A stretch of DNA of 64,000 nucleotides. Source: an uncultured Bryobacteraceae bacterium. GTDB taxonomy: Bacteria; Acidobacteriota; Terriglobia; Bryobacterales; Bryobacteraceae. The stretch lies in the NCBI GenBank assembly GCA_938003835.1, contig CALKXJ010000008.1, positions 124,001-188,000 of the forward strand, in the 5' to 3' direction. A program made the position numbers and the translations under genes. The notes under the pieces are model-generated. The model saw only the letters and a program-made list of their open reading frames with translations, had not been told where the DNA came from and searched no databases. Each line of letters begins with the position of its first letter. Positions within the stretch are counted from its first letter, which is position 1. This document shows, in pieces, positions 1 through 64,000 of the stretch.

Positions 1-577
1 CATCGCCATGGACGAGTGGAACTACTGGTACGGCCCGAACGAGTTCGGCGAGCTCGGCGTGCGTTACTTCCTCCAGGACGCTCTGGGCATCGCCGCGGGG
101 CTCCACGAGTTCTTCCGCAACTCGGATCTCTACTACATGGCCAACTACGCCCAAACGGTGAACGTCATTGGCGCTATCAAGACGACGAAGACGGCCGCCG
201 AGCTCGAAACCACGGGGCTGGTGCTCAAGCTCTACCGCCGCCATTTCGGGGTTGTGCCGGTAGAGGTGGGCGGCGTGCCGGAGCCGCTGGACATTACCGC
301 CGCCTGGAGCGAGGACAGGAACTGGATCACGGTCGGAATTGTCAATCCAACGCCTGAGAGACAGGAGCTTGCTCTGAGGCTGAACGGGGCCGCCTGGACC
401 GGCGCCGCGGGGCATCACTGGCTGATCACGGGTCCGCACCGCAGAGCGCACAACTCACCGGGCAAACCCCGCGTGGTCGACATCGAGGAGCGGTCGGCCT
501 GGCCTCCGATGGTGGAGGTCCCGCCGCTGAGTGTGAATCTCGTGGCCTGGGCGGCGAGCCCGAACGAACCCAAATAG
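1..577 (+). CDS. Alpha-L-arabinofuranosidase, GH51 family (3' end only)
   Basis: This is the C-terminal part of a glycoside hydrolase whose start lies before the window; the frame is already open at base 2. The motif DEWNYWYG near the beginning matches the GH51 nucleophile region, and the Glu codon at 14-16 is the expected catalytic nucleophile. The last ~110 residues look like the beta-sandwich domain that ends GH51 enzymes. The family releases terminal alpha-L-arabinofuranosyl residues from arabinan and arabinoxylan. It ends in TAG, followed by an AT-rich stretch and the leu promoter. Together with the GH127 and GH78 genes further on it suggests plant-glycan use. The family call is from motif and context; the exact substrate is not visible. 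Confidence 0.85.
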   Translation, partial: IAMDEWNYWYGPNEFGELGVRYFLQDALGIAAGLHEFFRNSDLYYMANYAQTVNVIGAIKTTKTAAELETTGLVLKLYRRHFGVVPVEVGGVPEPLDITAAWSEDRNWITVGIVNPTPERQELALRLNGAAWTGAAGHHWLITGPHRRAHNSPGKPRVVDIEERSAWPPMVEVPPLSVNLVAWAASPNEPK

Positions 578-646
578 ATCTGGATTGTGGAATAAAAAGA
601 ACTCATAGAATCAATATTTCTGATCTGTTGAAACAAAACTATCAAT

Positions 647-675
647 TTGACAAATGAAGGGCCGCAGCGCACAAT
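647..675 (+). promoter_or_regulatory. Sigma-70 promoter of the leu operon
   Basis: A perfect TTGACA (647-652) is followed 17 bases later by CACAAT (670-675, four of six matches to TATAAT). It lies in an AT-rich gap after the arabinofuranosidase stop. The predicted start is near 682, so the transcript would begin right at the hairpin at 683-722. Confidence 0.6.
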
Positions 676-682
676 GAAAGAG

Positions 683-766
683 GTGCCCCGAGGATCCGGA
701 GCAACAGGCCGGCCCGGGGCACAAACTTCATAGGCGATGGTTTTGGGCCATCTCCGCTAGGATCCC
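683..766 (+). promoter_or_regulatory. Structured 5' leader of leuA, candidate RBS-masking pseudoknot
   Basis: An exact 8-bp inverted repeat (gtgccccg 683-690, cggggcac 715-722) closes a 24-base loop. The loop contains GGATCC at 692-697. The same self-complementary hexamer recurs at 760-765, where it overlaps the AGGA that is the only ribosome-binding candidate for leuA. Loop and downstream copy can pair, giving an H-type pseudoknot that would hide the ribosome site. A small hairpin (736-740 with 748-752) sits between. I recognise no known riboswitch class, and the leader holds no leucine-rich peptide. The pairing is visible; a regulatory role is inferred. Confidence 0.4.
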
Positions 767-1942
<1,176 letters not shown>

Positions 1943-1986
1943 GTGCCTGCTGAGCCCGGCCTCCCGTACTGTTCCAGACGCGCGAC

Positions 1987-3081
1987 ATGCAACTGAACGT
2001 CTTAGTTCTGCCCGGGGACGGCATCGGACCCGAAGTGACCGCCGAGGCCGTGCGCGTGCTGAAGCACGTGGCGGCCCGCTGGGGCCACAATCTCCGGTTG
2101 ACGGAGGGACTACTCGGCGGCGTGGCCATTCACCAGACCGGCTCGCCCTTCCCGGAGGAGACCGCGGCCAGGGCGCTCGAGGCCGACGCCACGCTGCTTG
2201 GCGCCGTCGGCCTGCCGGAGTTCGACAGTGCGCCGCCCGCGCAGCGGCCCGAGCGCGGCCTGCTCGGCATCCGCAAGACCCTCGGCGTTTACGCCAACCT
2301 GCGGCCGGTGCGCGCCTATAAGGCGCTGCTCGATTCCTCGCCGCTCAAGAACGACATTGTCGACGGGACTGACCTGATCATTGTGCGGGAGCTGACCGGC
2401 GGCATCTACTACGGCACGCCGCGGGGAATCTCTGGCTCCGGCCCGGAGGAGCGCGGCGTCAACACCGAGGTGTACACGCGCGCCGAGATCGAACGCGTGG
2501 CGCGCGTGGCGTTCGAGCTGGCCCGGCGGCGGCGGAAGAAGCTCACCAGCGTCGACAAGTCCAACGTTCTTGAGACCTCGCAGCTCTGGCGGCGGGTGGT
2601 GAGCGAACTGGCCGCGGAATACCCCGATGTGACGCTCGAGCACATTCTGGTGGACAACTGCGCCATGCAGTTGATCCTGAACCCCCGGCGGTTCGATGTG
2701 CTGGTGATGCCGAACCTGTTTGGCGATATCCTGAGTGATGAGGGGGCGGTGCTGGCCGGCTCGATCGGCATGCTGCCGTCGGCCTCGATCGGCGACCGCA
2801 GGCCCTCGGGCGCCTGGGTGGGCCTCTACGAGCCGGTCCACGGCTCGGCGCCGGACATCGCAGGGCAGGGAAAGGCGAATCCTCTGGCGGCGATCGGCTC
2901 GGTGGCCGCCATGCTCGAATACAGCTTCGGCCTCACGGAAGAGGCCGGCGCCGTCAACCGCGCCATCGAGGCGGTGCTCGAATCCGGCCGGGTGACGGCG
3001 GACCTCAAGCCGCGCGGTCGTCCGGCGACGACCGTCGAGGTCGGCCAAGCCGTCGTCGACGCCATCGACTCGAAATCATGA
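1987..3081 (+). CDS. leuB: 3-isopropylmalate dehydrogenase
   Basis: Oxidative decarboxylation of 3-isopropylmalate with NAD. The 364-residue protein has the family length. It opens with [10 protein letters not shown], carries ELTGGIYYG, the DKSNVLETS segment, VDNCAMQL, and [10 protein letters not shown] with the metal-binding aspartates, then the HGSAPDIAG nucleotide loop. It lies 44 bases after leuA with no clear Shine-Dalgarno. Its TGA overlaps the ATG of leuC (ATGA), so the two are probably translationally coupled. Confidence 0.95.
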
Positions 3082-4484
3082 GGAAACCGCGAACCATCAT
3101 CGAAAAGGTCTGGGATGCCCATGTGGTGGCCGAAAAGCCCGGGGCGCCGGCCCTGCTGTACATCGACCTGCACCTAGTGCATGAGGTCACCTCGCCGCAG
3201 GCCTTCGACGGACTTCGCGCCCGTGGCCTGCGTGTGCGCCGCCCGGATCTGACGCTGGCCACGACCGACCATTCGACGCCGACGACGCCGCGGTCGCTGC
3301 CGATCCTCGACGACATTGCCCGCCGGCAGGTCGAGCAGCTTGAAGCCAACGCCCGCGAATTCGGCATTCCCTGCTTCGGCTTCCACAGCGACCGTCAGGG
3401 CATTGTCCACGTGATCGGGCCGGAGAACGGCCTGACGCAGCCGGGTATGACGGTGGTCTGCGGCGACAGCCACACGGCCACGCACGGCGCCTTCGGTGCG
3501 CTTGCTTTCGGCATCGGCACCAGCGAGGTGGAGCATGTGCTGGCCACGCAGTGCCTGCTCCAGCGGCGCTCGAAGAGCTTTAAGGTCCAGGTGGATGGCG
3601 TGCTGCGGCCCGGCGTCACCGCCAAGGACATTATCCTGGCCCTTATCGCCCGGATCGGCGTGGGCGGCGGCACCGGTTGCGTCTTCGAATACTGCGGCTC
3701 GACTATCCGCGCCCTCTCCATGGAGGAGCGGATGACCATCTGCAACATGTCGATCGAAGGCGGTGCGCGCGCCGGCATGGTCGCGCCTGACGATACGACC
3801 TACGAGTACCTTTACGGGCGCCCTTTCGCTCCGAAAGGCGCGGCCTGGGAGGCGGCGCTCGAGCGCTGGCGCAAGCTCCCGACCGACCCAGGCGCCGTTT
3901 ACGACAAGGAGATTTTCATTGATGCCTCAACGCTCGAGCCGATGATCACCTTCGGGACGAACCCGGGCATGGGGATTCCGATTACGGCGCCGGTACCCGA
4001 CCCCATGAGCGTCAGCGATCCGGTGGAGCGCGAGACGCTGGTCAAGGCGCTGCGCTACATGAATCTCCAGCCGGGCAAGCCGCTGCTCGGCCACAAGGTG
4101 GACGTGGTCTTCATCGGCAGTTGCACGAACTCGCGGATGACGGACCTGCGCGCCGCCGCCTCTATCTTGAAGGGTCGCAAGGTGGCCGACGGCGTGCGCG
4201 TGCTGGTGGTGCCGGGCTCGCAGCCGATCAAGCGCCAGGCCGAAGCCGAGGGCCTGGACCGCATCTTCCGTGAAGCGGGCGCCGAGTGGCGTGAGGCCGG
4301 CTGCTCGATGTGCATCGCCATGAACGGCGATCAGCTCCGGCCGGGCGAGTACTCGGTCTCGACGAGCAACCGGAATTTCGAAGGCCGTCAGGGCAAGGGC
4401 GGGCGCACGCTGCTCGCCAGCCCGCTTACGGCGGCGGCCGCCGCCGTCACCGGCAGAGTCACCGACGTGAGAACGCTGTTATGA
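3078..4484 (+). CDS. leuC: 3-isopropylmalate dehydratase, large subunit
   Basis: Aconitase-family large subunit that isomerises 2- to 3-isopropylmalate with LeuD. At 468 residues it has the usual length. The three [4Fe-4S] ligands are recognisable in GSCTNS and in CSMC near the C-terminus; [12 protein letters not shown] and VFEYCG are also typical. It overlaps leuB by 4 bases at its start and leuD by 4 bases at its end. In organisms that make isoleucine through citramalate (see the cimA gene here), LeuCD usually also processes citramalate; that dual use is inferred. Confidence 0.96.
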
Positions 4485-5095
4485 GCCGATTCGAACGCTT
4501 CACCAGCCGCCTGGTGCCGCTTCTGGTCGACAACATCGACACCGACCAGATCATTCCGGCGCGTTTCTTGAAGACAATCAGCAAGGAGGGTCTCGACCGC
4601 CAGCTCTTTTATGACTGGCGTTACGATGCCGAGGGCAACCCGAAGCCGGATTTTATCCTAAACCAGCCGCGCGCCCAGGGCGCACAGATCCTGCTGGCCG
4701 GGGACAATTTCGGCTGCGGCTCCTCGCGCGAGCACGCGCCGTGGGCGCTGACGCAGTTCGGTTTCCGCGCGGTGATCAGCACGTCCTTTGCCGACATCTT
4801 CCGCCAGAACGCCCTCAAGAACGCGTTGCTGCCGATCATGGTCTCGCCTGCGATCCATGGCGCGTTGCGCGAGGCCGTCGAACGTGATCCGGACTACACC
4901 GTGACCGTCGATCTCGCCGCGCAAAAACTGATTCTCGCCGACGGAACGGAGGCCGAGTTTCCCATCGATGCGTTCGCTAAAGATTGCCTGCTCGAGGGCG
5001 TGGACGAACTCGGCTACATCCTCCAGCACATGGACGCGATCCGGGCTTTCGAGGCCGAGCATCCAAGCCCGATCAACACCCTGACGCCGGCTTAG
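4481..5095 (+). CDS. leuD: 3-isopropylmalate dehydratase, small subunit
   Basis: Swivel-domain partner of LeuC, 204 residues. Family signatures are [13 protein letters not shown] near the N-terminus and [17 protein letters not shown] in the middle. I chose the ATG at 4481 because it overlaps the leuC stop as ATGA and yields the normal N-terminus; an upstream in-frame ATG at 4310 would only add out-of-frame leuC sequence. It ends in TAG and is followed by a short candidate terminator, so it closes the operon. Confidence 0.95.
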
Positions 5096-5149
5096 GTGTC
5101 CCTTGGTTGTTCGGCCCCGCGGGGAGGGCCTCTCTCGGCCTTCGGAGCC

Positions 5150-5171
5150 GGAGCGATCGCTTCGCATTTTT
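5150..5171 (+). terminator. Candidate intrinsic terminator after leuD
   Basis: ggagc (5150-5154) pairs with gcttc (5159-5163) around a GATC loop, followed by gca and five T residues (5167-5171). The stem is only five pairs, one a G-T wobble, so this is a weak call supported mainly by its position between the leu operon and the next promoter. Confidence 0.35.
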
Positions 5172-5174
5172 CGC

Positions 5175-5203
5175 TTGTGGCGGCCTTCGTTTTGGGATAG
5201 AAT
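5175..5203 (+). promoter_or_regulatory. Promoter of the first TonB receptor
   Basis: TTGTGG (5175-5180), 17-base spacer, TAGAAT (5198-5203). The -10 matches five of six consensus bases. Transcription would start near 5210, and the AAGGAGG ribosome site lies at 5222-5228, well placed before the ATG at 5234. Confidence 0.6.
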
Positions 5204-5233
5204 CGACCCAATTACCGAATCAAGGAGGCTGCT

Positions 5234-8200
5234 ATGAGCCATCTGCTCCGATCCGGCGGGACGCTGGTTGTTGCCGTCTGGCTGGCGATCGCCTTCGCCG
5301 GCTCCGCGGAGGCCCAGGATTACCGGGCTCGCGTGCAAGGCGTGGTCACCGACGCCTCGCAGGCGGTCGTGGTGGGCGCCAAGGTCACCCTGCGGAACGA
5401 GAACACCGGAGTCGAGAACACGCGCATCACCAACGAGACCGGCCATTACTTCTTCGACTTTGTCGAGCCGGGCACTTACAGCGTGACAGTGGAAATGCAG
5501 GGTTTTCGCCGCTTCGTCAGCGGCTCGATTCCCGTCCAGGTGCGCGGCGACGTCACCGTGAACGCGCAACTGACCGTGGGCGAGGTCACTGAGGCGGTGA
5601 CGGTGCAGGCCGAAGCGGTCAGCGTGCAGTTCAACACAAGCACCATGGAGCTGACCGTCGACCGCAAGATGCTGACCGAGCTACCGGTCATGCAGCGGAA
5701 CCCGTTCACGCTGGCGCTGCTCAACCCGGCGGTCGTGAACCGCTACTGGGACATCGCGCACCGCAACCCTTTCTACATGTGGTCGTCCAGCCAGATCGAC
5801 GTCGGCGGCAACACCACCATGAAGAACGATCTGCTTCTTGACGGAGCCCCGCTCCAGATCGGCGTCAAAGGCTCTTATGCGCCCCCCATGGATGCCGTCC
5901 AGGAGTTTTCCGTGCAGCAGAACAGCGTGGATGCCGAGTTCGGCCACAGCGCCGGGGGCATCATGAGCGTGGGGATGAAGAGCGGCACGAACGAGGTCCA
6001 CGGGACGGTCTATTATTTCGGCCGCAATCCGGCCATCAACGCCCGAACCAACTCGGTGACGAACACGCCCAATCTGGTGCGCAACCACATCTGGGGCTTC
6101 ACCGCGGGCCACCCCGTCATTAAGAACAAGCTGTTCGGCTTCACCGCCTACGAGGGCTGGCGCAGCCAGGAGCCCAACCAGACCTTGCGGACCATGCCGA
6201 CCGATCTCGAGCGCACGGGTGACTTTTCCCAAACCAGGAACATCTTCGGGGGGATCAAAACGATCTACGACCCCTGGACCACGCAGTTTGATCCGTCGAC
6301 GGGGAAAGTGAGCCGCCAGCCCTTCCCCGGCAACATCATCCCGCGAAACCGGGTCGACCCGACGGCGGCTCGCTTCATGCAAGACATCTGGAAGCCGAAC
6401 AACCCGGGCGACGACATCACCGGCTACCGGAATTTCAAGATCGGCTACTCCTGGCCTCAGAAGTACTGGAACTTCTCCGAGCGCGTGGACTGGAACATTT
6501 CCGATGCCATGAAGGTCTTCTTCCGGTACTCGCGCGTGCGGACCACTCTAGATCAGACCCAATATGTCAATTCGCCCGCCATGCCCAACGATAACGGTGG
6601 CGTCATGAACAACCGTAACGTAGCGGGCGATGTCGTGTATACGCTCAATCCGACAACCGTGCTCAACGCCCGGATGAGCTTCGGTTCTCTCGAGGATGAC
6701 TACGATGCTCCGCGCTCGGCAATCGGGGAATCCGGCCTGAGCCAGTTCTGGCCGAACAATCCCTGGTACAAGCCCTACATCGGCGAGATGCCGGCCGTCT
6801 ATTATCCGTTCCTCAACGTGGGAGGCGGCAATTATGGGAAGGGAAGCTACTGGTACCAGCATCCGCGCCACTGGGCCTGGGACGGGAGCTTGCGCAAAGT
6901 CAGCGGCCGCCATAGCTGGAAAACCGGCTTCTCCCATCGCCAGCACAAAGCCGACGGCATCTTTCCGAACCTGATGGGCTTTTATTTCTACCCGGTCCAC
7001 ACCGCCGAGACCTTCCAGTCGCCCGATCTGCTGCGCAACGGCAGCGACTGGGCGACCTTTTTGCTAGGCGCCATCGACTCGAACTCCTACGCACGAACCT
7101 ATCCGTTCCAACTCTTCCGGAGTAACTACTACGGTCTGTTCATTCACGACGATCTGAAGCTGACGCAGCGCATCACCGTGAACCTGGGACTGCGTTACGA
7201 GTACGAGACCGGGCCGTATGACGAGCGGGACCGCCTATCGCGTTATGCGGATCTGACCAGTCCCATCCCGGAGTTCCAGGCCAACCCGCCGCAGTTTCCC
7301 CAAGAGGCCTTGCGGTACCGTACGCGGCCTCCCCTCTACAACGGCGCCTGGGTGTTCACCGATTCCAAAAACCGCTCCATGTATAACACCGAGAAGACGG
7401 TCTTTATGCCGCGCGTGGGCGTCGCCATCCGGATTGACGACAAGACTGCCTTTCGCGCCGGCTTTGCCCGCTATGTGACGCCGCCGCTGCTCACGCAGAA
7501 CACGCTCGCCTCGGCGCCCATGCCGATGTGGGGCTATTCGGCAGAAACGTTTGTGGCGCCCTTCCTGCAAGGCGTCCCCGGCGCCGTCCTGAGCAACCCG
7601 TTCCCTCCGACCAACCCGCTGATTCTGCCCAAGGAGAAGTCGCTTGGACGCTATACCAACCTGGGTGACGCGCCTTTTTACTACAAGCAGGAGATGCGAA
7701 CGGGCGTCAACGACCGCATCAACTTCTCCATCCAGCGGGCACTGCCGAACCGGATCCACGTCGACGTCACCTGGTTCATGAACTTCGGCCGAAAGCTACC
7801 GTACAGCAAGCTGATGAACCTGGCTGATCCGAATGTTTATTACAGCATCAAATCGGAGTGGGACCGCCAGGTGCCGAATCCGTTCTATCAGTATTTGACG
7901 CCGGACAAGTTCCCGGGCGCCCTGCGCAATCAGCGCACAGTGACCGTCGGGAGCCTCCTGACGCCGTATCCGCAGTACCGGGGGCTCTCGCAGTACAACA
8001 CGGACGGGATCTTGAACCGTTATCGCGCGCTCCAGTTGCGCGTACAGCGGGCCTTTAGCGCCGGCTACAGCTTCCTGTTTGCCTATAACTACAACCAGGA
8101 GAAAAACTACGACTTCTTCAATGATTTGGATCGCTATGCCGAGAAGTTCACTTTTATCGACGGAAACATGCCGCGGCACCGCATCAGCGCCGCGGGCAGC

Positions 8201-8674
8201 TGGGATCTGCCGTTCGGCAAGGGCAGGCAGTATCTCAACAATCTGAATCCGGTGCTCAATGCCATCATCGGGGGCTGGCAAACCTCGCACCTGTTGATGG
8301 CCAATTCCGGGCCGGCGTTACGGTTCGGCGCCATGATCGCGCCCACCGAGGCGCCGAAAGTCTTGCGCGAACGCAGCCGCTGGTTCGATACCGCGGGATT
8401 CTCCCGTTTGCCGGCTTACACGGTCCGGACCAATTCCTGGCAGTATCCGGGCGTGAACGGGCCGAAGTATTGGAACCTGGACTCCACCTTGACGAAGACG
8501 TTTCTCGTGAAGGAGCGCTACAGTCTCGAATTTCGCTTTGAGACTTATAACACTACCAACGTTTTCGTTCCGACGAATCCGAATCTGAACGTCACATCGC
8601 CGGCCTTCGGGCGGACCGAAAGCCAGCAGAATCGCGGGCGCGAGTGTCAGTACTCGCTTCGGATCATCTTCTGA
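5234..8674 (+). CDS. TonB-dependent receptor with N-terminal carboxypeptidase-regulatory-like domain
   Basis: Outer-membrane receptor of 1146 residues. The order is a signal peptide ending AGSAEAQD, an Ig-like CarboxypepD_reg domain (about residues 33-115, ending in the alternating TVNAQLTVGEVTEAVTV pattern), a plug domain (about 125-225), and a 22-strand-type beta-barrel that ends in an aromatic residue (SLRIIF), as OMP substrates of BamA do. Such Oar-like receptors are numerous in Acidobacteria. No SusD-like lipoprotein is adjacent, so the ligand is unknown; large oligosaccharides or peptides are plausible. The AAGGAGG site six bases before the ATG fixes the start. Confidence 0.9.
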   Translation: MSHLLRSGGTLVVAVWLAIAFAGSAEAQDYRARVQGVVTDASQAVVVGAKVTLRNENTGVENTRITNETGHYFFDFVEPGTYSVTVEMQGFRRFVSGSIPVQVRGDVTVNAQLTVGEVTEAVTVQAEAVSVQFNTSTMELTVDRKMLTELPVMQRNPFTLALLNPAVVNRYWDIAHRNPFYMWSSSQIDVGGNTTMKNDLLLDGAPLQIGVKGSYAPPMDAVQEFSVQQNSVDAEFGHSAGGIMSVGMKSGTNEVHGTVYYFGRNPAINARTNSVTNTPNLVRNHIWGFTAGHPVIKNKLFGFTAYEGWRSQEPNQTLRTMPTDLERTGDFSQTRNIFGGIKTIYDPWTTQFDPSTGKVSRQPFPGNIIPRNRVDPTAARFMQDIWKPNNPGDDITGYRNFKIGYSWPQKYWNFSERVDWNISDAMKVFFRYSRVRTTLDQTQYVNSPAMPNDNGGVMNNRNVAGDVVYTLNPTTVLNARMSFGSLEDDYDAPRSAIGESGLSQFWPNNPWYKPYIGEMPAVYYPFLNVGGGNYGKGSYWYQHPRHWAWDGSLRKVSGRHSWKTGFSHRQHKADGIFPNLMGFYFYPVHTAETFQSPDLLRNGSDWATFLLGAIDSNSYARTYPFQLFRSNYYGLFIHDDLKLTQRITVNLGLRYEYETGPYDERDRLSRYADLTSPIPEFQANPPQFPQEALRYRTRPPLYNGAWVFTDSKNRSMYNTEKTVFMPRVGVAIRIDDKTAFRAGFARYVTPPLLTQNTLASAPMPMWGYSAETFVAPFLQGVPGAVLSNPFPPTNPLILPKEKSLGRYTNLGDAPFYYKQEMRTGVNDRINFSIQRALPNRIHVDVTWFMNFGRKLPYSKLMNLADPNVYYSIKSEWDRQVPNPFYQYLTPDKFPGALRNQRTVTVGSLLTPYPQYRGLSQYNTDGILNRYRALQLRVQRAFSAGYSFLFAYNYNQEKNYDFFNDLDRYAEKFTFIDGNMPRHRISAAGSWDLPFGKGRQYLNNLNPVLNAIIGGWQTSHLLMANSGPALRFGAMIAPTEAPKVLRERSRWFDTAGFSRLPAYTVRTNSWQYPGVNGPKYWNLDSTLTKTFLVKERYSLEFRFETYNTTNVFVPTNPNLNVTSPAFGRTESQQNRGRECQYSLRIIF

Positions 8675-8681
8675 GCCCGCT

Positions 8682-8711
8682 GGGGGGCGGCGCCGGCTCA
8701 GCCGCCTCCCC
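8682..8711. terminator. GC-rich hairpin between convergent genes
   Basis: A ggggcggc / gccgcc-cccc inverted repeat lies in the 41-base gap between the receptor and the peptidase on the other strand. It could end transcription from both sides, but there is no clear T tract. Confidence 0.3.
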
Positions 8712-8715
8712 GTCT

Positions 8716-9861
8716 TCATTTGGCTGGCGCCGGACGGTACTCTCGCATGAGGCGCCGCACCTCCTCATGCGGTAGGGCGATCGAGCGGTTCTCGTCGCGG
8801 CCCACCATGGTATCCGCAGCGACCATGGCGTTGAGAATCGACTCCTCGGTGCCATCGATCACCGCCTCGAAGATCGGATTGAGCTCCGCGTTCGCCAGCT
8901 TGACGAGTCTGGCCTCGCCGGAGCGCTTCGCTGCCCCCGGGTTCGCCGTGGAAAAAGCCAGGAAGATGTCGCCGGAGCCGTTGCCCGAGATACCGCCCGT
9001 GCGCGCCAGGCCGAGCGAGGCGCGGCGCGCCAGGCGCTTCAATTGGTGCGGTAGCAGCGGGGCATCCGTCGCAATGACAATGATGATCGAACCCTCGCGC
9101 GGCGGGCGCGACCAGCAAGGCGGCCATTTCTCGCAATCGAGGTAACGCCCAACGGGCACGCCGGCGATGCGGAGCTCGTGCCTGCGGCCGAAGTTGGCCT
9201 GAACCAGCACGCCGACCGTGTAGCCCGTCTCCAGCCGGCGCGAGGCGGTCCCGATGCCGCCTTTGAACTCAAAGCAGTTCATGCCCGTGCCGCCGCCTAC
9301 ATTTCCTTCGGCCACCGGTCCCGAAGCAGCCGTCTCGAGCGCCTCGAAGACGTGGTTCGGCTTGACGTGGAATCCGTTGATGTCGTTGAGATACCCGTCG
9401 TAGGTCTCCGCCACCACCGGCAGCGCGAAAGCCTGGTGGAGAAAGCCGCGCCGGAGCTGCCAGGCGATCACCGCGTCGCGCACCACGCCGACGCTGTGCG
9501 TGTTGGTAATCGCGACCGGCCCTTCGAGGAACCCTGACTCCTCCACCCAGGTGGTGCCGGTCATCTCCCCGTTGCCGTTCAGGGAAAACCATCCGGCGAA
9601 AACCGGATCGCCTGAGTCTTTGCCGCGCGGAAGAATCACGGTCACGCCGGTCCGGACGGGCCCTTGACCGACCACCAGCTTCCCCGAGCCCTGAATGAGA
9701 GTCGTGTGCCCGACCTCGACGCCGGCGACGTCAGTGATGGCGTTCCAGCGTCCCGGTGTCCCATCGAACGGTATGCCCAGGTCGCGGGCCCGGGCCTTGG
9801 TTTGTGCCGCGAGATTCATTGCCAGAAATGAGAACAGGCAGGCCGTACTCAGCGGGACCAT
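8716..9861 (-). CDS. P1 family (DmpA/S58) self-processing aminopeptidase
   Basis: 381 residues with an N-terminal signal peptide (FSFLAMNLAAQ). The body is the DmpA-type Ntn-hydrolase fold: ITDVAGVEVGHTTL at the start, GNVGGGTGMNCFEFKGGIG in the middle, and EGSIIIVIATDAPLLP, where autocleavage between Gly and Ser is expected to free the catalytic N-terminal Ser. SGNGSGDIFLAFSTAN follows. The family comprises L-aminopeptidase/D-esterases and beta-peptidyl aminopeptidases; which activity applies here cannot be read. A GGAGG site lies eight bases before the ATG. It is downstream of the propeller/Cys-rich pair on the same strand. Confidence 0.88.
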   Translation of the reverse strand: MVPLSTACLFSFLAMNLAAQTKARARDLGIPFDGTPGRWNAITDVAGVEVGHTTLIQGSGKLVVGQGPVRTGVTVILPRGKDSGDPVFAGWFSLNGNGEMTGTTWVEESGFLEGPVAITNTHSVGVVRDAVIAWQLRRGFLHQAFALPVVAETYDGYLNDINGFHVKPNHVFEALETAASGPVAEGNVGGGTGMNCFEFKGGIGTASRRLETGYTVGVLVQANFGRRHELRIAGVPVGRYLDCEKWPPCWSRPPREGSIIIVIATDAPLLPHQLKRLARRASLGLARTGGISGNGSGDIFLAFSTANPGAAKRSGEARLVKLANAELNPIFEAVIDGTEESILNAMVAADTMVGRDENRSIALPHEEVRRLMREYRPAPAK

Positions 9862-9954
9862 CTTTCACGCCTCCGATCTTTGAAAGCTGAGGGTGACAGT
9901 CGCCGTCTCTGCGCCCGCGAGAGCCCGCAGTGGCGGCGCCGCCGGGTCTTCGAA

Positions 9955-9977
9955 CCAGGGTCAGTGTAGCACCCTGG
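9955..9977. promoter_or_regulatory. Inverted repeat with a minus-strand -10, upstream of the P1 peptidase
   Basis: CCAGGGT (9955-9961) and ACCCTGG (9971-9977) form a perfect 7-bp dyad. Between them, on the minus strand, is TACACT (9968-9963), a fair -10 box. No good -35 is visible at the right distance. A repressor operator over the peptidase promoter is one reading; a simple hairpin is another. Confidence 0.3.
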
Positions 9978-10016
9978 CGAGTGGCCGTCCGCCTGCCCGA
10001 GACCGGCAGGCCCTTT

Positions 10017-10733
10017 TCACTCGGTGTGGCTGCGGCCCGTCGCAGGCGGCGGGAGCTGCGGCAAACCTGGAGGCGGCACCCGCGCCTTCGCGATCGAGGC
10101 GCCGATGACCTGGAAGTTGCCGAAGCACAGGCGGCCGTCACGGTCGGCGCCTAGCAGATAGCCGAGATGGTAAGGGATGGGAATGTCGCGCTCGATCAGG
10201 TTCAGATCTTCGTCGTCGATTTCGAGGAAACTGACGTCGCCGCCCGGGCGCGCTCCTTTGATCACCTGCACGGCCACGCGCCCGTCGGGCAAGGCAATGG
10301 CGTTATGCACCCAGTCCACCGTCGACCACAGGACCGGCCCTGGCACAATTCCCGCGAAGTCAGCGTTCTCGTGCCGGGTCCCCAGAGGATCTCTCACCGC
10401 CACCAGGCGGCCCGCCAGGTCGAAGCAGAAGAAGCGGAAGGGATTGGCGGGAACATAAACAACCCGCCGGCGCGCGGGCTGGTAAAACAGGCCGCCGTGG
10501 CCGAAAACCGTCACCAGCGACTGGCCCCGGACCACCGGTAGCGGAACCTCCGGCGCGTCCAGAAATTCGCCCGTAGTTCGAAACCGCCTCACGTAACCGG
10601 GCCTCGGCTCAGGCAGGCGCACGGTGGCCGCGCCGATCACCCAGAGCACGCCGTCGACGAGCACGAACCGCATCGGCAGGCCGGGCATCCGGAAGGTGCG
10701 CTGGGAAATGAGTACGCTGCCCGCCAGCCGCAA
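10017..10733 (-). CDS. C-terminal fragment of the interrupted propeller gene
   Basis: About 238 residues if translation began at the TTG at 10733, but no ribosome site supports that start, and coding sense continues upstream to the TAG. Without the signal peptide the product would stay in the cytoplasm, which argues against independent expression. Confidence 0.5.
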   Translation of the reverse strand: MRLAGSVLISQRTFRMPGLPMRFVLVDGVLWVIGAATVRLPEPRPGYVRRFRTTGEFLDAPEVPLPVVRGQSLVTVFGHGGLFYQPARRRVVYVPANPFRFFCFDLAGRLVAVRDPLGTRHENADFAGIVPGPVLWSTVDWVHNAIALPDGRVAVQVIKGARPGGDVSFLEIDDEDLNLIERDIPIPYHLGYLLGADRDGRLCFGNFQVIGASIAKARVPPPGLPQLPPPATGRSHTE

Positions 10734-10763
10734 AACGTGTACGGTCGCCGGATCCGACCACCG

Positions 10764-11036
10764 CTAGATGGCGCCATCATCCTGACAGGCGCACGCCAGG
10801 GCTCCCGCCAGCTCCGGGCGCGGCACCCGGTGCGCCGGGAGCCTGCCGTCGTTGTCGATCAGGCTATAGGCCCCGTTGCCGAAGGTCACCAGCGTGGTGC
10901 CGTCCGGGCAGACACAACCGCGATGATCCACCCGCTCTTCGAGCGTACCGATCATCGCGCGCCAGTCGATCCCCAGTCTTTCCTGGCCGAAGGCCGGGCC
11001 GACCAGGAGGGCCAAGCCGAGAATCCACCCCCTCAT
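10764..11036 (-). CDS. N-terminal fragment of the interrupted propeller gene
   Basis: 90 residues as read without readthrough: a signal peptide cleaved near AFGQE, then a short soluble tail with one CVC and one CAC pair. It is too short to fold as a propeller alone and belongs with the sequence that continues after the TAG. Confidence 0.55.
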   Translation of the reverse strand: MRGWILGLALLVGPAFGQERLGIDWRAMIGTLEERVDHRGCVCPDGTTLVTFGNGAYSLIDNDGRLPAHRVPRPELAGALACACQDDGAI

Positions 11037-11323
11037 CGGCTTACCTCCTCTCTCCGAGTTTCCGGGGCTGTGGCATCGTCAAAGTCAAAGACGCGCAGCG
11101 AATGTTCCGATGCGCCGGCAGGCGACGGCTTCCGATCGTTTTCGTCGCAAGCGCAGTAGTTGATGCACTCCGCGCAGTACCGGCAGTCCCACCAAGAGCA
11201 CCACCAACCCTCGAGACATCTGGCGCTCGAAACGGGAACGGCGTACTGGTCGTTACGCGGGACCGGCTGCAAGGTCGCCAGCGCAAGCGTGAGTGACAGC
11301 ACGATCCTGCACGCTGTCCGCAC
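11033..11323 (-). CDS. Small cysteine-rich secreted peptide
   Basis: A 96-residue product starting at GTG 11323, chosen because AGAGG lies five bases upstream and it gives a clean signal peptide (RIVLSLTLALATLQ). A GTG at 11377 in the same frame would start at the predicted transcription start. The mature part has seven Cys within 26 residues (RCLEGWWCSWWDCRYCAEC, then INYCAC), followed by an acidic tail. The stop overlaps the ATG of the propeller gene as ATGA. The small Cys-rich peptide beside a propeller protein recalls the NVEALA-type peptides of Bacteroidetes, but I see no NVEALA motif. Function unknown. Confidence 0.6.
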   Translation of the reverse strand: MRTACRIVLSLTLALATLQPVPRNDQYAVPVSSARCLEGWWCSWWDCRYCAECINYCACDENDRKPSPAGASEHSLRVFDFDDATAPETRREEVSR

Positions 11324-11381
11324 AAACGCCTCTGAGAACAATCGTATCCGGACAACTGGTATCTGATTGTCCGACACGTTA

Positions 11382-11411
11382 AATATAGAGCCACCCTTCC
11401 TTCGAGGTCAA
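11382..11411 (-). promoter_or_regulatory. Promoter of the Cys-rich peptide/propeller pair
   Basis: On the minus strand TTGACC (11411-11406) is followed after 18 bases by TATATT (11387-11382). Transcription would start near 11375, giving a ~50-base leader before GTG 11323. This gap (11324-11510) is otherwise AT-rich and empty. Confidence 0.6.
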
Positions 11412-11510
11412 GCTATAAATGGATCCTTCATCTATGTTCCGATTCTGCAATCTTTTCGAGGGATACTTCAAGACTTTACGGCCACCGTGGAGTTTAACGG
11501 AAGGTTCGCT

Positions 11511-13616
11511 TTAGCGGATCGGAACCCGCTCGCCGTGCCAGGGAAAGGCGTAACTGGGCCGGCCGGCGAAGCGCCGCGTGCCGATTTCGAGAGTAACTCC
11601 CGCGGCCGGCGCAAGTCGGACGAGAAAGAACTTGCGGTTGATCACTGCCGTCTCGGTCGCCAGCTTCGGCTCCGGCAACAGAAAGAAATCGGGCTGCTCC
11701 GGATCGCGGTCGATGCGCCGCTGGTAGCGCGCGCTGGTAAAAATGTGTTCGCCGAAAGCGCCTCCTTGCACGATCACTTTCCGAGCCTCGAAGGGGTTCA
11801 GGTTGACCAGCTCGAGCAGGGTTCGATCGGCCTCGATCTTGCGCACTAGCGCCGCAACATCGGGCGGCAAGCCCGGCCGGCGCCGCTCCGGGTCAAAGTA
11901 ACGCAGGCGTGCATGGAGCAGGCCGCCGTTATAGACCAGTTGCGGCGCGCCAAGGGTCAACTGAATGAGCGCCTCCGTGGTCACTGGATTCACCGTCATC
12001 CAGTGGTGCTCGTGGACGTTCTCCAGTTTTCGTTCCAATCGGAGCGAGCCCTCCGGGTTGCGCGGGTCGTAATCGAGCAGCAGGTGACCGTCACGGATCC
12101 AGGCGAGCCGGCGGGCCACCACGGCGTGGGCCGTGCTGAGGATCTGCTCGGGATACTGAGGATTTTCGCCGGCGAGGAACCGCACCCAGGGCGCCTCGTG
12201 CCCGCGGTCCTCCTTATTGCGGAACTCGAGAACGCGATTCCAGTCGACGAGTCCTTCGATATCGCAGTTCCAACAGTCGGCGCGCTCATCGGGAAGCTTG
12301 GAGTAACCGTTGTTGGGGAAGGGGACGCCGGTGGCCGCGTGCCAGTCCACGGTGCTGGCCCGGCGGACCTTCTCGACGAGTGCCCAGTCCTCGGGGGCCA
12401 TCGACAGGTACCATAAGCCGACCAGGCGGTCACGTTCGATCGGTTGCCAGGCGAACCAGCCGCGGTCTCCGCGCTTGTAGGGCACGACGAAGTGCCCGTT
12501 CACGTTCCGGCCTTGCTCGATGAGCTTCTCGAGATTCGTGCGCACCAGCTCGAGCCAGCCTGCATTGCCGCCGTCGGCGAGCATGGCGTTTGCGGCGGCG
12601 ATCTGCGTAGCCATGCCGATGTTGTAGTAGCCATGCGGCCACTGCCAGCCGTAGAGGCCGCCCCACCACTTGCCGTTGTGGTACTCGCCGATCTTGCCCG
12701 ACAGGCCGACGTTGTCCGGCGTGAGGCCGCCGTTGGCGCGGGTGCGCTCCAGCCAAGCGCAGGCATACTCGTTGACCCAGGCCTGATACCTCTCCTCGCC
12801 GGTGAGCAACCAAGCGTGCAAGGCCAGGCTCGTGGCGGCCAAGTTCATCGGCACGTCGCCGCGCATGAGGCGCGCGGCCATTTCACGGCCCATGCGGCGA
12901 GCCTTTTCCTTGTCTTTTAAGTCCTCGTAGGAGGTGATGCCCGGCACATCCTGAAGGGGCAAGCCGTATGAAGACATTCCCGGCGAGTAGTCGTACGGCG
13001 CGGCCTTTTCCGGATCCCCGAACCGCGGGCCGAGGCTGCCGGTGTGGGGCGAACGAATCAGGCGAAGTCTCTTGTCGTAATTCGGCGCCTCGGGGTCCTC
13101 GCCCATATAGAAAGAGGCGAATCGGCGCGCCCGCGCCACCTGCTCATAATCGGTGGGATCCGCCAGGGCGAGCAGGTAAAAGTAAATGAAGCCCTCGCCG
13201 ATGTGGAACCAGTCGCCGTGTTTGGGAAACTCGCGATGGTAGACGGGGAACATGTAGGTGAGCTGGCGCGTAGTGGCGTCCCACTGGCGGAAGGCCAGCT
13301 CGCGCAGGCGCTCGTCGCCGCCCAGCAGGTAAAGCAGCGGGAAGTTATAGAAAGCCTCGGGCAGATCGTCGAGCGAGGCGCTGCCCTCGTGCTTCCAGAT
13401 AAGCGTGCCGCCGCTGCGCACATGCCGCGCGGCGTACCAGAGGGCCGCTTCGCTCATCGTTTCGATCAGTTTCCGCTCCAGCACGGCCCAGCTCGGCGCC
13501 GCCACCGGCACGTTGGCCTCGATCACGGTGATGTCAGGGGGAAGGCCTGGAGGGGTGTGCGCCGGAAGCGGCAGGACCGGTATCGACACTAGCACGGCAA
13601 GGCGAGGCAGCCGCAT
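11511..13616 (-). CDS. Secreted protein of unknown function, alpha-helical toroid-like
   Basis: 701 residues with a signal peptide (LAVLVSIPVLPLPAHT). I do not recognise the family. The sequence is rich in Trp, Tyr and His, with repeated helix-like segments (DLPEAFYNFPLLYLLGG, GEGFIYFYLLALADP, NLAATSLALHAWLLTG, HGYYNIGMATQIAAANAML), a pattern seen in (alpha/alpha)6 toroid hydrolases and polysaccharide lyases, then a beta-rich C-terminus. A carbohydrate-active enzyme is therefore plausible but unproven. I placed the start at ATG 13616, where the signal peptide begins; the frame stays open upstream only as a shadow of the ybjQ gene. It follows ybjQ by 11 bases and may be the last gene of the sigma-factor operon. 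Confidence 0.6.
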   Translation of the reverse strand: MRLPRLAVLVSIPVLPLPAHTPPGLPPDITVIEANVPVAAPSWAVLERKLIETMSEAALWYAARHVRSGGTLIWKHEGSASLDDLPEAFYNFPLLYLLGGDERLRELAFRQWDATTRQLTYMFPVYHREFPKHGDWFHIGEGFIYFYLLALADPTDYEQVARARRFASFYMGEDPEAPNYDKRLRLIRSPHTGSLGPRFGDPEKAAPYDYSPGMSSYGLPLQDVPGITSYEDLKDKEKARRMGREMAARLMRGDVPMNLAATSLALHAWLLTGEERYQAWVNEYACAWLERTRANGGLTPDNVGLSGKIGEYHNGKWWGGLYGWQWPHGYYNIGMATQIAAANAMLADGGNAGWLELVRTNLEKLIEQGRNVNGHFVVPYKRGDRGWFAWQPIERDRLVGLWYLSMAPEDWALVEKVRRASTVDWHAATGVPFPNNGYSKLPDERADCWNCDIEGLVDWNRVLEFRNKEDRGHEAPWVRFLAGENPQYPEQILSTAHAVVARRLAWIRDGHLLLDYDPRNPEGSLRLERKLENVHEHHWMTVNPVTTEALIQLTLGAPQLVYNGGLLHARLRYFDPERRRPGLPPDVAALVRKIEADRTLLELVNLNPFEARKVIVQGGAFGEHIFTSARYQRRIDRDPEQPDFFLLPEPKLATETAVINRKFFLVRLAPAAGVTLEIGTRRFAGRPSYAFPWHGERVPIR

Positions 13617-13627
13617 ACCTTGCCAGC

Positions 13628-13942
13628 TTACTCGATAATCGCCGCTGTGCCGTAGACCAGGATCTCGGCGGCGTTGGCAAGGATCTCGCTGCTGGTAAAG
13701 CGCACGCCCACCACGGCGTTCGCGCCGAGCGATTTTGCCTCTTCGATCATGCGGTCGAGCGCCTGCTCGCGGCACTCCGCCATCAGCTTCGTGTACTCGT
13801 GGACTTCGCCCCCGACGAGGTTGCGAAAGACGGCCAGGAGGTCCCGGCCGAGGTGGCGGGCGCGGACCGTGTTGCCGCGCACCAGCCCGAGGGTGCGGAC
13901 GATTCGTCTGCCCGGGACTTCGAACGTGGTGACGACGATCAT
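13628..13942 (-). CDS. YbjQ/UPF0145 family protein
   Basis: 104 residues matching the YbjQ family: an N-terminal TTFEVPGRRIVRTLGLVRGNT, the central AR.ALDRMIEEAKSLGANAVVGVRF pattern, and a C-terminal VYGTAAII strand. Members form pentameric rings; no enzymatic role is established. Its ATG overlaps the stop of the anti-sigma gene (ATGA), so it is coupled to that pair. Confidence 0.88.
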   Translation of the reverse strand: MIVVTTFEVPGRRIVRTLGLVRGNTVRARHLGRDLLAVFRNLVGGEVHEYTKLMAECREQALDRMIEEAKSLGANAVVGVRFTSSEILANAAEILVYGTAAIIE

Positions 13943-14385
13943 CTCTTGACTCTCCGGTAACGGTCGTGAGGGCGTTCAAGCAGCCGCTGGCGCAGCACGG
14001 AGACAAACAGGAGCAGGAGACCGATGACGACGGCTGCCGCGATCAGCTCCGGCACGGTCGGCCATCTAGGGTGGCGGAGCACTTGGACGAGGCCGTAAAC
14101 GATCCAGGCAGCGATGCCGATGACGAGCAGCGCCCAGCCGCCGCGCCGGGGCGCCTGAACCGAGAGACGCTGCTCGATCGCTTCCAGCGCGGCATCCGGA
14201 GGCTGATGGAAGGGGATCTGGGCGGTGAGCTGCTGGATCCGCCGCATCTCGTCAAGCGCCGTGCGGCAGGAGGCGCACTCCTGCAAGTGAAGCTCGACCC
14301 TCTGCGCCTCGGCCTGCGTGAGCTCTTCGTCGAGATAAGCCGAGAGCATCCGCTCCATCGCCTCGTGGGAGTCTGCCGCCTTCAC
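13939..14385 (-). CDS. Anti-sigma factor with zinc-finger motif
   Basis: 148 residues. The N-terminal cytoplasmic part carries H-x3-C-x2-C (HLQECASC), the zf-HC2/ZAS signature that binds ECF sigma factors. Two hydrophobic helices follow (LLVIGIAAWIVYGLVQVL and LIAAAVVIGLLLLFVSVL), so it is a membrane protein with two transmembrane segments. The start is the GTG at 14385: GGAGG lies five bases upstream and the GTGA overlaps the sigma-factor stop. An upstream ATG in the same frame would lie inside the sigma gene and lacks this support. Confidence 0.88.
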   Translation of the reverse strand: MKAADSHEAMERMLSAYLDEELTQAEAQRVELHLQECASCRTALDEMRRIQQLTAQIPFHQPPDAALEAIEQRLSVQAPRRGGWALLVIGIAAWIVYGLVQVLRHPRWPTVPELIAAAVVIGLLLLFVSVLRQRLLERPHDRYRRVKR

Positions 14386-14921
14386 AGATACCTCCGCAAC
14401 CGCTCCCGCAGGCGGGACCGGGCATCGTGCAGCCGGGAGTTCACCGTGGTGAGGCTGGCCCCAGTGGCCTCGGCGATCTCGGCGTAGGAGAGGCCGTGCC
14501 AATCACGCAACAGCAGCACCTCCCGCTGAGCTTCCGGCAGCCGCGCGATCTCACGCCAAAGCCGCTCGCTGAACTGGCGCCGTTCGGCATCCTGCTCGGG
14601 GCTCGCTACGGGGGCCGCCTCCGGCGCCGCCTCGATCTCGCACTCCCTGCGGCTGGCGCGCTTGCGCAGCAGATCGATGGCAAGATTGCGCACGACCGAG
14701 TACATCCAGGGTGCGAAGGGGCGTGTGGAGTCCCGCCGCCGCCAGTGCCGGTGCAGGCGCAAAAAGGCCTCCTGCGTCACCTCCAGAGCGTCGTCCGGAT
14801 TGCCGAGCATCTGAAGCGCGTAGTGGTAGGCGCGGAGCCGGTACTGCGCGAAGAGCTCAGTGAACTCCGCCTCTTCCTCGACGCGACTCACTTGGGCAAC
14901 CGCCGCTTCGATGGCCGCCAT
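14382..14921 (-). CDS. ECF (RpoE-like) RNA polymerase sigma factor
   Basis: 179 residues with sigma region 2 (YALQMLGNPDDALEVTQEAFLRLHR, then FAPWMYSVVRNLAIDLLRKR) and region 4 (LPEAQREVLLLRDWHGLSYAEIAEATG, TTVNSRLHDARSRLRERL). It heads a set with its anti-sigma factor and YbjQ, each overlapping the next by four bases. ECF factors commonly autoregulate, but I could not assign a convincing -35/-10 pair in the 169-base divergent gap. Confidence 0.93.
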   Translation of the reverse strand: MAAIEAAVAQVSRVEEEAEFTELFAQYRLRAYHYALQMLGNPDDALEVTQEAFLRLHRHWRRRDSTRPFAPWMYSVVRNLAIDLLRKRASRRECEIEAAPEAAPVASPEQDAERRQFSERLWREIARLPEAQREVLLLRDWHGLSYAEIAEATGASLTTVNSRLHDARSRLRERLRRYL

Positions 14922-15018
14922 CGTCCCTCATTCCTCAATAACGCAACGGCAGCCGTTTCCTTTCCAGATTGTTTACGATCCCCCGGGCGTGGGCAACTGG
15001 CTGCCCGCGTGGCGGCGC

Positions 15019-15024
15019 TATAAT
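15019..15024 (+). promoter_or_regulatory. -10 box upstream of the radical SAM gene
   Basis: A perfect TATAAT lies 67 bases before the start codon, in the gap shared with the divergent ECF sigma gene. The matching -35 is poor. Confidence 0.4.
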
Positions 15025-15090
15025 GCCGATCGTGGGCAGTCCGTGTCAGCCCGGACATTTTACACCTTCTCCAGGAGGGCTACTTGCAGC

Positions 15091-16401
15091 ATGGACGCAC
15101 AACGTCGAGAAACTGCTCCGATTGAGAAGAAAAACTTCCGGATCGATGTTCAGGTTCACGATGTTTTGATGGGACAACCCGCGCGGCCCGGACTCGAGCC
15201 GCGAGGCGAGCCGCAAAAGCTGCCCGAGCCCGTCTTCCCGCAGCATCCGGAGCTCGCCGGCGACATCGAGCTTCCCGGATCGGTCTGGCCGGTCGATCCT
15301 GCGAATCCTTACGCGCGGCGCTGGTCGGCGCCTCTCATCTGGCGCGCCATGCGCGGCTGGCTGTTTCCGTATCTGAAGTCCCGCGTGCTGCCGGGCGACT
15401 TCCACCCGATCATCGCCTACCTGTTTACCGAGTGGAAGTGTAACTTGGATTGTCACTATTGCTGGGCCTTTGACAATCGCGTCAAAGGAATGACTGAGGA
15501 CACGGCGAAACGCGCCATCGACTGGCTGCACGAGACGGGCTGTCGCGTCCTCGCTTTGATGGGCGGCGAGGTGCTCCTGCGGCCGAAATTCGTTCACAAA
15601 GTCTGCTACTACGCGGCGAAGAAAGGCTTCTGGATCTACGTGCCGACTAACGGCCGACTGCTGCGTCCGGACGTGACGGACCGGCTTGGCGACGCGGGCG
15701 TGGCCGTCTTCAACCTGGCGGTCGATTCGGTGGAGGACCGCAGGGAACTGCCCAAGGCGCTCCAGCCCATCTGGCCCTATTTCGAGTATCTGGTGAAAAA
15801 GCAGCACGCCTACGGTTACGCCGTCTTCTTCAACATCAACATTACGCGCATCAACCTCGAAGATGTGCGCCGGCTGACCGAGATCGCGCATGACTACGGG
15901 ATCGCCACGGACTACCATATCAATGAGTCGCCGATGCTCGCGCAGGAGCATTTCCAACACGCCGCCGACAACAGCACCTTTATCACTCCGCAGGACTGGC
16001 CGAAGGTGGATGAGCTCATCGACTGGCTCATCGAGAGGAACCTGAGCGGCTATAAGATGGTCAACTCGGTCTATCGGCTGAACGAGATGAAGGCGTTTAT
16101 GCGCGGCAAGGTGCAGGATTGGAGCTGCCGGGCCGGCCACAACTCGATCATCATCCGAACCGACGGGACGCTGGCGCCCTGCTTCCCCATGTATTCGGCG
16201 ACTTTCGATTGGGGAGCGGTCGAGGAGCCCCGCTTTGATCGAGCTCAACTGGAGGCGATGAAAACGGCCTGCCAGCCACACTGCTTCTCGACGCTCAACC
16301 ACAACCTGGCTTACTGCTATGACGCTCGCCGCGCGCTGCGCTGGGTCCTCAAGCAGGCCCTTCGCGGCTTTCAGGGAACGAGCGGGAGCTTTGACCACTG
16401 A
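15091..16401 (+). CDS. Radical SAM protein with SPASM-like C-terminus
   Basis: 436 residues. The [4Fe-4S] motif C-x3-C-x2-C is at Cys117, Cys121 and Cys124 (EWKCNLDCHYCW), followed by the GGE-type SAM segment (LMGGEVLLRP). A Cys-rich C-terminus (SCRAGHNSIIIRTDGTLAPC, then further Cys) resembles a SPASM/twitch domain with an auxiliary cluster. Substrate is not recognisable. About 115 residues precede the SAM core, longer than usual. AGGAGGG lies 11 bases before the ATG; no closer in-frame start exists. The next gene is a secreted subtilisin-like protease, a pairing sometimes seen in peptide modification systems, but no precursor peptide lies between them. Confidence 0.88.
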   Translation: MDAQRRETAPIEKKNFRIDVQVHDVLMGQPARPGLEPRGEPQKLPEPVFPQHPELAGDIELPGSVWPVDPANPYARRWSAPLIWRAMRGWLFPYLKSRVLPGDFHPIIAYLFTEWKCNLDCHYCWAFDNRVKGMTEDTAKRAIDWLHETGCRVLALMGGEVLLRPKFVHKVCYYAAKKGFWIYVPTNGRLLRPDVTDRLGDAGVAVFNLAVDSVEDRRELPKALQPIWPYFEYLVKKQHAYGYAVFFNINITRINLEDVRRLTEIAHDYGIATDYHINESPMLAQEHFQHAADNSTFITPQDWPKVDELIDWLIERNLSGYKMVNSVYRLNEMKAFMRGKVQDWSCRAGHNSIIIRTDGTLAPCFPMYSATFDWGAVEEPRFDRAQLEAMKTACQPHCFSTLNHNLAYCYDARRALRWVLKQALRGFQGTSGSFDH

Positions 16402-16493
16402 GAGAGGTTGGCGGAAACGGGGACCTTTAAAGTGGAAGGCCGGTTCGGCCGATTCAGAATGTGTTCACCACAGACGAGGGAGGGCATTTGTTC

Positions 16494-17774
16494 GTGAGTC
16501 GAAGAATGTGGGTAGGCCTGATTCTTGCGCTGGCGTTGAACGTCGGAGCCTCAGCTCAATCCGATCCCGACGTGATTCCCGGTCGCTACATCGTGGTGCT
16601 CCGCGACCACGTGCCGGAGAGCCTGCCGGTAGCGGCGCAGGTGGCGCGCCTGCCGGGTATCGCCGTCCAGCACGTCTATGAGCATGCGCTCAAGGGCTTC
16701 TCGGCGGCGATTCCCGCAAACCGGCTCGAGGCTCTGCGGCGGGACCCGCGCGTGGCTTTCATCAGCGAGGACCGCCGGGTCTGGGCCTTCGCCGAGACCC
16801 TGCCGACAGGTGTCAATCGCATCAACGCGGAGCGCCCGTTCGCCGGGTCCTACAATCGCGGGTCAGGCATCAACGTCGCGGTGCTCGACACCGGCGTGGA
16901 TCTGACGCATCCGGATCTCAACCTCCATCCGACGCTGGCCAAGAACTGCGCCGGAACCGGTGCGCCCAACGACGGCAACGGTCACGGCACTCACGTGGCA
17001 GGCATCATCGCCGCCCGGAGCAACTCAAGCGGCGTGGTCGGAGTCGCCTCCGAGGCGGCGATCGTCCCGGTGAAGGTACTAGCCGATGATGGCTCCGGCT
17101 CCTGGTCGCAGGTGATCTGCGGCGTCGACTTCGTCACCGCCAACGCGGCGCAGATCAAGGTGGCCAACCTGAGCCTGGGCGGCAGCGGCCAGGACAGCAC
17201 CAGCGACGCCAACTGCAACAACGCTCGCAACGACGCTTTGCACAAGGCCATCTGCCGCTCGGTCCGCGCCGGCGTCACGTACGTCGTGGCCGCCGGCAAC
17301 AGCGGCCGGGACCTCCGAAGCACCGTTCCGGCCACTTACGACGAGGTGATCGCCGTGACGGCGCTGGCCGATTCCGACGGCAGGGCGTGTGGGGTCGGCG
17401 CCGCCACGGCCTATGGCGCGGACGATACGTTTGCAAGCTTCTCCAATTACGCGACGCTCACTAGCGATCTGAATCGGCTGCTTGGTGCGCCGGGTGTCAA
17501 TATCTATTCGACCTATCGAGGCGGAGCATACGCCTATGCCTCCGGCACCAGCATGGCGTCGCCCCATGTGGCGGGCGTTGCCGCGCTGTACCTGGCGAAA
17601 TTGCTGGCGGCCGGCAGTCCGCTGCCCAGCCCCTCGGCCGTACGCACAGAACTCAGGAGTCGGGCCGAGCCGAAAAACGTCAATTTCGGCTCGGACAACT
17701 GCGGTTCGCGCTCGAGCCACACCGACCCGTCGGGCCGGCATCCGGAACCCATCGTGCGGGCCGACACGTACTGA
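16494..17774 (+). CDS. Secreted subtilisin-like serine protease (S8) with I9 propeptide
   Basis: About 426 residues: signal peptide (WVGLILALALNVGASAQS), an inhibitor-I9 propeptide (RYIVVLRDHVPESL to ISEDRRVW), and the S8 catalytic domain with Asp132 (VLDTGVDLTHPDL), His164 (GHGTHVAG) and Ser353 (GTSMASPHVAG). It resembles proteinase K-type enzymes. The catalytic domain is followed by only a short tail. GGGAGG at 16478-16483 could serve TTG 16488 or GTG 16494; GTG 16461 further up has no ribosome site. The start is uncertain by a few codons. Confidence 0.92.
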   Translation: MSRRMWVGLILALALNVGASAQSDPDVIPGRYIVVLRDHVPESLPVAAQVARLPGIAVQHVYEHALKGFSAAIPANRLEALRRDPRVAFISEDRRVWAFAETLPTGVNRINAERPFAGSYNRGSGINVAVLDTGVDLTHPDLNLHPTLAKNCAGTGAPNDGNGHGTHVAGIIAARSNSSGVVGVASEAAIVPVKVLADDGSGSWSQVICGVDFVTANAAQIKVANLSLGGSGQDSTSDANCNNARNDALHKAICRSVRAGVTYVVAAGNSGRDLRSTVPATYDEVIAVTALADSDGRACGVGAATAYGADDTFASFSNYATLTSDLNRLLGAPGVNIYSTYRGGAYAYASGTSMASPHVAGVAALYLAKLLAAGSPLPSPSAVRTELRSRAEPKNVNFGSDNCGSRSSHTDPSGRHPEPIVRADTY

Positions 17775-17777
17775 GGG

Positions 17778-19568
17778 TCACCAGCCTACCGGCTGTCCCC
17801 GGTTCTGCGCTTCGAGCCAGCGCATGAGCGGGGCGAAATAGTCGAGTATCGCGGTGGCGTCCATCTCCCGGCTGCCGGTGAGCGCCTCGAGCGCCTCCTG
17901 CCAGGGCCGGCTGGCGCCCATCTCGAGCATCGCCCGGAGGCGCCGCCCGGCCTCCTCATTCCCGTAGATCGAGCAGCGGTGCAAAGGAGCGTCGCACCCC
18001 GCTGCCCGGGCCAGAGCCCGGTGAAACTGGAACTGCAAGATGTGAGCGAGGAAGTACCGGGTGTAGGGAACGTTCGCCGGCACGTGGTATTTGGCTCCGG
18101 GGTCGAAGTCCGCTTCGGTGCGCTCGTGGGGCGGCACGACCCCCTGGTACTGTCGACGCAGCTCCCACCAGGCCGCATTGTAGCGCTCCGGGGGGACTTC
18201 GCCGGAGAAGACCTTCCACCGCCACTGATCGACCAACAGGCCGAAGGGTAGGAAGGCGACCTTATCGAGGGCGCGTTGGAGCAGCAGGCCAAGGTCCGCT
18301 TCCGGCGGCGGCACGCGGTCGAGCAGGCCGATTCGCGCCAGGTATTCCGGCGTCACCGACAGGGCGATCGTGTCGCCGACGGCCTCGTGAAAACCGTCGT
18401 TGGCGCTCTCGCGGAACAGGAAAGGCTGCTTGTTGTAGGCGCGCTGGTAGAAGTTATGGCCGAGCTCGTGGTGGATGACGATGAAGTCCTCGGCGTCGAC
18501 ATCGATACACATCTTGATCCGGAGGTCCTCCACGTTGTCCACATTCCAGGCGCTGGCGTGGCAGACCACTTCGCGGTCGCGGGGCTTCACAAAGAGCGAC
18601 CGCTGCCAGAAGGTCTCGGGCAGCGGCGCAAACCCGAGAGACGTGAAGAAACGTTCGCCGTAGCGGACCATCTCGAGCGCATCCAGTTTGCGCGCCTGGA
18701 GGATCCGGGTAAGGTCGTAACCGGGATCGGCGTTGGGCGGCCGCACCAGAGGATAGACGTTTTCCCAGGACTGCGCCCAGACGTTGCCGAGCAGGTGGGC
18801 CGGAATCGGGCCGGACTCCGCTACCAGCGGGCCGTATTGCTCGCGCAGCTTGCGGCGCACGTAGGCGTGCAGCGCGACATACAAGGGCCGGACCTGCTCC
18901 CAGAGCCTGTCCACTTCGCGAGCGAAGGCATCGGGCTCCATGTCATATTTGGAACGCCACATGGCGCCCAGGTCGGCAAAGCCAAGCTCGCGCGCACCCT
19001 TGTTGGCCAGCTCGACGAACCGGCGGTAGTCGGCGCGCATCGGCGGCGAAATCGTCCGCCAGCCTTTCCATACCTCCAGCAACTGGTGGGGGTCCCGGCT
19101 GCGCGCCATGATCCGGGTAATCTCTTCAAGATCCAGGCAGCGTTTCTGGTCACCTTCGGGGCAGTACTTCCCCTGCCCATAGAGGCTCTCCAGACGCGCG
19201 GCGATCCGGCTGAGCTCCTCGCTCTCCTGCTTGTCGGATGGTGCGGGGAGCGTCAAGCTGAGCTTGAGGAGCTTCAGCCGCCGCGCGATCGCTTCGGGCA
19301 ACGCCAGCCCGTCGAAGCGGGTCGCCTGTTTGGCCAGTTCCATTGTGGCGGCAATGGTCTCCTGCTGCGCTTTGGCCGCCAGGGCTTCTGTATCCGGCGT
19401 GATATAGGTGGCTTGCACCCATTGCGCCATCGCCTGGCGGTTGGAAAGCTCGAGCAGCCTGGCCTCGGCCGCTTCGATGAACTGCCGGGCTTCCTCTGCG
19501 GTGGGACGGCCCCGGCAACCGAGAACGGCGCCAAGCAGCGTGGTGGCGAGCAACAGGCGGTAGCTCAT
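17778..19568 (-). CDS. M2 family peptidyl-dipeptidase (ACE-like) lipoprotein
   Basis: 596 residues. The zinc motif HELGH lies in FIVIHHELGHNFYQRAY, followed by the third-ligand Glu region (ESANDGFHEAVGDTIALS). The overall length and the motifs NVYPLVRPP and AKYHVPANVPYTRYFLAHILQFQFHRAL match bacterial angiotensin-converting-enzyme homologues, which remove C-terminal dipeptides. The N-terminus (LLATTLLGAVLGC) has a VLGC lipobox, so it is probably membrane-anchored and extracytoplasmic. The ATG at 19568 was chosen because it starts this lipoprotein signal; a 7-bp hairpin ends two bases upstream of it. Confidence 0.93.
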   Translation of the reverse strand: MSYRLLLATTLLGAVLGCRGRPTAEEARQFIEAAEARLLELSNRQAMAQWVQATYITPDTEALAAKAQQETIAATMELAKQATRFDGLALPEAIARRLKLLKLSLTLPAPSDKQESEELSRIAARLESLYGQGKYCPEGDQKRCLDLEEITRIMARSRDPHQLLEVWKGWRTISPPMRADYRRFVELANKGARELGFADLGAMWRSKYDMEPDAFAREVDRLWEQVRPLYVALHAYVRRKLREQYGPLVAESGPIPAHLLGNVWAQSWENVYPLVRPPNADPGYDLTRILQARKLDALEMVRYGERFFTSLGFAPLPETFWQRSLFVKPRDREVVCHASAWNVDNVEDLRIKMCIDVDAEDFIVIHHELGHNFYQRAYNKQPFLFRESANDGFHEAVGDTIALSVTPEYLARIGLLDRVPPPEADLGLLLQRALDKVAFLPFGLLVDQWRWKVFSGEVPPERYNAAWWELRRQYQGVVPPHERTEADFDPGAKYHVPANVPYTRYFLAHILQFQFHRALARAAGCDAPLHRCSIYGNEEAGRRLRAMLEMGASRPWQEALEALTGSREMDATAILDYFAPLMRWLEAQNRGQPVGW

Positions 19569-19570
19569 GG

Positions 19571-19590
19571 CAGAGGGTCTTATCCCTCTG
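19571..19590 (-). promoter_or_regulatory. Hairpin covering the ribosome site of the M2 peptidase
   Basis: CAGAGGG and CCCTCTG (7-bp perfect arms, six-base loop) lie directly before the ATG at 19568. The only Shine-Dalgarno-like run, AGAGGG, is the 5' arm, so the folded form would hide it. It also sits just after the stop of the upstream porin gene and could instead be an intercistronic stem. Confidence 0.4.
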
Positions 19591-19594
19591 ATTA

Positions 19595-20875
19595 TCACAG
19601 CCGGAGCCGACACATCAGGTAGGCGAAATTGAGCGGCCAGCCGAGGGAGGCCTGCTTGAGGAAACGCCCTGGAAACACGTGGGCGTAACCCAAAGACAAG
19701 CTCAGCGCCTCCGCCAGTCGGACATCCGCCTGCGCGTCGAACTCCTGATGAACATGACTGGAGGTCGCTGAAGGATTGCGGAGTACGGCAACGCCGTCGG
19801 CGCCGTAGAGGGAATCCTGTCGGCGGGCGAGCCAGAAGGAGTAATAATCGAGGCCCACCGTCCAGCGAGCGCCCGGCTGGAGCTTCAGGCCGACCCGCGT
19901 CGCGCGCATGTTCCGCCATCCGATCCGGTCGGCTATGCCGTACTTGCTGTGGTTGGTCGGAAACAGTTGGTCGAATGTGGTCCGGACGCCGTCTTGCGGA
20001 TCCCGGTCTCCGGCGGCGTGGTCATACTCGAAGAACAGCCGGGGAGCACTTTCGGCTTCCCCGAGGCGCCGGCCGAGCGTCCAGGAGCCGGCCCAGGAGC
20101 GCACGACGCCCGCGGCAAAGCGGCCCGTCTGGAAGGCGGTCTCGATCTCGTAGTCGAGGCGCTCGGGCAGCGGCCCGACCAACCGGGCACCCGTGGTCAC
20201 GATATTCTGCGTCAGGCTGTCGCCGCCTGCCCTCTTCCACAACAGGTAGGGCTCGAGCACCTGGCCCGAACGGGTCGCCACTGATGCATAAACTCCGTGG
20301 AGCTGCGTTTCGCTGCGGAAGCGGTCAAAGCGCTCCGGATCGGGCCGAACCAGCGCGGCGACAAATCCGTCCAGGCGTGCTCCACCTCGCTGGTAAGAGA
20401 TGCGGCAGGCGTCGAACAGGCGGCTGACGTTCGACCAGTCGGAGAACCCGATCAAGCGCTCGTTGCCAAAGGAGAGCCCCTGGCGGCCTGCCCTCACAGT
20501 CCATCCTTCGCCCGGGCGGCCTGCTTCGAAGTAAGTCTCGTGAAGATCGAACGGGTTGGCGGCGCTCGCGGGGACGGGTTCTCTTCTGCCGGGAGCGCGG
20601 CTGTCCTGTACGCTCGCATTCAGGCGCAGCCACGACGACGGTTCCCAGCGCAAGCCGAGGCGCATGCGATGCAAGTAGTAGGCGTCTTCGTTGCCGGCCT
20701 CGAATCCGAGTCCGGTATAACCCTCGAAGCGGCCCCTCAGCTCCGCGTTGAACCTCAAGCGCTTGTTCGGATTAGCCGGATCGGCTGCGGCGCCGGAGAC
20801 GGACGCGGTGATCAAGCCCGCCACGAGCCACCACGGCGCCTTGCGAGCGGCTCCTGATGATACCCGCCTGTACAA
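19595..20875 (-). CDS. Alginate-export-type outer-membrane porin
   Basis: About 426 residues with a signal peptide (WWLVAGLITASVSGAAA) and a beta-barrel pattern typical of the alginate_exp family: RLRFNAELRGRFEGYTG at the start, LRWEPSSWLRLNASVQDSR, VRAGRQGLSFGNERLIGFSDW, and a C-terminal FPGRFLKQAS...YLMCRLRL. The family provides passive outer-membrane channels, in Pseudomonas for alginate, but many members export or admit other compounds. The start is doubtful: TTG 20875 lies in the short divergent gap with pta and lacks a ribosome site; a GTG within the signal peptide is the alternative. It precedes the M2 peptidase by 26 bases. Confidence 0.8.
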   Translation of the reverse strand: MYRRVSSGAARKAPWWLVAGLITASVSGAAADPANPNKRLRFNAELRGRFEGYTGLGFEAGNEDAYYLHRMRLGLRWEPSSWLRLNASVQDSRAPGRREPVPASAANPFDLHETYFEAGRPGEGWTVRAGRQGLSFGNERLIGFSDWSNVSRLFDACRISYQRGGARLDGFVAALVRPDPERFDRFRSETQLHGVYASVATRSGQVLEPYLLWKRAGGDSLTQNIVTTGARLVGPLPERLDYEIETAFQTGRFAAGVVRSWAGSWTLGRRLGEAESAPRLFFEYDHAAGDRDPQDGVRTTFDQLFPTNHSKYGIADRIGWRNMRATRVGLKLQPGARWTVGLDYYSFWLARRQDSLYGADGVAVLRNPSATSSHVHQEFDAQADVRLAEALSLSLGYAHVFPGRFLKQASLGWPLNFAYLMCRLRL

Positions 20876-20887
20876 TAATTGAATTCT

Positions 20888-21895
20888 ATGCCAGCGCCGG
20901 AAGCTGCCTCCCTGTTCCTCGCCCGGCAGCTCGAGCGCGTACGAAAGCTCAGGCCGAGGCGGCGGATCGTCTTTCCCGAAGGGGAGGATCCCAGGGTACA
21001 GGCGGCGGCCGAGAGATTGCTCCGGGACGAGGTGGCCGAGCCGATCCTGATCGGAGGGGCGTCGGGCGGCTCGCTTGTGCGCCGAATCCAACCGGAGGAA
21101 TCCGGGAAACTCAGGCAATACGCCCGCATCCTGTTCGAGAAGAGGCGCGCGCGCGGCGTCACGCAAACCGAGGCGGAAGCGCTCGCGCGGCAGCCGCTGT
21201 ACTTCGCGCTGCTGATGGTGGAGGCGGGCGACGCCGACGGATTTGTAGGCGGGGCCAGGCACACTTCGCGCGAGACCATTCGCGCCATGCTGCACGCCAT
21301 CGGCACGGCGCCCGAAACCAGGACGCTTTCCAGCGTCTTTGTCATGGCCGTTCCCGATCCGAGCTTCGGCCACAACGGGCTGATGATCTTCGCCGACTGT
21401 TCCGTGGTGATCCGCCCGACGGCCGTCCAGTTGGCGGATATCGCCATCGCGAGCGCCGGGAGCGCGCGCCGGATGCTCGAAACCGAACCCGCGGTCGCTC
21501 TGTTGAGCTTCTCCACCAAAGGCTCAGGCGCTCACGCCGAGGTCGACCGCGTCGTCGAGGCGCTCCGCATCGTGCGGGCCCGGGCGCCGGAGCTGAACGT
21601 AGACGGCGAGCTCCAGGCTGATGCGGCCCTCATCCCGGCGATCGCCAAATCCAAAGCGCCCGGCTCCACCGTGGCCGGACGGGCCAACACGCTGATCTTT
21701 CCGGACCTCGCCTCCGGCAACATCGCCTACAAGCTGGTTGAGCGTCTCGCCCGCGGAGCGGCTTTCGGCCCGTTCCTCCAGGGCTTGGCCAAGCCGGCCA
21801 ACGAACTCTCTCGGGGCTGCTCGGGCGAGGACATCTTCGCCGTCGCAGTCGTTACCGCACTACAGTCGGAGCACGATGGACGTACCCACCTCTAA
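20888..21895 (+). CDS. pta: Phosphate acetyltransferase
   Basis: 335 residues, the length of the short, single-domain Pta enzymes. Signatures include [14 protein letters not shown] at the N-terminus, [34 protein letters not shown], and the C-terminal [24 protein letters not shown]. It interconverts acetyl-CoA and acetyl phosphate. No acetate kinase gene is nearby. The ATG at 20888 is 11 bases after a TACAAT (20871-20876), so the mRNA leader would be very short. The next gene starts inside its last 20 bases. Confidence 0.93.
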
Positions 21896-22844
21896 CGGCA
21901 AGCTGCCGTTCAAGCTCATCTACCACGACGGTTACGATCTGAATTTCGGCCCTCACGTCTTTCCCTCGCAAAAATACAGGTTGATCCGCGACCGCTTGCT
22001 GGCGACCGGTTTTGCTTCCGAAGACGACCTGCTCGAGCCGGATCCGGCCTCGGAGGCGGAGCTGCTGCTCGTCCACGAGCGGGACTGGATCGACCGGCTC
22101 AGGAACGGCACCTTGAGCTTTTTCGACATCCGGCGGCTGGAAGTGCCCTATTCGCGGCAGATGGTCCGTGCGTTCTTTCTGGCGGCGGGCGGCACGATTC
22201 TCGCCGGCGAGTGCGCCCTCCGCGACGGGGTCGGCTTCAACATCGGGGGAGGGTTTCATCACGCGTTTCCCGGGCACGGCGAGGGCTTCTGCGCGATCCA
22301 CGATGTAGCTGTGGCGATCCGCACCTTGCAGAGGCGGGGCGTGATCCGGCGCGCAATGGTCGTGGACTGTGACGTTCATCAGGGCAACGGAACGGCCGCG
22401 ATTTTTGCCCGGGATCCTTCGGTCCTCACGCTCTCCATCCATCAGTACAACAACTACCCGGCGGAAAAGCCCCCATCCTCGATCGATATTCACCTGGCCG
22501 ACGGGGTCGGCGACGAGGAATATCTGACCAAGCTCTATCCCCCTTATGAGGCGGCTGTGACGGGATTCCGGCCCGACATTTTGTTTTACATCGCCGGCGC
22601 CGACCCGTACTATCAGGACCAGCTTGGGGGTTTGTCACTGTCTCTGGAGGGTCTCAAGGAGCGGGACCGGATGGTGATCGAACTGGCTCTCTCGCGCGGA
22701 GTGGGAGTGGCAGTCACGTTGGCGGGCGGCTATGCGGAGAAACTGGACGATACGGTGGCGATTCACTGTAACACGGCCGTAGCCGCAAGGGAGTGCCTCC
22801 TCGAGACCGGCTGGCGCGCCGCGCAATCCGGCGGATCCTCGTAA
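21876..22844 (+). CDS. Histone-deacetylase/AcuC family hydrolase
   Basis: 322 residues of the HDAC superfamily. The zinc site and active-site histidines are visible in [15 protein letters not shown] and in [27 protein letters not shown] supplies a further metal-binding Asp. Bacterial members deacetylate acetyl-lysine (AcuC on acetyl-CoA synthetase) or acetylpolyamines. The ATG at 21876, with GGAG four bases upstream, overlaps the end of pta by 20 bases. The pairing with pta suggests a link to acetate/acetyl-CoA balance; that link is inferred. Confidence 0.92.
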
Positions 22845-23085
22845 GTGTTGAAAACGCAAGAGAGAAAGCCGCTTTGAGGGAGCGCCGGCAGGGCCTCGAA
22901 CAAGGCTTGCCGATTTTGCGTGATTTCTCGGAAGAACGGGGTTAGAATAGTTTCAGCCGCGGTTACAAGTGTACAACGCCGCTCCGGCAAGACAGCGGCA
23001 AGCGGCCGCTCGCGCCGCCGGGCGCCTCGCTCAGGCGGGCGGCGGGCGAAGTCTGGAACGAACGCCAGACGGGAGGTTGCAGACT
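22845..23085 (+). promoter_or_regulatory. Gap with candidate promoter and structured leader of the 48-residue membrane protein
   Basis: A TAGAAT box at 22943-22948 has only a poorly spaced TTGCGT before it. If used, it gives a ~130-base GC-rich leader with a 6-bp hairpin (GTCTGG 23051-23056, CCAGAC 23065-23070) just before the GGGAGG ribosome site at 23071-23076. I see no other gene here. Confidence 0.35.
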
Positions 23086-23232
23086 ATGTTTGAGAGCCTG
23101 GAAGACCACATGAAGGCGGACGATGCCGCCACCACTACGCCGCGCGAGAGGTTTTTTAAGTGGGCGGCAGCCGGGGTCATCTCGGTCCTTGTTCTCGGCG
23201 GCATCTACATGGTCATCAAGTTGATGGAGTAG
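23086..23232 (+). CDS. Small single-pass membrane protein, 48 residues
   Basis: A charged N-terminal half (ESLEDHMKADDAATTTPRER) followed by one hydrophobic helix (WAAAGVISVLVLGGIYMVIKL). GGGAGG lies nine bases before the ATG, which supports translation. I do not recognise the family. The frame stays open upstream to 22969, but that part is Arg/Ala-rich with no ribosome site. Confidence 0.65.
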   Translation: MFESLEDHMKADDAATTTPRERFFKWAAAGVISVLVLGGIYMVIKLME

Positions 23233-23282
23233 TCCGGCCGGAGAGGCCGCGCCCGCAAGGCGCCAGCGGGTTTCCGGGGGGC

Positions 23283-23750
23283 TCAAGGGGTGCCGAGGAG
23301 CTCCATGAAGCGGGATACCCGGGTGTCGTAGTCTGGCGCCGGATTGTAGACGCGGAGGATCTCCTCGGTTTCCTTTCCCCGGTAAAGCTCAGAATTGGCA
23401 AGGCGGGCGGCCACTACATAAATGCCCTCCCGGACGGAACCAAAGCCGGTACGGCACGAATCCCAGCCGAAGATGTTGTTCCTGGCGTAAAACTTGCCTC
23501 CGCTAGACTCCACCATGGCGATACTGGGCAACAGGCGCCAGTCCAGATCATGCTGGTCGGCCGCCGCGATGAAGTCGGCGGCGAGCGGGGCGACCGGGCT
23601 CCCGTAGCCGGCCAGAAACGACTCCAGCCGCGCCACGCGAATATCCGGGCGGCAGGGTGGCTCGATGGCCAAGGGGTCGGACACCTGCACCTGAGGAAGG
23701 GCCAAGGTTCCCACCCATAACACAAAGCCTGTCGATAGCATCCGTCTCAT
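23283..23750 (-). CDS. Secreted glucosaminidase-like (lysozyme-fold) protein
   Basis: 155 residues with a signal peptide (MLSTGFVLWVGTLALPQV). The sequence LLPSIAMVESSGGKFYARNNIFGW matches the core of the endo-beta-N-acetylglucosaminidase (PF01832) / transglycosylase fold, with the Glu of VESSGG as probable acid, followed by GSVREGIYVVAARL and YNPAPDYDTRVSRFM. It probably acts on peptidoglycan. GAGGAGGTGAGC immediately before the ATG is an excellent ribosome site and sets the start at 23750. Confidence 0.82.
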   Translation of the reverse strand: MRRMLSTGFVLWVGTLALPQVQVSDPLAIEPPCRPDIRVARLESFLAGYGSPVAPLAADFIAAADQHDLDWRLLPSIAMVESSGGKFYARNNIFGWDSCRTGFGSVREGIYVVAARLANSELYRGKETEEILRVYNPAPDYDTRVSRFMELLGTP

Positions 23751-24014
23751 GCTCACCTCCTCAGATTTGGGGAGACTGCGTGCGCCGACTCTATGCAGCG
23801 AGGAAGGTCTGGTGGGCAAGGTCAGGGCTTTCGCCCCAGCGGATCTGAGAGTCGTTACCGGTGTTGCGCCACGCTGCGAGTTCGGCGCACAAACTTCGAA
23901 GGGCTATTCGATCATCGTCCGAATTCTCGCAAGCATAGTCAATTAGAGAGAAAGCTTCCAGAGCAACTTGAAGTCAGTATAGCAGAATCCCGGCCTGACG
24001 GTACCCAAGGCGCC
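23751..24014 (-). other. Gap upstream of the glucosaminidase gene
   Basis: 264 bases with no gene I can support. On the minus strand TTGACT (23941-23936) is followed 17 bases later by GACGAT, a weak promoter, and a lone TATACT lies at 23981-23976. Either could serve the glucosaminidase gene. Confidence 0.3.
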
Positions 24015-24236
24015 CTACTTTGCTTCCTGCTCCAGCAGCCGGCGCAGTCGAGACGGACGCGCCCCAGCTTTGAGCGGAGCAAGCTGCGCCAAACCCTGCC
24101 TGGCCGCCTGGCGAGCCCCTTCGAGATCGCCGGCAGCCCGGCAGGCGACCGCCAGCGTGAGGAAGAAATCCGGGGCCTTGCCCCCGCTCAGCTCCACCGC
24201 CCGTTTGGCGTAGCTGACGGCCAGCCGTGGTTGACG

Positions 24237-25703
24237 CTAGCTAGCCAAGGCGACCTTGCTGAAGGCCTGTGCGGCCCGGTGCAATTCCACCGGGCCCGCG
24301 CCGGGGGCCTCGGCCAGTTCCTTGGCGGCCGCTAAGCCTTGCTTTGCCAGCGCCTCGGCTTGCGTCCGGTCGCCCGAGATCAGGCCCGCCAGCCGCACGT
24401 CCAGCTCAGCCTTATGCCCTCGCCAGACGACATTGTCCGCATCGCGCGCCAGCAAACGATCCAAGACTTCGCGAACCCGCTCGGTCGCTCGCAGTGCCGC
24501 CTGCGTGTCGCCCATCTCGCGGTAGGTCTCGGCCAGATCGTTCAGCACCACGGCGAGGTCATACTGGGCCTGGCTGTTCTCCGGATCGATTCGAGCGAAG
24601 GGTTCCATGGAGTCGAGCACCCGCTTGTACTCAGCGACGGCGGCCGGGTAGTCGCCGCGGGAAAACATAGCCGAGGCTGCCCGCCTGCCCAAAACCCAAC
24701 GGGCCCGCCGGTTCTCCGGCTTCTGCCGCTCCGGCTCCGGCATTGCGTCTATCGTCACGAGTGCTTCCCGGAAGATGGAAGCGGCCTTCTGGGGGTCGCT
24801 TTCCGGGACTAACTGGGCGATCTTCATGCGGTTAATGGCAATGGCGCGGCGTGCCCGGAAAAAGTGGGGATCGAGCTCGAGCGCCCGCCGGTTCAGCATG
24901 ACCGCCCGCTCGTAGCTGGCCCGGGCCCGGGCGAGGTCGCCGAGTCCTGCCGAGCCGGCCTGCCCGAACTGGTCACCCTGCGAGTCATAGCAGGCGGCAG
25001 CCTCGTAGACTCGCGAGGCAGAAGCCCCTGCCCGCTCGAGCAGTTCTTCGAAGGCGTTGCACGCCCTCTGGCAGTGCTCGACGGCCTCCTTGGTCCTGCC
25101 TGCGCCAAACAACACCTCGCTCATGGCCTGCGTGGCCCGGGCAACTCCGGCATGATCCGGCTGCGCGCGCCGCAGATCCCGCGCGATCAGGAGAGCTTTG
25201 TTCAAGCTCCGCAGCGCGCCATCGACATCACCCAGGTTCGGCTCGTAGGGGTTGCCCTGGAGATTCCCGAGCTGGAGATAGGCTTCGGCAAGATCTGCCT
25301 GGAGCTTGGGGTCATCCTTGATCTCGCCGGCGAGCTTGTCCAGGTGGTCGAGCACACGCGTCAGCAGCAGCCGCTGCGCCGCAGTCGAGCCAGGCAGTGG
25401 CCGGATGACGTCGCGGAGCTCGAACAGAAGGCTATTGGTAAGGCGGCGCAGGTCGTGGTAGCGCGCCTCGGCCTTGCCGGCCTGCCAGAGCACGCCGCCC
25501 AGGCCCGCTGCCAGGCTCAGGGTGAGCGCGACGGCGGCCGCCAGCGGAAGCCAGTTGCGCCGGATGAACTTGAGCGCCCGGTAGCGCACGCTGCCGTGGC
25601 GTGCGGTTACGGGCCGGCCGTCGAGGTAGCGGCGGATGTCCTCGGCGAGCTGGTCGACGGAGGCGTACCTCTCGGCGGGACGTTTGCGCATCGCCTTGAG
25701 CAC
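24237..25703 (-). CDS. Transmembrane and TPR fragment of the decayed Ser/Thr kinase
   Basis: Carries the end of the kinase C-lobe (LKAMRKRPAERYASVDQLAEDIRRYLDGRPV), one transmembrane helix (WLPLAAAVALTLSLAAGLGGVLW) and a TPR array. The apparent start (GTG 25703) lies inside the kinase domain and is an artefact of the frameshift. It ends at TAG 24239-24237, beyond which the TPR-like coding sense continues. Confidence 0.55.
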   Translation of the reverse strand: MLKAMRKRPAERYASVDQLAEDIRRYLDGRPVTARHGSVRYRALKFIRRNWLPLAAAVALTLSLAAGLGGVLWQAGKAEARYHDLRRLTNSLLFELRDVIRPLPGSTAAQRLLLTRVLDHLDKLAGEIKDDPKLQADLAEAYLQLGNLQGNPYEPNLGDVDGALRSLNKALLIARDLRRAQPDHAGVARATQAMSEVLFGAGRTKEAVEHCQRACNAFEELLERAGASASRVYEAAACYDSQGDQFGQAGSAGLGDLARARASYERAVMLNRRALELDPHFFRARRAIAINRMKIAQLVPESDPQKAASIFREALVTIDAMPEPERQKPENRRARWVLGRRAASAMFSRGDYPAAVAEYKRVLDSMEPFARIDPENSQAQYDLAVVLNDLAETYREMGDTQAALRATERVREVLDRLLARDADNVVWRGHKAELDVRLAGLISGDRTQAEALAKQGLAAAKELAEAPGAGPVELHRAAQAFSKVALAS

Positions 25704-26698
25704 GATGGCGTCCAGGTCGCCCGCGAGCTCGGGGGGGGGCCTCCTCCGGCCAGGCTCGGCCGCACCGGCTCCTGCTCGCAGACGGCCCGGAAAAGCTCCC
25801 CGGCGCTCCGGTCACCGGCTTCGTAAGGTGCCGCTCTGGTAAGGATGCGGTAGAGGACCACGCCGAGCGAATAGACGTCGGAAGCTGCGGTCACCGCCTG
25901 ACCCAGAATCACCTCCGGGCTTGCATAGACTGGGGTGAAGGCACGCAAGCCCTGCTGCGTCACCTCCGGCTGGAGCTGCTCGGCCAGAAGCTTCGCGGTT
26001 ATGAAGTCGAGAAGCTTGGGCACCCCGTCCGCTGTCACGAGAATGTTGCCGGGCTTGAGGTCGCGGTGGATGACCAGGTGCTGGTGGGCGTAATGGACGG
26101 CGGAGCAGACCGCCAGGAACAGCTCGAGCCGCCGGCGAAACGGAAGCTGGTGCGAACGGCAGTATTCATCGAAGGGGATCCCTTCGACGTACTCCATCAC
26201 CAGATAGGGGTCGCCCTCCTCGGTGGTGCCGCCGTCGAGCAGGCGGGCGATATTCGGGTGTTCGAGCCGCGCCAGGATCTGACGTTCGAGCAGAAAGCGC
26301 TCCCGTGGCGCGGGGCTGGCCAGGCGGCAGGCGATCATCGTAAGCGCGGCCGTCTGCTCGAATTCCGCACCGGTCCGCCTGGCGAGATAGACGGCGCCCA
26401 TGCCTCCTTCCCCGAGAAGGCGTTCGAGGCGCCAGACGCCGACCTGCCGACCTGCCGGAGGCGGCTCGAACTCCTCGGCGGCGATGATGGGCTGAGGCCA
26501 GCTCCCGCTGAGCTCCTGTTCGTCGTGCAGGGCCAGGAGCTGATCGAGCTCAACCAGAAGCCTCCGCCGGTCAGCGAGCTGCGCCTCGAGGAAGGCGGCG
26601 CGCTCCGGCTCGGGCAGCTCCAGCGCGGCGTGAAACAGCTCTTCGATGAGGTCCCGCTCCGCCGGGTCCAGCTCCGCCCAGGCACAATCCGGCTCCAT
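25607..26698 (-). CDS. Kinase-domain fragment of the decayed Ser/Thr kinase
   Basis: Translated as is, it gives ~363 residues: a helical N-terminus (ERDLIEELFHAALELPEPER), the Gly-rich loop GEGGMGAVYLARR, an altered VAIK position (ALTMI), an intact catalytic loop (HRDLKPGNIL), an altered DFG (DFITAK) and ASPEVILGQAVTAASDVYSLGVVLY. After GGGPPP the frame turns into a Ser/Arg-rich tail, the sign of the frameshift. The ATG at 26698 faces the ECF sigma gene across a 148-base gap. Confidence 0.6.
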   Translation of the reverse strand: MEPDCAWAELDPAERDLIEELFHAALELPEPERAAFLEAQLADRRRLLVELDQLLALHDEQELSGSWPQPIIAAEEFEPPPAGRQVGVWRLERLLGEGGMGAVYLARRTGAEFEQTAALTMIACRLASPAPRERFLLERQILARLEHPNIARLLDGGTTEEGDPYLVMEYVEGIPFDEYCRSHQLPFRRRLELFLAVCSAVHYAHQHLVIHRDLKPGNILVTADGVPKLLDFITAKLLAEQLQPEVTQQGLRAFTPVYASPEVILGQAVTAASDVYSLGVVLYRILTRAAPYEAGDRSAGELFRAVCEQEPVRPSLAGGGPPPSSRATWTPSCSRRCANVPPRGTPPSTSSPRTSAATSTAGP

Positions 26699-26846
26699 GG
26701 CTGAGCTCCGGACGGCAGTCCCCGCGGGCCGGCCCGGGCCCTCCGCGCGGGCCACGTCTCTTCCCAAGGATTATCGCGCAACTTCAGGCGCGAGACCCTC
26801 AGCAGCCAGGCATGCTCGGCGGTTGATTCGTACTTGTGGCATTCCG

Positions 26847-27425
26847 GTGGAGGCTTCGGTTCAGTCCACGGTTACCGGCTTGCTGCTCGAATGGAGCGGA
26901 GGGAATCCGGCGGCGCGCGACAGGCTGCTGCCACTCGTCTATGCCGAGCTTCGCAGGCTGGCCCAGGCCATGATGCGACAGGAGCCGGACTCGGTGACGC
27001 TGGAGCCCACGGCGCTGGTTCACGAGCTCTACCTGCGGCTCGTGGATCAGCGGCGAGTCAGCGTGCGCGACCGGCGCCATTTCTTCGGCCTGGCTGCTTA
27101 CCTGATGCGCCGCATCCTGGTGGACCACGCCCGACGCAAGAAGGCCGCCAAGCGCGCCGCCGAACTCGTTTGTTCTCTGCCCGCGGAACTGGCCGCGCCG
27201 GCGGGCTCACCGGAGATCGATTTCGAGGCGCTGAACGAGGCGCTCGATCACCTGGAGAAGATCGATCCGCGCAAGTGCCGGGTCGTCGAGCTGCGCTATT
27301 TCGCCGGGTTCACGACGGAGGAGACGGCTGAAATCCCGGAGACCTCGCCGGCGACGGTCGAGCGGGACTGGAAATTCGCCCGGAGCTGGCTGAGGCGCGT
27401 CATGCGCGGGCTCAGTCGATCCTGA
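26847..27425 (+). CDS. ECF sigma factor of the SigmaL/PF07638 type
   Basis: About 192 residues from GTG 26847: LPLVYAELRRLAQAMMRQEP, TALVHELYLRL, FFGLAAYLMRRILVDHARRKKAAKR and a region 4 (LEKIDPRKCRVVELRYFAGFTTEETAEIPETSPATVERDWKFARSWL). This subfamily often sits beside TPR-bearing Ser/Thr kinases in Acidobacteria, and the divergent neighbour is just such a kinase, here decayed. TTG 26823 is an alternative start; neither has a good ribosome site. The gene ends 14 bases inside the convergent minus-strand gene. Confidence 0.85.
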   Translation: MEASVQSTVTGLLLEWSGGNPAARDRLLPLVYAELRRLAQAMMRQEPDSVTLEPTALVHELYLRLVDQRRVSVRDRRHFFGLAAYLMRRILVDHARRKKAAKRAAELVCSLPAELAAPAGSPEIDFEALNEALDHLEKIDPRKCRVVELRYFAGFTTEETAEIPETSPATVERDWKFARSWLRRVMRGLSRS

Positions 27426-28206
27426 GCAGCGGGGTGACGTCGATGTACCTCGGCACGTCCGAGGTTTCGGTGCCGAAGGGCCGGTCGGCGCCGGCGGCAC
27501 GCCAGTAATAATTGCTGCCCGCCACCGCTTCGTACACCTCGCCGGTGTTGGGGTCCTGAGGGCGCTGGATGCCGCGAATGTAGTCGGAGAAGCGTTGTGA
27601 GGTCCGGTCCAGCATCCGCTGGCGGTTCCAGTAAGACTCGCTCTGGACCCGTGAGATGTAGCCGTGCGTTTCCGAGACGATGCGGCTGACGTTGCCGGTC
27701 AGGCGGAGCTGGGAGGCGAACCACTGAGGGTTGACCTCGTAGGACTTGAGCATCCGGTCCATAACGGCGGAGGCGAGCGCCGTCTTGCCTTCCGGGGCGA
27801 GCGTGACATACAAGTGGCGCACGAACCAGATCCCGGTGCCCATTGCATGGTGCAGCTCCGAGCCCGCCAGGCAATAGCCGGCCAGATTTTGCCCGGAGCG
27901 AGCCAGGCGGAAAGAGACTTCGCCGAACGTGAACGTGGTATTGAAATACGCGTTGTCGAGCCGCCCGAAGGCGCTCTGGATCGACTGCGCCAGCTCGGGC
28001 CGCTCCCGCTCGTCGAGAATCTCCACGGCGCCCCCGCGTCCCAGGCTGGTGGAAACGTACTCCCGCGCAAAGGCCGGCCCGGGCACGTAGGAGCGCACCA
28101 GCAGGCGCGAGCCGTCGGCCAGCGGATGCCAGGTGCCCTCGCCAAAACCGGTCATGAGCAGCATCTGATTCGGGACGATGAAGGGTGGGATGTTAGGGTC
28201 GCTCAA
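27412..28206 (-). CDS. Protein of unknown function (5' part displaced by a frameshift)
   Basis: 264 residues can be read from TTG 28206, but this is not the natural start (see the upstream entry). I do not recognise the family. The protein has a mixed alpha/beta character, with GEVSFRLARSGQNLAGYCLAGSELHHA and a helix-rich end (VQSESYWNRQRMLDRTSQRFSDYIRGIQ). No signal peptide or membrane segment is visible. It overlaps the sigma gene tail-to-tail by 14 bases. Confidence 0.55.
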   Translation of the reverse strand: MSDPNIPPFIVPNQMLLMTGFGEGTWHPLADGSRLLVRSYVPGPAFAREYVSTSLGRGGAVEILDERERPELAQSIQSAFGRLDNAYFNTTFTFGEVSFRLARSGQNLAGYCLAGSELHHAMGTGIWFVRHLYVTLAPEGKTALASAVMDRMLKSYEVNPQWFASQLRLTGNVSRIVSETHGYISRVQSESYWNRQRMLDRTSQRFSDYIRGIQRPQDPNTGEVYEAVAGSNYYWRAAGADRPFGTETSDVPRYIDVTPLLRID

Positions 28207-28393
28207 TCCGACGAAGACGCCCTCCGGCGATTCGGCATGCAGGAAACCGCGGAAATCGGTCGGACTAGGCCTGACGAGCCCGCCGTTGATCTTCCAGCCG
28301 GCGGGGACGTCGAGCGAGAAGGCGCCCTCGCGGGGATCCTGGAAACGCGTGTACTGGATCTGCGGGACGCCCGGCGAGGACCAAGGGCTCCAT
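28207..28393 (-). pseudogene. True 5' end of the preceding unknown gene, one base out of frame
   Basis: Coding sense continues about 60 codons upstream of TTG 28206 (GAFSLDVPAGWKINGG is a clear strand-turn-strand) to a stop at 28398-28396 without any start codon. The ATG at 28393, one base out of frame, has a near-perfect ribosome site (AGGAGAAGGGGGTGACT). Removing one C from the CCC at 28387-28385 joins the two and gives MEPWSSPGVPQIQYTRFQD and an intact 326-residue protein. Frameshift mutation or sequence error. Confidence 0.6.
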
Positions 28394-28492
28394 AGTCACC
28401 CCCTTCTCCTCTCATCGGAAACGGGGTGGCAACTCTCGGCTCGCCCGGCCTCGACGGGCCGGGCAGCGCCGCCCTGTTACCTCTATACGCGC

Positions 28493-28520
28493 AATTCCTG
28501 GCCGGTTCGGCGCAGGAATT
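28493..28520. terminator. Hairpin after the ilv-cimA operon
   Basis: AATTCCTG (28493-28500) and CAGGAATT (28513-28520) form a perfect 8-bp stem with a 12-base loop, 16 bases beyond the cimA stop on the minus strand. The T run (28519-28523) is on the plus-strand side, so it is not a standard terminator for cimA; processing or bidirectional termination are both possible. Confidence 0.35.
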
Positions 28521-28535
28521 TTTCGCAACTGGGCT

Positions 28536-30146
<1,611 letters not shown>

Positions 30147-30175
30147 AGGATCCGTCCGGAAACGCGCCCGGAGAG

Positions 30176-31195
30176 CTATTGCTCGGGGACGCCGGCCTCT
30201 TTCTTTTTCTTGAGAAACGTCATCATCTGGCGCAGCTCACGCCCGACCTGCTCGATAAGCAGATCGCGCCCTGCCTCGCGCATGGCGAGAAAATTCTTCC
30301 GCCCGGTGCGGTTCTCCTCGATCCACTCGCGGGCGAAGGCGCCAGACTGGATTTCGGCGAGCATCTTCTTCATCTCCTCGCGGACCTGCTGATTGATGAC
30401 CCTCGGCCCGCGCGTGTAGTCGCCATACTCGGCGGTGTCGGACACCGAGAAGCGCATGTAGGAGAGGCCCCCTTCGTAAATCAGATCGACAATCAGCTTC
30501 AGTTCGTGCAGGCACTCGAAATAGGCGATCTCGGGGGCGTAGCCGGCCTCGACCAGCGTCTCGAAACCCGCCTGAATGAGCGCGGAGCAACCGCCGCAGA
30601 GCACCGCCTGCTCGCCGAACAGATCCGATTCGGTCTCCTCTTTGAAGGTGGTCTCGATCACGCCGGCCTTCAGACACCCCAGCCCTAGCGCGTAGGCGAG
30701 CGCCCGGGGGAGGGCTTGGCCGGAGGCATCCTGATGGATGGCCACCAGGGCCGGCACGCCGACGTCTTCCAGGAACAGCTCCCGCACGCGGTGTCCGGGC
30801 GCCTTAGGGGCGATCATCGAGACGTCGACATCGGCTGGAGGCACGATCTGCTGGAAGTGGATGTTAAAGCCGTGGGCGAACATCAGCGTCTTGCCCGCCC
30901 GCATCCGGGGCGCGATGTCGCGCGCATACACCTCCGGCTGCACATGATCGGGCAGCAGGATCATGACGATGTCGCCCCGCTCGGCGGCTTCCGCCGCGGT
31001 GTAGACCGGCAAGCCCGCCGCCTCGGCCTTCGTCCAGTTCTGCGAACCGGGCAGGTCGGCGACGATGACCTTGACGCCGGAGTCGCGCAGGTTCAGGGCA
31101 TGGGCGTGCCCCTGGCTGCCGTAGCCGATGATGGCGACCTCAAGGCCGCTTAGAGCAGAGAGATTTCCATCCTTCTCGTAGTAGCGTTTAGCCAT
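30176..31195 (-). CDS. ilvC: Ketol-acid reductoisomerase
   Basis: 339-residue class I enzyme. It has the Rossmann motif [17 protein letters not shown], the metal-binding region ([28 protein letters not shown]) and the C-terminal [15 protein letters not shown]. It makes dihydroxy acids for valine and isoleucine. In a typical short KARI the loop after [11 protein letters not shown] sets the NADPH preference; its Ser matches the usual NADPH form. AGGAG five bases before the ATG overlaps the ilvN stop region, so translation is coupled. Confidence 0.96.
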
Positions 31196-31744
31196 TCAAG
31201 CTCCTTTTCTCATGGGATCTTGCAGCACGGGATCGGCCTTGGGGACCGGCGGGGAAAGCCGCAGCTTGCGCGGCTCCAAACTCACGGCGACCATGCCGGA
31301 GCGCGTGACGTCGATATCCCCGTAGGCGCGCATGATGTCGATGAACTCTTCGAGTTTCTCCGCCTCGCCGGTGAGCTCGAGCGCGAAGCCGTCGATCGAG
31401 GAGTCCACCACGCGCGCGCCGAAGATTTCGGCTTCCTTGAGGATGGCCGTGCGGGACTCCATCGGAGCGCGGACGCGCATCAGGAGCATCTCGCGGGCCA
31501 CGGCCGGTTGATCGGTCAGGTCGATGGCCTGGAGCACATTGACCAGTTTGTTCATTTGCTTGATCACCTGCTGGCGCAGTTGCGGATCGACATCGACAAC
31601 GATTGTCATGCGGGAGAGACCCGGATCGAGCGTTCGGGCGACGGTGAGACTGTCAATGTTGTAGCCGCGAGCGCTGAGCACCCCGGTGATGCGCATCAGC
31701 GCGCCGGGTTTGTTTTCCACCAGCAATGAAATGGTTTGCAACAT
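31196..31744 (-). CDS. ilvN: Acetolactate synthase, small regulatory subunit
   Basis: 182 residues with an N-terminal ACT domain (ISLLVENKPGALMRITGVLSARGYNIDSLTV) and the ALS_ss_C domain (GARVVDSSIDGFALELTGEAEKLEEFI). It confers valine feedback on IlvB. The stop TGA directly abuts the ilvC ATG. An AGGAG site follows the ilvB stop. Confidence 0.96.
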   Translation of the reverse strand: MLQTISLLVENKPGALMRITGVLSARGYNIDSLTVARTLDPGLSRMTIVVDVDPQLRQQVIKQMNKLVNVLQAIDLTDQPAVAREMLLMRVRAPMESRTAILKEAEIFGARVVDSSIDGFALELTGEAEKLEEFIDIMRAYGDIDVTRSGMVAVSLEPRKLRLSPPVPKADPVLQDPMRKGA

Positions 31745-31762
31745 GTTCCCGAAGGATCTCCT

Positions 31763-33493
31763 CTACTTGGGGACGCTGACGGGCTGGGGAGGCCGGAGAA
31801 TCATCTCGTGAATGGCGCCCCCGGCCGGAACCATCGGATAGACATTCTCTTCCGGAGAGACCTTGATGTCGAGCAGGAACGGACCGGGTTCGCTGACCGC
31901 CTGCTCGAGCGCGGGGCGCAGATCGGCGGGCGAGTCCACCGTGCGGCCGGGAAAGCCGTAGGCAGCGGCCAGGCTCTCGGCCTTCGGGAAGCAGTCCAGG
32001 GTCACAGCACAGAGACGGTTGTTGTAGAACAGTTGCTGCCACTGGCGAACCATGCCGAGATAGCCATTGTTGACGACCACGATCTTGACCGGTAAGCCGT
32101 TGGAGGCGATCGTGGCCAGCTCCGGGATCGACATCTGGAAACCGCCGTCGCCAATGACGGCAAAAACCAGTTTGTCGGGACAGGCGAACTGGGCGCCGAT
32201 GGCGGCCGGCAGGCCGAAGCCCATCGAACCGAGCCCGCCTGAATTGATCCACAAGCGCGGCCGGTTGAAGCGAATGAACTGCGCCGCCCACATCTGGTGC
32301 TGGCCGACATCGGCGCAGATAATCGCCTCGCCGCCCGAAATCCGATCGATTTCCACCATCACGTGCTGGGGCTTGATCTCGGTGGAGGAGACCTCCGGCA
32401 CCAGGGGGTGCTCGGCCTGCCAGGCGCGGATCTGCTGCCACCAGGCTCGGCGGGCCTCGGCCTTCTTCGACGCCGCCTCGGGCGCCAGCTCTTCCAGGGC
32501 CTTGATCAGCCGCTGGAGGACCCTCTTGGCGTCGCCGACGATGGGCAGGTCGGCGGCGCGGTTCTTGCTGATCTCCGCCGGGTCGATGTCGACGTGAATC
32601 ACCTTGGCGTGCGGCGCGAAGGCGGCCAGCCTGCCGGTGACCCGGTCATCGAAGCGCACGCCGAGGGCGATGAGCAGATCGGAGTTGGTCATGCCCATAT
32701 TGGCGGCGTAGCTGCCATGCATGCCCGGCATGCTAATGAAGTTGGGGTGTGAGGATGGCAGCCCGCCCAGGCCCATCAGCGTGCAAACGGCCGGGGCATC
32801 CACCAGCTCGACGAGTCGCCGGAGCTCGTCATGAGCCCCCGAGGCGATGATGCCGCCGCCGGCGTACACGAACGGCCGCTCGGCCTCCCAGATCATCTGC
32901 GCCGCGCGGCGGATTTGGCCGGCGTGACCGTCGGTGTAAACCTTGTAGCCGGGAAGATGAATGGCTGACACCGGGCTGTAGTGCGCCTGGGCCTGGAGTA
33001 CATCCTTGGGAAGATCGATCAGGACCGGGCCCCGGCGGCCGGTGGAGGCCAGGTAGAAGGCCTCGTGAACGATCCGCGGCAGGTCGGAAATGCTTTTGAC
33101 CAGGTAATTGTGTTTGGTGCAGGCGCGGGTGATGCCGAAGGTGTCGGCCTCCTGGAAGGCGTCGGAGCCGATCAGCTTGGTGGAGACCTGGCCGGTGATG
33201 GCGACGATGGGGATCGAATCCATAAGTGCGTTGACCAGGCCGGTCACCAGATTGGTGGCGCCCGGCCCGGAGGTGGCCATGCAAACGCCTACTTTGCCGG
33301 TCGCCATCGCGTAACCCGAGGCGGCGAAGGCGGCGTTCTCCTCGTGTCGCACCAGGACGTGTCGCAAGGGGTGCTCATACATTTCGTCGTAGAGCGGCAG
33401 CATCACCCCGCCCGGATAGCCGAAAACGCACTCTACCCCTTCGCGCATCAGGCACTCCAGAAGCATCTGAGAACCGCTCATCAGGTTCGGCAT
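31763..33493 (-). CDS. ilvB: Acetolactate synthase, large catalytic subunit
   Basis: 576-residue ThDP enzyme. The ThDP Glu lies in RHEENAAFAASGYA, the FAD/substrate region in MLGMHGSYAANMGM-like sequence (MPGMHGSYAANMGM), and the ThDP/Mg motif in GDGGFQMSIPELATI...NNGYLGMVRQWQ. Condenses two pyruvates, or pyruvate with 2-ketobutyrate. ATG 33493 is preceded by GAGGTGA at eight bases; an upstream in-frame ATG would lie beyond the attenuator hairpin. Expression is probably controlled by the leader peptide and terminator just upstream. Confidence 0.96.
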   Translation of the reverse strand: MPNLMSGSQMLLECLMREGVECVFGYPGGVMLPLYDEMYEHPLRHVLVRHEENAAFAASGYAMATGKVGVCMATSGPGATNLVTGLVNALMDSIPIVAITGQVSTKLIGSDAFQEADTFGITRACTKHNYLVKSISDLPRIVHEAFYLASTGRRGPVLIDLPKDVLQAQAHYSPVSAIHLPGYKVYTDGHAGQIRRAAQMIWEAERPFVYAGGGIIASGAHDELRRLVELVDAPAVCTLMGLGGLPSSHPNFISMPGMHGSYAANMGMTNSDLLIALGVRFDDRVTGRLAAFAPHAKVIHVDIDPAEISKNRAADLPIVGDAKRVLQRLIKALEELAPEAASKKAEARRAWWQQIRAWQAEHPLVPEVSSTEIKPQHVMVEIDRISGGEAIICADVGQHQMWAAQFIRFNRPRLWINSGGLGSMGFGLPAAIGAQFACPDKLVFAVIGDGGFQMSIPELATIASNGLPVKIVVVNNGYLGMVRQWQQLFYNNRLCAVTLDCFPKAESLAAAYGFPGRTVDSPADLRPALEQAVSEPGPFLLDIKVSPEENVYPMVPAGGAIHEMILRPPQPVSVPK

Positions 33494-33557
33494 GCTCGAA
33501 ATCACCTCGTCTCGTGAAATCCTCTTGCCGGGCGGCCGTCCGTGGGCCGGGCGCCGG

Positions 33558-33607
33558 AAAACCAAAAAGGCCACCGCAGGACTTTGTTTGCCCCGCCGGT
33601 GGCCTTT
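33558..33607 (-). terminator. Attenuator terminator upstream of ilvB
   Basis: On the minus strand an 11-bp perfect stem (33607-33597 with 33576-33566, arm AAAGGCCACCG) and a 20-base loop are followed by TTTTTGGTTTT. It lies between the leader peptide stop (33629) and the ilvB start (33493), where premature termination would block the operon. Confidence 0.75.
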
Positions 33608-33640
33608 CCGTGAATCCCGGTCGGCCGGTCAGGCGGGGCC
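33590..33640 (-). promoter_or_regulatory. Candidate antiterminator pairing in the ilv leader
   Basis: GCCCCGCC at the end of the leader peptide gene (33639-33632) is complementary over eight bases to GGCGGGGC (33597-33590) at the top of the terminator's 5' arm and loop. Only one terminator stem base is shared, so competition may be steric. A stalled ribosome on the Val/Ile/Leu codons would change which fold forms. Confidence 0.45.
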
Positions 33641-33751
33641 GCCTACGATGACCTCAATAATGATGAGGATGACAACGACGGCGGAGAGGATGGAGAGACG
33701 CAGTCCGGCCCTCAGGCTCGCCAGATTCAGCCTGGAGACCGGCCTCTCCAT
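33629..33751 (-). CDS. Leader peptide of the ilv operon, 40 residues
   Basis: A 41-codon frame (ATG 33751, TGA 33631-33629) that contains ILSAVVVILIIIEVIV: six Val, six Ile and seven Leu codons in 40. This is the composition of classical ilv leader peptides, in which ribosome stalling at regulatory codons senses charged tRNA. It lies between a strong promoter and the attenuator hairpin and is followed by ilvB. The promoter places the transcript start one or two bases before the ATG, so it would be translated almost without a 5' leader. The match of promoter, peptide, hairpin and operon function makes this a confident call without homology. Confidence 0.75.
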   Translation of the reverse strand: MERPVSRLNLASLRAGLRLSILSAVVVILIIIEVIVGGPA

Positions 33752-33758
33752 ACCGGCA

Positions 33759-33787
33759 AGTATACCTCAAGCCTTCCGAGCTTGCAA
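33759..33787 (-). promoter_or_regulatory. Promoter of the ilvBNC-cimA operon
   Basis: On the minus strand TTGCAA (33787-33782), a 17-base spacer and TATACT (33764-33759). The expected start is near 33752, just before the leader peptide ATG at 33751. Confidence 0.7.
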
Positions 33788-33904
33788 CGGCCGCCGCAAG
33801 CGAATTCTTGCCGTCTCGCTCTCCGTGGGGCGGCAGGTGCGCGGCACCGGGCGATCTGGAACCGTGATTGCTCCGCTCAAGGACAACGTCGGAGGCACTC
33901 TGCG

Positions 33905-34057
33905 ATGAACAGCAACTTAGGGCGGCAAGGCTGGAAGAATTTTCGCGCAGCCGGCGAAAAACTTTCCTGCTTGCCCGCTCGCGGCGGTTCATCGGCAGCC
34001 GCAAGCGGTCGGCCCGCATTTGGTCCGTTCTCCTCTCAGATGCCGGCCGGAAGATGA
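33905..34057 (+). CDS. Possible 50-residue protein (or small RNA region)
   Basis: In the otherwise empty 33788-34129 stretch a frame of 50 codons starts at ATG 33905, nine bases after GGAGG (33891-33895), and ends shortly before a plus-strand terminator. The peptide (NSNLGRQGWKNFRAAGEKL...) has no recognisable domain. No good promoter is visible, so this is tentative; the same interval could hold a small RNA. Confidence 0.25.
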   Translation: MNSNLGRQGWKNFRAAGEKLSCLPARGGSSAAASGRPAFGPFSSQMPAGR

Positions 34058-34079
34058 GTGCCTCCTGGCCCTCACCCGA

Positions 34080-34113
34080 GGCGCGGCGGTGCGACGCCGC
34101 CGCGCCACTTTTT
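34080..34113 (+). terminator. Strong hairpin with T run
   Basis: GGCGCGGCGG (34080-34089) pairs perfectly with CCGCCGCGCC (34097-34106), followed by ac and five T (34109-34113). On the plus strand it would end whatever is transcribed from 33.8-34.1 kb; it also lies just past the stop of the minus-strand lipoprotein gene. Confidence 0.5.
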
Positions 34114-34129
34114 CGCTCCGTGCGGTGGC

Positions 34130-34726
34130 CTACCGTGTGGTCCGCTCGAGGTCTCGTGCCAGCAGATCGGCCCGCTGCGCCAGGCTGCGCGCTGTCACCA
34201 GATCCAGCGGGCGGATCTCGATGGTTTGTTGCAGGAAGGCATGGACACGCTCGAGCACGATTTGCTGCTCGGCGCTGAGCGGGCGCTGCGAGACAAGCGC
34301 CAGGTTACGGCGGGTCCGTTCCAGGCTTTCGTCAATTTCCTGGTTGAACTTTCTTTCCTCCTCGGGAGAAAGCAGTTGGGTCAGCCGGGGGACGGCAGGC
34401 GGTTTCGGTGCTTCGGGCGCCGGCTCGGACTCGGCCTTGACGGTGACCTCTCGGCGCGCCGGCGGCCGCGGCGGCGGCGGGACGCTGAGCTCGGCACCCA
34501 CGGAAAGCGGCGGAATCTCTCCGGGCGGCAGGGAAGCCGTTTCGGGCGGGTCGGGAAAATCGTAGACCACCGGCTGGGGACGCGCTTCGGGAGCCGGCTT
34601 GACCGGCGCCGAGGTCGGCGCCACCGGGGGAGGAACCTTTGGCTGTCGCTGGCGCCGGAAAGGATTGCACGAGGGCGCCAGCAGCACGAGCAGGGCGCAG
34701 AGGACGGCCAGCAGGCGGCCCGGCAT
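34130..34726 (-). CDS. Proline-rich lipoprotein of unknown function
   Basis: 198 residues. The N-terminus (LLAVLCALLVLLAPSC) is a lipoprotein-like signal with Cys after SC, followed by a ~90-residue Pro/Ala-rich linker and a charged helical C-terminal domain (LTQLLSPEEERKFNQEIDE to RADLLARDLERTTR) likely to be coiled-coil. I do not recognise the family. It starts 20 bases after the sensor kinase stop and probably shares its operon, so it may be an extracytoplasmic accessory of that system. Confidence 0.65.
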   Translation of the reverse strand: MPGRLLAVLCALLVLLAPSCNPFRRQRQPKVPPPVAPTSAPVKPAPEARPQPVVYDFPDPPETASLPPGEIPPLSVGAELSVPPPPRPPARREVTVKAESEPAPEAPKPPAVPRLTQLLSPEEERKFNQEIDESLERTRRNLALVSQRPLSAEQQIVLERVHAFLQQTIEIRPLDLVTARSLAQRADLLARDLERTTR

Positions 34727-34745
34727 CAGCGTCTCGCCCCGAGCC

Positions 34746-36734
34746 TCATGCGGTTCCCACCGCAACCGAATAGCCGTCGCCCGGATCCACTTGCGCCTCG
34801 GCCACGCCGGCTTCCTCGAGGACGGGCAAACGCAATCGGAACACCGTGCCCTTGCCCGGCTCACTGGTGAAGTCGATGGCGCCGCCGTGCAGGTGAATGA
34901 CGCGGAATGTCATGGCCAGTCCGATGCCAGAGCCCTCCTGCTTGGTCGTGAAGTAAAGGTTGAAAACCTTGTTCTGGACTTCGGGTGGGATGCCGGAGCC
35001 TTCATCGGCAACGCTCACCACGTAATCATCCTGGTCGCGCTCGATGCCCATGTCAAGCCGGCCCCCGCCGGGCATCGCCTCGATGCCGTTGACGATGACG
35101 TTGAGAATGGCCTGCTTGAGCAGATCAGCATCGCCGCGGATCAGAGCGCCCTCGGGCAGGCGCGCGAGCTCGACCCGCACGCCGTTGCGCTCAGCCTCCG
35201 GCCGCACCAGGGCGCCCACCTCGTGCAGCAGCGCGGCCAGATCCACGGTGTCAAACTTCAACTCGAAGGGCCGGGTGAAGTCGAGAAAGGTCTTCACCAC
35301 GCGATCCAGTCGCGTGATTTCGCGTTCAATGACGCGGAGTTCGTTCTCCACCAGGCTGGGTTCGGCCAGCTTGGCCTTGAGCACCTCGAGGTGGAGCGCG
35401 ATGGCATTGAGCGGGTTCTTGATCTCATGGGCGACGCCGCCGGTGAGGCGATTGATGGCGGCCAGCCGGCTGGAGACGTCGAGCTGGCTGCGAAGCCAGC
35501 GGCGGGGTTCGACGTCGCGCAGGCTGATGAGCAGGCCCAGGCGGCGCAAATCCGGCCTGCGCTCGAGAAGTTCCACGCTGGCCAGCACATGCAGGAGCGG
35601 GCTGCCGGAGCGCGCCAGCACGGTAGGCCGGTCGCGAAAAGAGACGCGCAAGCTCAAGGCGTCCTGGATGAGGCTGCCGAGCGGCGTCGAGGGCGGAAAC
35701 AGGGCCTCGAGGTTTTTACCGATCAACTCCCGGCGGCTGACGCCGAGCAGGGACTCGGCACGCCGGCCGGCGAGCACGAGCCGGTGGTCGGCGTCGAACA
35801 TCAGAACGGCGGCCTCGAGGCTCTCGAGCAACTGGTCGACATTGCCTCGCAACAGCGTGGCATCCTCGCGCACGCCGCGAACCTGCTCGCTCAGCAGGGT
35901 CAGCTTGGAGCTGACGGCGGCGATCTCGCGGGATTCGCGCGTGGGCGTCTCCGCCGTGGCGTCGAACTCGCCGGCAGCGATCCGATCGATGCGGCGGCCC
36001 AGAATGTCGAGCGAGCGCACCACCAGGTTGGAGAAGACCACCGCCACGAGAACCGCGCCCAGCACCGCGACGAGCGAGGTCACGGCGAGACTGCGAATCT
36101 GCGGCAGGATGCCCGCCCGGAGCAGGACCGAAGAGGCGATCACCCGGATGGTAAACAGCGGCTGGTCCGAGCCGGCGATCCCGAGCGGAACCACGGTCGC
36201 GTACTCCCGGGAGTGCAGGAGCACTTCCCAAAGCCGGTCCCAGATGCCACGGCCGCGCCACTCATCGAGATTCTCCGTCGAGCGGAACGTCACCCGGGGA
36301 CGCGCCGGGGAAGAAGAGGCGAGGATGCGGCCGGTCTGATCACAGATCTGGATCTCGACGGCGGAGCGCGAACTTGCCAAAAGTTTTTCCAGGATGGCAT
36401 TCCAGGCCGGGTCCTGCTCGACCAGCGAGGTCCACAGGGCGACCGTCTCGGCCAGCGTGGCCGGCGGCGGGCTGGCTGTGAGCGTTCTCTGGTTCAGCGA
36501 GTCCAGCAGCAGGCTGCGCACCTGGAAGGCGATGGACTGAGCGCTTTCGATCGCATCGTCGAACTGGGCCCGGGCGCTCAGGCGGAGCGTGGCGACGGCC
36601 TGAACGACGGCCAGGGCGGCCACCAGGCCGACCAGAGACAGACGCAGGCGAAAGCGCAGCGAAACCGATCGCGACGGGGCGCGCTCGCGTCGCCTGGAAT
36701 CGCGCCCCGGGCGCCAACGGATGCGCAAGATCAT
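34746..36734 (-). CDS. Membrane sensor histidine kinase (NtrB-like)
   Basis: 662 residues: a transmembrane helix (SLVGLVAALAVVQAVATL), an extracytoplasmic sensor of ~150 residues, a second helix (VTSLVAVLGAVLVAVVFSNL), a HAMP segment, a PAS domain, then HisKA with the phosphoacceptor His in GGVAHEIKNPLNAIALHL and HATPase_c (NVIVNGIEAMPGGG, VADEGSGIPPE, EGSGIGLAMTF). It follows the sigma-54 regulator gene by 52 bases, and the two are surely partners. The stimulus is unknown. Confidence 0.92.
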   Translation of the reverse strand: MILRIRWRPGRDSRRRERAPSRSVSLRFRLRLSLVGLVAALAVVQAVATLRLSARAQFDDAIESAQSIAFQVRSLLLDSLNQRTLTASPPPATLAETVALWTSLVEQDPAWNAILEKLLASSRSAVEIQICDQTGRILASSSPARPRVTFRSTENLDEWRGRGIWDRLWEVLLHSREYATVVPLGIAGSDQPLFTIRVIASSVLLRAGILPQIRSLAVTSLVAVLGAVLVAVVFSNLVVRSLDILGRRIDRIAAGEFDATAETPTRESREIAAVSSKLTLLSEQVRGVREDATLLRGNVDQLLESLEAAVLMFDADHRLVLAGRRAESLLGVSRRELIGKNLEALFPPSTPLGSLIQDALSLRVSFRDRPTVLARSGSPLLHVLASVELLERRPDLRRLGLLISLRDVEPRRWLRSQLDVSSRLAAINRLTGGVAHEIKNPLNAIALHLEVLKAKLAEPSLVENELRVIEREITRLDRVVKTFLDFTRPFELKFDTVDLAALLHEVGALVRPEAERNGVRVELARLPEGALIRGDADLLKQAILNVIVNGIEAMPGGGRLDMGIERDQDDYVVSVADEGSGIPPEVQNKVFNLYFTTKQEGSGIGLAMTFRVIHLHGGAIDFTSEPGKGTVFRLRLPVLEEAGVAEAQVDPGDGYSVAVGTA

Positions 36735-36786
36735 CTCCTTTCCCGTTGCCGGCCGCCGGCTGCGGCCGTCCAGCCTCCCATAGGCT

Positions 36787-38199
36787 TCATTGTCCTCCTT
36801 TTCCGGAGGCGCTGTACTCTTTCAACTTGTTGAAGAGCGTCTTGAGGCTGATGCCGAGGATCTCGGCGGCGCGGGTCTTGTTGCCGTTGGTGTGCTCGAG
36901 CGTGGAGAGGATCAGGGCGCGCTCGGCCTCGTCCACCTTGATGCCGACAGGAAGGGTGATCTTGCCGGCCTGAACCTGGCAGATGGGCCGAGCATTGCCC
37001 TCGGCGCCGCCAAAGCCGGGCGGCAACAGCTCCGGGGTGATGAGGCCCTCGCCGGCGAGCACGACGGCGCGCTCGAGCACGTTTCGCAGCTCGCGCACGT
37101 TGCCCGGCCAGTGGTAGCGGCGGAACCGCTCGAGCACGGCGGCATCCACGCCGGTGACGCGGCATCCGTTCTTGTGGTTGAGGTCTCCGAGCAGCGCTTC
37201 GACGAGCTGCGGCAGGTCCTCCAGGCGGTCGCGCAACGGCGGCAGAGCGATGTGCAGGACGTTGATGCGGTAAAAGAGATCCTCGCGGAGCAGATTCCGC
37301 TCGAGGAGTTGCTCGACGGGCCGGTTGGTGGCGGCGATGATGCGCACATCCACCTGGATCTCCTGCTTGCCGCCCAGGCGGCGCACCCGGGAGTCCTCGA
37401 GCACGCGCAGCAGCTTGGCCTGCGTCGCCAGCGGCATCTCACTGATTTCATCGAGAAACAGGGTGCCGCGCTGGGCGAGCTCGAAGCAGCCGGCCCGCCG
37501 CTCCAGCGCGCCGGTAAAGGCGCCCTTCTCGTGACCGAACAGCTCGCTTTCGATCAGGGGCTCGGGCAGGGCGGCGCAGTTGATGGCGACGAACGGGCCG
37601 GCGCTACGGCTCCCGTATTGATGGATGGCGCGCGCCACGAGTTCCTTGCCCGTTCCGCTCTCGCCTGTGATGAGGACGGCCGCCCGTGTGGGCGCCACCT
37701 GACGGATGAGCGAATAGACCTGTTGCATGGCGCGGGAGCTGCCGACCAGATCTCCCAACACGCCCTGGTAGCTGAGCTGGCGCTGGAGCCGCTCGGCCTG
37801 CTCGGCCAGGCGGCTCTGGGAGGCGGCGCGTTCCAGCAACACGCGGAGCACGTCGCCCTTGATCGGTTTCTCGAGAAACCAGAAGGCGCCGAGGTCATGA
37901 ATGGTGGCGATGGCGTTCTCGATGTTGCCGAAAGCGGTGAGCACGATCGAGGTGACCCGGGCGCCGCGGGCGGCCAGGCGCCGGAGCAGCTCGAAGCCGT
38001 CCATGCGAGGCATCATCAGGTCGGTGATGAGCACATGGGGGTCGAACTCGGCCAGCTTCTCGAGCGCTTCCAGCCCGTCAGCAGCCGTTTCCGTGGCGAA
38101 CCCCCAGGCGGCGATCATGCTCGCCAGGCCGCGGCGCTGATTCTCTTCGTCGTCGACGATGAGCACACGCGTATTGGTGGCGCTCAGGGCCTCGGACAT
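36787..38199 (-). CDS. Sigma-54-dependent response regulator (NtrC family)
   Basis: 470 residues: a receiver domain with phosphoacceptor Asp in VLITDLMMPRMDG, an AAA+ domain with Walker A GESGTGKE, an intact GAFTGA loop for sigma-54 contact, GTLFLDEI (Walker B) and the R-finger region, then a Fis-type helix-turn-helix (NGNKTRAAEILGISLKTLFNKLKEY). ATG 38199 gives the receiver its normal beginning; the frame remains open upstream for 2.4 kb only as a shadow of the opposite-strand genes. A TACACT at 38211-38206 puts the transcript start about at the ATG, so it may be leaderless. Confidence 0.94.
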   Translation of the reverse strand: MSEALSATNTRVLIVDDEENQRRGLASMIAAWGFATETAADGLEALEKLAEFDPHVLITDLMMPRMDGFELLRRLAARGARVTSIVLTAFGNIENAIATIHDLGAFWFLEKPIKGDVLRVLLERAASQSRLAEQAERLQRQLSYQGVLGDLVGSSRAMQQVYSLIRQVAPTRAAVLITGESGTGKELVARAIHQYGSRSAGPFVAINCAALPEPLIESELFGHEKGAFTGALERRAGCFELAQRGTLFLDEISEMPLATQAKLLRVLEDSRVRRLGGKQEIQVDVRIIAATNRPVEQLLERNLLREDLFYRINVLHIALPPLRDRLEDLPQLVEALLGDLNHKNGCRVTGVDAAVLERFRRYHWPGNVRELRNVLERAVVLAGEGLITPELLPPGFGGAEGNARPICQVQAGKITLPVGIKVDEAERALILSTLEHTNGNKTRAAEILGISLKTLFNKLKEYSASGKGGQ

Positions 38200-38220
38200 G
38201 GCAACAGTGTAGCGCTTGGC

Positions 38221-38229
38221 TGTTAGAAT
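38221..38229 (+). promoter_or_regulatory. Extended -10 promoter of the bacterioferritin gene
   Basis: TGTTAGAAT is an extended -10 (TGn before TAGAAT at 38224-38229). The -35 is poor, as expected for this class. It would give a leader of about 95 bases. Confidence 0.45.
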
Positions 38230-38331
38230 CGGAGAGGATCCGGACGCTGTGGGCTCGGGCATGCGCGACGTAACCCCGACCCGAGTGGAGCAATTTACGG
38301 GCCAACTCGAGGTTCCTCTGGAGGTCGAACG

Positions 38332-38820
38332 GTGAAAGGCGATCCCAAGATCATTGAACGCCTCAACGAAGTCCTGAAAGCAGAGTTGACCGCCATCAGC
38401 CAGTATTTCTTGCACGCCGAGATGATGGAGCACTGGGGCTACCATCGGCTGGCGGAAATCGTCAAGAAGGAGTCCATCGACGAGATGAAGCATGCCGAGG
38501 AGCTGATGGAACGGATACTGTTTCTCGAGGGCATGCCGCGGATGCACGAGCTTTTTCCCCTGCGCATCGGCGACAACGTGCGCGCGCAGCTGGAAAACGA
38601 TCTCGCGCTCGAACTGGAGGCGGTGGAGCGGCTCAACCGGGCCATTGCCGAGGCTGTCGCGGCCGGCGACAACGGTACGCGCGAACTGTTCGAGGATCTG
38701 CTCGAGGATGAGGAGGAGCATATAGATTTCCTCGAGGCGCAACTTCATCTCGTCCGGGAGTTGGGCCTGGAGAAGTACCTCGCGCAACAGCTCGGGGAGG
38801 GCGACCTCGAAGAGCAGTGA
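38332..38820 (+). CDS. bfr: Bacterioferritin
   Basis: 162 residues, an iron-storage 24-mer subunit. The di-iron ferroxidase ligands Glu18, Glu51 and His54 and the haem ligand Met52 are all at the canonical numbers (KAELTAISQYFLHAEMMEHWG; ESIDEMKHAEE), and a later EDEEEHIDFLE supplies the remaining ligands. It starts with GTG, with GGAGG seven bases upstream. No bacterioferritin-associated ferredoxin gene is adjacent. Confidence 0.96.
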   Translation: MKGDPKIIERLNEVLKAELTAISQYFLHAEMMEHWGYHRLAEIVKKESIDEMKHAEELMERILFLEGMPRMHELFPLRIGDNVRAQLENDLALELEAVERLNRAIAEAVAAGDNGTRELFEDLLEDEEEHIDFLEAQLHLVRELGLEKYLAQQLGEGDLEEQ

Positions 38821-38859
38821 GCGCGCGCCGGCAGGCGCGAGTCTCTGCGGGAGGGGCGG

Positions 38860-41355
38860 ATGAGGGCGACCCTGCTGCTCGTGGCCGGTCTGGCGGCCGC
38901 CGGCGCACTCCAGGCGCAGCGGGAGCTCGCTGGGGCGGCCCGGGCCAAACTGGCCTTGGAAAAGCTGAACGTGCTGGGCACGGTGCTGATGATCGCCGCG
39001 CACCCGGACGATGAAAACACGGCTCTGCTGGCCTATTTCGCCCGGGGCCGGCATTTGCGCACCGCCTACCTGTCGCTCACTCGCGGCGAGGGCGGCCAGA
39101 ACCTGATCGGGCCGGAACAAGGCGAGCTGCTCGGCGTGCTCCGCACCCAGGAGCTGCTGGCGGCCCGCCGGGTGGATGGCGCCGAACAATATTTCACCCG
39201 CGCCATCGATTACGGATATTCGAAGACGCTCGAGGAGGCCCTGGCGAAATGGGGACGCCAGGAGATCCTCGGCGACGTGGTCTGGGTCATCCGGCGACTG
39301 CGTCCGGACGTCGTCATCCTGCGCTTCTCCGGCACCTCGCGCGACGGTCACGGCCACCACCAGGCCTCTGCGATTCTGGGCAAGGAGGCCTTCGAAGAGG
39401 CGGGCGACCCGAGCCGTTTCCCGGAACAGTTGGCCCGCGTGGAGCCGTGGAAGCCGCGGCGGCTTTTCTGGAATGTCTTCTCCTTCCGCGGGGGCCGTTT
39501 CAGCGACGCAGGCGACATGCCCGAGCGGATCGATCTCGATCCGGGGCGTTACAGCCCCCTGCTCGGCTTCTCGTTCGCCGAGATTGCGGGCATGAGCCGG
39601 AGCCTGCACCGCAGCCAGGGCTTCGGGGCGCCGGAGACGCGCGGTTCGCTGCGCAACAGCCTGGTGCTCGTGGCCGGCGAGCCCGCCGCGCAGGACCCCT
39701 TCGAGGGGATCGATACGAGCTGGCGCCGCGTTGCCGGCGGGGCCGAGGTGGGGGCGTTGATCGCAGAGGCGCTGCGGCGGTTCGATCCGGAGCGCCCGGA
39801 GGAGGCTCTGCCTCCGTTGATAAAGGCTCGGCCCCTGATGGCGGCCTTGCGCGACCCCTGGGCCCGTTTGAAGCTTGGCGAGCTCGACGAAGCGATCGCG
39901 CTGCTTGCCGGGCTGTGGCTCGACGCGGTTGCCGACCGCTACCGGGTGCTCCCGGGCGGCGAGGTGAAGATCGAGGCGGTGGCCATCAATCGGTCGAGCT
40001 TCCCGCTGGAGCTCGAGGCCGTCGAAGTGGACGGGGCGGGCGAGAGCGTGGAAAGAGAACCGCTCGCTTACAACCAGCCGGTCCGGAGGGAGCTGGCCTG
40101 GAGAGCGCCAGCGAATCTTCCCTACACGCGGCCCTTCTGGTTGCGGGCCCGGCGCACCGGCGAGCGCTACCAGATCGACGATCCGGAATGGATCGGCGCC
40201 GCCGATAGCCCACCCGTGCTCACGGCGCGCTTCCGCCTGAGAGCGGGATCCGAGCAGATTGTCCTGGAGCGGCCGGTTCTGTACCGCTACGTGGATCGGG
40301 TCCGCGGCGAGCTCACTCGCCCCTTGGCCGTGGTGCCTCCGGTGTCGGTGCGCCTGGCGCGCGAAGCGGTGGTGGTTCCTGTGGGCGAAGTGGGCAAGGT
40401 GGAGGTCGAGCTGACGGCGCAGACGCCGGACGTCTCCGGGGAGGTTTGGCTCGAGGCGCCGCAGGGGTGGCGGGCGTCGCCCCAGCGGCGGCCGTTCCGG
40501 CTCGAGCTCGTCGGCGAGCAGGCGACGGTCAGCTTCGAGCTCCGTCCCCCCGCCGGGCCATCTCGGGGCCGGCTGACGGCCAAGGCGCGCCTCGGGGACT
40601 TGGAGATCGCCTCGTCCACTGTAACCGTCGACTATCCGCACATTCTTCCGCAGACGCTGGCGCCTGCCTCCGAGGCGGCGCTAGCCGCGGTGGATGTCAG
40701 GACCCTGGCGCGCCGGGTCGGCTATGTGATGGGAGCCGGCGATCTGATGCCCGGCGCCATCGAACAGCTCGGCTGCCAGGTGACGCTGCTCGAGCCGGCC
40801 GAGCTCTCACGCGGCGATCTGAGTTCCTACGACGCCATCGTCACGGGCGTGCGCGCCTACAACGTCCGGCCCGATCTGCGCGCCAACCAGCAGCGGCTGC
40901 TCGCCTATGTGGAGGCGGGAGGAACGCTGATCGTCCAGTACAACGTCTCGGAGCACCCGGCGGGCGACGGTCGGGATCCGCTGGCGCGGCTCGGTCCCTA
41001 CCCGCTCAGGATCGGCCGGGGCCGAGTGAGCGTCGAAGAGGCCGCAATGCGGCCCTTGCGGCCTGAGCACCCGCTGCTGGCGACGCCGAACCGCATCTCG
41101 CCAGAGGATTTCGAAGGCTGGGTGCAGGAGCGCGGGCTCTACTTTGCCGAGCAGTGGGACGGCCGGTACGAGCCGTTGTGGGAGGTCGCCGATCCGGGCG
41201 AGAAGCCCTTGGCGGGCGCAACGCTGGTGGCCCGCTACGGCAAGGGCGTTTTCATCTACACGGCGCTGGCCTGGTTCCGCCAGCTTCCGGCGGGCGTGCC
41301 CGGAGCCTACCGGATCTTCGCGAATCTCTTGAGCGCAGGAAAGGTCTTGCAGTGA
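38860..41355 (+). CDS. Secreted multidomain PIG-L (LmbE-like) deacetylase
   Basis: 831 residues: signal peptide (LLLVAGLAAAGALQAQ), a PIG-L deacetylase domain (about 30-290) with the zinc motif AHPDDENT and a second metal site in DGHGHHQAS, a middle region of beta-sandwich-like repeats (about 360-600, such as VRLAREAVVVPVGEVGKVEVELTAQ), and a C-terminal domain (about 620-831) with SYDAIVTGVRAYN and YVEAGGTLIVQYN, like a class-I glutamine-amidotransferase or ThuA fold. PIG-L enzymes remove N-acetyl groups from sugars. First gene of a set coupled by 4-base overlaps with a small membrane protein, a symporter and a DinB protein. Confidence 0.88.
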   Translation: MRATLLLVAGLAAAGALQAQRELAGAARAKLALEKLNVLGTVLMIAAHPDDENTALLAYFARGRHLRTAYLSLTRGEGGQNLIGPEQGELLGVLRTQELLAARRVDGAEQYFTRAIDYGYSKTLEEALAKWGRQEILGDVVWVIRRLRPDVVILRFSGTSRDGHGHHQASAILGKEAFEEAGDPSRFPEQLARVEPWKPRRLFWNVFSFRGGRFSDAGDMPERIDLDPGRYSPLLGFSFAEIAGMSRSLHRSQGFGAPETRGSLRNSLVLVAGEPAAQDPFEGIDTSWRRVAGGAEVGALIAEALRRFDPERPEEALPPLIKARPLMAALRDPWARLKLGELDEAIALLAGLWLDAVADRYRVLPGGEVKIEAVAINRSSFPLELEAVEVDGAGESVEREPLAYNQPVRRELAWRAPANLPYTRPFWLRARRTGERYQIDDPEWIGAADSPPVLTARFRLRAGSEQIVLERPVLYRYVDRVRGELTRPLAVVPPVSVRLAREAVVVPVGEVGKVEVELTAQTPDVSGEVWLEAPQGWRASPQRRPFRLELVGEQATVSFELRPPAGPSRGRLTAKARLGDLEIASSTVTVDYPHILPQTLAPASEAALAAVDVRTLARRVGYVMGAGDLMPGAIEQLGCQVTLLEPAELSRGDLSSYDAIVTGVRAYNVRPDLRANQQRLLAYVEAGGTLIVQYNVSEHPAGDGRDPLARLGPYPLRIGRGRVSVEEAAMRPLRPEHPLLATPNRISPEDFEGWVQERGLYFAEQWDGRYEPLWEVADPGEKPLAGATLVARYGKGVFIYTALAWFRQLPAGVPGAYRIFANLLSAGKVLQ

Positions 41356-41498
41356 GGCCGCCGAACCGGCAGCCGGAGGGCCAGGAGGAGCCGCCTCCCT
41401 TGCTGCGAACTTGGGGCCGGCTCTACGCCGCCGTCATCCTCTATCTGGCATTGCTCATCACCGGGTTCTATCTCTTCGGGAGGCGCTTCACGCCGTGA
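41352..41498 (+). CDS. 48-residue single-pass membrane protein, probable symporter partner
   Basis: GTG 41352 overlaps the PIG-L stop (GTGA), and its own stop overlaps the GTG of the symporter in the same way. The peptide has a Pro/Glu-rich cytoplasmic N-terminus and one helix (LYAAVILYLALLITGFYLFG). Small helical proteins accompany several sodium:solute symporters (for example the YhdT/PanF and YjcH/ActP pairs). Position and design suggest the same here; I see no named family. Confidence 0.7.
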   Translation: MRPPNRQPEGQEEPPPLLRTWGRLYAAVILYLALLITGFYLFGRRFTP

Positions 41499-43192
41499 GG
41501 CCGCTGGACTGGACCATCCTGGTGGGTTCGCTCGTGCTGGTGGTGGCCTACGGGCTGTGGCGCTCGCGCGACAGCGGGACGGTGAACAAGTACCTGCTGG
41601 CGGGCAAGACGATGCCCTGGTACGCCATGGCGTTTTCAATCATGGCGACGCAGGCGAGCGCGATCACCTTCATTTCCACCACGGGCCAGTCCTATGTCGA
41701 CGGCATGCGCTTCGTGCAACTGTATTTCGGCCTGCCGCTGGCGATGGTGATTCTTTCGGCGACGGCGGTGCCGATCTTTCACCGCGCCAACGTCTACACG
41801 GCGTACGAGTACCTGGAGCGGCGCTTCGACGCCAAGACGCGGGCGCTGGTCAGCGTACTCTTCCTGATCCAGCGGGGCCTCGCCATCGGGGTGGCGCTCT
41901 ATGCGCCGGCCATCGTGCTGACCGTGCTGCTCGGCTGGCCGGACCGGCTGACCACGCTCGTCATGGGGGGACTGGTGGTTTTCTACACCACAATCGGCGG
42001 CATCAAGGCGGTCACGTGGGCTGACTTCCAGCAGATGTTGGTGATGCTGACCGGGCTGGTGGCCGCCCTGGTGACGGCGGTGTGGCTGCTGCCCCGCGAG
42101 GTGAGTTTTCTCGATGCCGTCCATCTGGCAGGAGCGGCGGGCAAGCTGAACCCCGTGGTGACGCGGCTGGACTGGAATGATCGCTATAACCTCTGGAGCG
42201 GGCTGCTCGGCGGGATGTTTCTTGCCCTGGCCTATTTCGGCTGTGACCAGTCGCAAGTGCAGCGGTATCTGACCGGCCGCTCCATTGCGCAAAGCCGACT
42301 GAGCCTGCTGTTCAACGCCGCCGCCAAGGTGCCCATGCAGTTCCTGATCCTATTCATCGGGACGATCGTTTTCGTTTTCTACACCTTCGAGAAGCCGCCG
42401 ATGGTGTTCCAGCCGGTTGAGGCGGCGCGCCTGGAGCAATCGGGCGCATTCTACCGGGATCTGGCCGCGCGTTACGAGGCGGCGTTCGAGGAGCGCCGGC
42501 GGGCGGCGCGCCAACTGCTCGAGGCGAGGCGACAGGGCGAGCAGGCGGCGGTGGCGCGAAGCCTCCAGCAGTACCGGCAAGCCTCGCTCGCTTTCGAGGC
42601 GGCGCGCGAAGAGGGGCTTCGGCTGGTGCGCCAGGAACGCAACCAGCCGAGCTTCAACGACACGAACTATATCTTCCTCGGCTTCGTGACCCGCTACATG
42701 CCTGCCGGGCTGGTGGGCCTGGTGATGGCGGCGATCTTCGCCGCGGCCATGTCCAGCATCTCGGCCGAGATTAACTCACTGGCAACAGTTTCGGTGATCG
42801 ACATCTACCAGCGCCACTTCCGCCGCGAGGCCACCGATGCACACTACTTGAAGGCGGCGCGCCTGGCGACGGTCTTCTGGGGCGCCTACGCTGTCGTGAC
42901 GGCGGAGTTCGGCTCGAGCCTGGGCGCGCTGATCGAGGCGGTGAACATCCTGGGGTCTTATTTTTACGGCGGCCTGCTCGGTGTTTTTGTTCTGGCCTTC
43001 TACTTCCGAGGGGTGACGGGCAACGGCGCCTTCTATGGCGTCCTGGCAGGGGAAGCGGCCATCTTCCTGACGGCGTATCTGACCGGACTCTCGTTTCTCT
43101 GGTACAACGTGGTGGGCTGCCTGGTGGTGGTCGCCGTGGGCGTGGGAATCAGCCGGCTGGAGCGGAGTTATTTGCGGGGAGCGCGCGTATGA
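41495..43192 (+). CDS. Sodium:solute symporter (SSS family) with a coiled-coil insert
   Basis: 565 residues with about 13 hydrophobic helices. Family features are FSIMATQASAITFISTTGQSY near the N-terminus, VMGGLVVFYTTIGGIKAVTWAD, and GLVMAAIFAAAMSSISAEINSLATV. Between helices, about residues 300-390, lies a highly charged segment (RRRAARQLLEARRQGEQ...) that looks like two antiparallel helices and is not usual for the family. GTG start coupled to the preceding small gene; GAGG lies upstream. The substrate is unknown; a sugar is likely given the PIG-L neighbour. Confidence 0.9.
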   Translation: MRPLDWTILVGSLVLVVAYGLWRSRDSGTVNKYLLAGKTMPWYAMAFSIMATQASAITFISTTGQSYVDGMRFVQLYFGLPLAMVILSATAVPIFHRANVYTAYEYLERRFDAKTRALVSVLFLIQRGLAIGVALYAPAIVLTVLLGWPDRLTTLVMGGLVVFYTTIGGIKAVTWADFQQMLVMLTGLVAALVTAVWLLPREVSFLDAVHLAGAAGKLNPVVTRLDWNDRYNLWSGLLGGMFLALAYFGCDQSQVQRYLTGRSIAQSRLSLLFNAAAKVPMQFLILFIGTIVFVFYTFEKPPMVFQPVEAARLEQSGAFYRDLAARYEAAFEERRRAARQLLEARRQGEQAAVARSLQQYRQASLAFEAAREEGLRLVRQERNQPSFNDTNYIFLGFVTRYMPAGLVGLVMAAIFAAAMSSISAEINSLATVSVIDIYQRHFRREATDAHYLKAARLATVFWGAYAVVTAEFGSSLGALIEAVNILGSYFYGGLLGVFVLAFYFRGVTGNGAFYGVLAGEAAIFLTAYLTGLSFLWYNVVGCLVVVAVGVGISRLERSYLRGARV

Positions 43193-43686
43193 GTGAGCTC
43201 GATGAATTGCTGGAGCGTTTCCGGCGCGGTCCGGAAGTGGTGGCGGTGGCCGCTACCGGCGTGGCCGGCTCGCAACTGGATTATTCGCCCGCGCCGGGCA
43301 AGTGGACGATCCGCCAGATCGTTTGCCACCTGGCGGACGCCGAGCTGGTGACCGGCGTGCGCCTGCGTCGTGTGATCGCCGAGGAAAATCCCGTGCTCGA
43401 AGCCTTCGACCAGGATGCCTGGGCGGCACGACTCGGCTACGGCGGGCGCAGGTTTTCGGCCGCGCTCGAGTCATTTCGGCGGCTGAGAGCGGAAAACTAC
43501 GAGTTGCTGAAGGAGCTGCCGGCGGAAGCTTTCGAGCGCCAGGGCCGGCACAGCGAAGCCGGCCCGTTACGCCTGCTCGACCTGGTGCGGGGCGCGGCCG
43601 CCCACGCCGAGGCGCACGCGCGGCAGATTCTCGAGATCCGGGAAGCTTACAAGGCCCGGGGCCAGGCGAGGGCGCCCGGCGCCTGA
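43189..43686 (+). CDS. DinB family putative metal-dependent protein
   Basis: 165 residues with the four-helix DinB/YfiT fold: PAPGKWTIRQIVCHLADAE with the first metal-binding His, and LVRGAAAHAEAHARQILEIR with the later histidines. Members include thiol transferases that use bacillithiol or mycothiol. ATGA overlap with the symporter stop places it last in this operon. A PIG-L enzyme and a DinB enzyme together recall bacillithiol metabolism, but this PIG-L is secreted, so I do not press the point. Confidence 0.85.
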   Translation: MSELDELLERFRRGPEVVAVAATGVAGSQLDYSPAPGKWTIRQIVCHLADAELVTGVRLRRVIAEENPVLEAFDQDAWAARLGYGGRRFSAALESFRRLRAENYELLKELPAEAFERQGRHSEAGPLRLLDLVRGAAAHAEAHARQILEIREAYKARGQARAPGA

Positions 43687-43693
43687 GGAGCGA

Positions 43694-44209
43694 TCATTCG
43701 TATCCGATGCGCACAGCGCACTTGGCCGTGCAGAGCTCGGTGCGGGTGGTTGTGTTGCCCCGGGTGACCAGCAGCCAAGCGCTCGTGATCTTCGGGCCTC
43801 CCGAGGGGCCGCGGAAGATTAAGAGGCGGCCGTCGTTCGCCTTTTCGTATTCGCCCCAGCGCCGCGTGGAGACGATGCGCAGCCCACGACCGTTGTTCTG
43901 TGTCGAGCCGACAATGATGAGCGTTCCGTCGTCGAAGATCGCATAGACGGCGCAACTCGCCGAGCCGCGGCAATCGGCGCGGTTGTTGCCGTCCACGTCG
44001 ATGCGCCGCATGGTCTTCGAGGTGGGATGCTCCCAGATACGGGCGTCGTCCTGCGTCTGGCCGGCGCCGAAGAAGAAGTTGAATTTGGAGAATTCCAAGG
44101 CGGGCGACTCGATCTCGATGGTGCCCTCGCGAAGGTGCACGGGAAGGTCCTGCGGGAGGGCCCAGCCGGCGGCCACAAGCACAGCAGCGGCAGCTGTCAC
44201 GATTCGCAT
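43694..44209 (-). CDS. Small secreted protein of unknown function
   Basis: 171 residues with a signal peptide (VTAAAAVLVAAGWALPQ). The mature part is beta-rich with paired cysteines (ADCRGSASC and ELCTAKC, probably disulfides) and repeated short strands (AVYAIFDDGTLIIVGS, GRLLIFRGPSGG). I recognise no family. AAGGA lies five bases before the ATG at 44209. It follows the kinase-TPR gene by 16 bases on the same strand and may be co-transcribed with it. Confidence 0.7.
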   Translation of the reverse strand: MRIVTAAAAVLVAAGWALPQDLPVHLREGTIEIESPALEFSKFNFFFGAGQTQDDARIWEHPTSKTMRRIDVDGNNRADCRGSASCAVYAIFDDGTLIIVGSTQNNGRGLRIVSTRRWGEYEKANDGRLLIFRGPSGGPKITSAWLLVTRGNTTTRTELCTAKCAVRIGYE

Positions 44210-44225
44210 GGTTGTCCTTGAGCGC

Positions 44226-47159
44226 TCAGAGGTACTTGCGCAAGCGTAACACATCCGCGCGGCGGCCATAGCGCAGGCGATCTTCGGGGGAGAGGCGCTC
44301 CTCGAGAGCGGCCAGTGCCGCGGCGGCCCGGCGGGAGACCTCCTGGCGGTCGCGACCGGTGCGGGCCAGCACCGCCCAAGCCTTCCACTCGGATTCCCGC
44401 TGGCCCCGGGCGGCGAAGCGTTCGGCGGTCTGGGCGGCGAGCTCAGCGGCCCGGGCCGTCTCGCCGGTCTCGAGCAGCACTTCGGCGCAAAGCAGGCTCA
44501 GGCCGTCTGCCAGGAACGGATCGCTGGGAGCGGGCCGGCCGGCCAGCACGGCGTCGCAGCGGGACCGCGCCGCGCGCGCCGCTCCGCCCTGGACCGCGAT
44601 CGCCACTTCGAGCTGCACCTCCTCGGGCGAGATCTCGCCAGCGGGACTTGTGCGATAGTGGCGCATCTGGGGCAGTTGACGCCTCGCCTCGTCGAGCCGG
44701 CCCATGAACAGGAGCGTCCACGCACGGACCTGAGCGGTGGAAAACAACAGGTGGCGCAAGTTCTCCTGACGGCCGTAGGCTTCGCTTTCGGCGAAGGAGG
44801 CCAGCGCCTCTTCGAAGCGGCCGAGGCGCGCCAGCACCAGGCCTCGCGTCAGGTCGGTATAGGCAATGCCGATCCGGCTGCCTGCTTTGTGAAAAAGCTC
44901 GCGACTGCGTTCGAAGTGCCGGAGAGCCTCGAGAAAATTCTCCCGCCAGACCTCGATGGAGGCGACCGACTGCTCGGCCTGAGCAATTTCGAGGGCGTTG
45001 CCGCCGCTTTCGGCGAGCTCGTGTACACGAGCGAAGGTGGCCGCGGCGGCCTCCAGATCTCCCGTGTTGCGCTGGGCTCTTCCGAGAAGCACCAGAGCGG
45101 TCACCAGAGCGAAGCGGGCATGGGAGGACTCGTAGAAGCTGACCGCTTCGCGAAGATGCTCGAGCGCCTCGACTGAGCGGTTGGACATCACCAGCAAGCT
45201 GCCGTAGTTGGCCCGGACAAGCGCCTCCATTCGCCGGCTGCCCAGGCGGCGCGCGGCGACGAGCGCCTCCTCGTAGGCTGCGCCCGCCTCAGCATACTTG
45301 CCGGCGTCCATGTAGCAATTGCCGATATCGACCAGGGCCCGGATATAGAGCGTCTCCACGCCGGTCAGCCGGGCCAGGCGCGCCACTTCGGTCACCATCT
45401 GCTCGGCGCGGCGCGTCTCGCCGGCATCGAGCAGCAGCCCCACGATCTGAAGCTGCGCCTTGATCTTCTGGGGCTGGTTGCCAGTGGTGGCGGCGGCGGC
45501 AATGACCCTCTCGAGCAGCGCCTGGATGCCGGCGCGGTCGGTGTCGCCGGCGCGAATGGCCACCAGAGCGCGCTGGTAGTCCACTTCAGCCCGGCCTTCG
45601 AGGTTGCTCGAGGCCTCGTACAGCATCTCGGCGCGGCGGAGAGCCTCCTCGGCGGCTTTGCGGTCGCGCTGGCGCGCCAGTATCGTGCCGGCGAGTAAAT
45701 GCGCGGCGGCAAACTGTTCGTCGGCGGCCTTGGCGCGCTCAAGCGCCTGGAGCGCCTCGGCAGGCTTTTCGGCGGCGAAATAGGCGCGAGCCAGATCGAA
45801 GGCAGCCAGGGCCCTCTCCTCGGTCGAAGCCAGACGTTCGCGTTCGGCGAGTTTGCGAATGGCGGTTTCGTGGTCGTTCGTCAAGCCGGCCCGGATGGCA
45901 TCCACCAGCAACGCGTCGGCGCGGCGCATGCGCCCGGTGCCCAGGGAGGCGGCCCGTAGCAACTCCTCGCGAGCCCGGTCAGGATAATCCAGCGCATTCC
46001 AGGCTTCGGCCAGCCGGGCGTGCGCCACGGCGAATGCGGGATCGAGCGAAACGGCCTGCTCGAGGGCCTTGCTCGCTTTGAGCCACGTGCCGTCTTGGAG
46101 GGCGGCGATCCCTTGTGCGTACCAGCGAGCAGCGCGCGGATCGGGCCGGTAAGGTCGGGTGCGCCACCACACAGCGAGGGAGACGAAAACGGCGACGAGC
46201 GCCAGCGCGGCCGCGCCGAGAGAGAGGCTGCGCCGGGTCAGGGTGAGGCTGAGGCTGGGCGATGGCCGCGTCGCGACGGGGCGCGTCGGGGAGAGGGCGA
46301 GGGTTTGAGAGATCGAAGGCGCTGACCAGGCAGACAGCTCGCTCAGGAACTCCTCGGCGCTCTGGTAGCGCTGGTCGGGATTCTTGGCCAGCAGGCGCAT
46401 GACGATGCGATCGACTTCGAGCGGGCAGCCCGGATTCAGGCGAGAGGGCGGCGGCGGGTCGTGGTGGAGCACCTGGGAGAGGGTGTCGGCCAGCGATTCG
46501 CCGCTGAAGGGCCGCCGGCCGGTCAGACATTCATAAAAAACGGCTCCGAGGGAGAACAGGTCCGAGCGCGGATCGACCGGCCGCCCGCGCGCCTGCTCCG
46601 GCGCCATGAAGGCCGGAGTGCCCTTGATCTGACCGACGACCGAGTGCGGAGCCTCGGGGAGAGTCTCGATCGGATGGAGGGCTGCCGGGGCGAGCCGGGC
46701 CAACCCGAAGTCGAGCACTTTGACCTGGTTGCGCGAGGTGATGCGGATGTTGCCCGGCTTGATGTCGCGATGGATGATGCCATGCCGGTGCGCCTCCGAG
46801 AGGGCCTGGGCGACCTCTCTGGCGACGCGCACCGCTTCCGAGACCGCGAGCGGCCGGCCGGCGATGAGTTCGCTCAAGTTCCGGCCGTCGACATATTCCA
46901 GGACGATGAAGGGCCGGCCGTCTGCGGTCTCGCCGTAGTCGTAAACTTGGGCGATGTTGGGGTGGTTGAGGCGCGAGGCGGCGCGCGCCTCCTGTTCGAG
47001 CTGCTGCTTGGCTTCGGGGGAGTTCACCGCGCAGAATTTGACGGCCACGCGGCGGCCGAGAAGGCGGTCCTGCGCCTCGTAGACGAGGCCCATACCGCCC
47101 TGGCCTAACGACCGGGCGAGCTGGTAGCGGGATTGCCCCTCCCCGGCCATGTCTTCCAT
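44226..47159 (-). CDS. Membrane Ser/Thr protein kinase with TPR sensor domain
   Basis: About 977 residues: a complete Hanks-type kinase (GQGGMGLVYEAQDRLLGRRVAVKF with the ATP Lys, HRDIKPGNI, LDFGLAR, GTPAFMAPEQARG), a transmembrane helix (LGAAALALVAVFVSLAVWW), and a long TPR array to the C-terminus. Unlike the decayed kinase at 24-26.7 kb, all catalytic residues are present. ATG 47159 or the ATG three codons later are the likely starts; the frame is open upstream toward the divergent promoter region. No sigma factor is adjacent. Confidence 0.9.
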   Translation of the reverse strand: MEDMAGEGQSRYQLARSLGQGGMGLVYEAQDRLLGRRVAVKFCAVNSPEAKQQLEQEARAASRLNHPNIAQVYDYGETADGRPFIVLEYVDGRNLSELIAGRPLAVSEAVRVAREVAQALSEAHRHGIIHRDIKPGNIRITSRNQVKVLDFGLARLAPAALHPIETLPEAPHSVVGQIKGTPAFMAPEQARGRPVDPRSDLFSLGAVFYECLTGRRPFSGESLADTLSQVLHHDPPPPSRLNPGCPLEVDRIVMRLLAKNPDQRYQSAEEFLSELSAWSAPSISQTLALSPTRPVATRPSPSLSLTLTRRSLSLGAAALALVAVFVSLAVWWRTRPYRPDPRAARWYAQGIAALQDGTWLKASKALEQAVSLDPAFAVAHARLAEAWNALDYPDRAREELLRAASLGTGRMRRADALLVDAIRAGLTNDHETAIRKLAERERLASTEERALAAFDLARAYFAAEKPAEALQALERAKAADEQFAAAHLLAGTILARQRDRKAAEEALRRAEMLYEASSNLEGRAEVDYQRALVAIRAGDTDRAGIQALLERVIAAAATTGNQPQKIKAQLQIVGLLLDAGETRRAEQMVTEVARLARLTGVETLYIRALVDIGNCYMDAGKYAEAGAAYEEALVAARRLGSRRMEALVRANYGSLLVMSNRSVEALEHLREAVSFYESSHARFALVTALVLLGRAQRNTGDLEAAAATFARVHELAESGGNALEIAQAEQSVASIEVWRENFLEALRHFERSRELFHKAGSRIGIAYTDLTRGLVLARLGRFEEALASFAESEAYGRQENLRHLLFSTAQVRAWTLLFMGRLDEARRQLPQMRHYRTSPAGEISPEEVQLEVAIAVQGGAARAARSRCDAVLAGRPAPSDPFLADGLSLLCAEVLLETGETARAAELAAQTAERFAARGQRESEWKAWAVLARTGRDRQEVSRRAAAALAALEERLSPEDRLRYGRRADVLRLRKYL

Positions 47160-47297
47160 GAAGTGTAGCAGGGGCGGCAAGGAGAGGGCGTGGGCCTCGC
47201 TGTGGCTTTTGACGACAGGTCCTTCCTTCTGTTGCCGCCAGGCAGGCCGCCGGCGGCTCACCGCGGCCACCGAACGGGCTGGAGCTCGCCAGAGCGC

Positions 47298-47326
47298 TTG
47301 ACAGAGAGACTCTCTACGGGTAGAGT
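47298..47326 (+). promoter_or_regulatory. Promoter with dyad spacer upstream of the second TonB receptor
   Basis: TTGACA (47298-47303), 17 bases, TAGAGT (47321-47326). The spacer contains the perfect dyad AGAGAcTCTCT (47305-47315), positioned like a repressor operator. GGAGG at 47350-47354 precedes the ATG at 47360. Confidence 0.7.
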
Positions 47327-47359
47327 GAAGAGCGCGATAAGCTCGAGTTGGAGGTTTCA

Positions 47360-50300
47360 ATGGGCACACATGGTGTTCAAGTTTTCCGCCTTGCGCTGAT
47401 TGTTTTCTTGCTGGGCGGAATGGCGCAGGCGCAGTTCAGCAGCAATGTGCAGGGCGTCGTCCAGGATGCGAGCCTTGCGGTGATCCCCAATGCGAAATTG
47501 ACACTGAAAAACCTGGCGACAGGCATCGAAGTTTCGACTACGGCGAGCGAGGCCGGCGTGTACCGCTTCAGCAGCCTCCCGCCCGGCAAGTACCTGCTGC
47601 GCGCCACCGCGGAGGGTTTTCAAACCACCGAGGTGGAGGTAACACTCCTGACGGCGCAGACGGTGGCGGTGAACCTCACGCTGGCCGTCGCCACGGCCAC
47701 CGAGCAGATCACGGTGACGGCGGCCGCGCCCATCGTCAACACTTCAGAGACTCGCTTGCAGGCCACCATCGAGCGGGTGCAGCTTCAGGATCTGCCGCTC
47801 AAAGGGCGCGACGGCCTGGGTCTGGCCGCGCTGGCGCCCGGCGTGACCGGCTACGGCGCGCAAGGGGGCCTGGGCGGGGCCGACAATTTCGCCAACGAGC
47901 GGATGATCGATGTGAACGCCGGGGGCCGGAATTTGAGCGGCAATCAGTATGTCGTCGACGGCCTCAACGTCACCAGCAACATCATGCAGGGGACGGCGAA
48001 CCTTTCGCCCAATCCTGACTCGATCGAAGAGATCGCCATCCAGACCAACACGTTTAGCGTCGAGCACGGCAAAGCCAGCTCCGTGCAGATTGCGGTGACG
48101 ACAAAGTCGGGCACGAACGAATTCCACGGCACCGGCAACTACCTGTTCACCAACCAGGATCTGACGGCGCGGACCGTCTTCACGCGGCAGTACGAGCCGT
48201 TCAAGCGCCATTATTTGACGGGGACGCTGGGAGGGCCGGTGCTCAAGAACCGGACATTCTTTTTTGCCTCGGTCGAGACCTTGCGCTCGCAGTCGTCGGC
48301 GGCCACCTCGGTTCGAACGTTTGAAAGCCCGGAATTTGTCGAATGGGCGAAGCGCAACTTCCCGAACTCGCTCGGCACAAAGATTCTCAGCGAGTACCCG
48401 ATGCGCAGCATCGCCGTCACCGGGGTCTCGCGTACGGCGCGGGACATTTTCGGCGCCGACTGCGGCACCCCCAAGACCTATGGTTTGCCCTGCGACATGC
48501 CGATGGTGTTGAGCGGACTGTTCAAGCCGAGCATACCCCGCAACGGCATCCAGTACAGTTTTCGCGGTGACCAATATCTGAACAACAACCGGGACCGGTT
48601 GTATGTCAACTACTATAAGAAGATCTTGGATATCTATCCGATCATTCTCCGCCAGGGCATCCGGGACTACGTGGATGACGACGTCGTTCCGGCGCTACAG
48701 GCCAACTGGTCGCACACCTTCTCGCCGACGCTGTTGAACGAAGTGGGCTTCGGTTACCTCCGGATGCAGGGGCGGCGGCGCTTTACCGACCAGCCGGCCA
48801 TGGTGCTGCCGGCGTCGATCAGCATCGGCTTTCAGGGAGAGGGGATCGGGCTGAATGGGCCGCAGACTTGGATTCAGCACAACTACAACTGGCGGAACGT
48901 GCTGAGCTGGGTGCGCGGCTCGCACTCGCTCAAATTCGGCTTCGAGGCCTGGCACGGCGACGACGACGCCCGCTTCCACGGAGGCGCCGCCAAGCCCTCC
49001 TATGTTTTCACCAATATTCTCGATCTGGTGCTCGAGCAGCCTTATAGCCAGGGCAACGTCGCTTTTGATCCGCTGACCGGTCAGGTGACGAAGTACGACT
49101 ACTGGTACAAGATGACGACCTTTGGGGTTTTTGTGCAGGATGAGTGGAAGGCCAAGCCGAATCTCACCATCACCATGGGAATCCGCTGGGACGACTTCGG
49201 CAACCCCTATCCGGTTGCGGGAACCAAGCTGGGCAACATCATTCTCGGACCGGGCCAGAACATGGACGAGCGGATTGCAACCGCCGCCGTTCGGCAGATG
49301 CCGGGTATGTACTACGACCGGTTGAACAACAACTTCACCCCGCGGCTGGGCGTGGCCTGGGATCCCAGCCGGCGGGGCCGCTGGATCGTGCGCGGAGGGA
49401 TCGGCCTTTATAAGGACTGGATTCCGCTTGGCGAGGAGAATCGCGTTCGGGCTAACCCGCCGGGTTTCATCTTCCCAACCTTCCGCGCCGACGGAGACAT
49501 CAAGCCGGTCTTCGCCCTGGGGACGAGCACGACCTACCCGTTCGGCTACAAGCTGCCGACGATTCCGGCGCGGGGACTGGACGAGCGAGGCGGACTGGTG
49601 GGGCTTCAAGTCAGCGCCGGCGGGGTGGATCCGGCGATCAAGGCGCCTTCGTCGCTGGCGTACATCTTCGGCGTGGAGGGACAACTCGTCGGCCGGCTGG
49701 TGGGCGGCGTCACCTACAGCGGCTCTTACAGTTGGGATCACATCAACGGAACGGACTTCAACCGTTTTGCCGGCGACCTGCTGGACGGGCGCCTCAACCG
49801 CCTGAATCCGAGTTTCGGCGCGATGATCTATGAGAGGAACCGCAACAAGATCACCTACAACGGGCTGATTCTGACCCTGCGTGGCAATTTCGGCGACCAG
49901 GGTCTGTTTCAGGCCTCCTACACGCTGGGTAAAGTCACCGACTACGGTCAGGCCGGCTCGCGAATCAACCGGGACGGCGGCTTCGATTATCCGGACCAGC
50001 ACGAGTTTGAGCTCTACAAGGGGCCCGCAGACTGGGATATCCGGCATCGAGTTTCGATGACCGGACTTTACAACCTGCCCTCGCCGGTCGGCGGGCCGTT
50101 GAAAGCGGTGTTGGGCGGCTGGACACTCTCTTCCGCGCTGATTCTGCAAAGCGGCATGCCGTTTATGGTACTCAGTCGAGCTCCGTTCAACCCGATTCGC
50201 GACGCGACGGGAAAGGTGATCGGCTATCGGCCGGGAAGCGGGGATTTCAACGCCGACGGCCACAACTACGACTATCCGATGGCGCCGTCGCAGGATTTCG

Positions 50301-50629
50301 CCAAATCCTACACGAACCAGCAGTACATCGCCGGCCTGTTCACCGCGGCCGATTTTCCGCTGCCGAGCCCAGGCACGCAAGGCAACCTCAAGCGCCACCC
50401 GTACCGCAACCCGGGAATGATCAACCTGGACGCGGCAATGATTAAGAACATCCCGGTGGCATTCCTGGGCGAGCGCGGCCGGTTGCAATTGCGGTTCGAG
50501 TTCTTTAACGTCACCAACCGGGTGAACCTGCGAGGCGTGGATGGCAACTTGGCCAGTTCGACCTTTGGACGCTCGACCTCCACGTATGACCCACGCATCA
50601 TCCAGCTCGGCGCCCGAATCATGTTCTAA
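47360..50629 (+). CDS. TonB-dependent receptor with N-terminal carboxypeptidase-regulatory-like domain
   Basis: 1089 residues: signal peptide (LALIVFLLGGMAQAQ), the CarboxypepD_reg domain (about 25-105, PNAKLTLKNLATGIEVS...), a plug with ERVQLQDLPLKGRDGL and VDGLNVTSN, and a large barrel ending in ARIMF. It resembles the receptor at 5.2 kb in architecture but not closely in sequence. It leads into the GH127 gene 27 bases on, which suggests import of arabinose-containing oligosaccharides. GGAGG five bases before ATG 47360 sets the start. Confidence 0.92.
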   Translation: MGTHGVQVFRLALIVFLLGGMAQAQFSSNVQGVVQDASLAVIPNAKLTLKNLATGIEVSTTASEAGVYRFSSLPPGKYLLRATAEGFQTTEVEVTLLTAQTVAVNLTLAVATATEQITVTAAAPIVNTSETRLQATIERVQLQDLPLKGRDGLGLAALAPGVTGYGAQGGLGGADNFANERMIDVNAGGRNLSGNQYVVDGLNVTSNIMQGTANLSPNPDSIEEIAIQTNTFSVEHGKASSVQIAVTTKSGTNEFHGTGNYLFTNQDLTARTVFTRQYEPFKRHYLTGTLGGPVLKNRTFFFASVETLRSQSSAATSVRTFESPEFVEWAKRNFPNSLGTKILSEYPMRSIAVTGVSRTARDIFGADCGTPKTYGLPCDMPMVLSGLFKPSIPRNGIQYSFRGDQYLNNNRDRLYVNYYKKILDIYPIILRQGIRDYVDDDVVPALQANWSHTFSPTLLNEVGFGYLRMQGRRRFTDQPAMVLPASISIGFQGEGIGLNGPQTWIQHNYNWRNVLSWVRGSHSLKFGFEAWHGDDDARFHGGAAKPSYVFTNILDLVLEQPYSQGNVAFDPLTGQVTKYDYWYKMTTFGVFVQDEWKAKPNLTITMGIRWDDFGNPYPVAGTKLGNIILGPGQNMDERIATAAVRQMPGMYYDRLNNNFTPRLGVAWDPSRRGRWIVRGGIGLYKDWIPLGEENRVRANPPGFIFPTFRADGDIKPVFALGTSTTYPFGYKLPTIPARGLDERGGLVGLQVSAGGVDPAIKAPSSLAYIFGVEGQLVGRLVGGVTYSGSYSWDHINGTDFNRFAGDLLDGRLNRLNPSFGAMIYERNRNKITYNGLILTLRGNFGDQGLFQASYTLGKVTDYGQAGSRINRDGGFDYPDQHEFELYKGPADWDIRHRVSMTGLYNLPSPVGGPLKAVLGGWTLSSALILQSGMPFMVLSRAPFNPIRDATGKVIGYRPGSGDFNADGHNYDYPMAPSQDFAKSYTNQQYIAGLFTAADFPLPSPGTQGNLKRHPYRNPGMINLDAAMIKNIPVAFLGERGRLQLRFEFFNVTNRVNLRGVDGNLASSTFGRSTSTYDPRIIQLGARIMF

Positions 50630-50656
50630 GGTTCGGGAATCGACGGAGCTGATGCG

Positions 50657-53191
50657 ATGAGGAGAAAGGTCCCTGCCCCCGCCGCGGGCCTGGCATGCCT
50701 GGCGCTTCTGCTTTCCGGAAGCGCTGGGCTCGCCGGCGGTGAGCCGGTGCGCGTTCATGATCGCTTGCCCTGGAGCGGGGGGCCCTTGCTGTATCCGGGC
50801 AATCGCCCCCCGCTTTCCGCAAACCCTCTGGTGAAGCTCCCGATCGGAAGTGTCAGGCCGCATGGTTGGTTGCGGGCGCAATTGGCCCGGATGGCCCAGG
50901 GATTCACAGGTCGCCTCTCGGAGATCAGCTCCTTTTGCCGGTTCGAGGGCAGCGCTTGGGCAGATCCTCGAGGGGAGGGCGCCAACGGATGGGAGGAGTT
51001 GCCGTACTGGCTCAAGGGCTATTACAACCTCGGCTATATTCTCCAGGATCCGAGAATTCTCCAGGAGGCCCAACTGTGGCTAGAGGCGGTGCTGGCCAGC
51101 CAGCGGTCCAACGGGTATTTCGGCAGCCAGGCGAATCTGGAGGGCGGCCGAATTTCGGCGCCGGCGGCGCACGGCTGGCCCCCGGCCATGCAGGGTCGAG
51201 TTCCTGACCTCTGGCCCAACATGGTCATGCTTTACCCGCTGCGCTCCTACTATGAGGCGACGGGAGACAAACGGATCCTGGAATTCATGCTGCGGTACTT
51301 TCGCTGGCAGAGGACGATTCCGCTCGAGTACTTTATCCCTTTTAGCTGGCAGCACTGGCGCGCCGGGGACAATCTCGATCTGATCCACTGGCTTTATAAC
51401 CAGACGGGAGAGCCGTGGCTGCTCGAGTTGGCGCGAGTCACGCATGAACGCACCGCAGACTGGACAGGCCAGATCCCGACGTGGCATGTCGTCAACATCG
51501 CGCAGTGCTTCCGGGAACCGGGGCAGTACTTCCAGCAAACCAAAGACGCTCGCTATCTGCGTGCCAGCGAGCGCGTCTACGACACGGTCCGCGAAATCTA
51601 CGGGCAGGTGCCTGGGGGGCTTTACGGGGCCGACGAGAACGCCCGGCCGGGTTTCACCGGCCCGCGGCAGGGAACCGAGACCTGCGCGATGGTGGAGATC
51701 ATGTACAGTCACACCTTGCTCGGCGCGATTTCGGGTGAAGGGAAATGGTTCGATCGCGCCGAGGAGGTGGCATTCAACTCCCTGCCTGCTTCCATGACGG
51801 CGGACCTCAGGGGGTTGCACTATTTGACCGCTCCCAACCAGATCCAGCTGGACCGGGCGAACAAGGCGCCGTTCATCCAGAACGCGGGCGACATGTTCTC
51901 CTACAACCCGCATCAGTACCGGTGCTGCCAGCATAACGTCGCCTTCGGCTGGCCCTATTTCGCCGAGTATGCCTGGATGGCCACGCCGAACAACGGGCTG
52001 GCGGCGGTGTACTACGTCGCCAGTGAGGTCGCAGCGCGCGTGGGCGATGGCACGCGGGTGACGATCCGCCAGACCACGGACTATCCGTTCGGAGAGGACG
52101 TGACGCTAGCTCTCAACCCGGAAAAACCGGTGCGCTTCCCGCTGACTCTTCGCATCCCGGGCTGGTGCGACGCTGCGCGGGTGTGGGTGAACGGTCAGCC
52201 GGTGCGGCTTGATCGGGCGGCGCGCGGCTGGATGGTCCTGGAGCGAGAGTGGCGGGGTGGCGACACCGTCCGGCTGGAATTTCCCATGACGCTGCGGGCA
52301 ACTCGCTGGACGAACAACCGGAACTCGGTCTCCATCCACTACGGCGCGCTCACCTTTTCGCTGCGGATCGGCGAGCGCTGGCAGCGCGCCGGAGGCACTG
52401 ACGCTTGGCCGGGATTTGAAGTCTATCCGCAAACGCCCTGGAACTACGGGTTGCTCATCGAGCCGACCAATCCGGCGGCTGCGATCAAGGTTGTGCGCAA
52501 GCCGGGACCGTTAGCCGAGCAGCCATTCACGCCGGAGGCTGCGCCGATCGAGTTGCAGGCTAGGGGCAAGCGCATCCCAGAGTGGAGGCAGGAGCCTTCC
52601 GGACTTGTGGCCGAGCTTCAGCAGAGCCCCGTGCTCTCCGATGAGCCGACCGAGGAGATCACCCTGATCCCGATGGGCTGCGCCCGCTTGCGCATCTCGG
52701 CGTTCCCGCAGATCGGCGCAGGGGTAAACGCTCGGCGCTGGCAGCCGAACCAGCCCGTGATCCTGGCCTCGAACGCAAGCCATTTCCAGCCGCCGACGGT
52801 GATTGCCGACGGCTTGGTGCCGGCCAGCAGCGCCGATGCGAAGACTCCACGGTTCGTTTTTGCCCCGGGCGGGCAGCACTTCCCGCCTCAACGTGGGCTG
52901 CTCGAGTGGGTGGAGTATCACTACCCCTGGCCGAGGAGCTTCCACCGGGCGGAGGTCTATTGGGCCGATGACGAGGGGGTACGGCCCCAATGCCGGCTTC
53001 CCGCTGACTGGCAGGTGCTCGTCTGGACGGGAGAGCGCTTCCGGCCGGTGACGGCCCGCAGCGGGTACGAGACTCGAAGGGACGGTTTCTCGAGCGTCGA
53101 ATTCGCACCTGTGGAAACGACGCGCATTCGCCTCAGAATCGAGGTCGATGAACGGGCCACAGCCGGAATCTACGAGTGGCGCGTGGAGTGA
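50657..53191 (+). CDS. GH127-type beta-L-arabinofuranosidase (DUF1680)
   Basis: 844 residues with a signal peptide (LALLLSGSAGLAGG). The family's zinc site is present: Glu341 and Cys343 in GTETCAM, and Cys423-Cys424 in RCCQHN. In HypBA1 the equivalent Glu and Cys residues hold zinc, and one Cys is the nucleophile. The helical toroid carries NGWEELPYWLKGYYNLGYIL, and the C-terminal beta domains LTLRIPGWCDAARVWVNGQP. The protein is longer than the ~650-residue type members by a C-terminal beta-sandwich (WVEYHYPWPRSF...). It probably acts on arabinose-rich plant glycoproteins or pectin, exported past the inner membrane. Confidence 0.9.
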   Translation: MRRKVPAPAAGLACLALLLSGSAGLAGGEPVRVHDRLPWSGGPLLYPGNRPPLSANPLVKLPIGSVRPHGWLRAQLARMAQGFTGRLSEISSFCRFEGSAWADPRGEGANGWEELPYWLKGYYNLGYILQDPRILQEAQLWLEAVLASQRSNGYFGSQANLEGGRISAPAAHGWPPAMQGRVPDLWPNMVMLYPLRSYYEATGDKRILEFMLRYFRWQRTIPLEYFIPFSWQHWRAGDNLDLIHWLYNQTGEPWLLELARVTHERTADWTGQIPTWHVVNIAQCFREPGQYFQQTKDARYLRASERVYDTVREIYGQVPGGLYGADENARPGFTGPRQGTETCAMVEIMYSHTLLGAISGEGKWFDRAEEVAFNSLPASMTADLRGLHYLTAPNQIQLDRANKAPFIQNAGDMFSYNPHQYRCCQHNVAFGWPYFAEYAWMATPNNGLAAVYYVASEVAARVGDGTRVTIRQTTDYPFGEDVTLALNPEKPVRFPLTLRIPGWCDAARVWVNGQPVRLDRAARGWMVLEREWRGGDTVRLEFPMTLRATRWTNNRNSVSIHYGALTFSLRIGERWQRAGGTDAWPGFEVYPQTPWNYGLLIEPTNPAAAIKVVRKPGPLAEQPFTPEAAPIELQARGKRIPEWRQEPSGLVAELQQSPVLSDEPTEEITLIPMGCARLRISAFPQIGAGVNARRWQPNQPVILASNASHFQPPTVIADGLVPASSADAKTPRFVFAPGGQHFPPQRGLLEWVEYHYPWPRSFHRAEVYWADDEGVRPQCRLPADWQVLVWTGERFRPVTARSGYETRRDGFSSVEFAPVETTRIRLRIEVDERATAGIYEWRVE

Positions 53192-54453
53192 TGGTTGGGG
53201 CGGCAGTGGCGCCCATCTTCCCGCTGGCGGTAGTGCTAGTCGCGGTGGGTTGTGTTGGCCAGGCGCGCGCGGGCTCGGAGCTGGAGGAGATTGCCCGACG
53301 GATCCGAGACGGGCAATTTGACACGGCACTGGCTTTGACCGAACCGATGTTAAGCCGATCTCCGGCGGATCCGCGGCTCTGGACTCTGAAAGGCTTGGCG
53401 CTGGCGGGGTTGGGGCGAGCGGCAGAAAGCCTGGACTGCTACGAGCGCGCGCTCGAGCTCGATCCGGGCTCGCTCGCCACACTCCAAGCCAAGGCGGAAC
53501 TCGAGTATCGGACCGGCCGGCCCGGCGCACGTGAGACACTTCGACGCCTGCTCGAACGGAGCCCGGCAAACCCTGTTGCCCATGCCATGGTTGCGAGCCT
53601 GGCTTTTGCCGAGGGCGACTGTCGGACGGCGCTGGCGCATTTTGAGAAGGCCGAAACGGCGATTTCTGAAAACGCGGGTGCTCTTCATCAATTCGGCTAT
53701 TGCCTGGCTGCGGCGGGTAGGGCCGAGGAGGCGCAGGTCAGATGGAAGCGTGCGCTGGAGCTCGCTCCGGAGGAGGAAGGTTACTATCTCGACCTGGCCC
53801 GGCTCCATGCGGAGTCCGGGGCTCTCTCGGCCGCTCTGGATGTGCTCGCCGCCGGCGTCGGGCGTCTGCCGGCCTCGGCCCCGCTGCGCGTGGCGCGAGG
53901 GGTCTTTCTTGTGCTTGCCGGCCGGTTCGATGAGGCCGAGACCGAGTTCGAAGAGGCCAATCGCCTCAGCCCCGACCGGCAACTCGGCACCGTCGGCCTG
54001 AGCTACGCGTCTACGCAATGGCAACAGCGGCTGGACAAGGCGATCGCGCAAGCGCGCCGCTCGCTTGCCCGGAACCCGGCCGATCCGCTGCTCAACTATC
54101 TGCTCGCTGAGGCGCTCCTGCGGAAAGGCGCCGAACCCGGCACGCCGGCTTTCGAAGAAGCGCGCCGAAGCCTAGGCCGGTCGATCGAAGGCGCACCCGA
54201 GTTCGCCAAAGCCCGCACGGCGCTGGCGAAGACGGAGCTGGTGCTCGGCCGGCCGCGTGAGGCGATCGAGCATCTGGAGATTGCGGTAAAGGCCGACCCC
54301 ACCGACCAGATCGCCCTGTCGACGTTGGTGACTGCGCTCCAACGGGCGGGCCGCCCGGAGGAGGCACGCGCGGCGGCAGGACGCCTACGCGCCCTCCTAG
54401 CGGCGGAGCGGGAAGCGGACTTGCGCCGGAGCCGGCGCCGTCCGGTCCCTTGA
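53191..54453 (+). CDS. TPR-repeat protein, probably a lipoprotein
   Basis: 420 residues. A hydrophobic N-terminus (FPLAVVLVAVGCVG) with a possible lipobox Cys precedes 9-10 TPR units (such as PRLWTLKGLALAGLGRAAES). The ATG at 53191 uses the last base of the GH127 stop (TGATG), so the two are coupled. TPR proteins mediate protein contacts; a specific role is not visible. Confidence 0.82.
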   Translation: MVGAAVAPIFPLAVVLVAVGCVGQARAGSELEEIARRIRDGQFDTALALTEPMLSRSPADPRLWTLKGLALAGLGRAAESLDCYERALELDPGSLATLQAKAELEYRTGRPGARETLRRLLERSPANPVAHAMVASLAFAEGDCRTALAHFEKAETAISENAGALHQFGYCLAAAGRAEEAQVRWKRALELAPEEEGYYLDLARLHAESGALSAALDVLAAGVGRLPASAPLRVARGVFLVLAGRFDEAETEFEEANRLSPDRQLGTVGLSYASTQWQQRLDKAIAQARRSLARNPADPLLNYLLAEALLRKGAEPGTPAFEEARRSLGRSIEGAPEFAKARTALAKTELVLGRPREAIEHLEIAVKADPTDQIALSTLVTALQRAGRPEEARAAAGRLRALLAAEREADLRRSRRRPVP

Positions 54454-54485
54454 CGCTCCGAATGCTGGCTCGGGCCGGTTCGAGC

Positions 54486-55583
54486 TTAGGCGAGCTCGAG
54501 GGTGCGGAGGTCGATCTTGGCCTCGTCGAAGACGCCCAGGCCGAGGGCGCCGGCGATCTCGACATGCTCGGGCTGCATGCGATAGAAGGTGCTGTCGGCA
54601 TCGGGCGGCGCTTCGCCGACCGGGAGCAGGCCCATCTGGCGGCGCTTCTCGTCGATCACCTTCCAGCCGACGCGATCGAGCGCCACCGGATCCGTGGCGA
54701 AGTAGATCGTCTGGTGGTGCCACATGTACTTGCCGACTTTGCCGCCCGGGCCGCCGTGATAGCCGCCCTTGACGCCGTCCAGAATTTGCAACACGACCTT
54801 CTGGCGGATCACGGGGTGATCGACGATAGCGGGAATGAACGTGTTGCAGGCGTTGAGCGTCTTCGAGCTGTGACTGCGGTTGACGTTGTTCACCAGCCCG
54901 TGGGACATGTTCTTGAGCGCCAGCGTGATTCCCGCCGACTGGTGATGCTTGAGCACGCTCAGGTTGATCATCTTGTTGACTTCGCGGCTCAAGAAACGCG
55001 CCAGGTAGCTCCGCCGGTGATGTGGGTTGCTCGAGTCGGCCTGCGGCAGCACCAGCGCCATCTCGACGTACTGGTCAGGGTCGTAGCCGTCCATGTCGAG
55101 CTGAAGGGGATGGGTCCTGTCGGTGGCGGCCATCCAGCGAACCCCTTCCGGGAGCCACTTGTCGAAGCCCGCCTTCAGGAACTGGCTCCGGTAGCGATCG
55201 TAGGCGACGATGTCGTTCGGGCGGACGCCCGCCAGGCGCAGGCCGTCGACGATCTCGTGCACGAGCTCGGGCGCCGAGATGATATGCGGCAGGCCCACCG
55301 GGTTGAGCTTGATACCGACGACGTCGCCCGGCTCGAAGAAGACGCGCCAGGCCTCGGCCGGCGTCTCCGCGCCGGTCAGCTCCATCATGCCTTTGTGAAC
55401 CATCTGGCGCACGGCCTCGCGCTCATAGGCGTCGCCGGCGATGCAGCCGGGATGGCGCACGGCGATGACGCGGCCGGGGTAGGGACCGGGAATGCCCAAT
55501 TTGCCCGGTGCCGCCGCAGACGGGCGGGGACTCGCCAGGATGGTGGAGAGACCCGCGAGAATTTGACGTCGGGACAGTTGCAT
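54486..55583 (-). CDS. DUF362 domain protein with Tat-like signal
   Basis: 365 residues. The N-terminus SRRQILAGLSTILASPRPSAAA resembles a Tat signal. The body is DUF362: VIAVRHPGCIAG, GDVVGIKLNPVG, VNKMINLSVLKHHQSAGITLALKNMSHGL and TIYFATDPVALDRVGWKVID. DUF362 proteins are of uncertain function, some being iron-sulfur proteins; the usual ferredoxin Cys motif is not present here. A GGAGGGGGTGAG ribosome site precedes the ATG. It converges with the TPR gene (32-base gap). Confidence 0.85.
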   Translation of the reverse strand: MQLSRRQILAGLSTILASPRPSAAAPGKLGIPGPYPGRVIAVRHPGCIAGDAYEREAVRQMVHKGMMELTGAETPAEAWRVFFEPGDVVGIKLNPVGLPHIISAPELVHEIVDGLRLAGVRPNDIVAYDRYRSQFLKAGFDKWLPEGVRWMAATDRTHPLQLDMDGYDPDQYVEMALVLPQADSSNPHHRRSYLARFLSREVNKMINLSVLKHHQSAGITLALKNMSHGLVNNVNRSHSSKTLNACNTFIPAIVDHPVIRQKVVLQILDGVKGGYHGGPGGKVGKYMWHHQTIYFATDPVALDRVGWKVIDEKRRQMGLLPVGEAPPDADSTFYRMQPEHVEIAGALGLGVFDEAKIDLRTLELA

Positions 55584-55958
55584 CCGCTCACCCCCTCCAG
55601 TTGGATTTGGTTCCCTCGCATGCTACCACAGCGACAGGACCGCCCGGGCCTCCCTCGACATTTCGCGCGGCGAACGATTTATTCACAGCTTTCTCACAAC
55701 GGATGAGCGGTAGAAAGATGATCAATAAGGCGAAAAAATCTGTTGATTTTCGGACAAAGTCCTGCTTTTCGACTGGCGCCGGCGCGCTCGGCAGTGGTAG
55801 AAAGAGGAACTGATCCGGCCGAACGCCTGTGTGGCGGTGTGATCTCGGGGGAGGTGGCCGCAGCAGGTGCGAAGGCCGATCGGGTCCGGGGCAGCAGGCA
55901 CGCCAGGCCGGCTGCCCTAAACTTTTTTCTGATCCGTCCCAGGGGCGCCCGCGCGCCT
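55584..55958. other. 375-base gap between ilvE and the DUF362 gene
   Basis: I see no gene I can support. A GGCAGC/GCTGCC stem followed by TAAAC and six T (about 55890-55935) reads on the plus strand as a weak terminator. The AT-rich part at about 55670-55765 could hold the promoter of the minus-strand DUF362 gene, but no good hexamer pair is visible. Confidence 0.3.
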
Positions 55959-56900
55959 TCAGCTTGCGGTCTCGACCGGTTGCTCGACCGGGGTGAGCCA
56001 TCCGTAGCGATCCGGCGCCGTGCCGTGGACGATGCCGAAAAAGGCCTCCTGAAGCTTCTCGGTGATGGGTCCGCGCCGGCCGGCTCCGATCTGGATGCGG
56101 TCGATGGAGCGCACGGGGGTAATTTCGGCAGCGGTGCCGGTAAGGAAGACTTCGTCGGCGATGTAGACCATCTCGCGGGGAATGGCGGTCTCCACCAGCG
56201 GGATCTTCAGGTCCTGACAGAGCCGGATCACCGAGTCGCGCGTGATGCCGGGCAGCACCGAGTTGCTCAAGGGCGGCGTAAAGACGGTGCCGTCACGGAT
56301 GACGAAAATGTTCTCGCCGGAGCCTTCGCTGACGTAGCCAAAGGGGTCGACGGCGAGCCCCTCGGCATAGCCGTTGATGTTGGCCTCCATGCGGATGAGC
56401 TGCGAGTTCAGGTAGTTTCCGCCGGCCTTGGCGAGCGAGGGAAGCGTGTTCGGCGCCATGCGCCACCAGCTGGAAAAGCAGACGTCGACACCCTCGGCGA
56501 GCGCTTCTTCTCCCAGGTACTTGCCCCATTCCCAGCAGGCGATGAAGATCTCGATGGGCGTCCTGCGGGCATCCACGCCGATCTGGCCGTAGCCGCGCAG
56601 AACGATGGGCCGGATGTAGCAGCTCCGCAACCGGTTGACACGCACAAGTTCGATCATCGCTTCGGCCAGCTCGGCGGCGGTGAAGCCCAAGTCCTCCATG
56701 CGATAGATCTTGGCCGAGTCGATCATCCGCCGGACATGCTCGCGGAGGCGGAAGATGGCCGGTCCGGAGACGGTCTCGTAGCAGCGTATGCCTTCAAAGA
56801 CGGAGCTTCCGTAGCTCACCACATGCGAGAGAACATGAATCTTGGCATCTTCCCAATTGATAAAGCGACCGTTATGCCAGATTTTCTCGGTGGGTGTCAT
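55959..56900 (-). CDS. ilvE: Branched-chain amino acid aminotransferase
   Basis: 313-residue class IV PLP enzyme. The PLP Lys lies in LPSLAKAGGNYLNSQL, with VDPFGYVSEGSGENIFVI, LPGITRDSVI and EVFLTGTAAEITPVRSID. It performs the last step of Leu, Ile and Val synthesis, completing the pathway begun by the leu and ilv operons. ATG 56900 lies exactly six bases after a perfect TATAAT, so the mRNA is probably leaderless; no ribosome site is present. The frame stays open upstream but only as antisense of the M48 gene. Confidence 0.95.
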   Translation of the reverse strand: MTPTEKIWHNGRFINWEDAKIHVLSHVVSYGSSVFEGIRCYETVSGPAIFRLREHVRRMIDSAKIYRMEDLGFTAAELAEAMIELVRVNRLRSCYIRPIVLRGYGQIGVDARRTPIEIFIACWEWGKYLGEEALAEGVDVCFSSWWRMAPNTLPSLAKAGGNYLNSQLIRMEANINGYAEGLAVDPFGYVSEGSGENIFVIRDGTVFTPPLSNSVLPGITRDSVIRLCQDLKIPLVETAIPREMVYIADEVFLTGTAAEITPVRSIDRIQIGAGRRGPITEKLQEAFFGIVHGTAPDRYGWLTPVEQPVETAS

Positions 56901-56906
56901 TCCGCT

Positions 56907-56912
56907 ATTATA
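56907..56912 (-). promoter_or_regulatory. -10 box giving a leaderless ilvE transcript
   Basis: A perfect TATAAT on the minus strand ends six bases before the ilvE ATG; transcription would start at or beside the A of ATG. The -35 region is weak (GGTTGC). Confidence 0.55.
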
Positions 56913-56996
56913 GCCCAGGGACCCGGCGCAACCTCCCCGGCGCGCCGGACATCCTTCCTCGGTGTAGGCGAGGTGCCCAGAAGGAGGCAGACGATC

Positions 56997-58349
56997 ATGC
57001 GTCGCTCGGTTGGATTGAAAGGCGGCATTTTGCTTGTAGCAGCTCTGGCCGCTTCCGCTTTGGCCCTTTACGCACAACGGATTCCCCGGCCGGGTTTCAA
57101 CCTGTTCTCGAAGGAGCAGGACATCCAGCTCGGCAAGGAAGGCGCCGCCGAGATCGAAAAGCAGATCAACCTGGTGGACAACCGCGAGGTCAACGAATAC
57201 ATCGAGCGGATCGGCAGGCGGCTGTCCTCCGCCCCGGAGGCGGACAACTACCCCTACAGCTTCAAAGTCGTCTTTGACGACAGCATCAACGCATTTGCGC
57301 TGCCCGGCGGGCCTACTTACGTGCACACGGGTCTGATCCTGGCGGCGGAGAACGAAGCGCAACTGGCCGGGGTCATTGCCCATGAGATCTCCCACGTGGC
57401 GCTTCGCCACGGCACCAATCAGGCCTCGAAGGCAAACCTCATCGGCCTAGGGGCCATTCTGGGCGGGAGTCTCGCCGGCGGTTCGCTCTCCGGGCAGTTG
57501 GCGCAGCTTGGCATCGGTTTCGGGGCCAACTCCGTGCTGCTCAAGTTCTCGCGGAGCGCCGAACGGGATGCCGACATTCTCGGGGCGCGGATCATGAACC
57601 ATGCCGGCTACAATCCGATCGAAATGGCGCGGTTCTTCGAGAAACTCGAGGCGGAGACCGGCCGGAGGAGCGGGGTGGCGGAGTTCTTCTCCTCGCACCC
57701 GAACCCGGGCAATCGGATGAAGCGGGTGGAGGAGGAGATCCGGTTTCTGCCCAAGCGTACCTACGACGCCGATACGGGCCAACTGGCGCGCATCCAGGCG
57801 ATACTGAAGGGCTTGCCGCCGCCCCCGAAGAAGGAGGCGCCCAAGGCGCAGGCCGGTCCGGCCTCTGCGCCTCGCGTGGAGCCCTCGGGGAAGCTGCGCG
57901 AGTTCCAAGGGCGGGAGTTCGCGCTCTCATATCCGGACAACTGGCAGGCGTATCCGGACCGCAATTCGGCGGCCGTCACGTTTGCGCCGCAGGGAGGGAT
58001 TGTCTCGAACGGGCAGGTGGGCCTGGGGGTGATCGCCAACCTGCGGGCCTCGAGCGGTCGGATGGATCTCGAGCGGGCCACGGCAAGCCTGATCGAGGAG
58101 CTCAAGCGGTCCAACCCGTCGCTTCGTGAGACTGGGCGGTCGCGGCGCGCCAGCGTGGACGGGCGGCCGGCGCTGGTCGCCACGCTCGAATCCGACTCTC
58201 CCTTCGGCGGCCGCGAGACCGACCTGCTGGTCGCGGTCGAGCATCCTCGCGGCCTGCTGTATGTGGTCTTCGTCGCCCCGCTCGATCAGTACCCGGCGCA
58301 CCAGCCGACCTTCGAGAGGATGCTCTCCAGCCTGCGGCTGGCGCGTTAG
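56997..58349 (+). CDS. M48 family metalloprotease with C-terminal extension
   Basis: 450 residues: signal peptide or anchor (GGILLVAALAASALALYAQ), then an M48 domain with the zinc motif HEISH (residues 129-133), SRSAERDADILGARIM with the third ligand Glu, and FFSSHPNPGNRMKRV, as in BepA/LoiP-type periplasmic proteases. After a Pro/Lys-rich linker (about 275-300) comes a second domain (FALSYPDNWQAYPDRNSAAVTFAPQ), a PsbP-like fold by pattern. AAGGAGG nine bases before ATG 56997 sets the start; the frame is open upstream only through ilvE antisense. Confidence 0.92.
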   Translation: MRRSVGLKGGILLVAALAASALALYAQRIPRPGFNLFSKEQDIQLGKEGAAEIEKQINLVDNREVNEYIERIGRRLSSAPEADNYPYSFKVVFDDSINAFALPGGPTYVHTGLILAAENEAQLAGVIAHEISHVALRHGTNQASKANLIGLGAILGGSLAGGSLSGQLAQLGIGFGANSVLLKFSRSAERDADILGARIMNHAGYNPIEMARFFEKLEAETGRRSGVAEFFSSHPNPGNRMKRVEEEIRFLPKRTYDADTGQLARIQAILKGLPPPPKKEAPKAQAGPASAPRVEPSGKLREFQGREFALSYPDNWQAYPDRNSAAVTFAPQGGIVSNGQVGLGVIANLRASSGRMDLERATASLIEELKRSNPSLRETGRSRRASVDGRPALVATLESDSPFGGRETDLLVAVEHPRGLLYVVFVAPLDQYPAHQPTFERMLSSLRLAR

Positions 58350-58353
58350 CCGG

Positions 58354-58965
58354 ATGCGGAGCTACGAAGCGATCCTCTTCGATTTCGACGGCGTGCTGCT
58401 CGACAGCGAGCCGCTTCATTTCGCCTGCTGGCGCCAGGTGCTCCTTCCGGTCGGCATCGACCTGGACTGGGAGACTTACCGGGACCACTGTATCGGCGTG
58501 GCCGACCGGGACATGGTGGAGTTCCTGGCTCGCCGGGCGCGCCAGCCAGTGACGTTCGAGCAGGTATGGGCGCTCTATCCGCATAAGAGCCGCCTGTATG
58601 TCGAGCGCGTGGCAGCCAGTCCGCCGTTTCCGGAAGCGACGCGCCGGCTGGTGGCCGAGCTGAGCCGAAGTTACCAACTGGCGGTGGTCTCCTCGAGCGG
58701 CCGCCAGGAGGTGGAGCCGCTGCTGGTGGCGGGCGGCTTGCGGCCCTACTTCGCGACAATTGTGGCGGGCGAAGATGTGAACCAGCACAAGCCTTCACCG
58801 GAGCCTTACCTGGTGGCGGCGCAGCGCCTGGGCGTTCGTCGCGCCCTGGTGGTCGAAGACTCCGAACCGGGCGAGGCCAGCGGCCGGGCGGCCGGTTTCG
58901 ACGTGTTGCGAATCGACCGGGCCGATCGGCTGAGCGAGGTGCTGGGCGAGTACCTGAAGCTGTAG
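58354..58965 (+). CDS. HAD superfamily phosphatase
   Basis: 203 residues with the HAD motifs in order: nucleophile DFDGVLLDSEP, VVSSSG (motif II Ser), HKPSPEPYL (motif III Lys) and VVEDSEPGEASG (motif IV). It belongs to the phosphoglycolate phosphatase / beta-phosphoglucomutase-like group. The start lies four bases after the M48 stop, so the two are likely co-transcribed. Substrate not visible. Confidence 0.88.
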   Translation: MRSYEAILFDFDGVLLDSEPLHFACWRQVLLPVGIDLDWETYRDHCIGVADRDMVEFLARRARQPVTFEQVWALYPHKSRLYVERVAASPPFPEATRRLVAELSRSYQLAVVSSSGRQEVEPLLVAGGLRPYFATIVAGEDVNQHKPSPEPYLVAAQRLGVRRALVVEDSEPGEASGRAAGFDVLRIDRADRLSEVLGEYLKL

Positions 58966-58992
58966 CCGCAGGCTCGCCGGGCGCGCTCGGGC

Positions 58993-61704
58993 TCAAGGGG
59001 CAACGACGAAGCGATAGTCTCCTGAGCCGGCCTCGACCACCACGTCGGCTCCGTCCTGGCGCGGGTTGCGCAGGCCGGGCGCTTCTTTGAGCGGCCGGCC
59101 GGATTCGGTGACACGCTCGAGAGTCGCGTTGGGAATCCTTATGGTGGCATGTGCGTTGGGCGGCACCAGCGCGTCGAGCTCGAAGCGGCCGTCTTTTAGG
59201 CGCCAGCCGGAGGCCGCCGTCCCGTACATGGTCTCGAGCGTGGCGCGCGCGCTCGTCAAGCCCCCGCCGGGACGCGGATGGATGAGGATGTGCTTGTAGC
59301 CCGGACCATCCGGGGCCGCGTCAAGACCCGCCACGACGCGATACATCCAATCGCCGATCGCGCCATAGGCGTAGTGGTTGAAGCTGTTCATGCCGGGATC
59401 CTGGAAGGTGCCGTCCGGCCGGATGCCGTCCCAGCGCTCCCAGATGGTGGTGGCGCCTTGTTTGACCGGATAGAGCCAGGAGGGGTAAGCCTCCCGGTTG
59501 AGGAGCCGGTAGGCGACGTCGAGACGGCCGTAGCGGGTGAGGACGTGGGTTAGATAGGAGGCGCCGACGAATCCGGTGGTGAGGTGCCCGTGGAGGTCGA
59601 TGTCGGCGACCAGGCGCCGCGCGGCCTCCAGCCGCATGCTCTCGGGGATCAGCTCGAACTGGAGCGCCAGCGCATAGGCGGTTTGCGTGTTCTCGCCGAC
59701 ACGTCCGTTGGCGGTGACGAACTCGCGCACGAAGGCCTGCTTGACGCGGTCGGCAAGGGCGCCGTAGAAACGGGCGTCGTCCTGCCGGCCGAGAACCGCC
59801 GCGGTGCGGGCCAGCAGCTCGGTGGAGTGAGCGTAGAAGGCCGTGGCGATCAGATCCTTGCCGGTGGTGGCGCCGGGGTAGTCCGAACGCGTGGTGGCGA
59901 AGGCGAGCCAGTCGCCGAAGTGCTGCCCGGTGTTCCACAAGTAGGAGCTGCCCGCGGTGCGGCGCATGTATTCGACCCAGGCCTTCATGCTGGGGTACTG
60001 CCGCTCGAGCAGCCGCGTGTCGCCGTAGACCGTGTACATGTTCCAGGGGACGATGGTGGCGGCGTCGGCCCAGGCGGCCGAGGCGGCGCCGCCCAGCACG
60101 TCCGGGATCACATGCGGCACCTTGCCGTCGGGATTCTGGTCGGCGGCCAGATCAGCGAGCCACTTGGTGAAGAAAGCCGCGACATCCATGTTGAAGGCCG
60201 CCGTGCGGGAGAAGACCTGGGCGTCGCCGGTCCAGCCGAGCCGCTCGTCGCGCTGCGGGCAGTCCGTGGGCACGTCGAGGAAGTTGCCTTTCTGTCCCCA
60301 GACGATGTTGTGCTGGAGCTGGTTGAGCAACGGGTTGGAGGTTTCGAAGCGGCCGGTGACGCGCATGTCGGAGTGGATGACGATGCCGGTGAGCGCTTCG
60401 AGCGGGAGTTCGCCCGGGAAGCCGTCGACGGCGACGTAGCGGAAGCCCTGGAAGGTGAAGTGGGGTTCGAAGACCTCCTCGCCATCGCCGCGAAGCGTAT
60501 AACGGACGGTCTGTCTGGCGCCGCGGAGGTTGGCAGTGTAGAAGTTGCCCTCCTTGTCGAGCACCTCCGCGTGGCGCAGCGTCACCGTCGTGCCGGCCGG
60601 ACCTCTCACCTTCAGGCGGACCCAGCCGACCATGTTCTGGCCCATGTCGACGACGGTCTCTCCGGCGGGCGTGCGCAGGATTTTCACGGGGCGGATCTCT
60701 TCGATGCGGCGGACGGGAGGTCCTTCCGGCGCAATCAGGATCTCTTTGGAGTGCTCGAGCACGCGGACACCACGCCAGCCGGAGGCATCGTAGCCTGGGG
60801 CGGACCAGCCCGATTTCTCCAGACGCGCGTCATAGGTTTCGCCCATGTAGATGTCGGAGGCGAGAATCGGCCCCGTGGAGGCCCTCCAGCTCTCGTCGGT
60901 GATCACCGTCTGAGTCGAGCCGTCAGTAAACGTGATCTGAAGTTGAACAAGAGCCGCCAGCCGGTCCCCGTATGTGTTCCGCCGGTCGCGCCATCCGAGA
61001 TAGCCGCGGTACCAGCCGTCGCCGAGAATCACGCCAATCACGTTTTCGCCCTGGCGGAGCTGCGCGGTGATGTCGTAGGTCTGGTACTGCAAGCGCTTGC
61101 GATAGCTGGTCCAGCCGGGCGTGAAGAGCTGATCGCCGACGCGGGCGCCGTTGAGGTGGAGCTCATAAAGCCCGAGGCTGGTGGCGTAAGCCCGGGCGCT
61201 CCGCACAGGTTTTCCGATGCGGAAGACACCGCGGAGCATCGGGCTCGGCTGGGATTTTGTCGTGTCTTCGTCCCAGTCCGGGGTGATCCATTTAGCCTTC
61301 CAGTCGGCTGGCGAGAGCAGCCCCATTTCCCAGAAGGCGGGGGCGCTCCAGTCGGAGACCTGGCCCGAGCCCTCCCATACGCGCACGCGCCAGTGGTAGC
61401 GTTTGCCGCTGAGCAGAGCGGGGCCGGCGTAAGGCACGTGAATCGAGCGGTCCTCAGGGACCCGCCCTGAATCCCAGAGGATCGATTTGAACGCTTCGTC
61501 TTCGGCGACCTGAATCTGATAGGCCGCCTGAACGACGCCGCGCTCGCCCGAGGCGAGCTGCCAGCTCAGGCGCGGCGTTCGGATGTCGATGCCGATCGGA
61601 TTGACCTTGTACTCGGTTCGGAGGTTCGTCACCGAAGGCGGAGCAGCGGCGATGGGAGTTGGGAGCAGCATCGCGGCAAGGAGAAGTCCAGCTTGTGGCT
61701 TCAT
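58993..61704 (-). CDS. Alpha-L-rhamnosidase, GH78 family
   Basis: 903 residues with a signal peptide ([15 protein letters not shown]). Domains in order: Bac_rhamnosid_N region, the concanavalin-like domain, and the (alpha/alpha)6 catalytic domain with [23 protein letters not shown] (catalytic Asp/Glu region) and [10 protein letters not shown] with the second Glu, then the C-terminal beta-sandwich ([21 protein letters not shown] precedes it). It removes terminal alpha-L-rhamnose from pectin or glycosides. It is divergent from the MerR regulator gene, the only regulator nearby. Confidence 0.94.
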
Positions 61705-61769
61705 GGCTTTCCGACTCGCTAACCATTGTCGAACGCCACCCGTCAGACGTCAACGGCGGCCGGCGCCGG

Positions 61770-61798
61770 TTGACGGCGACCGGGAATTCCCGTACGAT
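61770..61798 (+). promoter_or_regulatory. Promoter of the MerR gene with a palindromic spacer
   Basis: TTGACG (61770-61775), 17-base spacer, TACGAT (61793-61798). The spacer contains the 12-bp perfect palindrome CGGGAATTCCCG (61781-61792), exactly where MerR-type regulators bind. This suggests autoregulation, although typical MerR-activated promoters have 19-20 base spacers. Confidence 0.6.
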
Positions 61799-61814
61799 GA
61801 GGAATATCAAAGAC

Positions 61815-62234
61815 ATGTGGGCATCCAACGCTCCCCGGAGCGGTGAGAATCCGGAGATTCCCGACAAGTTGTACTTCCGGATCGGGGAAGTGAGTCGCGT
61901 CTCTGGAGTGAAACCCCATGTGTTGCGCTACTGGGAGACCGAGTTCCCGGCGATTACGCCGAAGAAGTCGGGAAGCGGTCACCGGCTGTACCGCCGCAAG
62001 GACGTCGAGCTGATTCTCGAGATCAAGCGCCTGCTTTACGAGGAGCGGTTCACCATCGAGGGGGCGCGAAAGTACCTCGGCCAGAAAGCCAGGCGCCAGG
62101 CGGCGCGGGGTGCGAAAGCGCCCGCGCAGGGCGAGCTGTTCGAGACGGCGCCCGAGGGTGTTCCCAACCTCGAAGAGATCCGGCGGGAACTGCGCGAGAT
62201 TCTGGAGATCCTGAGCAGGCCGGTGGGCGGCTGA
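61815..62234 (+). CDS. MerR family transcriptional regulator
   Basis: 139 residues from ATG 61815. The N-terminal winged helix ([26 protein letters not shown]...[21 protein letters not shown]) is clearly MerR-like. The C-terminal third is Lys/Arg-rich, then acidic helical, with no metal-binding Cys, so it is not a metal sensor. ATG 61797 in the same frame lies within the -10 box and cannot be used from this promoter, hence the choice of 61815. Confidence 0.88.
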
Positions 62235-62236
62235 GG

Positions 62237-63385
62237 TCAGGGGGACTTCCGGAGGACGGCTTCGTACAGGGCGGCGTAACGGGCGGCTATCTTCTCCCAA
62301 GAGTGCTCTTCGGCGTGGCGGCGGCCGTTGTCGCCCAGGCGCAAGGCGAGATCCGCATTCCCTAACAACTCGCGCAGGGCTCGAGCGGCCTCCTCCGGCC
62401 GGTCGGCGGGAACGAGCAAGCCAGTCTGACCGTCGAGGATGGCTTCCGGGACGCCTCCGCTGCGCGTGCCGACGCAGGGCTTGCCACAGGCGGCTGCCTC
62501 GAGATAGACCAGTCCGAAGCCCTCCATCTCGCCGGTGGGCAATTCTTTCGGTAGCAGCGCGAACACGTCGGCGGCGTGGTAGAAGCCGCGAAGCTCCTCC
62601 TCGGAGAGATTCTGAAGGATGTGGAAAGCGGAAGCGACTTCGAGGCGGTGCGCGAGCTCCCGATAGGGGGCGGGATTGCCCGAGCCGATGATGAGCAGCC
62701 TGGCGCTCGGAACCGATCGGCGGAGGATGGCGAACGCTTCTATCAGCGTGTCGAAGCCCTTGCGCGGCTTGAGGGCCCCGACCGAGAGAATGAGTTTGTC
62801 GTTGCCGGTCAGGCCGAGCCGCGCCCGGGCAGCGTCGCGCGCAGCCGCAGCGCCGGCGAAGGCGGCGACGTCGACGCCGTTGGGGATCACCTGGATAGGC
62901 GGCGCGGGAAGGCGCGAGCGGGCACTTTCGGCGGTACGGCTGCTGACGGCCACCAGGAGCGAAGCGTGGCGCAACGCCGGCCCGAACAGCAGGCGGTCGG
63001 CAGGATGGCGGCTCCACTTAACGGCGTAGCTACCGTGGAGCGTCACCAGATACGGCAGCTTATAGCGGCGCGCCAACCACCGTGCCGGGCAGGCGTACGG
63101 CACCTCGACGAGACTGTGAATCAGCCGGCCGGTCGGGCGAACGCCCCAGCTTCCGGCATACAGGGATAGGAACCGCCAGGGACGCCAACCGAAAGTGACG
63201 AAAGCGGCGGGCAGACTCCTGCGGACTTCCAGGCCCGGTGTCGCCGGAAGCTCCGCCCGGCCGCGGGCCGGGACGTGGAGTTCGACAGGCAGGCCGGCCC
63301 GCGCGAGCGCGACCGACAGGGCGGCGGAGTACCGCCCCCAGCCTTTGCGAACGTCGAGCGTCGAGGTGAGCAGGGAGACCTTCAT
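62237..63385 (-). CDS. Glycosyltransferase family 4
   Basis: 382 residues of the GT-B fold. The N-terminal half has KGWGRYSAALSVALARAG and LVTLHGSYAV; the C-terminal half has IPNGVDVAAF, LSVGALKPRKGFDTLIEAF and the E-x7-E nucleotide-sugar motif in EMEGFGLVYLEAAACGKP. It transfers a sugar during polysaccharide or LPS synthesis. Its ATG overlaps the stop of the upstream GHMP kinase (ATGA), so both belong to one operon. Confidence 0.92.
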   Translation of the reverse strand: MKVSLLTSTLDVRKGWGRYSAALSVALARAGLPVELHVPARGRAELPATPGLEVRRSLPAAFVTFGWRPWRFLSLYAGSWGVRPTGRLIHSLVEVPYACPARWLARRYKLPYLVTLHGSYAVKWSRHPADRLLFGPALRHASLLVAVSSRTAESARSRLPAPPIQVIPNGVDVAAFAGAAAARDAARARLGLTGNDKLILSVGALKPRKGFDTLIEAFAILRRSVPSARLLIIGSGNPAPYRELAHRLEVASAFHILQNLSEEELRGFYHAADVFALLPKELPTGEMEGFGLVYLEAAACGKPCVGTRSGGVPEAILDGQTGLLVPADRPEEAARALRELLGNADLALRLGDNGRRHAEEHSWEKIAARYAALYEAVLRKSP

Positions 63386-64000
63386 GGCGTTGGGCGCAAA
63401 ACATCAGGCTGGTCGGCATGGACGATGCGGCTTCCTTCCGGCTCGAGTCGGATGGGGACCGGTCGCAGCTCGGGAAGCGCCTGGAGGATGGCAGGGTGCT
63501 TTTCGGGTGGGGCAAAGAGCACCAGAAAGCCCCCGCCGCCGGCGCCCGCGAGTTTTCCTCCAAGCGCGCCGGCGCGCCGCGCGCGGGCATACCAGTCATC
63601 AATCCGGTCGTTGGAGATGCCCTCGGCAAGCTGCCGCTTGCGCCGCCAGCCCTCGTCCAGGATCTGGCCGAACGCAGTCAGGTCGCCGCTCAAGATGGCC
63701 AGGCGCAGCTGCTCGGCGAGCCGGCCCATCTCGCGCAATAGATCGCGGGTAGCCTCGCTGGCGGCGGTCCGCTCGGTCTGTCGCTGGAGGATGGCGTCGG
63801 AGGAACGGCGCAGCCCGGTGTGGAGCAACAAGAGGCCGGCCTGGAGCCGCTCGAGAGTATCGGGAGAGCAGGCGAGCGCTTCGGTGGTGACACCTCCGTC
63901 GGGGTGGAAGCGAATGGCGCGCAGACCGCCGTAGGCGGCGATGTACTGATCCTGTTTGCCGATCGGCTTGCCGCAACGCTCGATCTCGATGTGGCAGGCC
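63382..64000 (-). CDS. GHMP-family sugar kinase, heptose-7-phosphate kinase-like (3' part)
   Basis: The gene enters the window from the right. The visible ~205 residues include ERCGKPIGKQDQYIAAYGG, the signature of HddA-like D-glycero-D-manno-heptose 7-phosphate kinases, and the GHMP C-motif GALGGKLAGAGGGGFLVLF. Such kinases supply ADP- or GDP-heptose for surface polysaccharide. The ATP-binding N-terminus lies outside the window. It overlaps the GT4 gene by four bases. Confidence 0.85.
   Translation of the reverse strand, partial: ACHIEIERCGKPIGKQDQYIAAYGGLRAIRFHPDGGVTTEALACSPDTLERLQAGLLLLHTGLRRSSDAILQRQTERTAASEATRDLLREMGRLAEQLRLAILSGDLTAFGQILDEGWRRKRQLAEGISNDRIDDWYARARRAGALGGKLAGAGGGGFLVLFAPPEKHPAILQALPELRPVPIRLEPEGSRIVHADQPDVLRPTP

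Follow-up and report, generated by a model that had tools for sequence, protein, structure and literature searches.

The question raised by this locus is how the DNA between a promoter and the start of ilvB might control an operon for branched-chain amino acid synthesis. The window, by which we mean the whole 64,000-nucleotide stretch that was analysed, comes from a genome of 5.0 Mb (G000), and the nearest named relatives of its ilvB among the matches listed are Bryobacterales MAGs of the Acidobacteriota. We examined the minus-strand region 33787–33492, from the promoter through to the ilvB start (Table 1). The products of ilvB, ilvN, ilvC and cimA all scored far above the NCBIfam cut-offs, and the four genes nearly abut, with gaps of about 18, 0 and 29 nt. 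From the parts of the region, their conservation, the covariation of three helices, a codon bias and the operon itself, we read it as very probably a ribosome-mediated transcription attenuator of the ilvBNC-cimA operon.

Table 1. Leader elements and operon genes in the window
Feature	Position	Strand	Description
Promoter	33759–33787	−	TTGCAA 33787–33782, 17-nt spacer, TATACT 33764–33759
Leader peptide frame	33629–33751	−	40 codons, MERPVSRLNLASLRAGLRLSILSAVVVILIIIEVIVGGPA; ends TGA; ATG almost at the predicted 5′ end
Control codons inside leader frame	within 33629–33751	−	GTCGTTGTCATCCTCATCATTATT, then GTCATCGTA
Segment 1, GAGGUC	33650–33655	−	pairs with 33640–33635 in the 1:2 hairpin
Segment 2, GCCCCGCC	33632–33639	−	directly before the stop codon; pairs with 33597–33590 as the outer antiterminator helix
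GGCC after the stop codon	33623–33626	−	pairs with 33604–33601 as the inner antiterminator helix
Segment 3	33590–33607	−	terminator 5′ arm AAAGGCCACCG (33607–33597), overlapping the antiterminator 3′ side GGCGGGGC (33597–33590)
Segment 4, terminator 3′ arm	33566–33576	−	CGGTGGCCTTT
Terminator U tract	33564–33568	−	T run after the stem
ilvB, acetolactate synthase large subunit	31763–33492	−	ATG 33492 set by comparison with relatives; TIGR00118, 781 bits
ilvN, acetolactate synthase small subunit	31196–31744	−	NCBIfam match
ilvC, ketol-acid reductoisomerase	30176–31195	−	NCBIfam match
cimA, citramalate synthase	28536–30146	−	TIGR00977, 717 bits

A first-pass annotation of the window had proposed ilv attenuation from a TTGCAA-17-TATACT promoter, a 40-codon frame, a perfect 11-bp terminator with a T tract before ilvB (33607–33566) and the gene order ilvB-N-C-cimA. 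All of these were recovered at the places given for them, and the attenuation reading is supported by the conserved frame, codons and stop position and by three competing helices. The test named for it, that relatives should keep the Val/Ile codons and show compensatory changes in the stem, gave a positive result throughout the family and, for a diverged form of the leader, over the order.

The DNA before ilvB was taken from 34 genomes of the family, from 18 in two sister families within the same order and from three further genomes of the class. The leader precedes ilvB in 34 of 34 family leaders, drawn from different genera, and all are built alike, with TTGCATTT-17-TAnnnT, a start codon 4–27 nt further on and a frame that contains a run of Ile/Val codons. 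Typically this reads ...GGTCATCGTAGCCGGCCCCGCCTGA, then AGGCCACCGGCGGGG...CCGGTGGCCTTTTT. The sister families retain a diverged core (CCCCGGCTGA ... GCCGGGGC), and no leader was found before ilvB in the three further class genomes (L046, L048 and L049). A covariance model built from the 34 leaders gave a match in all 41 family genomes sampled from the class (window E 4.8e-22) and also matched in a few other families. With this model the leader was present only once in the window's own genome; the weak further matches there resembled coding sequence or chance. An independent scan, which looked for a terminator downstream of an Ile/Val-rich frame, recovered 27 of the 34 family leaders; it gave no hit on their reverse complements and found no leader before ilvB in 79 other genomes. 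These include the Bryobacterales MAG L057, where the promoter is kept and the Ile/Val run and terminator are absent, so the element can be lost.

The window promoter matches the consensus at 9 of 12 positions and is the sole promoter-like site within 1.5 kb, compared with 0.2 in shuffled sequences. Thirty-three relatives share its build and place, with spacers of 16–18 nt; they were scored with the family −35 box TTGCAT, which generic promoter scoring misses. In the window, seven bases separate the −10 box from the ATG at 33751. Since the start point is expected 6–8 nt below the −10 box, the 5′ end is predicted to lie at or next to this ATG. The start codon lies 4–9 nt past the −10 box in 19 of the 34 family leaders, the window included, and the 5′ end is expected there too. 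The near-leaderless start had been described as unusual; the position of the ATG holds and is widely shared, and there is a precedent in Corynebacterium glutamicum (PMC11857589). Attenuation might instead operate as proposed on a transcript with an ordinary 5′ UTR, its start point upstream and the leader ATG not leaderless. The start codon is 11–27 nt past the −10 box in the remaining 15 family leaders, and in sister family f3, which uses another promoter (TTGACC-17/18-TAnnnT), the distance is mostly about 38 nt or more. We nevertheless think this rather unlikely, given the 4–9 nt spacing from a conserved −10 box in the window and 18 further leaders and given the prediction that Acidobacteria have many leaderless genes (a mean of 13.3% over three genomes, PMC3160421). 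A near-leaderless leader, with its start point placed from the promoter position, is thus a plausible trait of the family and not of the whole order; the sister families have longer 5′ ends.

About 31 of the 34 family leaders (among L002–L033 and L051) share a conserved dyad, CATAAnnnnnTTTATG, whose spacing from the promoter is constant, some 11–27 nt before the −35 box. It is missing from the window, L010 and L015; the equivalent place in the window is about 33798–33815, and GCAAG-AATTCG-CTTGC occurs nearby. The dyad resembles a transcription factor operator and could possibly provide a second layer of control.

All 34 leaders carry an Ile/Val-rich frame. Ile and Val together account for 27.5% of leader codons; the figure for ilvB across the family is 14.2%. 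In the leaders, the Ile/Val codons are concentrated at codons −5 to −16 and peak at −5 to −7 and −9 to −14. The choice among synonymous codons is also distinctive: GTA makes up 39% of Val codons in the leaders against 5.7% in ilvB, and ATT makes up 51% of Ile codons against 21%. GUA has been named as a regulatory codon in the leaders of C. glutamicum and Mycobacterium tuberculosis (PMC11857589, PMC13236596). The variable 5′ half of the frame conserves only the start codon, the reading frame and the Ile/Val codons.

The frame could in principle encode a true small hydrophobic (membrane) protein, with the terminator as its 3′ end and ilvB using a promoter further down. Its C-terminal half is indeed hydrophobic (VVVILIIIEVIV) and the frame is conserved. 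However, the peptide varies from 18 to 51 aa across the family, its N-terminal half is unrelated between genera, and a protein gives no reason for the GTA and ATT preference. What is conserved apart from the codons lies in RNA helices: in L003 (G029) the frame ends early (GTAGTCTGA), yet CCCCGC and its pairing are kept outside it, which argues that segment 2 is conserved as RNA. A second promoter-like site was not found in the 1.5 kb searched, and there is scant space for one, since only 30–60 nt separate the T tract from ilvB in several relatives. A small protein is therefore very improbable, and we retain the reading of the frame as a leader peptide.

The terminator stem in the window is perfect and is followed by TTTTT; a hairpin scan with a loop limit of 8 omits it, as its loop is longer. 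The leader RNA folds with a z-score of −4.81 relative to shuffled sequences, and none of 200 shuffles folded as well. RNAalifold picks the terminator (3:4), and 6 of its 12 pairs show compensatory double changes. It could be asked whether this is a plain terminator against upstream read-through, with no regulated antitermination: the terminator is strong and the conformer that contains it is the most stable. The conserved promoter, however, sits just upstream of the terminator, which must then act on the operon's own transcripts, and the antiterminator covaries as well. A plain terminator is accordingly extremely unlikely, and regulated termination remains our reading. One genus of sister family f3 (g39; L040, L042, L043, L052, L053 and L054) has a poor T tract and retains the antiterminator pairing; its mode of control may be altered.

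Covariation is seen in each of three mutually exclusive helices: 1:2, 3:4 and 2:3, the last of which adjoins the stop codon. The antiterminator, 2:3, links the stretch immediately ahead of the leader stop codon with the loop side of the 5′ arm of the terminator. We counted 2:3 on anchored segments because the MAFFT alignment A1 mis-registers segment 3 at an extra G; segment 3 was anchored by sequence only and complementarity was not used. In the family, 227 of 238 cells were paired, and there were 12 double changes against 2.9 in species-shuffles, a value reached in none of 5000. With the sister families included, there were 28 double changes against 8.7 (0 of 5000); this set contains a whole-family switch from CCCCGCC/GGCGGGG to CCCCGGC/GCCGGGG. 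Compensatory pairs include CCCCGCT with AGCGGGG in four genera and CCCCTAC with GGAGGGG in L023. A further pair, TTCGCC with GGCGAA in L016, lies outside the count, as the sequence anchor misses it. For the sister families alone, an own-versus-swapped test of 2:3 was not significant because the sequences hardly vary. The 1:2 hairpin (GGGGUC / GGCCCC) paired better with its own partner than with swapped partners in the family (10 of 20000 permutations reached the observed value), and variants occur in L019 (GGGGUU / AGCCCC) and L010 (GGGGUC / GACCCC). In the window this hairpin is imperfect, and a local GGCGG/CCGCC hairpin likewise hides segment 2.

Folds were computed with the ribosome at set positions. 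For a ribosome at codon −10, the part of the window leader that starts at 33646 and runs through segment 3 folded with pairs 33639–33632/33597–33590, 33630/33599 and 33626–33623/33604–33601 (−31.7 kcal/mol). The first-pass annotation had described an 8-bp antiterminator that overlaps the terminator stem by one base, so that the competition might be unconventional. The pairing exists, and the one-base overlap holds for the outer helix only; once the inner GGCC/GGCC helix is included, the antiterminator occupies six of the eleven bases in the terminator 5′ arm. Across the family, the antiterminator formed in 30 of 34 leaders when the ribosome was masked at codon −10 before segment 4 was made, and the terminator formed in 30 of 34 with the ribosome placed at the stop; as these are equilibrium folds with an assumed ribosome footprint, they demonstrate compatibility and not kinetics. 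In the window, the conformer with the terminator is favoured by 9.8 kcal/mol over the one with the antiterminator. The switch must therefore depend on timing.

For the start point, translation, stalling and termination, we infer the following sequence of events. Transcription would begin just ahead of the leader ATG, by one or a few bases, with a ribosome trailing the RNA polymerase along the leader frame. With ample Ile-tRNA and Val-tRNA, the ribosome would reach the UGA stop and cover segment 2 and the GGCC after it, leaving segment 3 to pair with segment 4; transcription would then stop at the 11-bp terminator, about 70 nt before ilvB. Where Ile or Val is short, the ribosome would stall in the Ile/Val codon run and cover segment 1 but not segment 2. 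Segment 2, together with the GGCC past the stop, would pair with segment 3 (GGCC...GGCGGGGC), the terminator would be blocked and the operon would be transcribed. If the leader is not translated, the 1:2 hairpin would hide segment 2 and the terminator would form. The last Val-Ile-Val codons lie near segment 2, which a ribosome stalled there would cover, so stalling at these codons should not aid antitermination; their conservation may be owed to segment 1 and its loop.

In some bacteria, ilv genes are under T-boxes. The alternative terminator and antiterminator folds and the strong folding z-score would also suit a translation-independent RNA switch of this kind or a riboswitch, and in certain others the ilv genes are under a ppGpp riboswitch (PMC10272879). 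No Rfam family reached threshold in a scan of the leader, with T-box and ilv-linked motifs unlisted even at E up to 5, and the leaders, with their variable 5′ half, contain no conserved aptamer-like region that we could find. Such a switch is thus extremely unlikely, and ribosome-mediated attenuation is the reading that we compare with known systems.

The attenuators of enterobacterial ilvGMEDA and ilvBN have a leader peptide with Ile/Val/Leu codons, alternating segments and a terminator before the structural genes. The leader described here resembles them in all three respects. The enterobacterial transcripts differ in having an ordinary 5′ UTR with a ribosome-binding site and in operon content, and we know of no homology between them and this leader. 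There is also a likeness in arrangement to the C. glutamicum ilvBNC leader and the ilvB-II motif, which precede an ilvBNC operon and have an Ile/Leu/Val-rich uORF with a GUA control codon, a set of anti-antiterminator, antiterminator and terminator, and a single copy per genome (PMC11857589, PMC10272879). The uORF there is leaderless, and a near-leaderless one is predicted here. They belong to another phylum, however, and no sequence likeness was seen. Their peptide is usually 15–17 aa, whereas it has 40 codons in the window; here, moreover, the antiterminator uses bases on both sides of the leader stop codon, and cimA belongs to the operon. The M. tuberculosis ilvB1NC leader likewise has a uORF with LVVI control codons that include GUA and a UGA stop, and its terminator/antiterminator switch is backed by a codon-swap reporter; it is from another phylum, has a different sequence and helices, and its operon is described as ilvB1NC (PMC13236596). 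The ilvB-OMG and Leptospira ilvB motifs are also ilvB-linked RNAs with a BCAA-rich uORF and proposed attenuation (PMC10272879), but their consensus differs and the ilv-linked Rfam families do not match the leader here. A result that counts against the attenuation reading comes from a similar ilvB leader in Streptomyces, where, as reported in PMC1262725, replacing the codons presumed to exert control made no difference.

Beyond the family, ilv attenuation in Acidobacteriota is, as judged from sequence, patchy and of more than one build, since the scan finds other versions in f34 and in G459 (L248) and none in most of f6. Six members of f34 (L262, L264, L266, L267, L269 and L270) have a different Ile/Val attenuator about 700–875 nt before ilvB, upstream of whatever precedes it; the peptides end ...RFG, CGGTTCGGATGA pairs with TCACCCGAACCG and the terminator lies around GACGGC(C). 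G459 has one attenuator before an ilvB. In class family f6, the scan found such a leader at one of 21 loci, two of which have less than 250 nt of upstream DNA, and the model found one in G465. A phylum-wide search with the pattern GGATGATG...GGCCRTCA gave mostly unrelated matches. A family-type leader was also seen in G450 (L176/L178), filed under family f7, whose ilvB is 81% identical to that of the window; either horizontal transfer or a contaminating contig would account for it. We suggest tentatively, as a proposal that may well not hold, a clade-wide Acidobacteriota class with a leaderless start lacking a ribosome-binding site, in which the rare GTA and ATT codons would sense particular Val and Ile tRNAs and of which the f34 leaders would be a second build.

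The inclusion of cimA in the operon, as had been proposed for the window, is conserved. Of 37 family genomes, at least 33 have cimA on the same strand as ilvB and about 1.6–2.0 kb beyond it, a distance that leaves space for ilvN and ilvC. The exceptions are G008 (2.7 Mb off), G021 (full cimA not found), G016 (an incomplete genome) and G032 (only the C-terminal part matched). A single switch over Val/Leu and citramalate-derived Ile synthesis would thus be the usual arrangement in the family. Elsewhere in the window, leuA-leuB (leuA at 767–1942) is preceded by an inverted repeat, GTGCCCCG (683–690) and CGGGGCAC (715–722), with no T tract and no obvious leader peptide.

Leader peptides of ilvB are known or proposed in enterobacteria, Corynebacterium, Mycobacterium, Streptomyces and Leptospira (PMC10272879, PMC1262725, PMC13236596, PMC11857589). 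Our literature search, which covered few subscription journals, found no report of an ilvB attenuator for Acidobacteriota. The mechanism is known; what is well supported as new is a family-wide Acidobacteriota leader that has no Rfam family and no earlier report in the literature searched. The attenuator can be assigned to a whole family, as the model matches every family genome sampled, and it would extend ribosome-mediated attenuation, here with a predicted near-leaderless leader, beyond the phyla from which most descriptions come. With 34 natural variants to compare, the rules that govern how segments pair, where the stop lies and which codons are used can be tested directly. For these bacteria, one switch would couple Val/Leu synthesis to the threonine-independent citramalate route to Ile.
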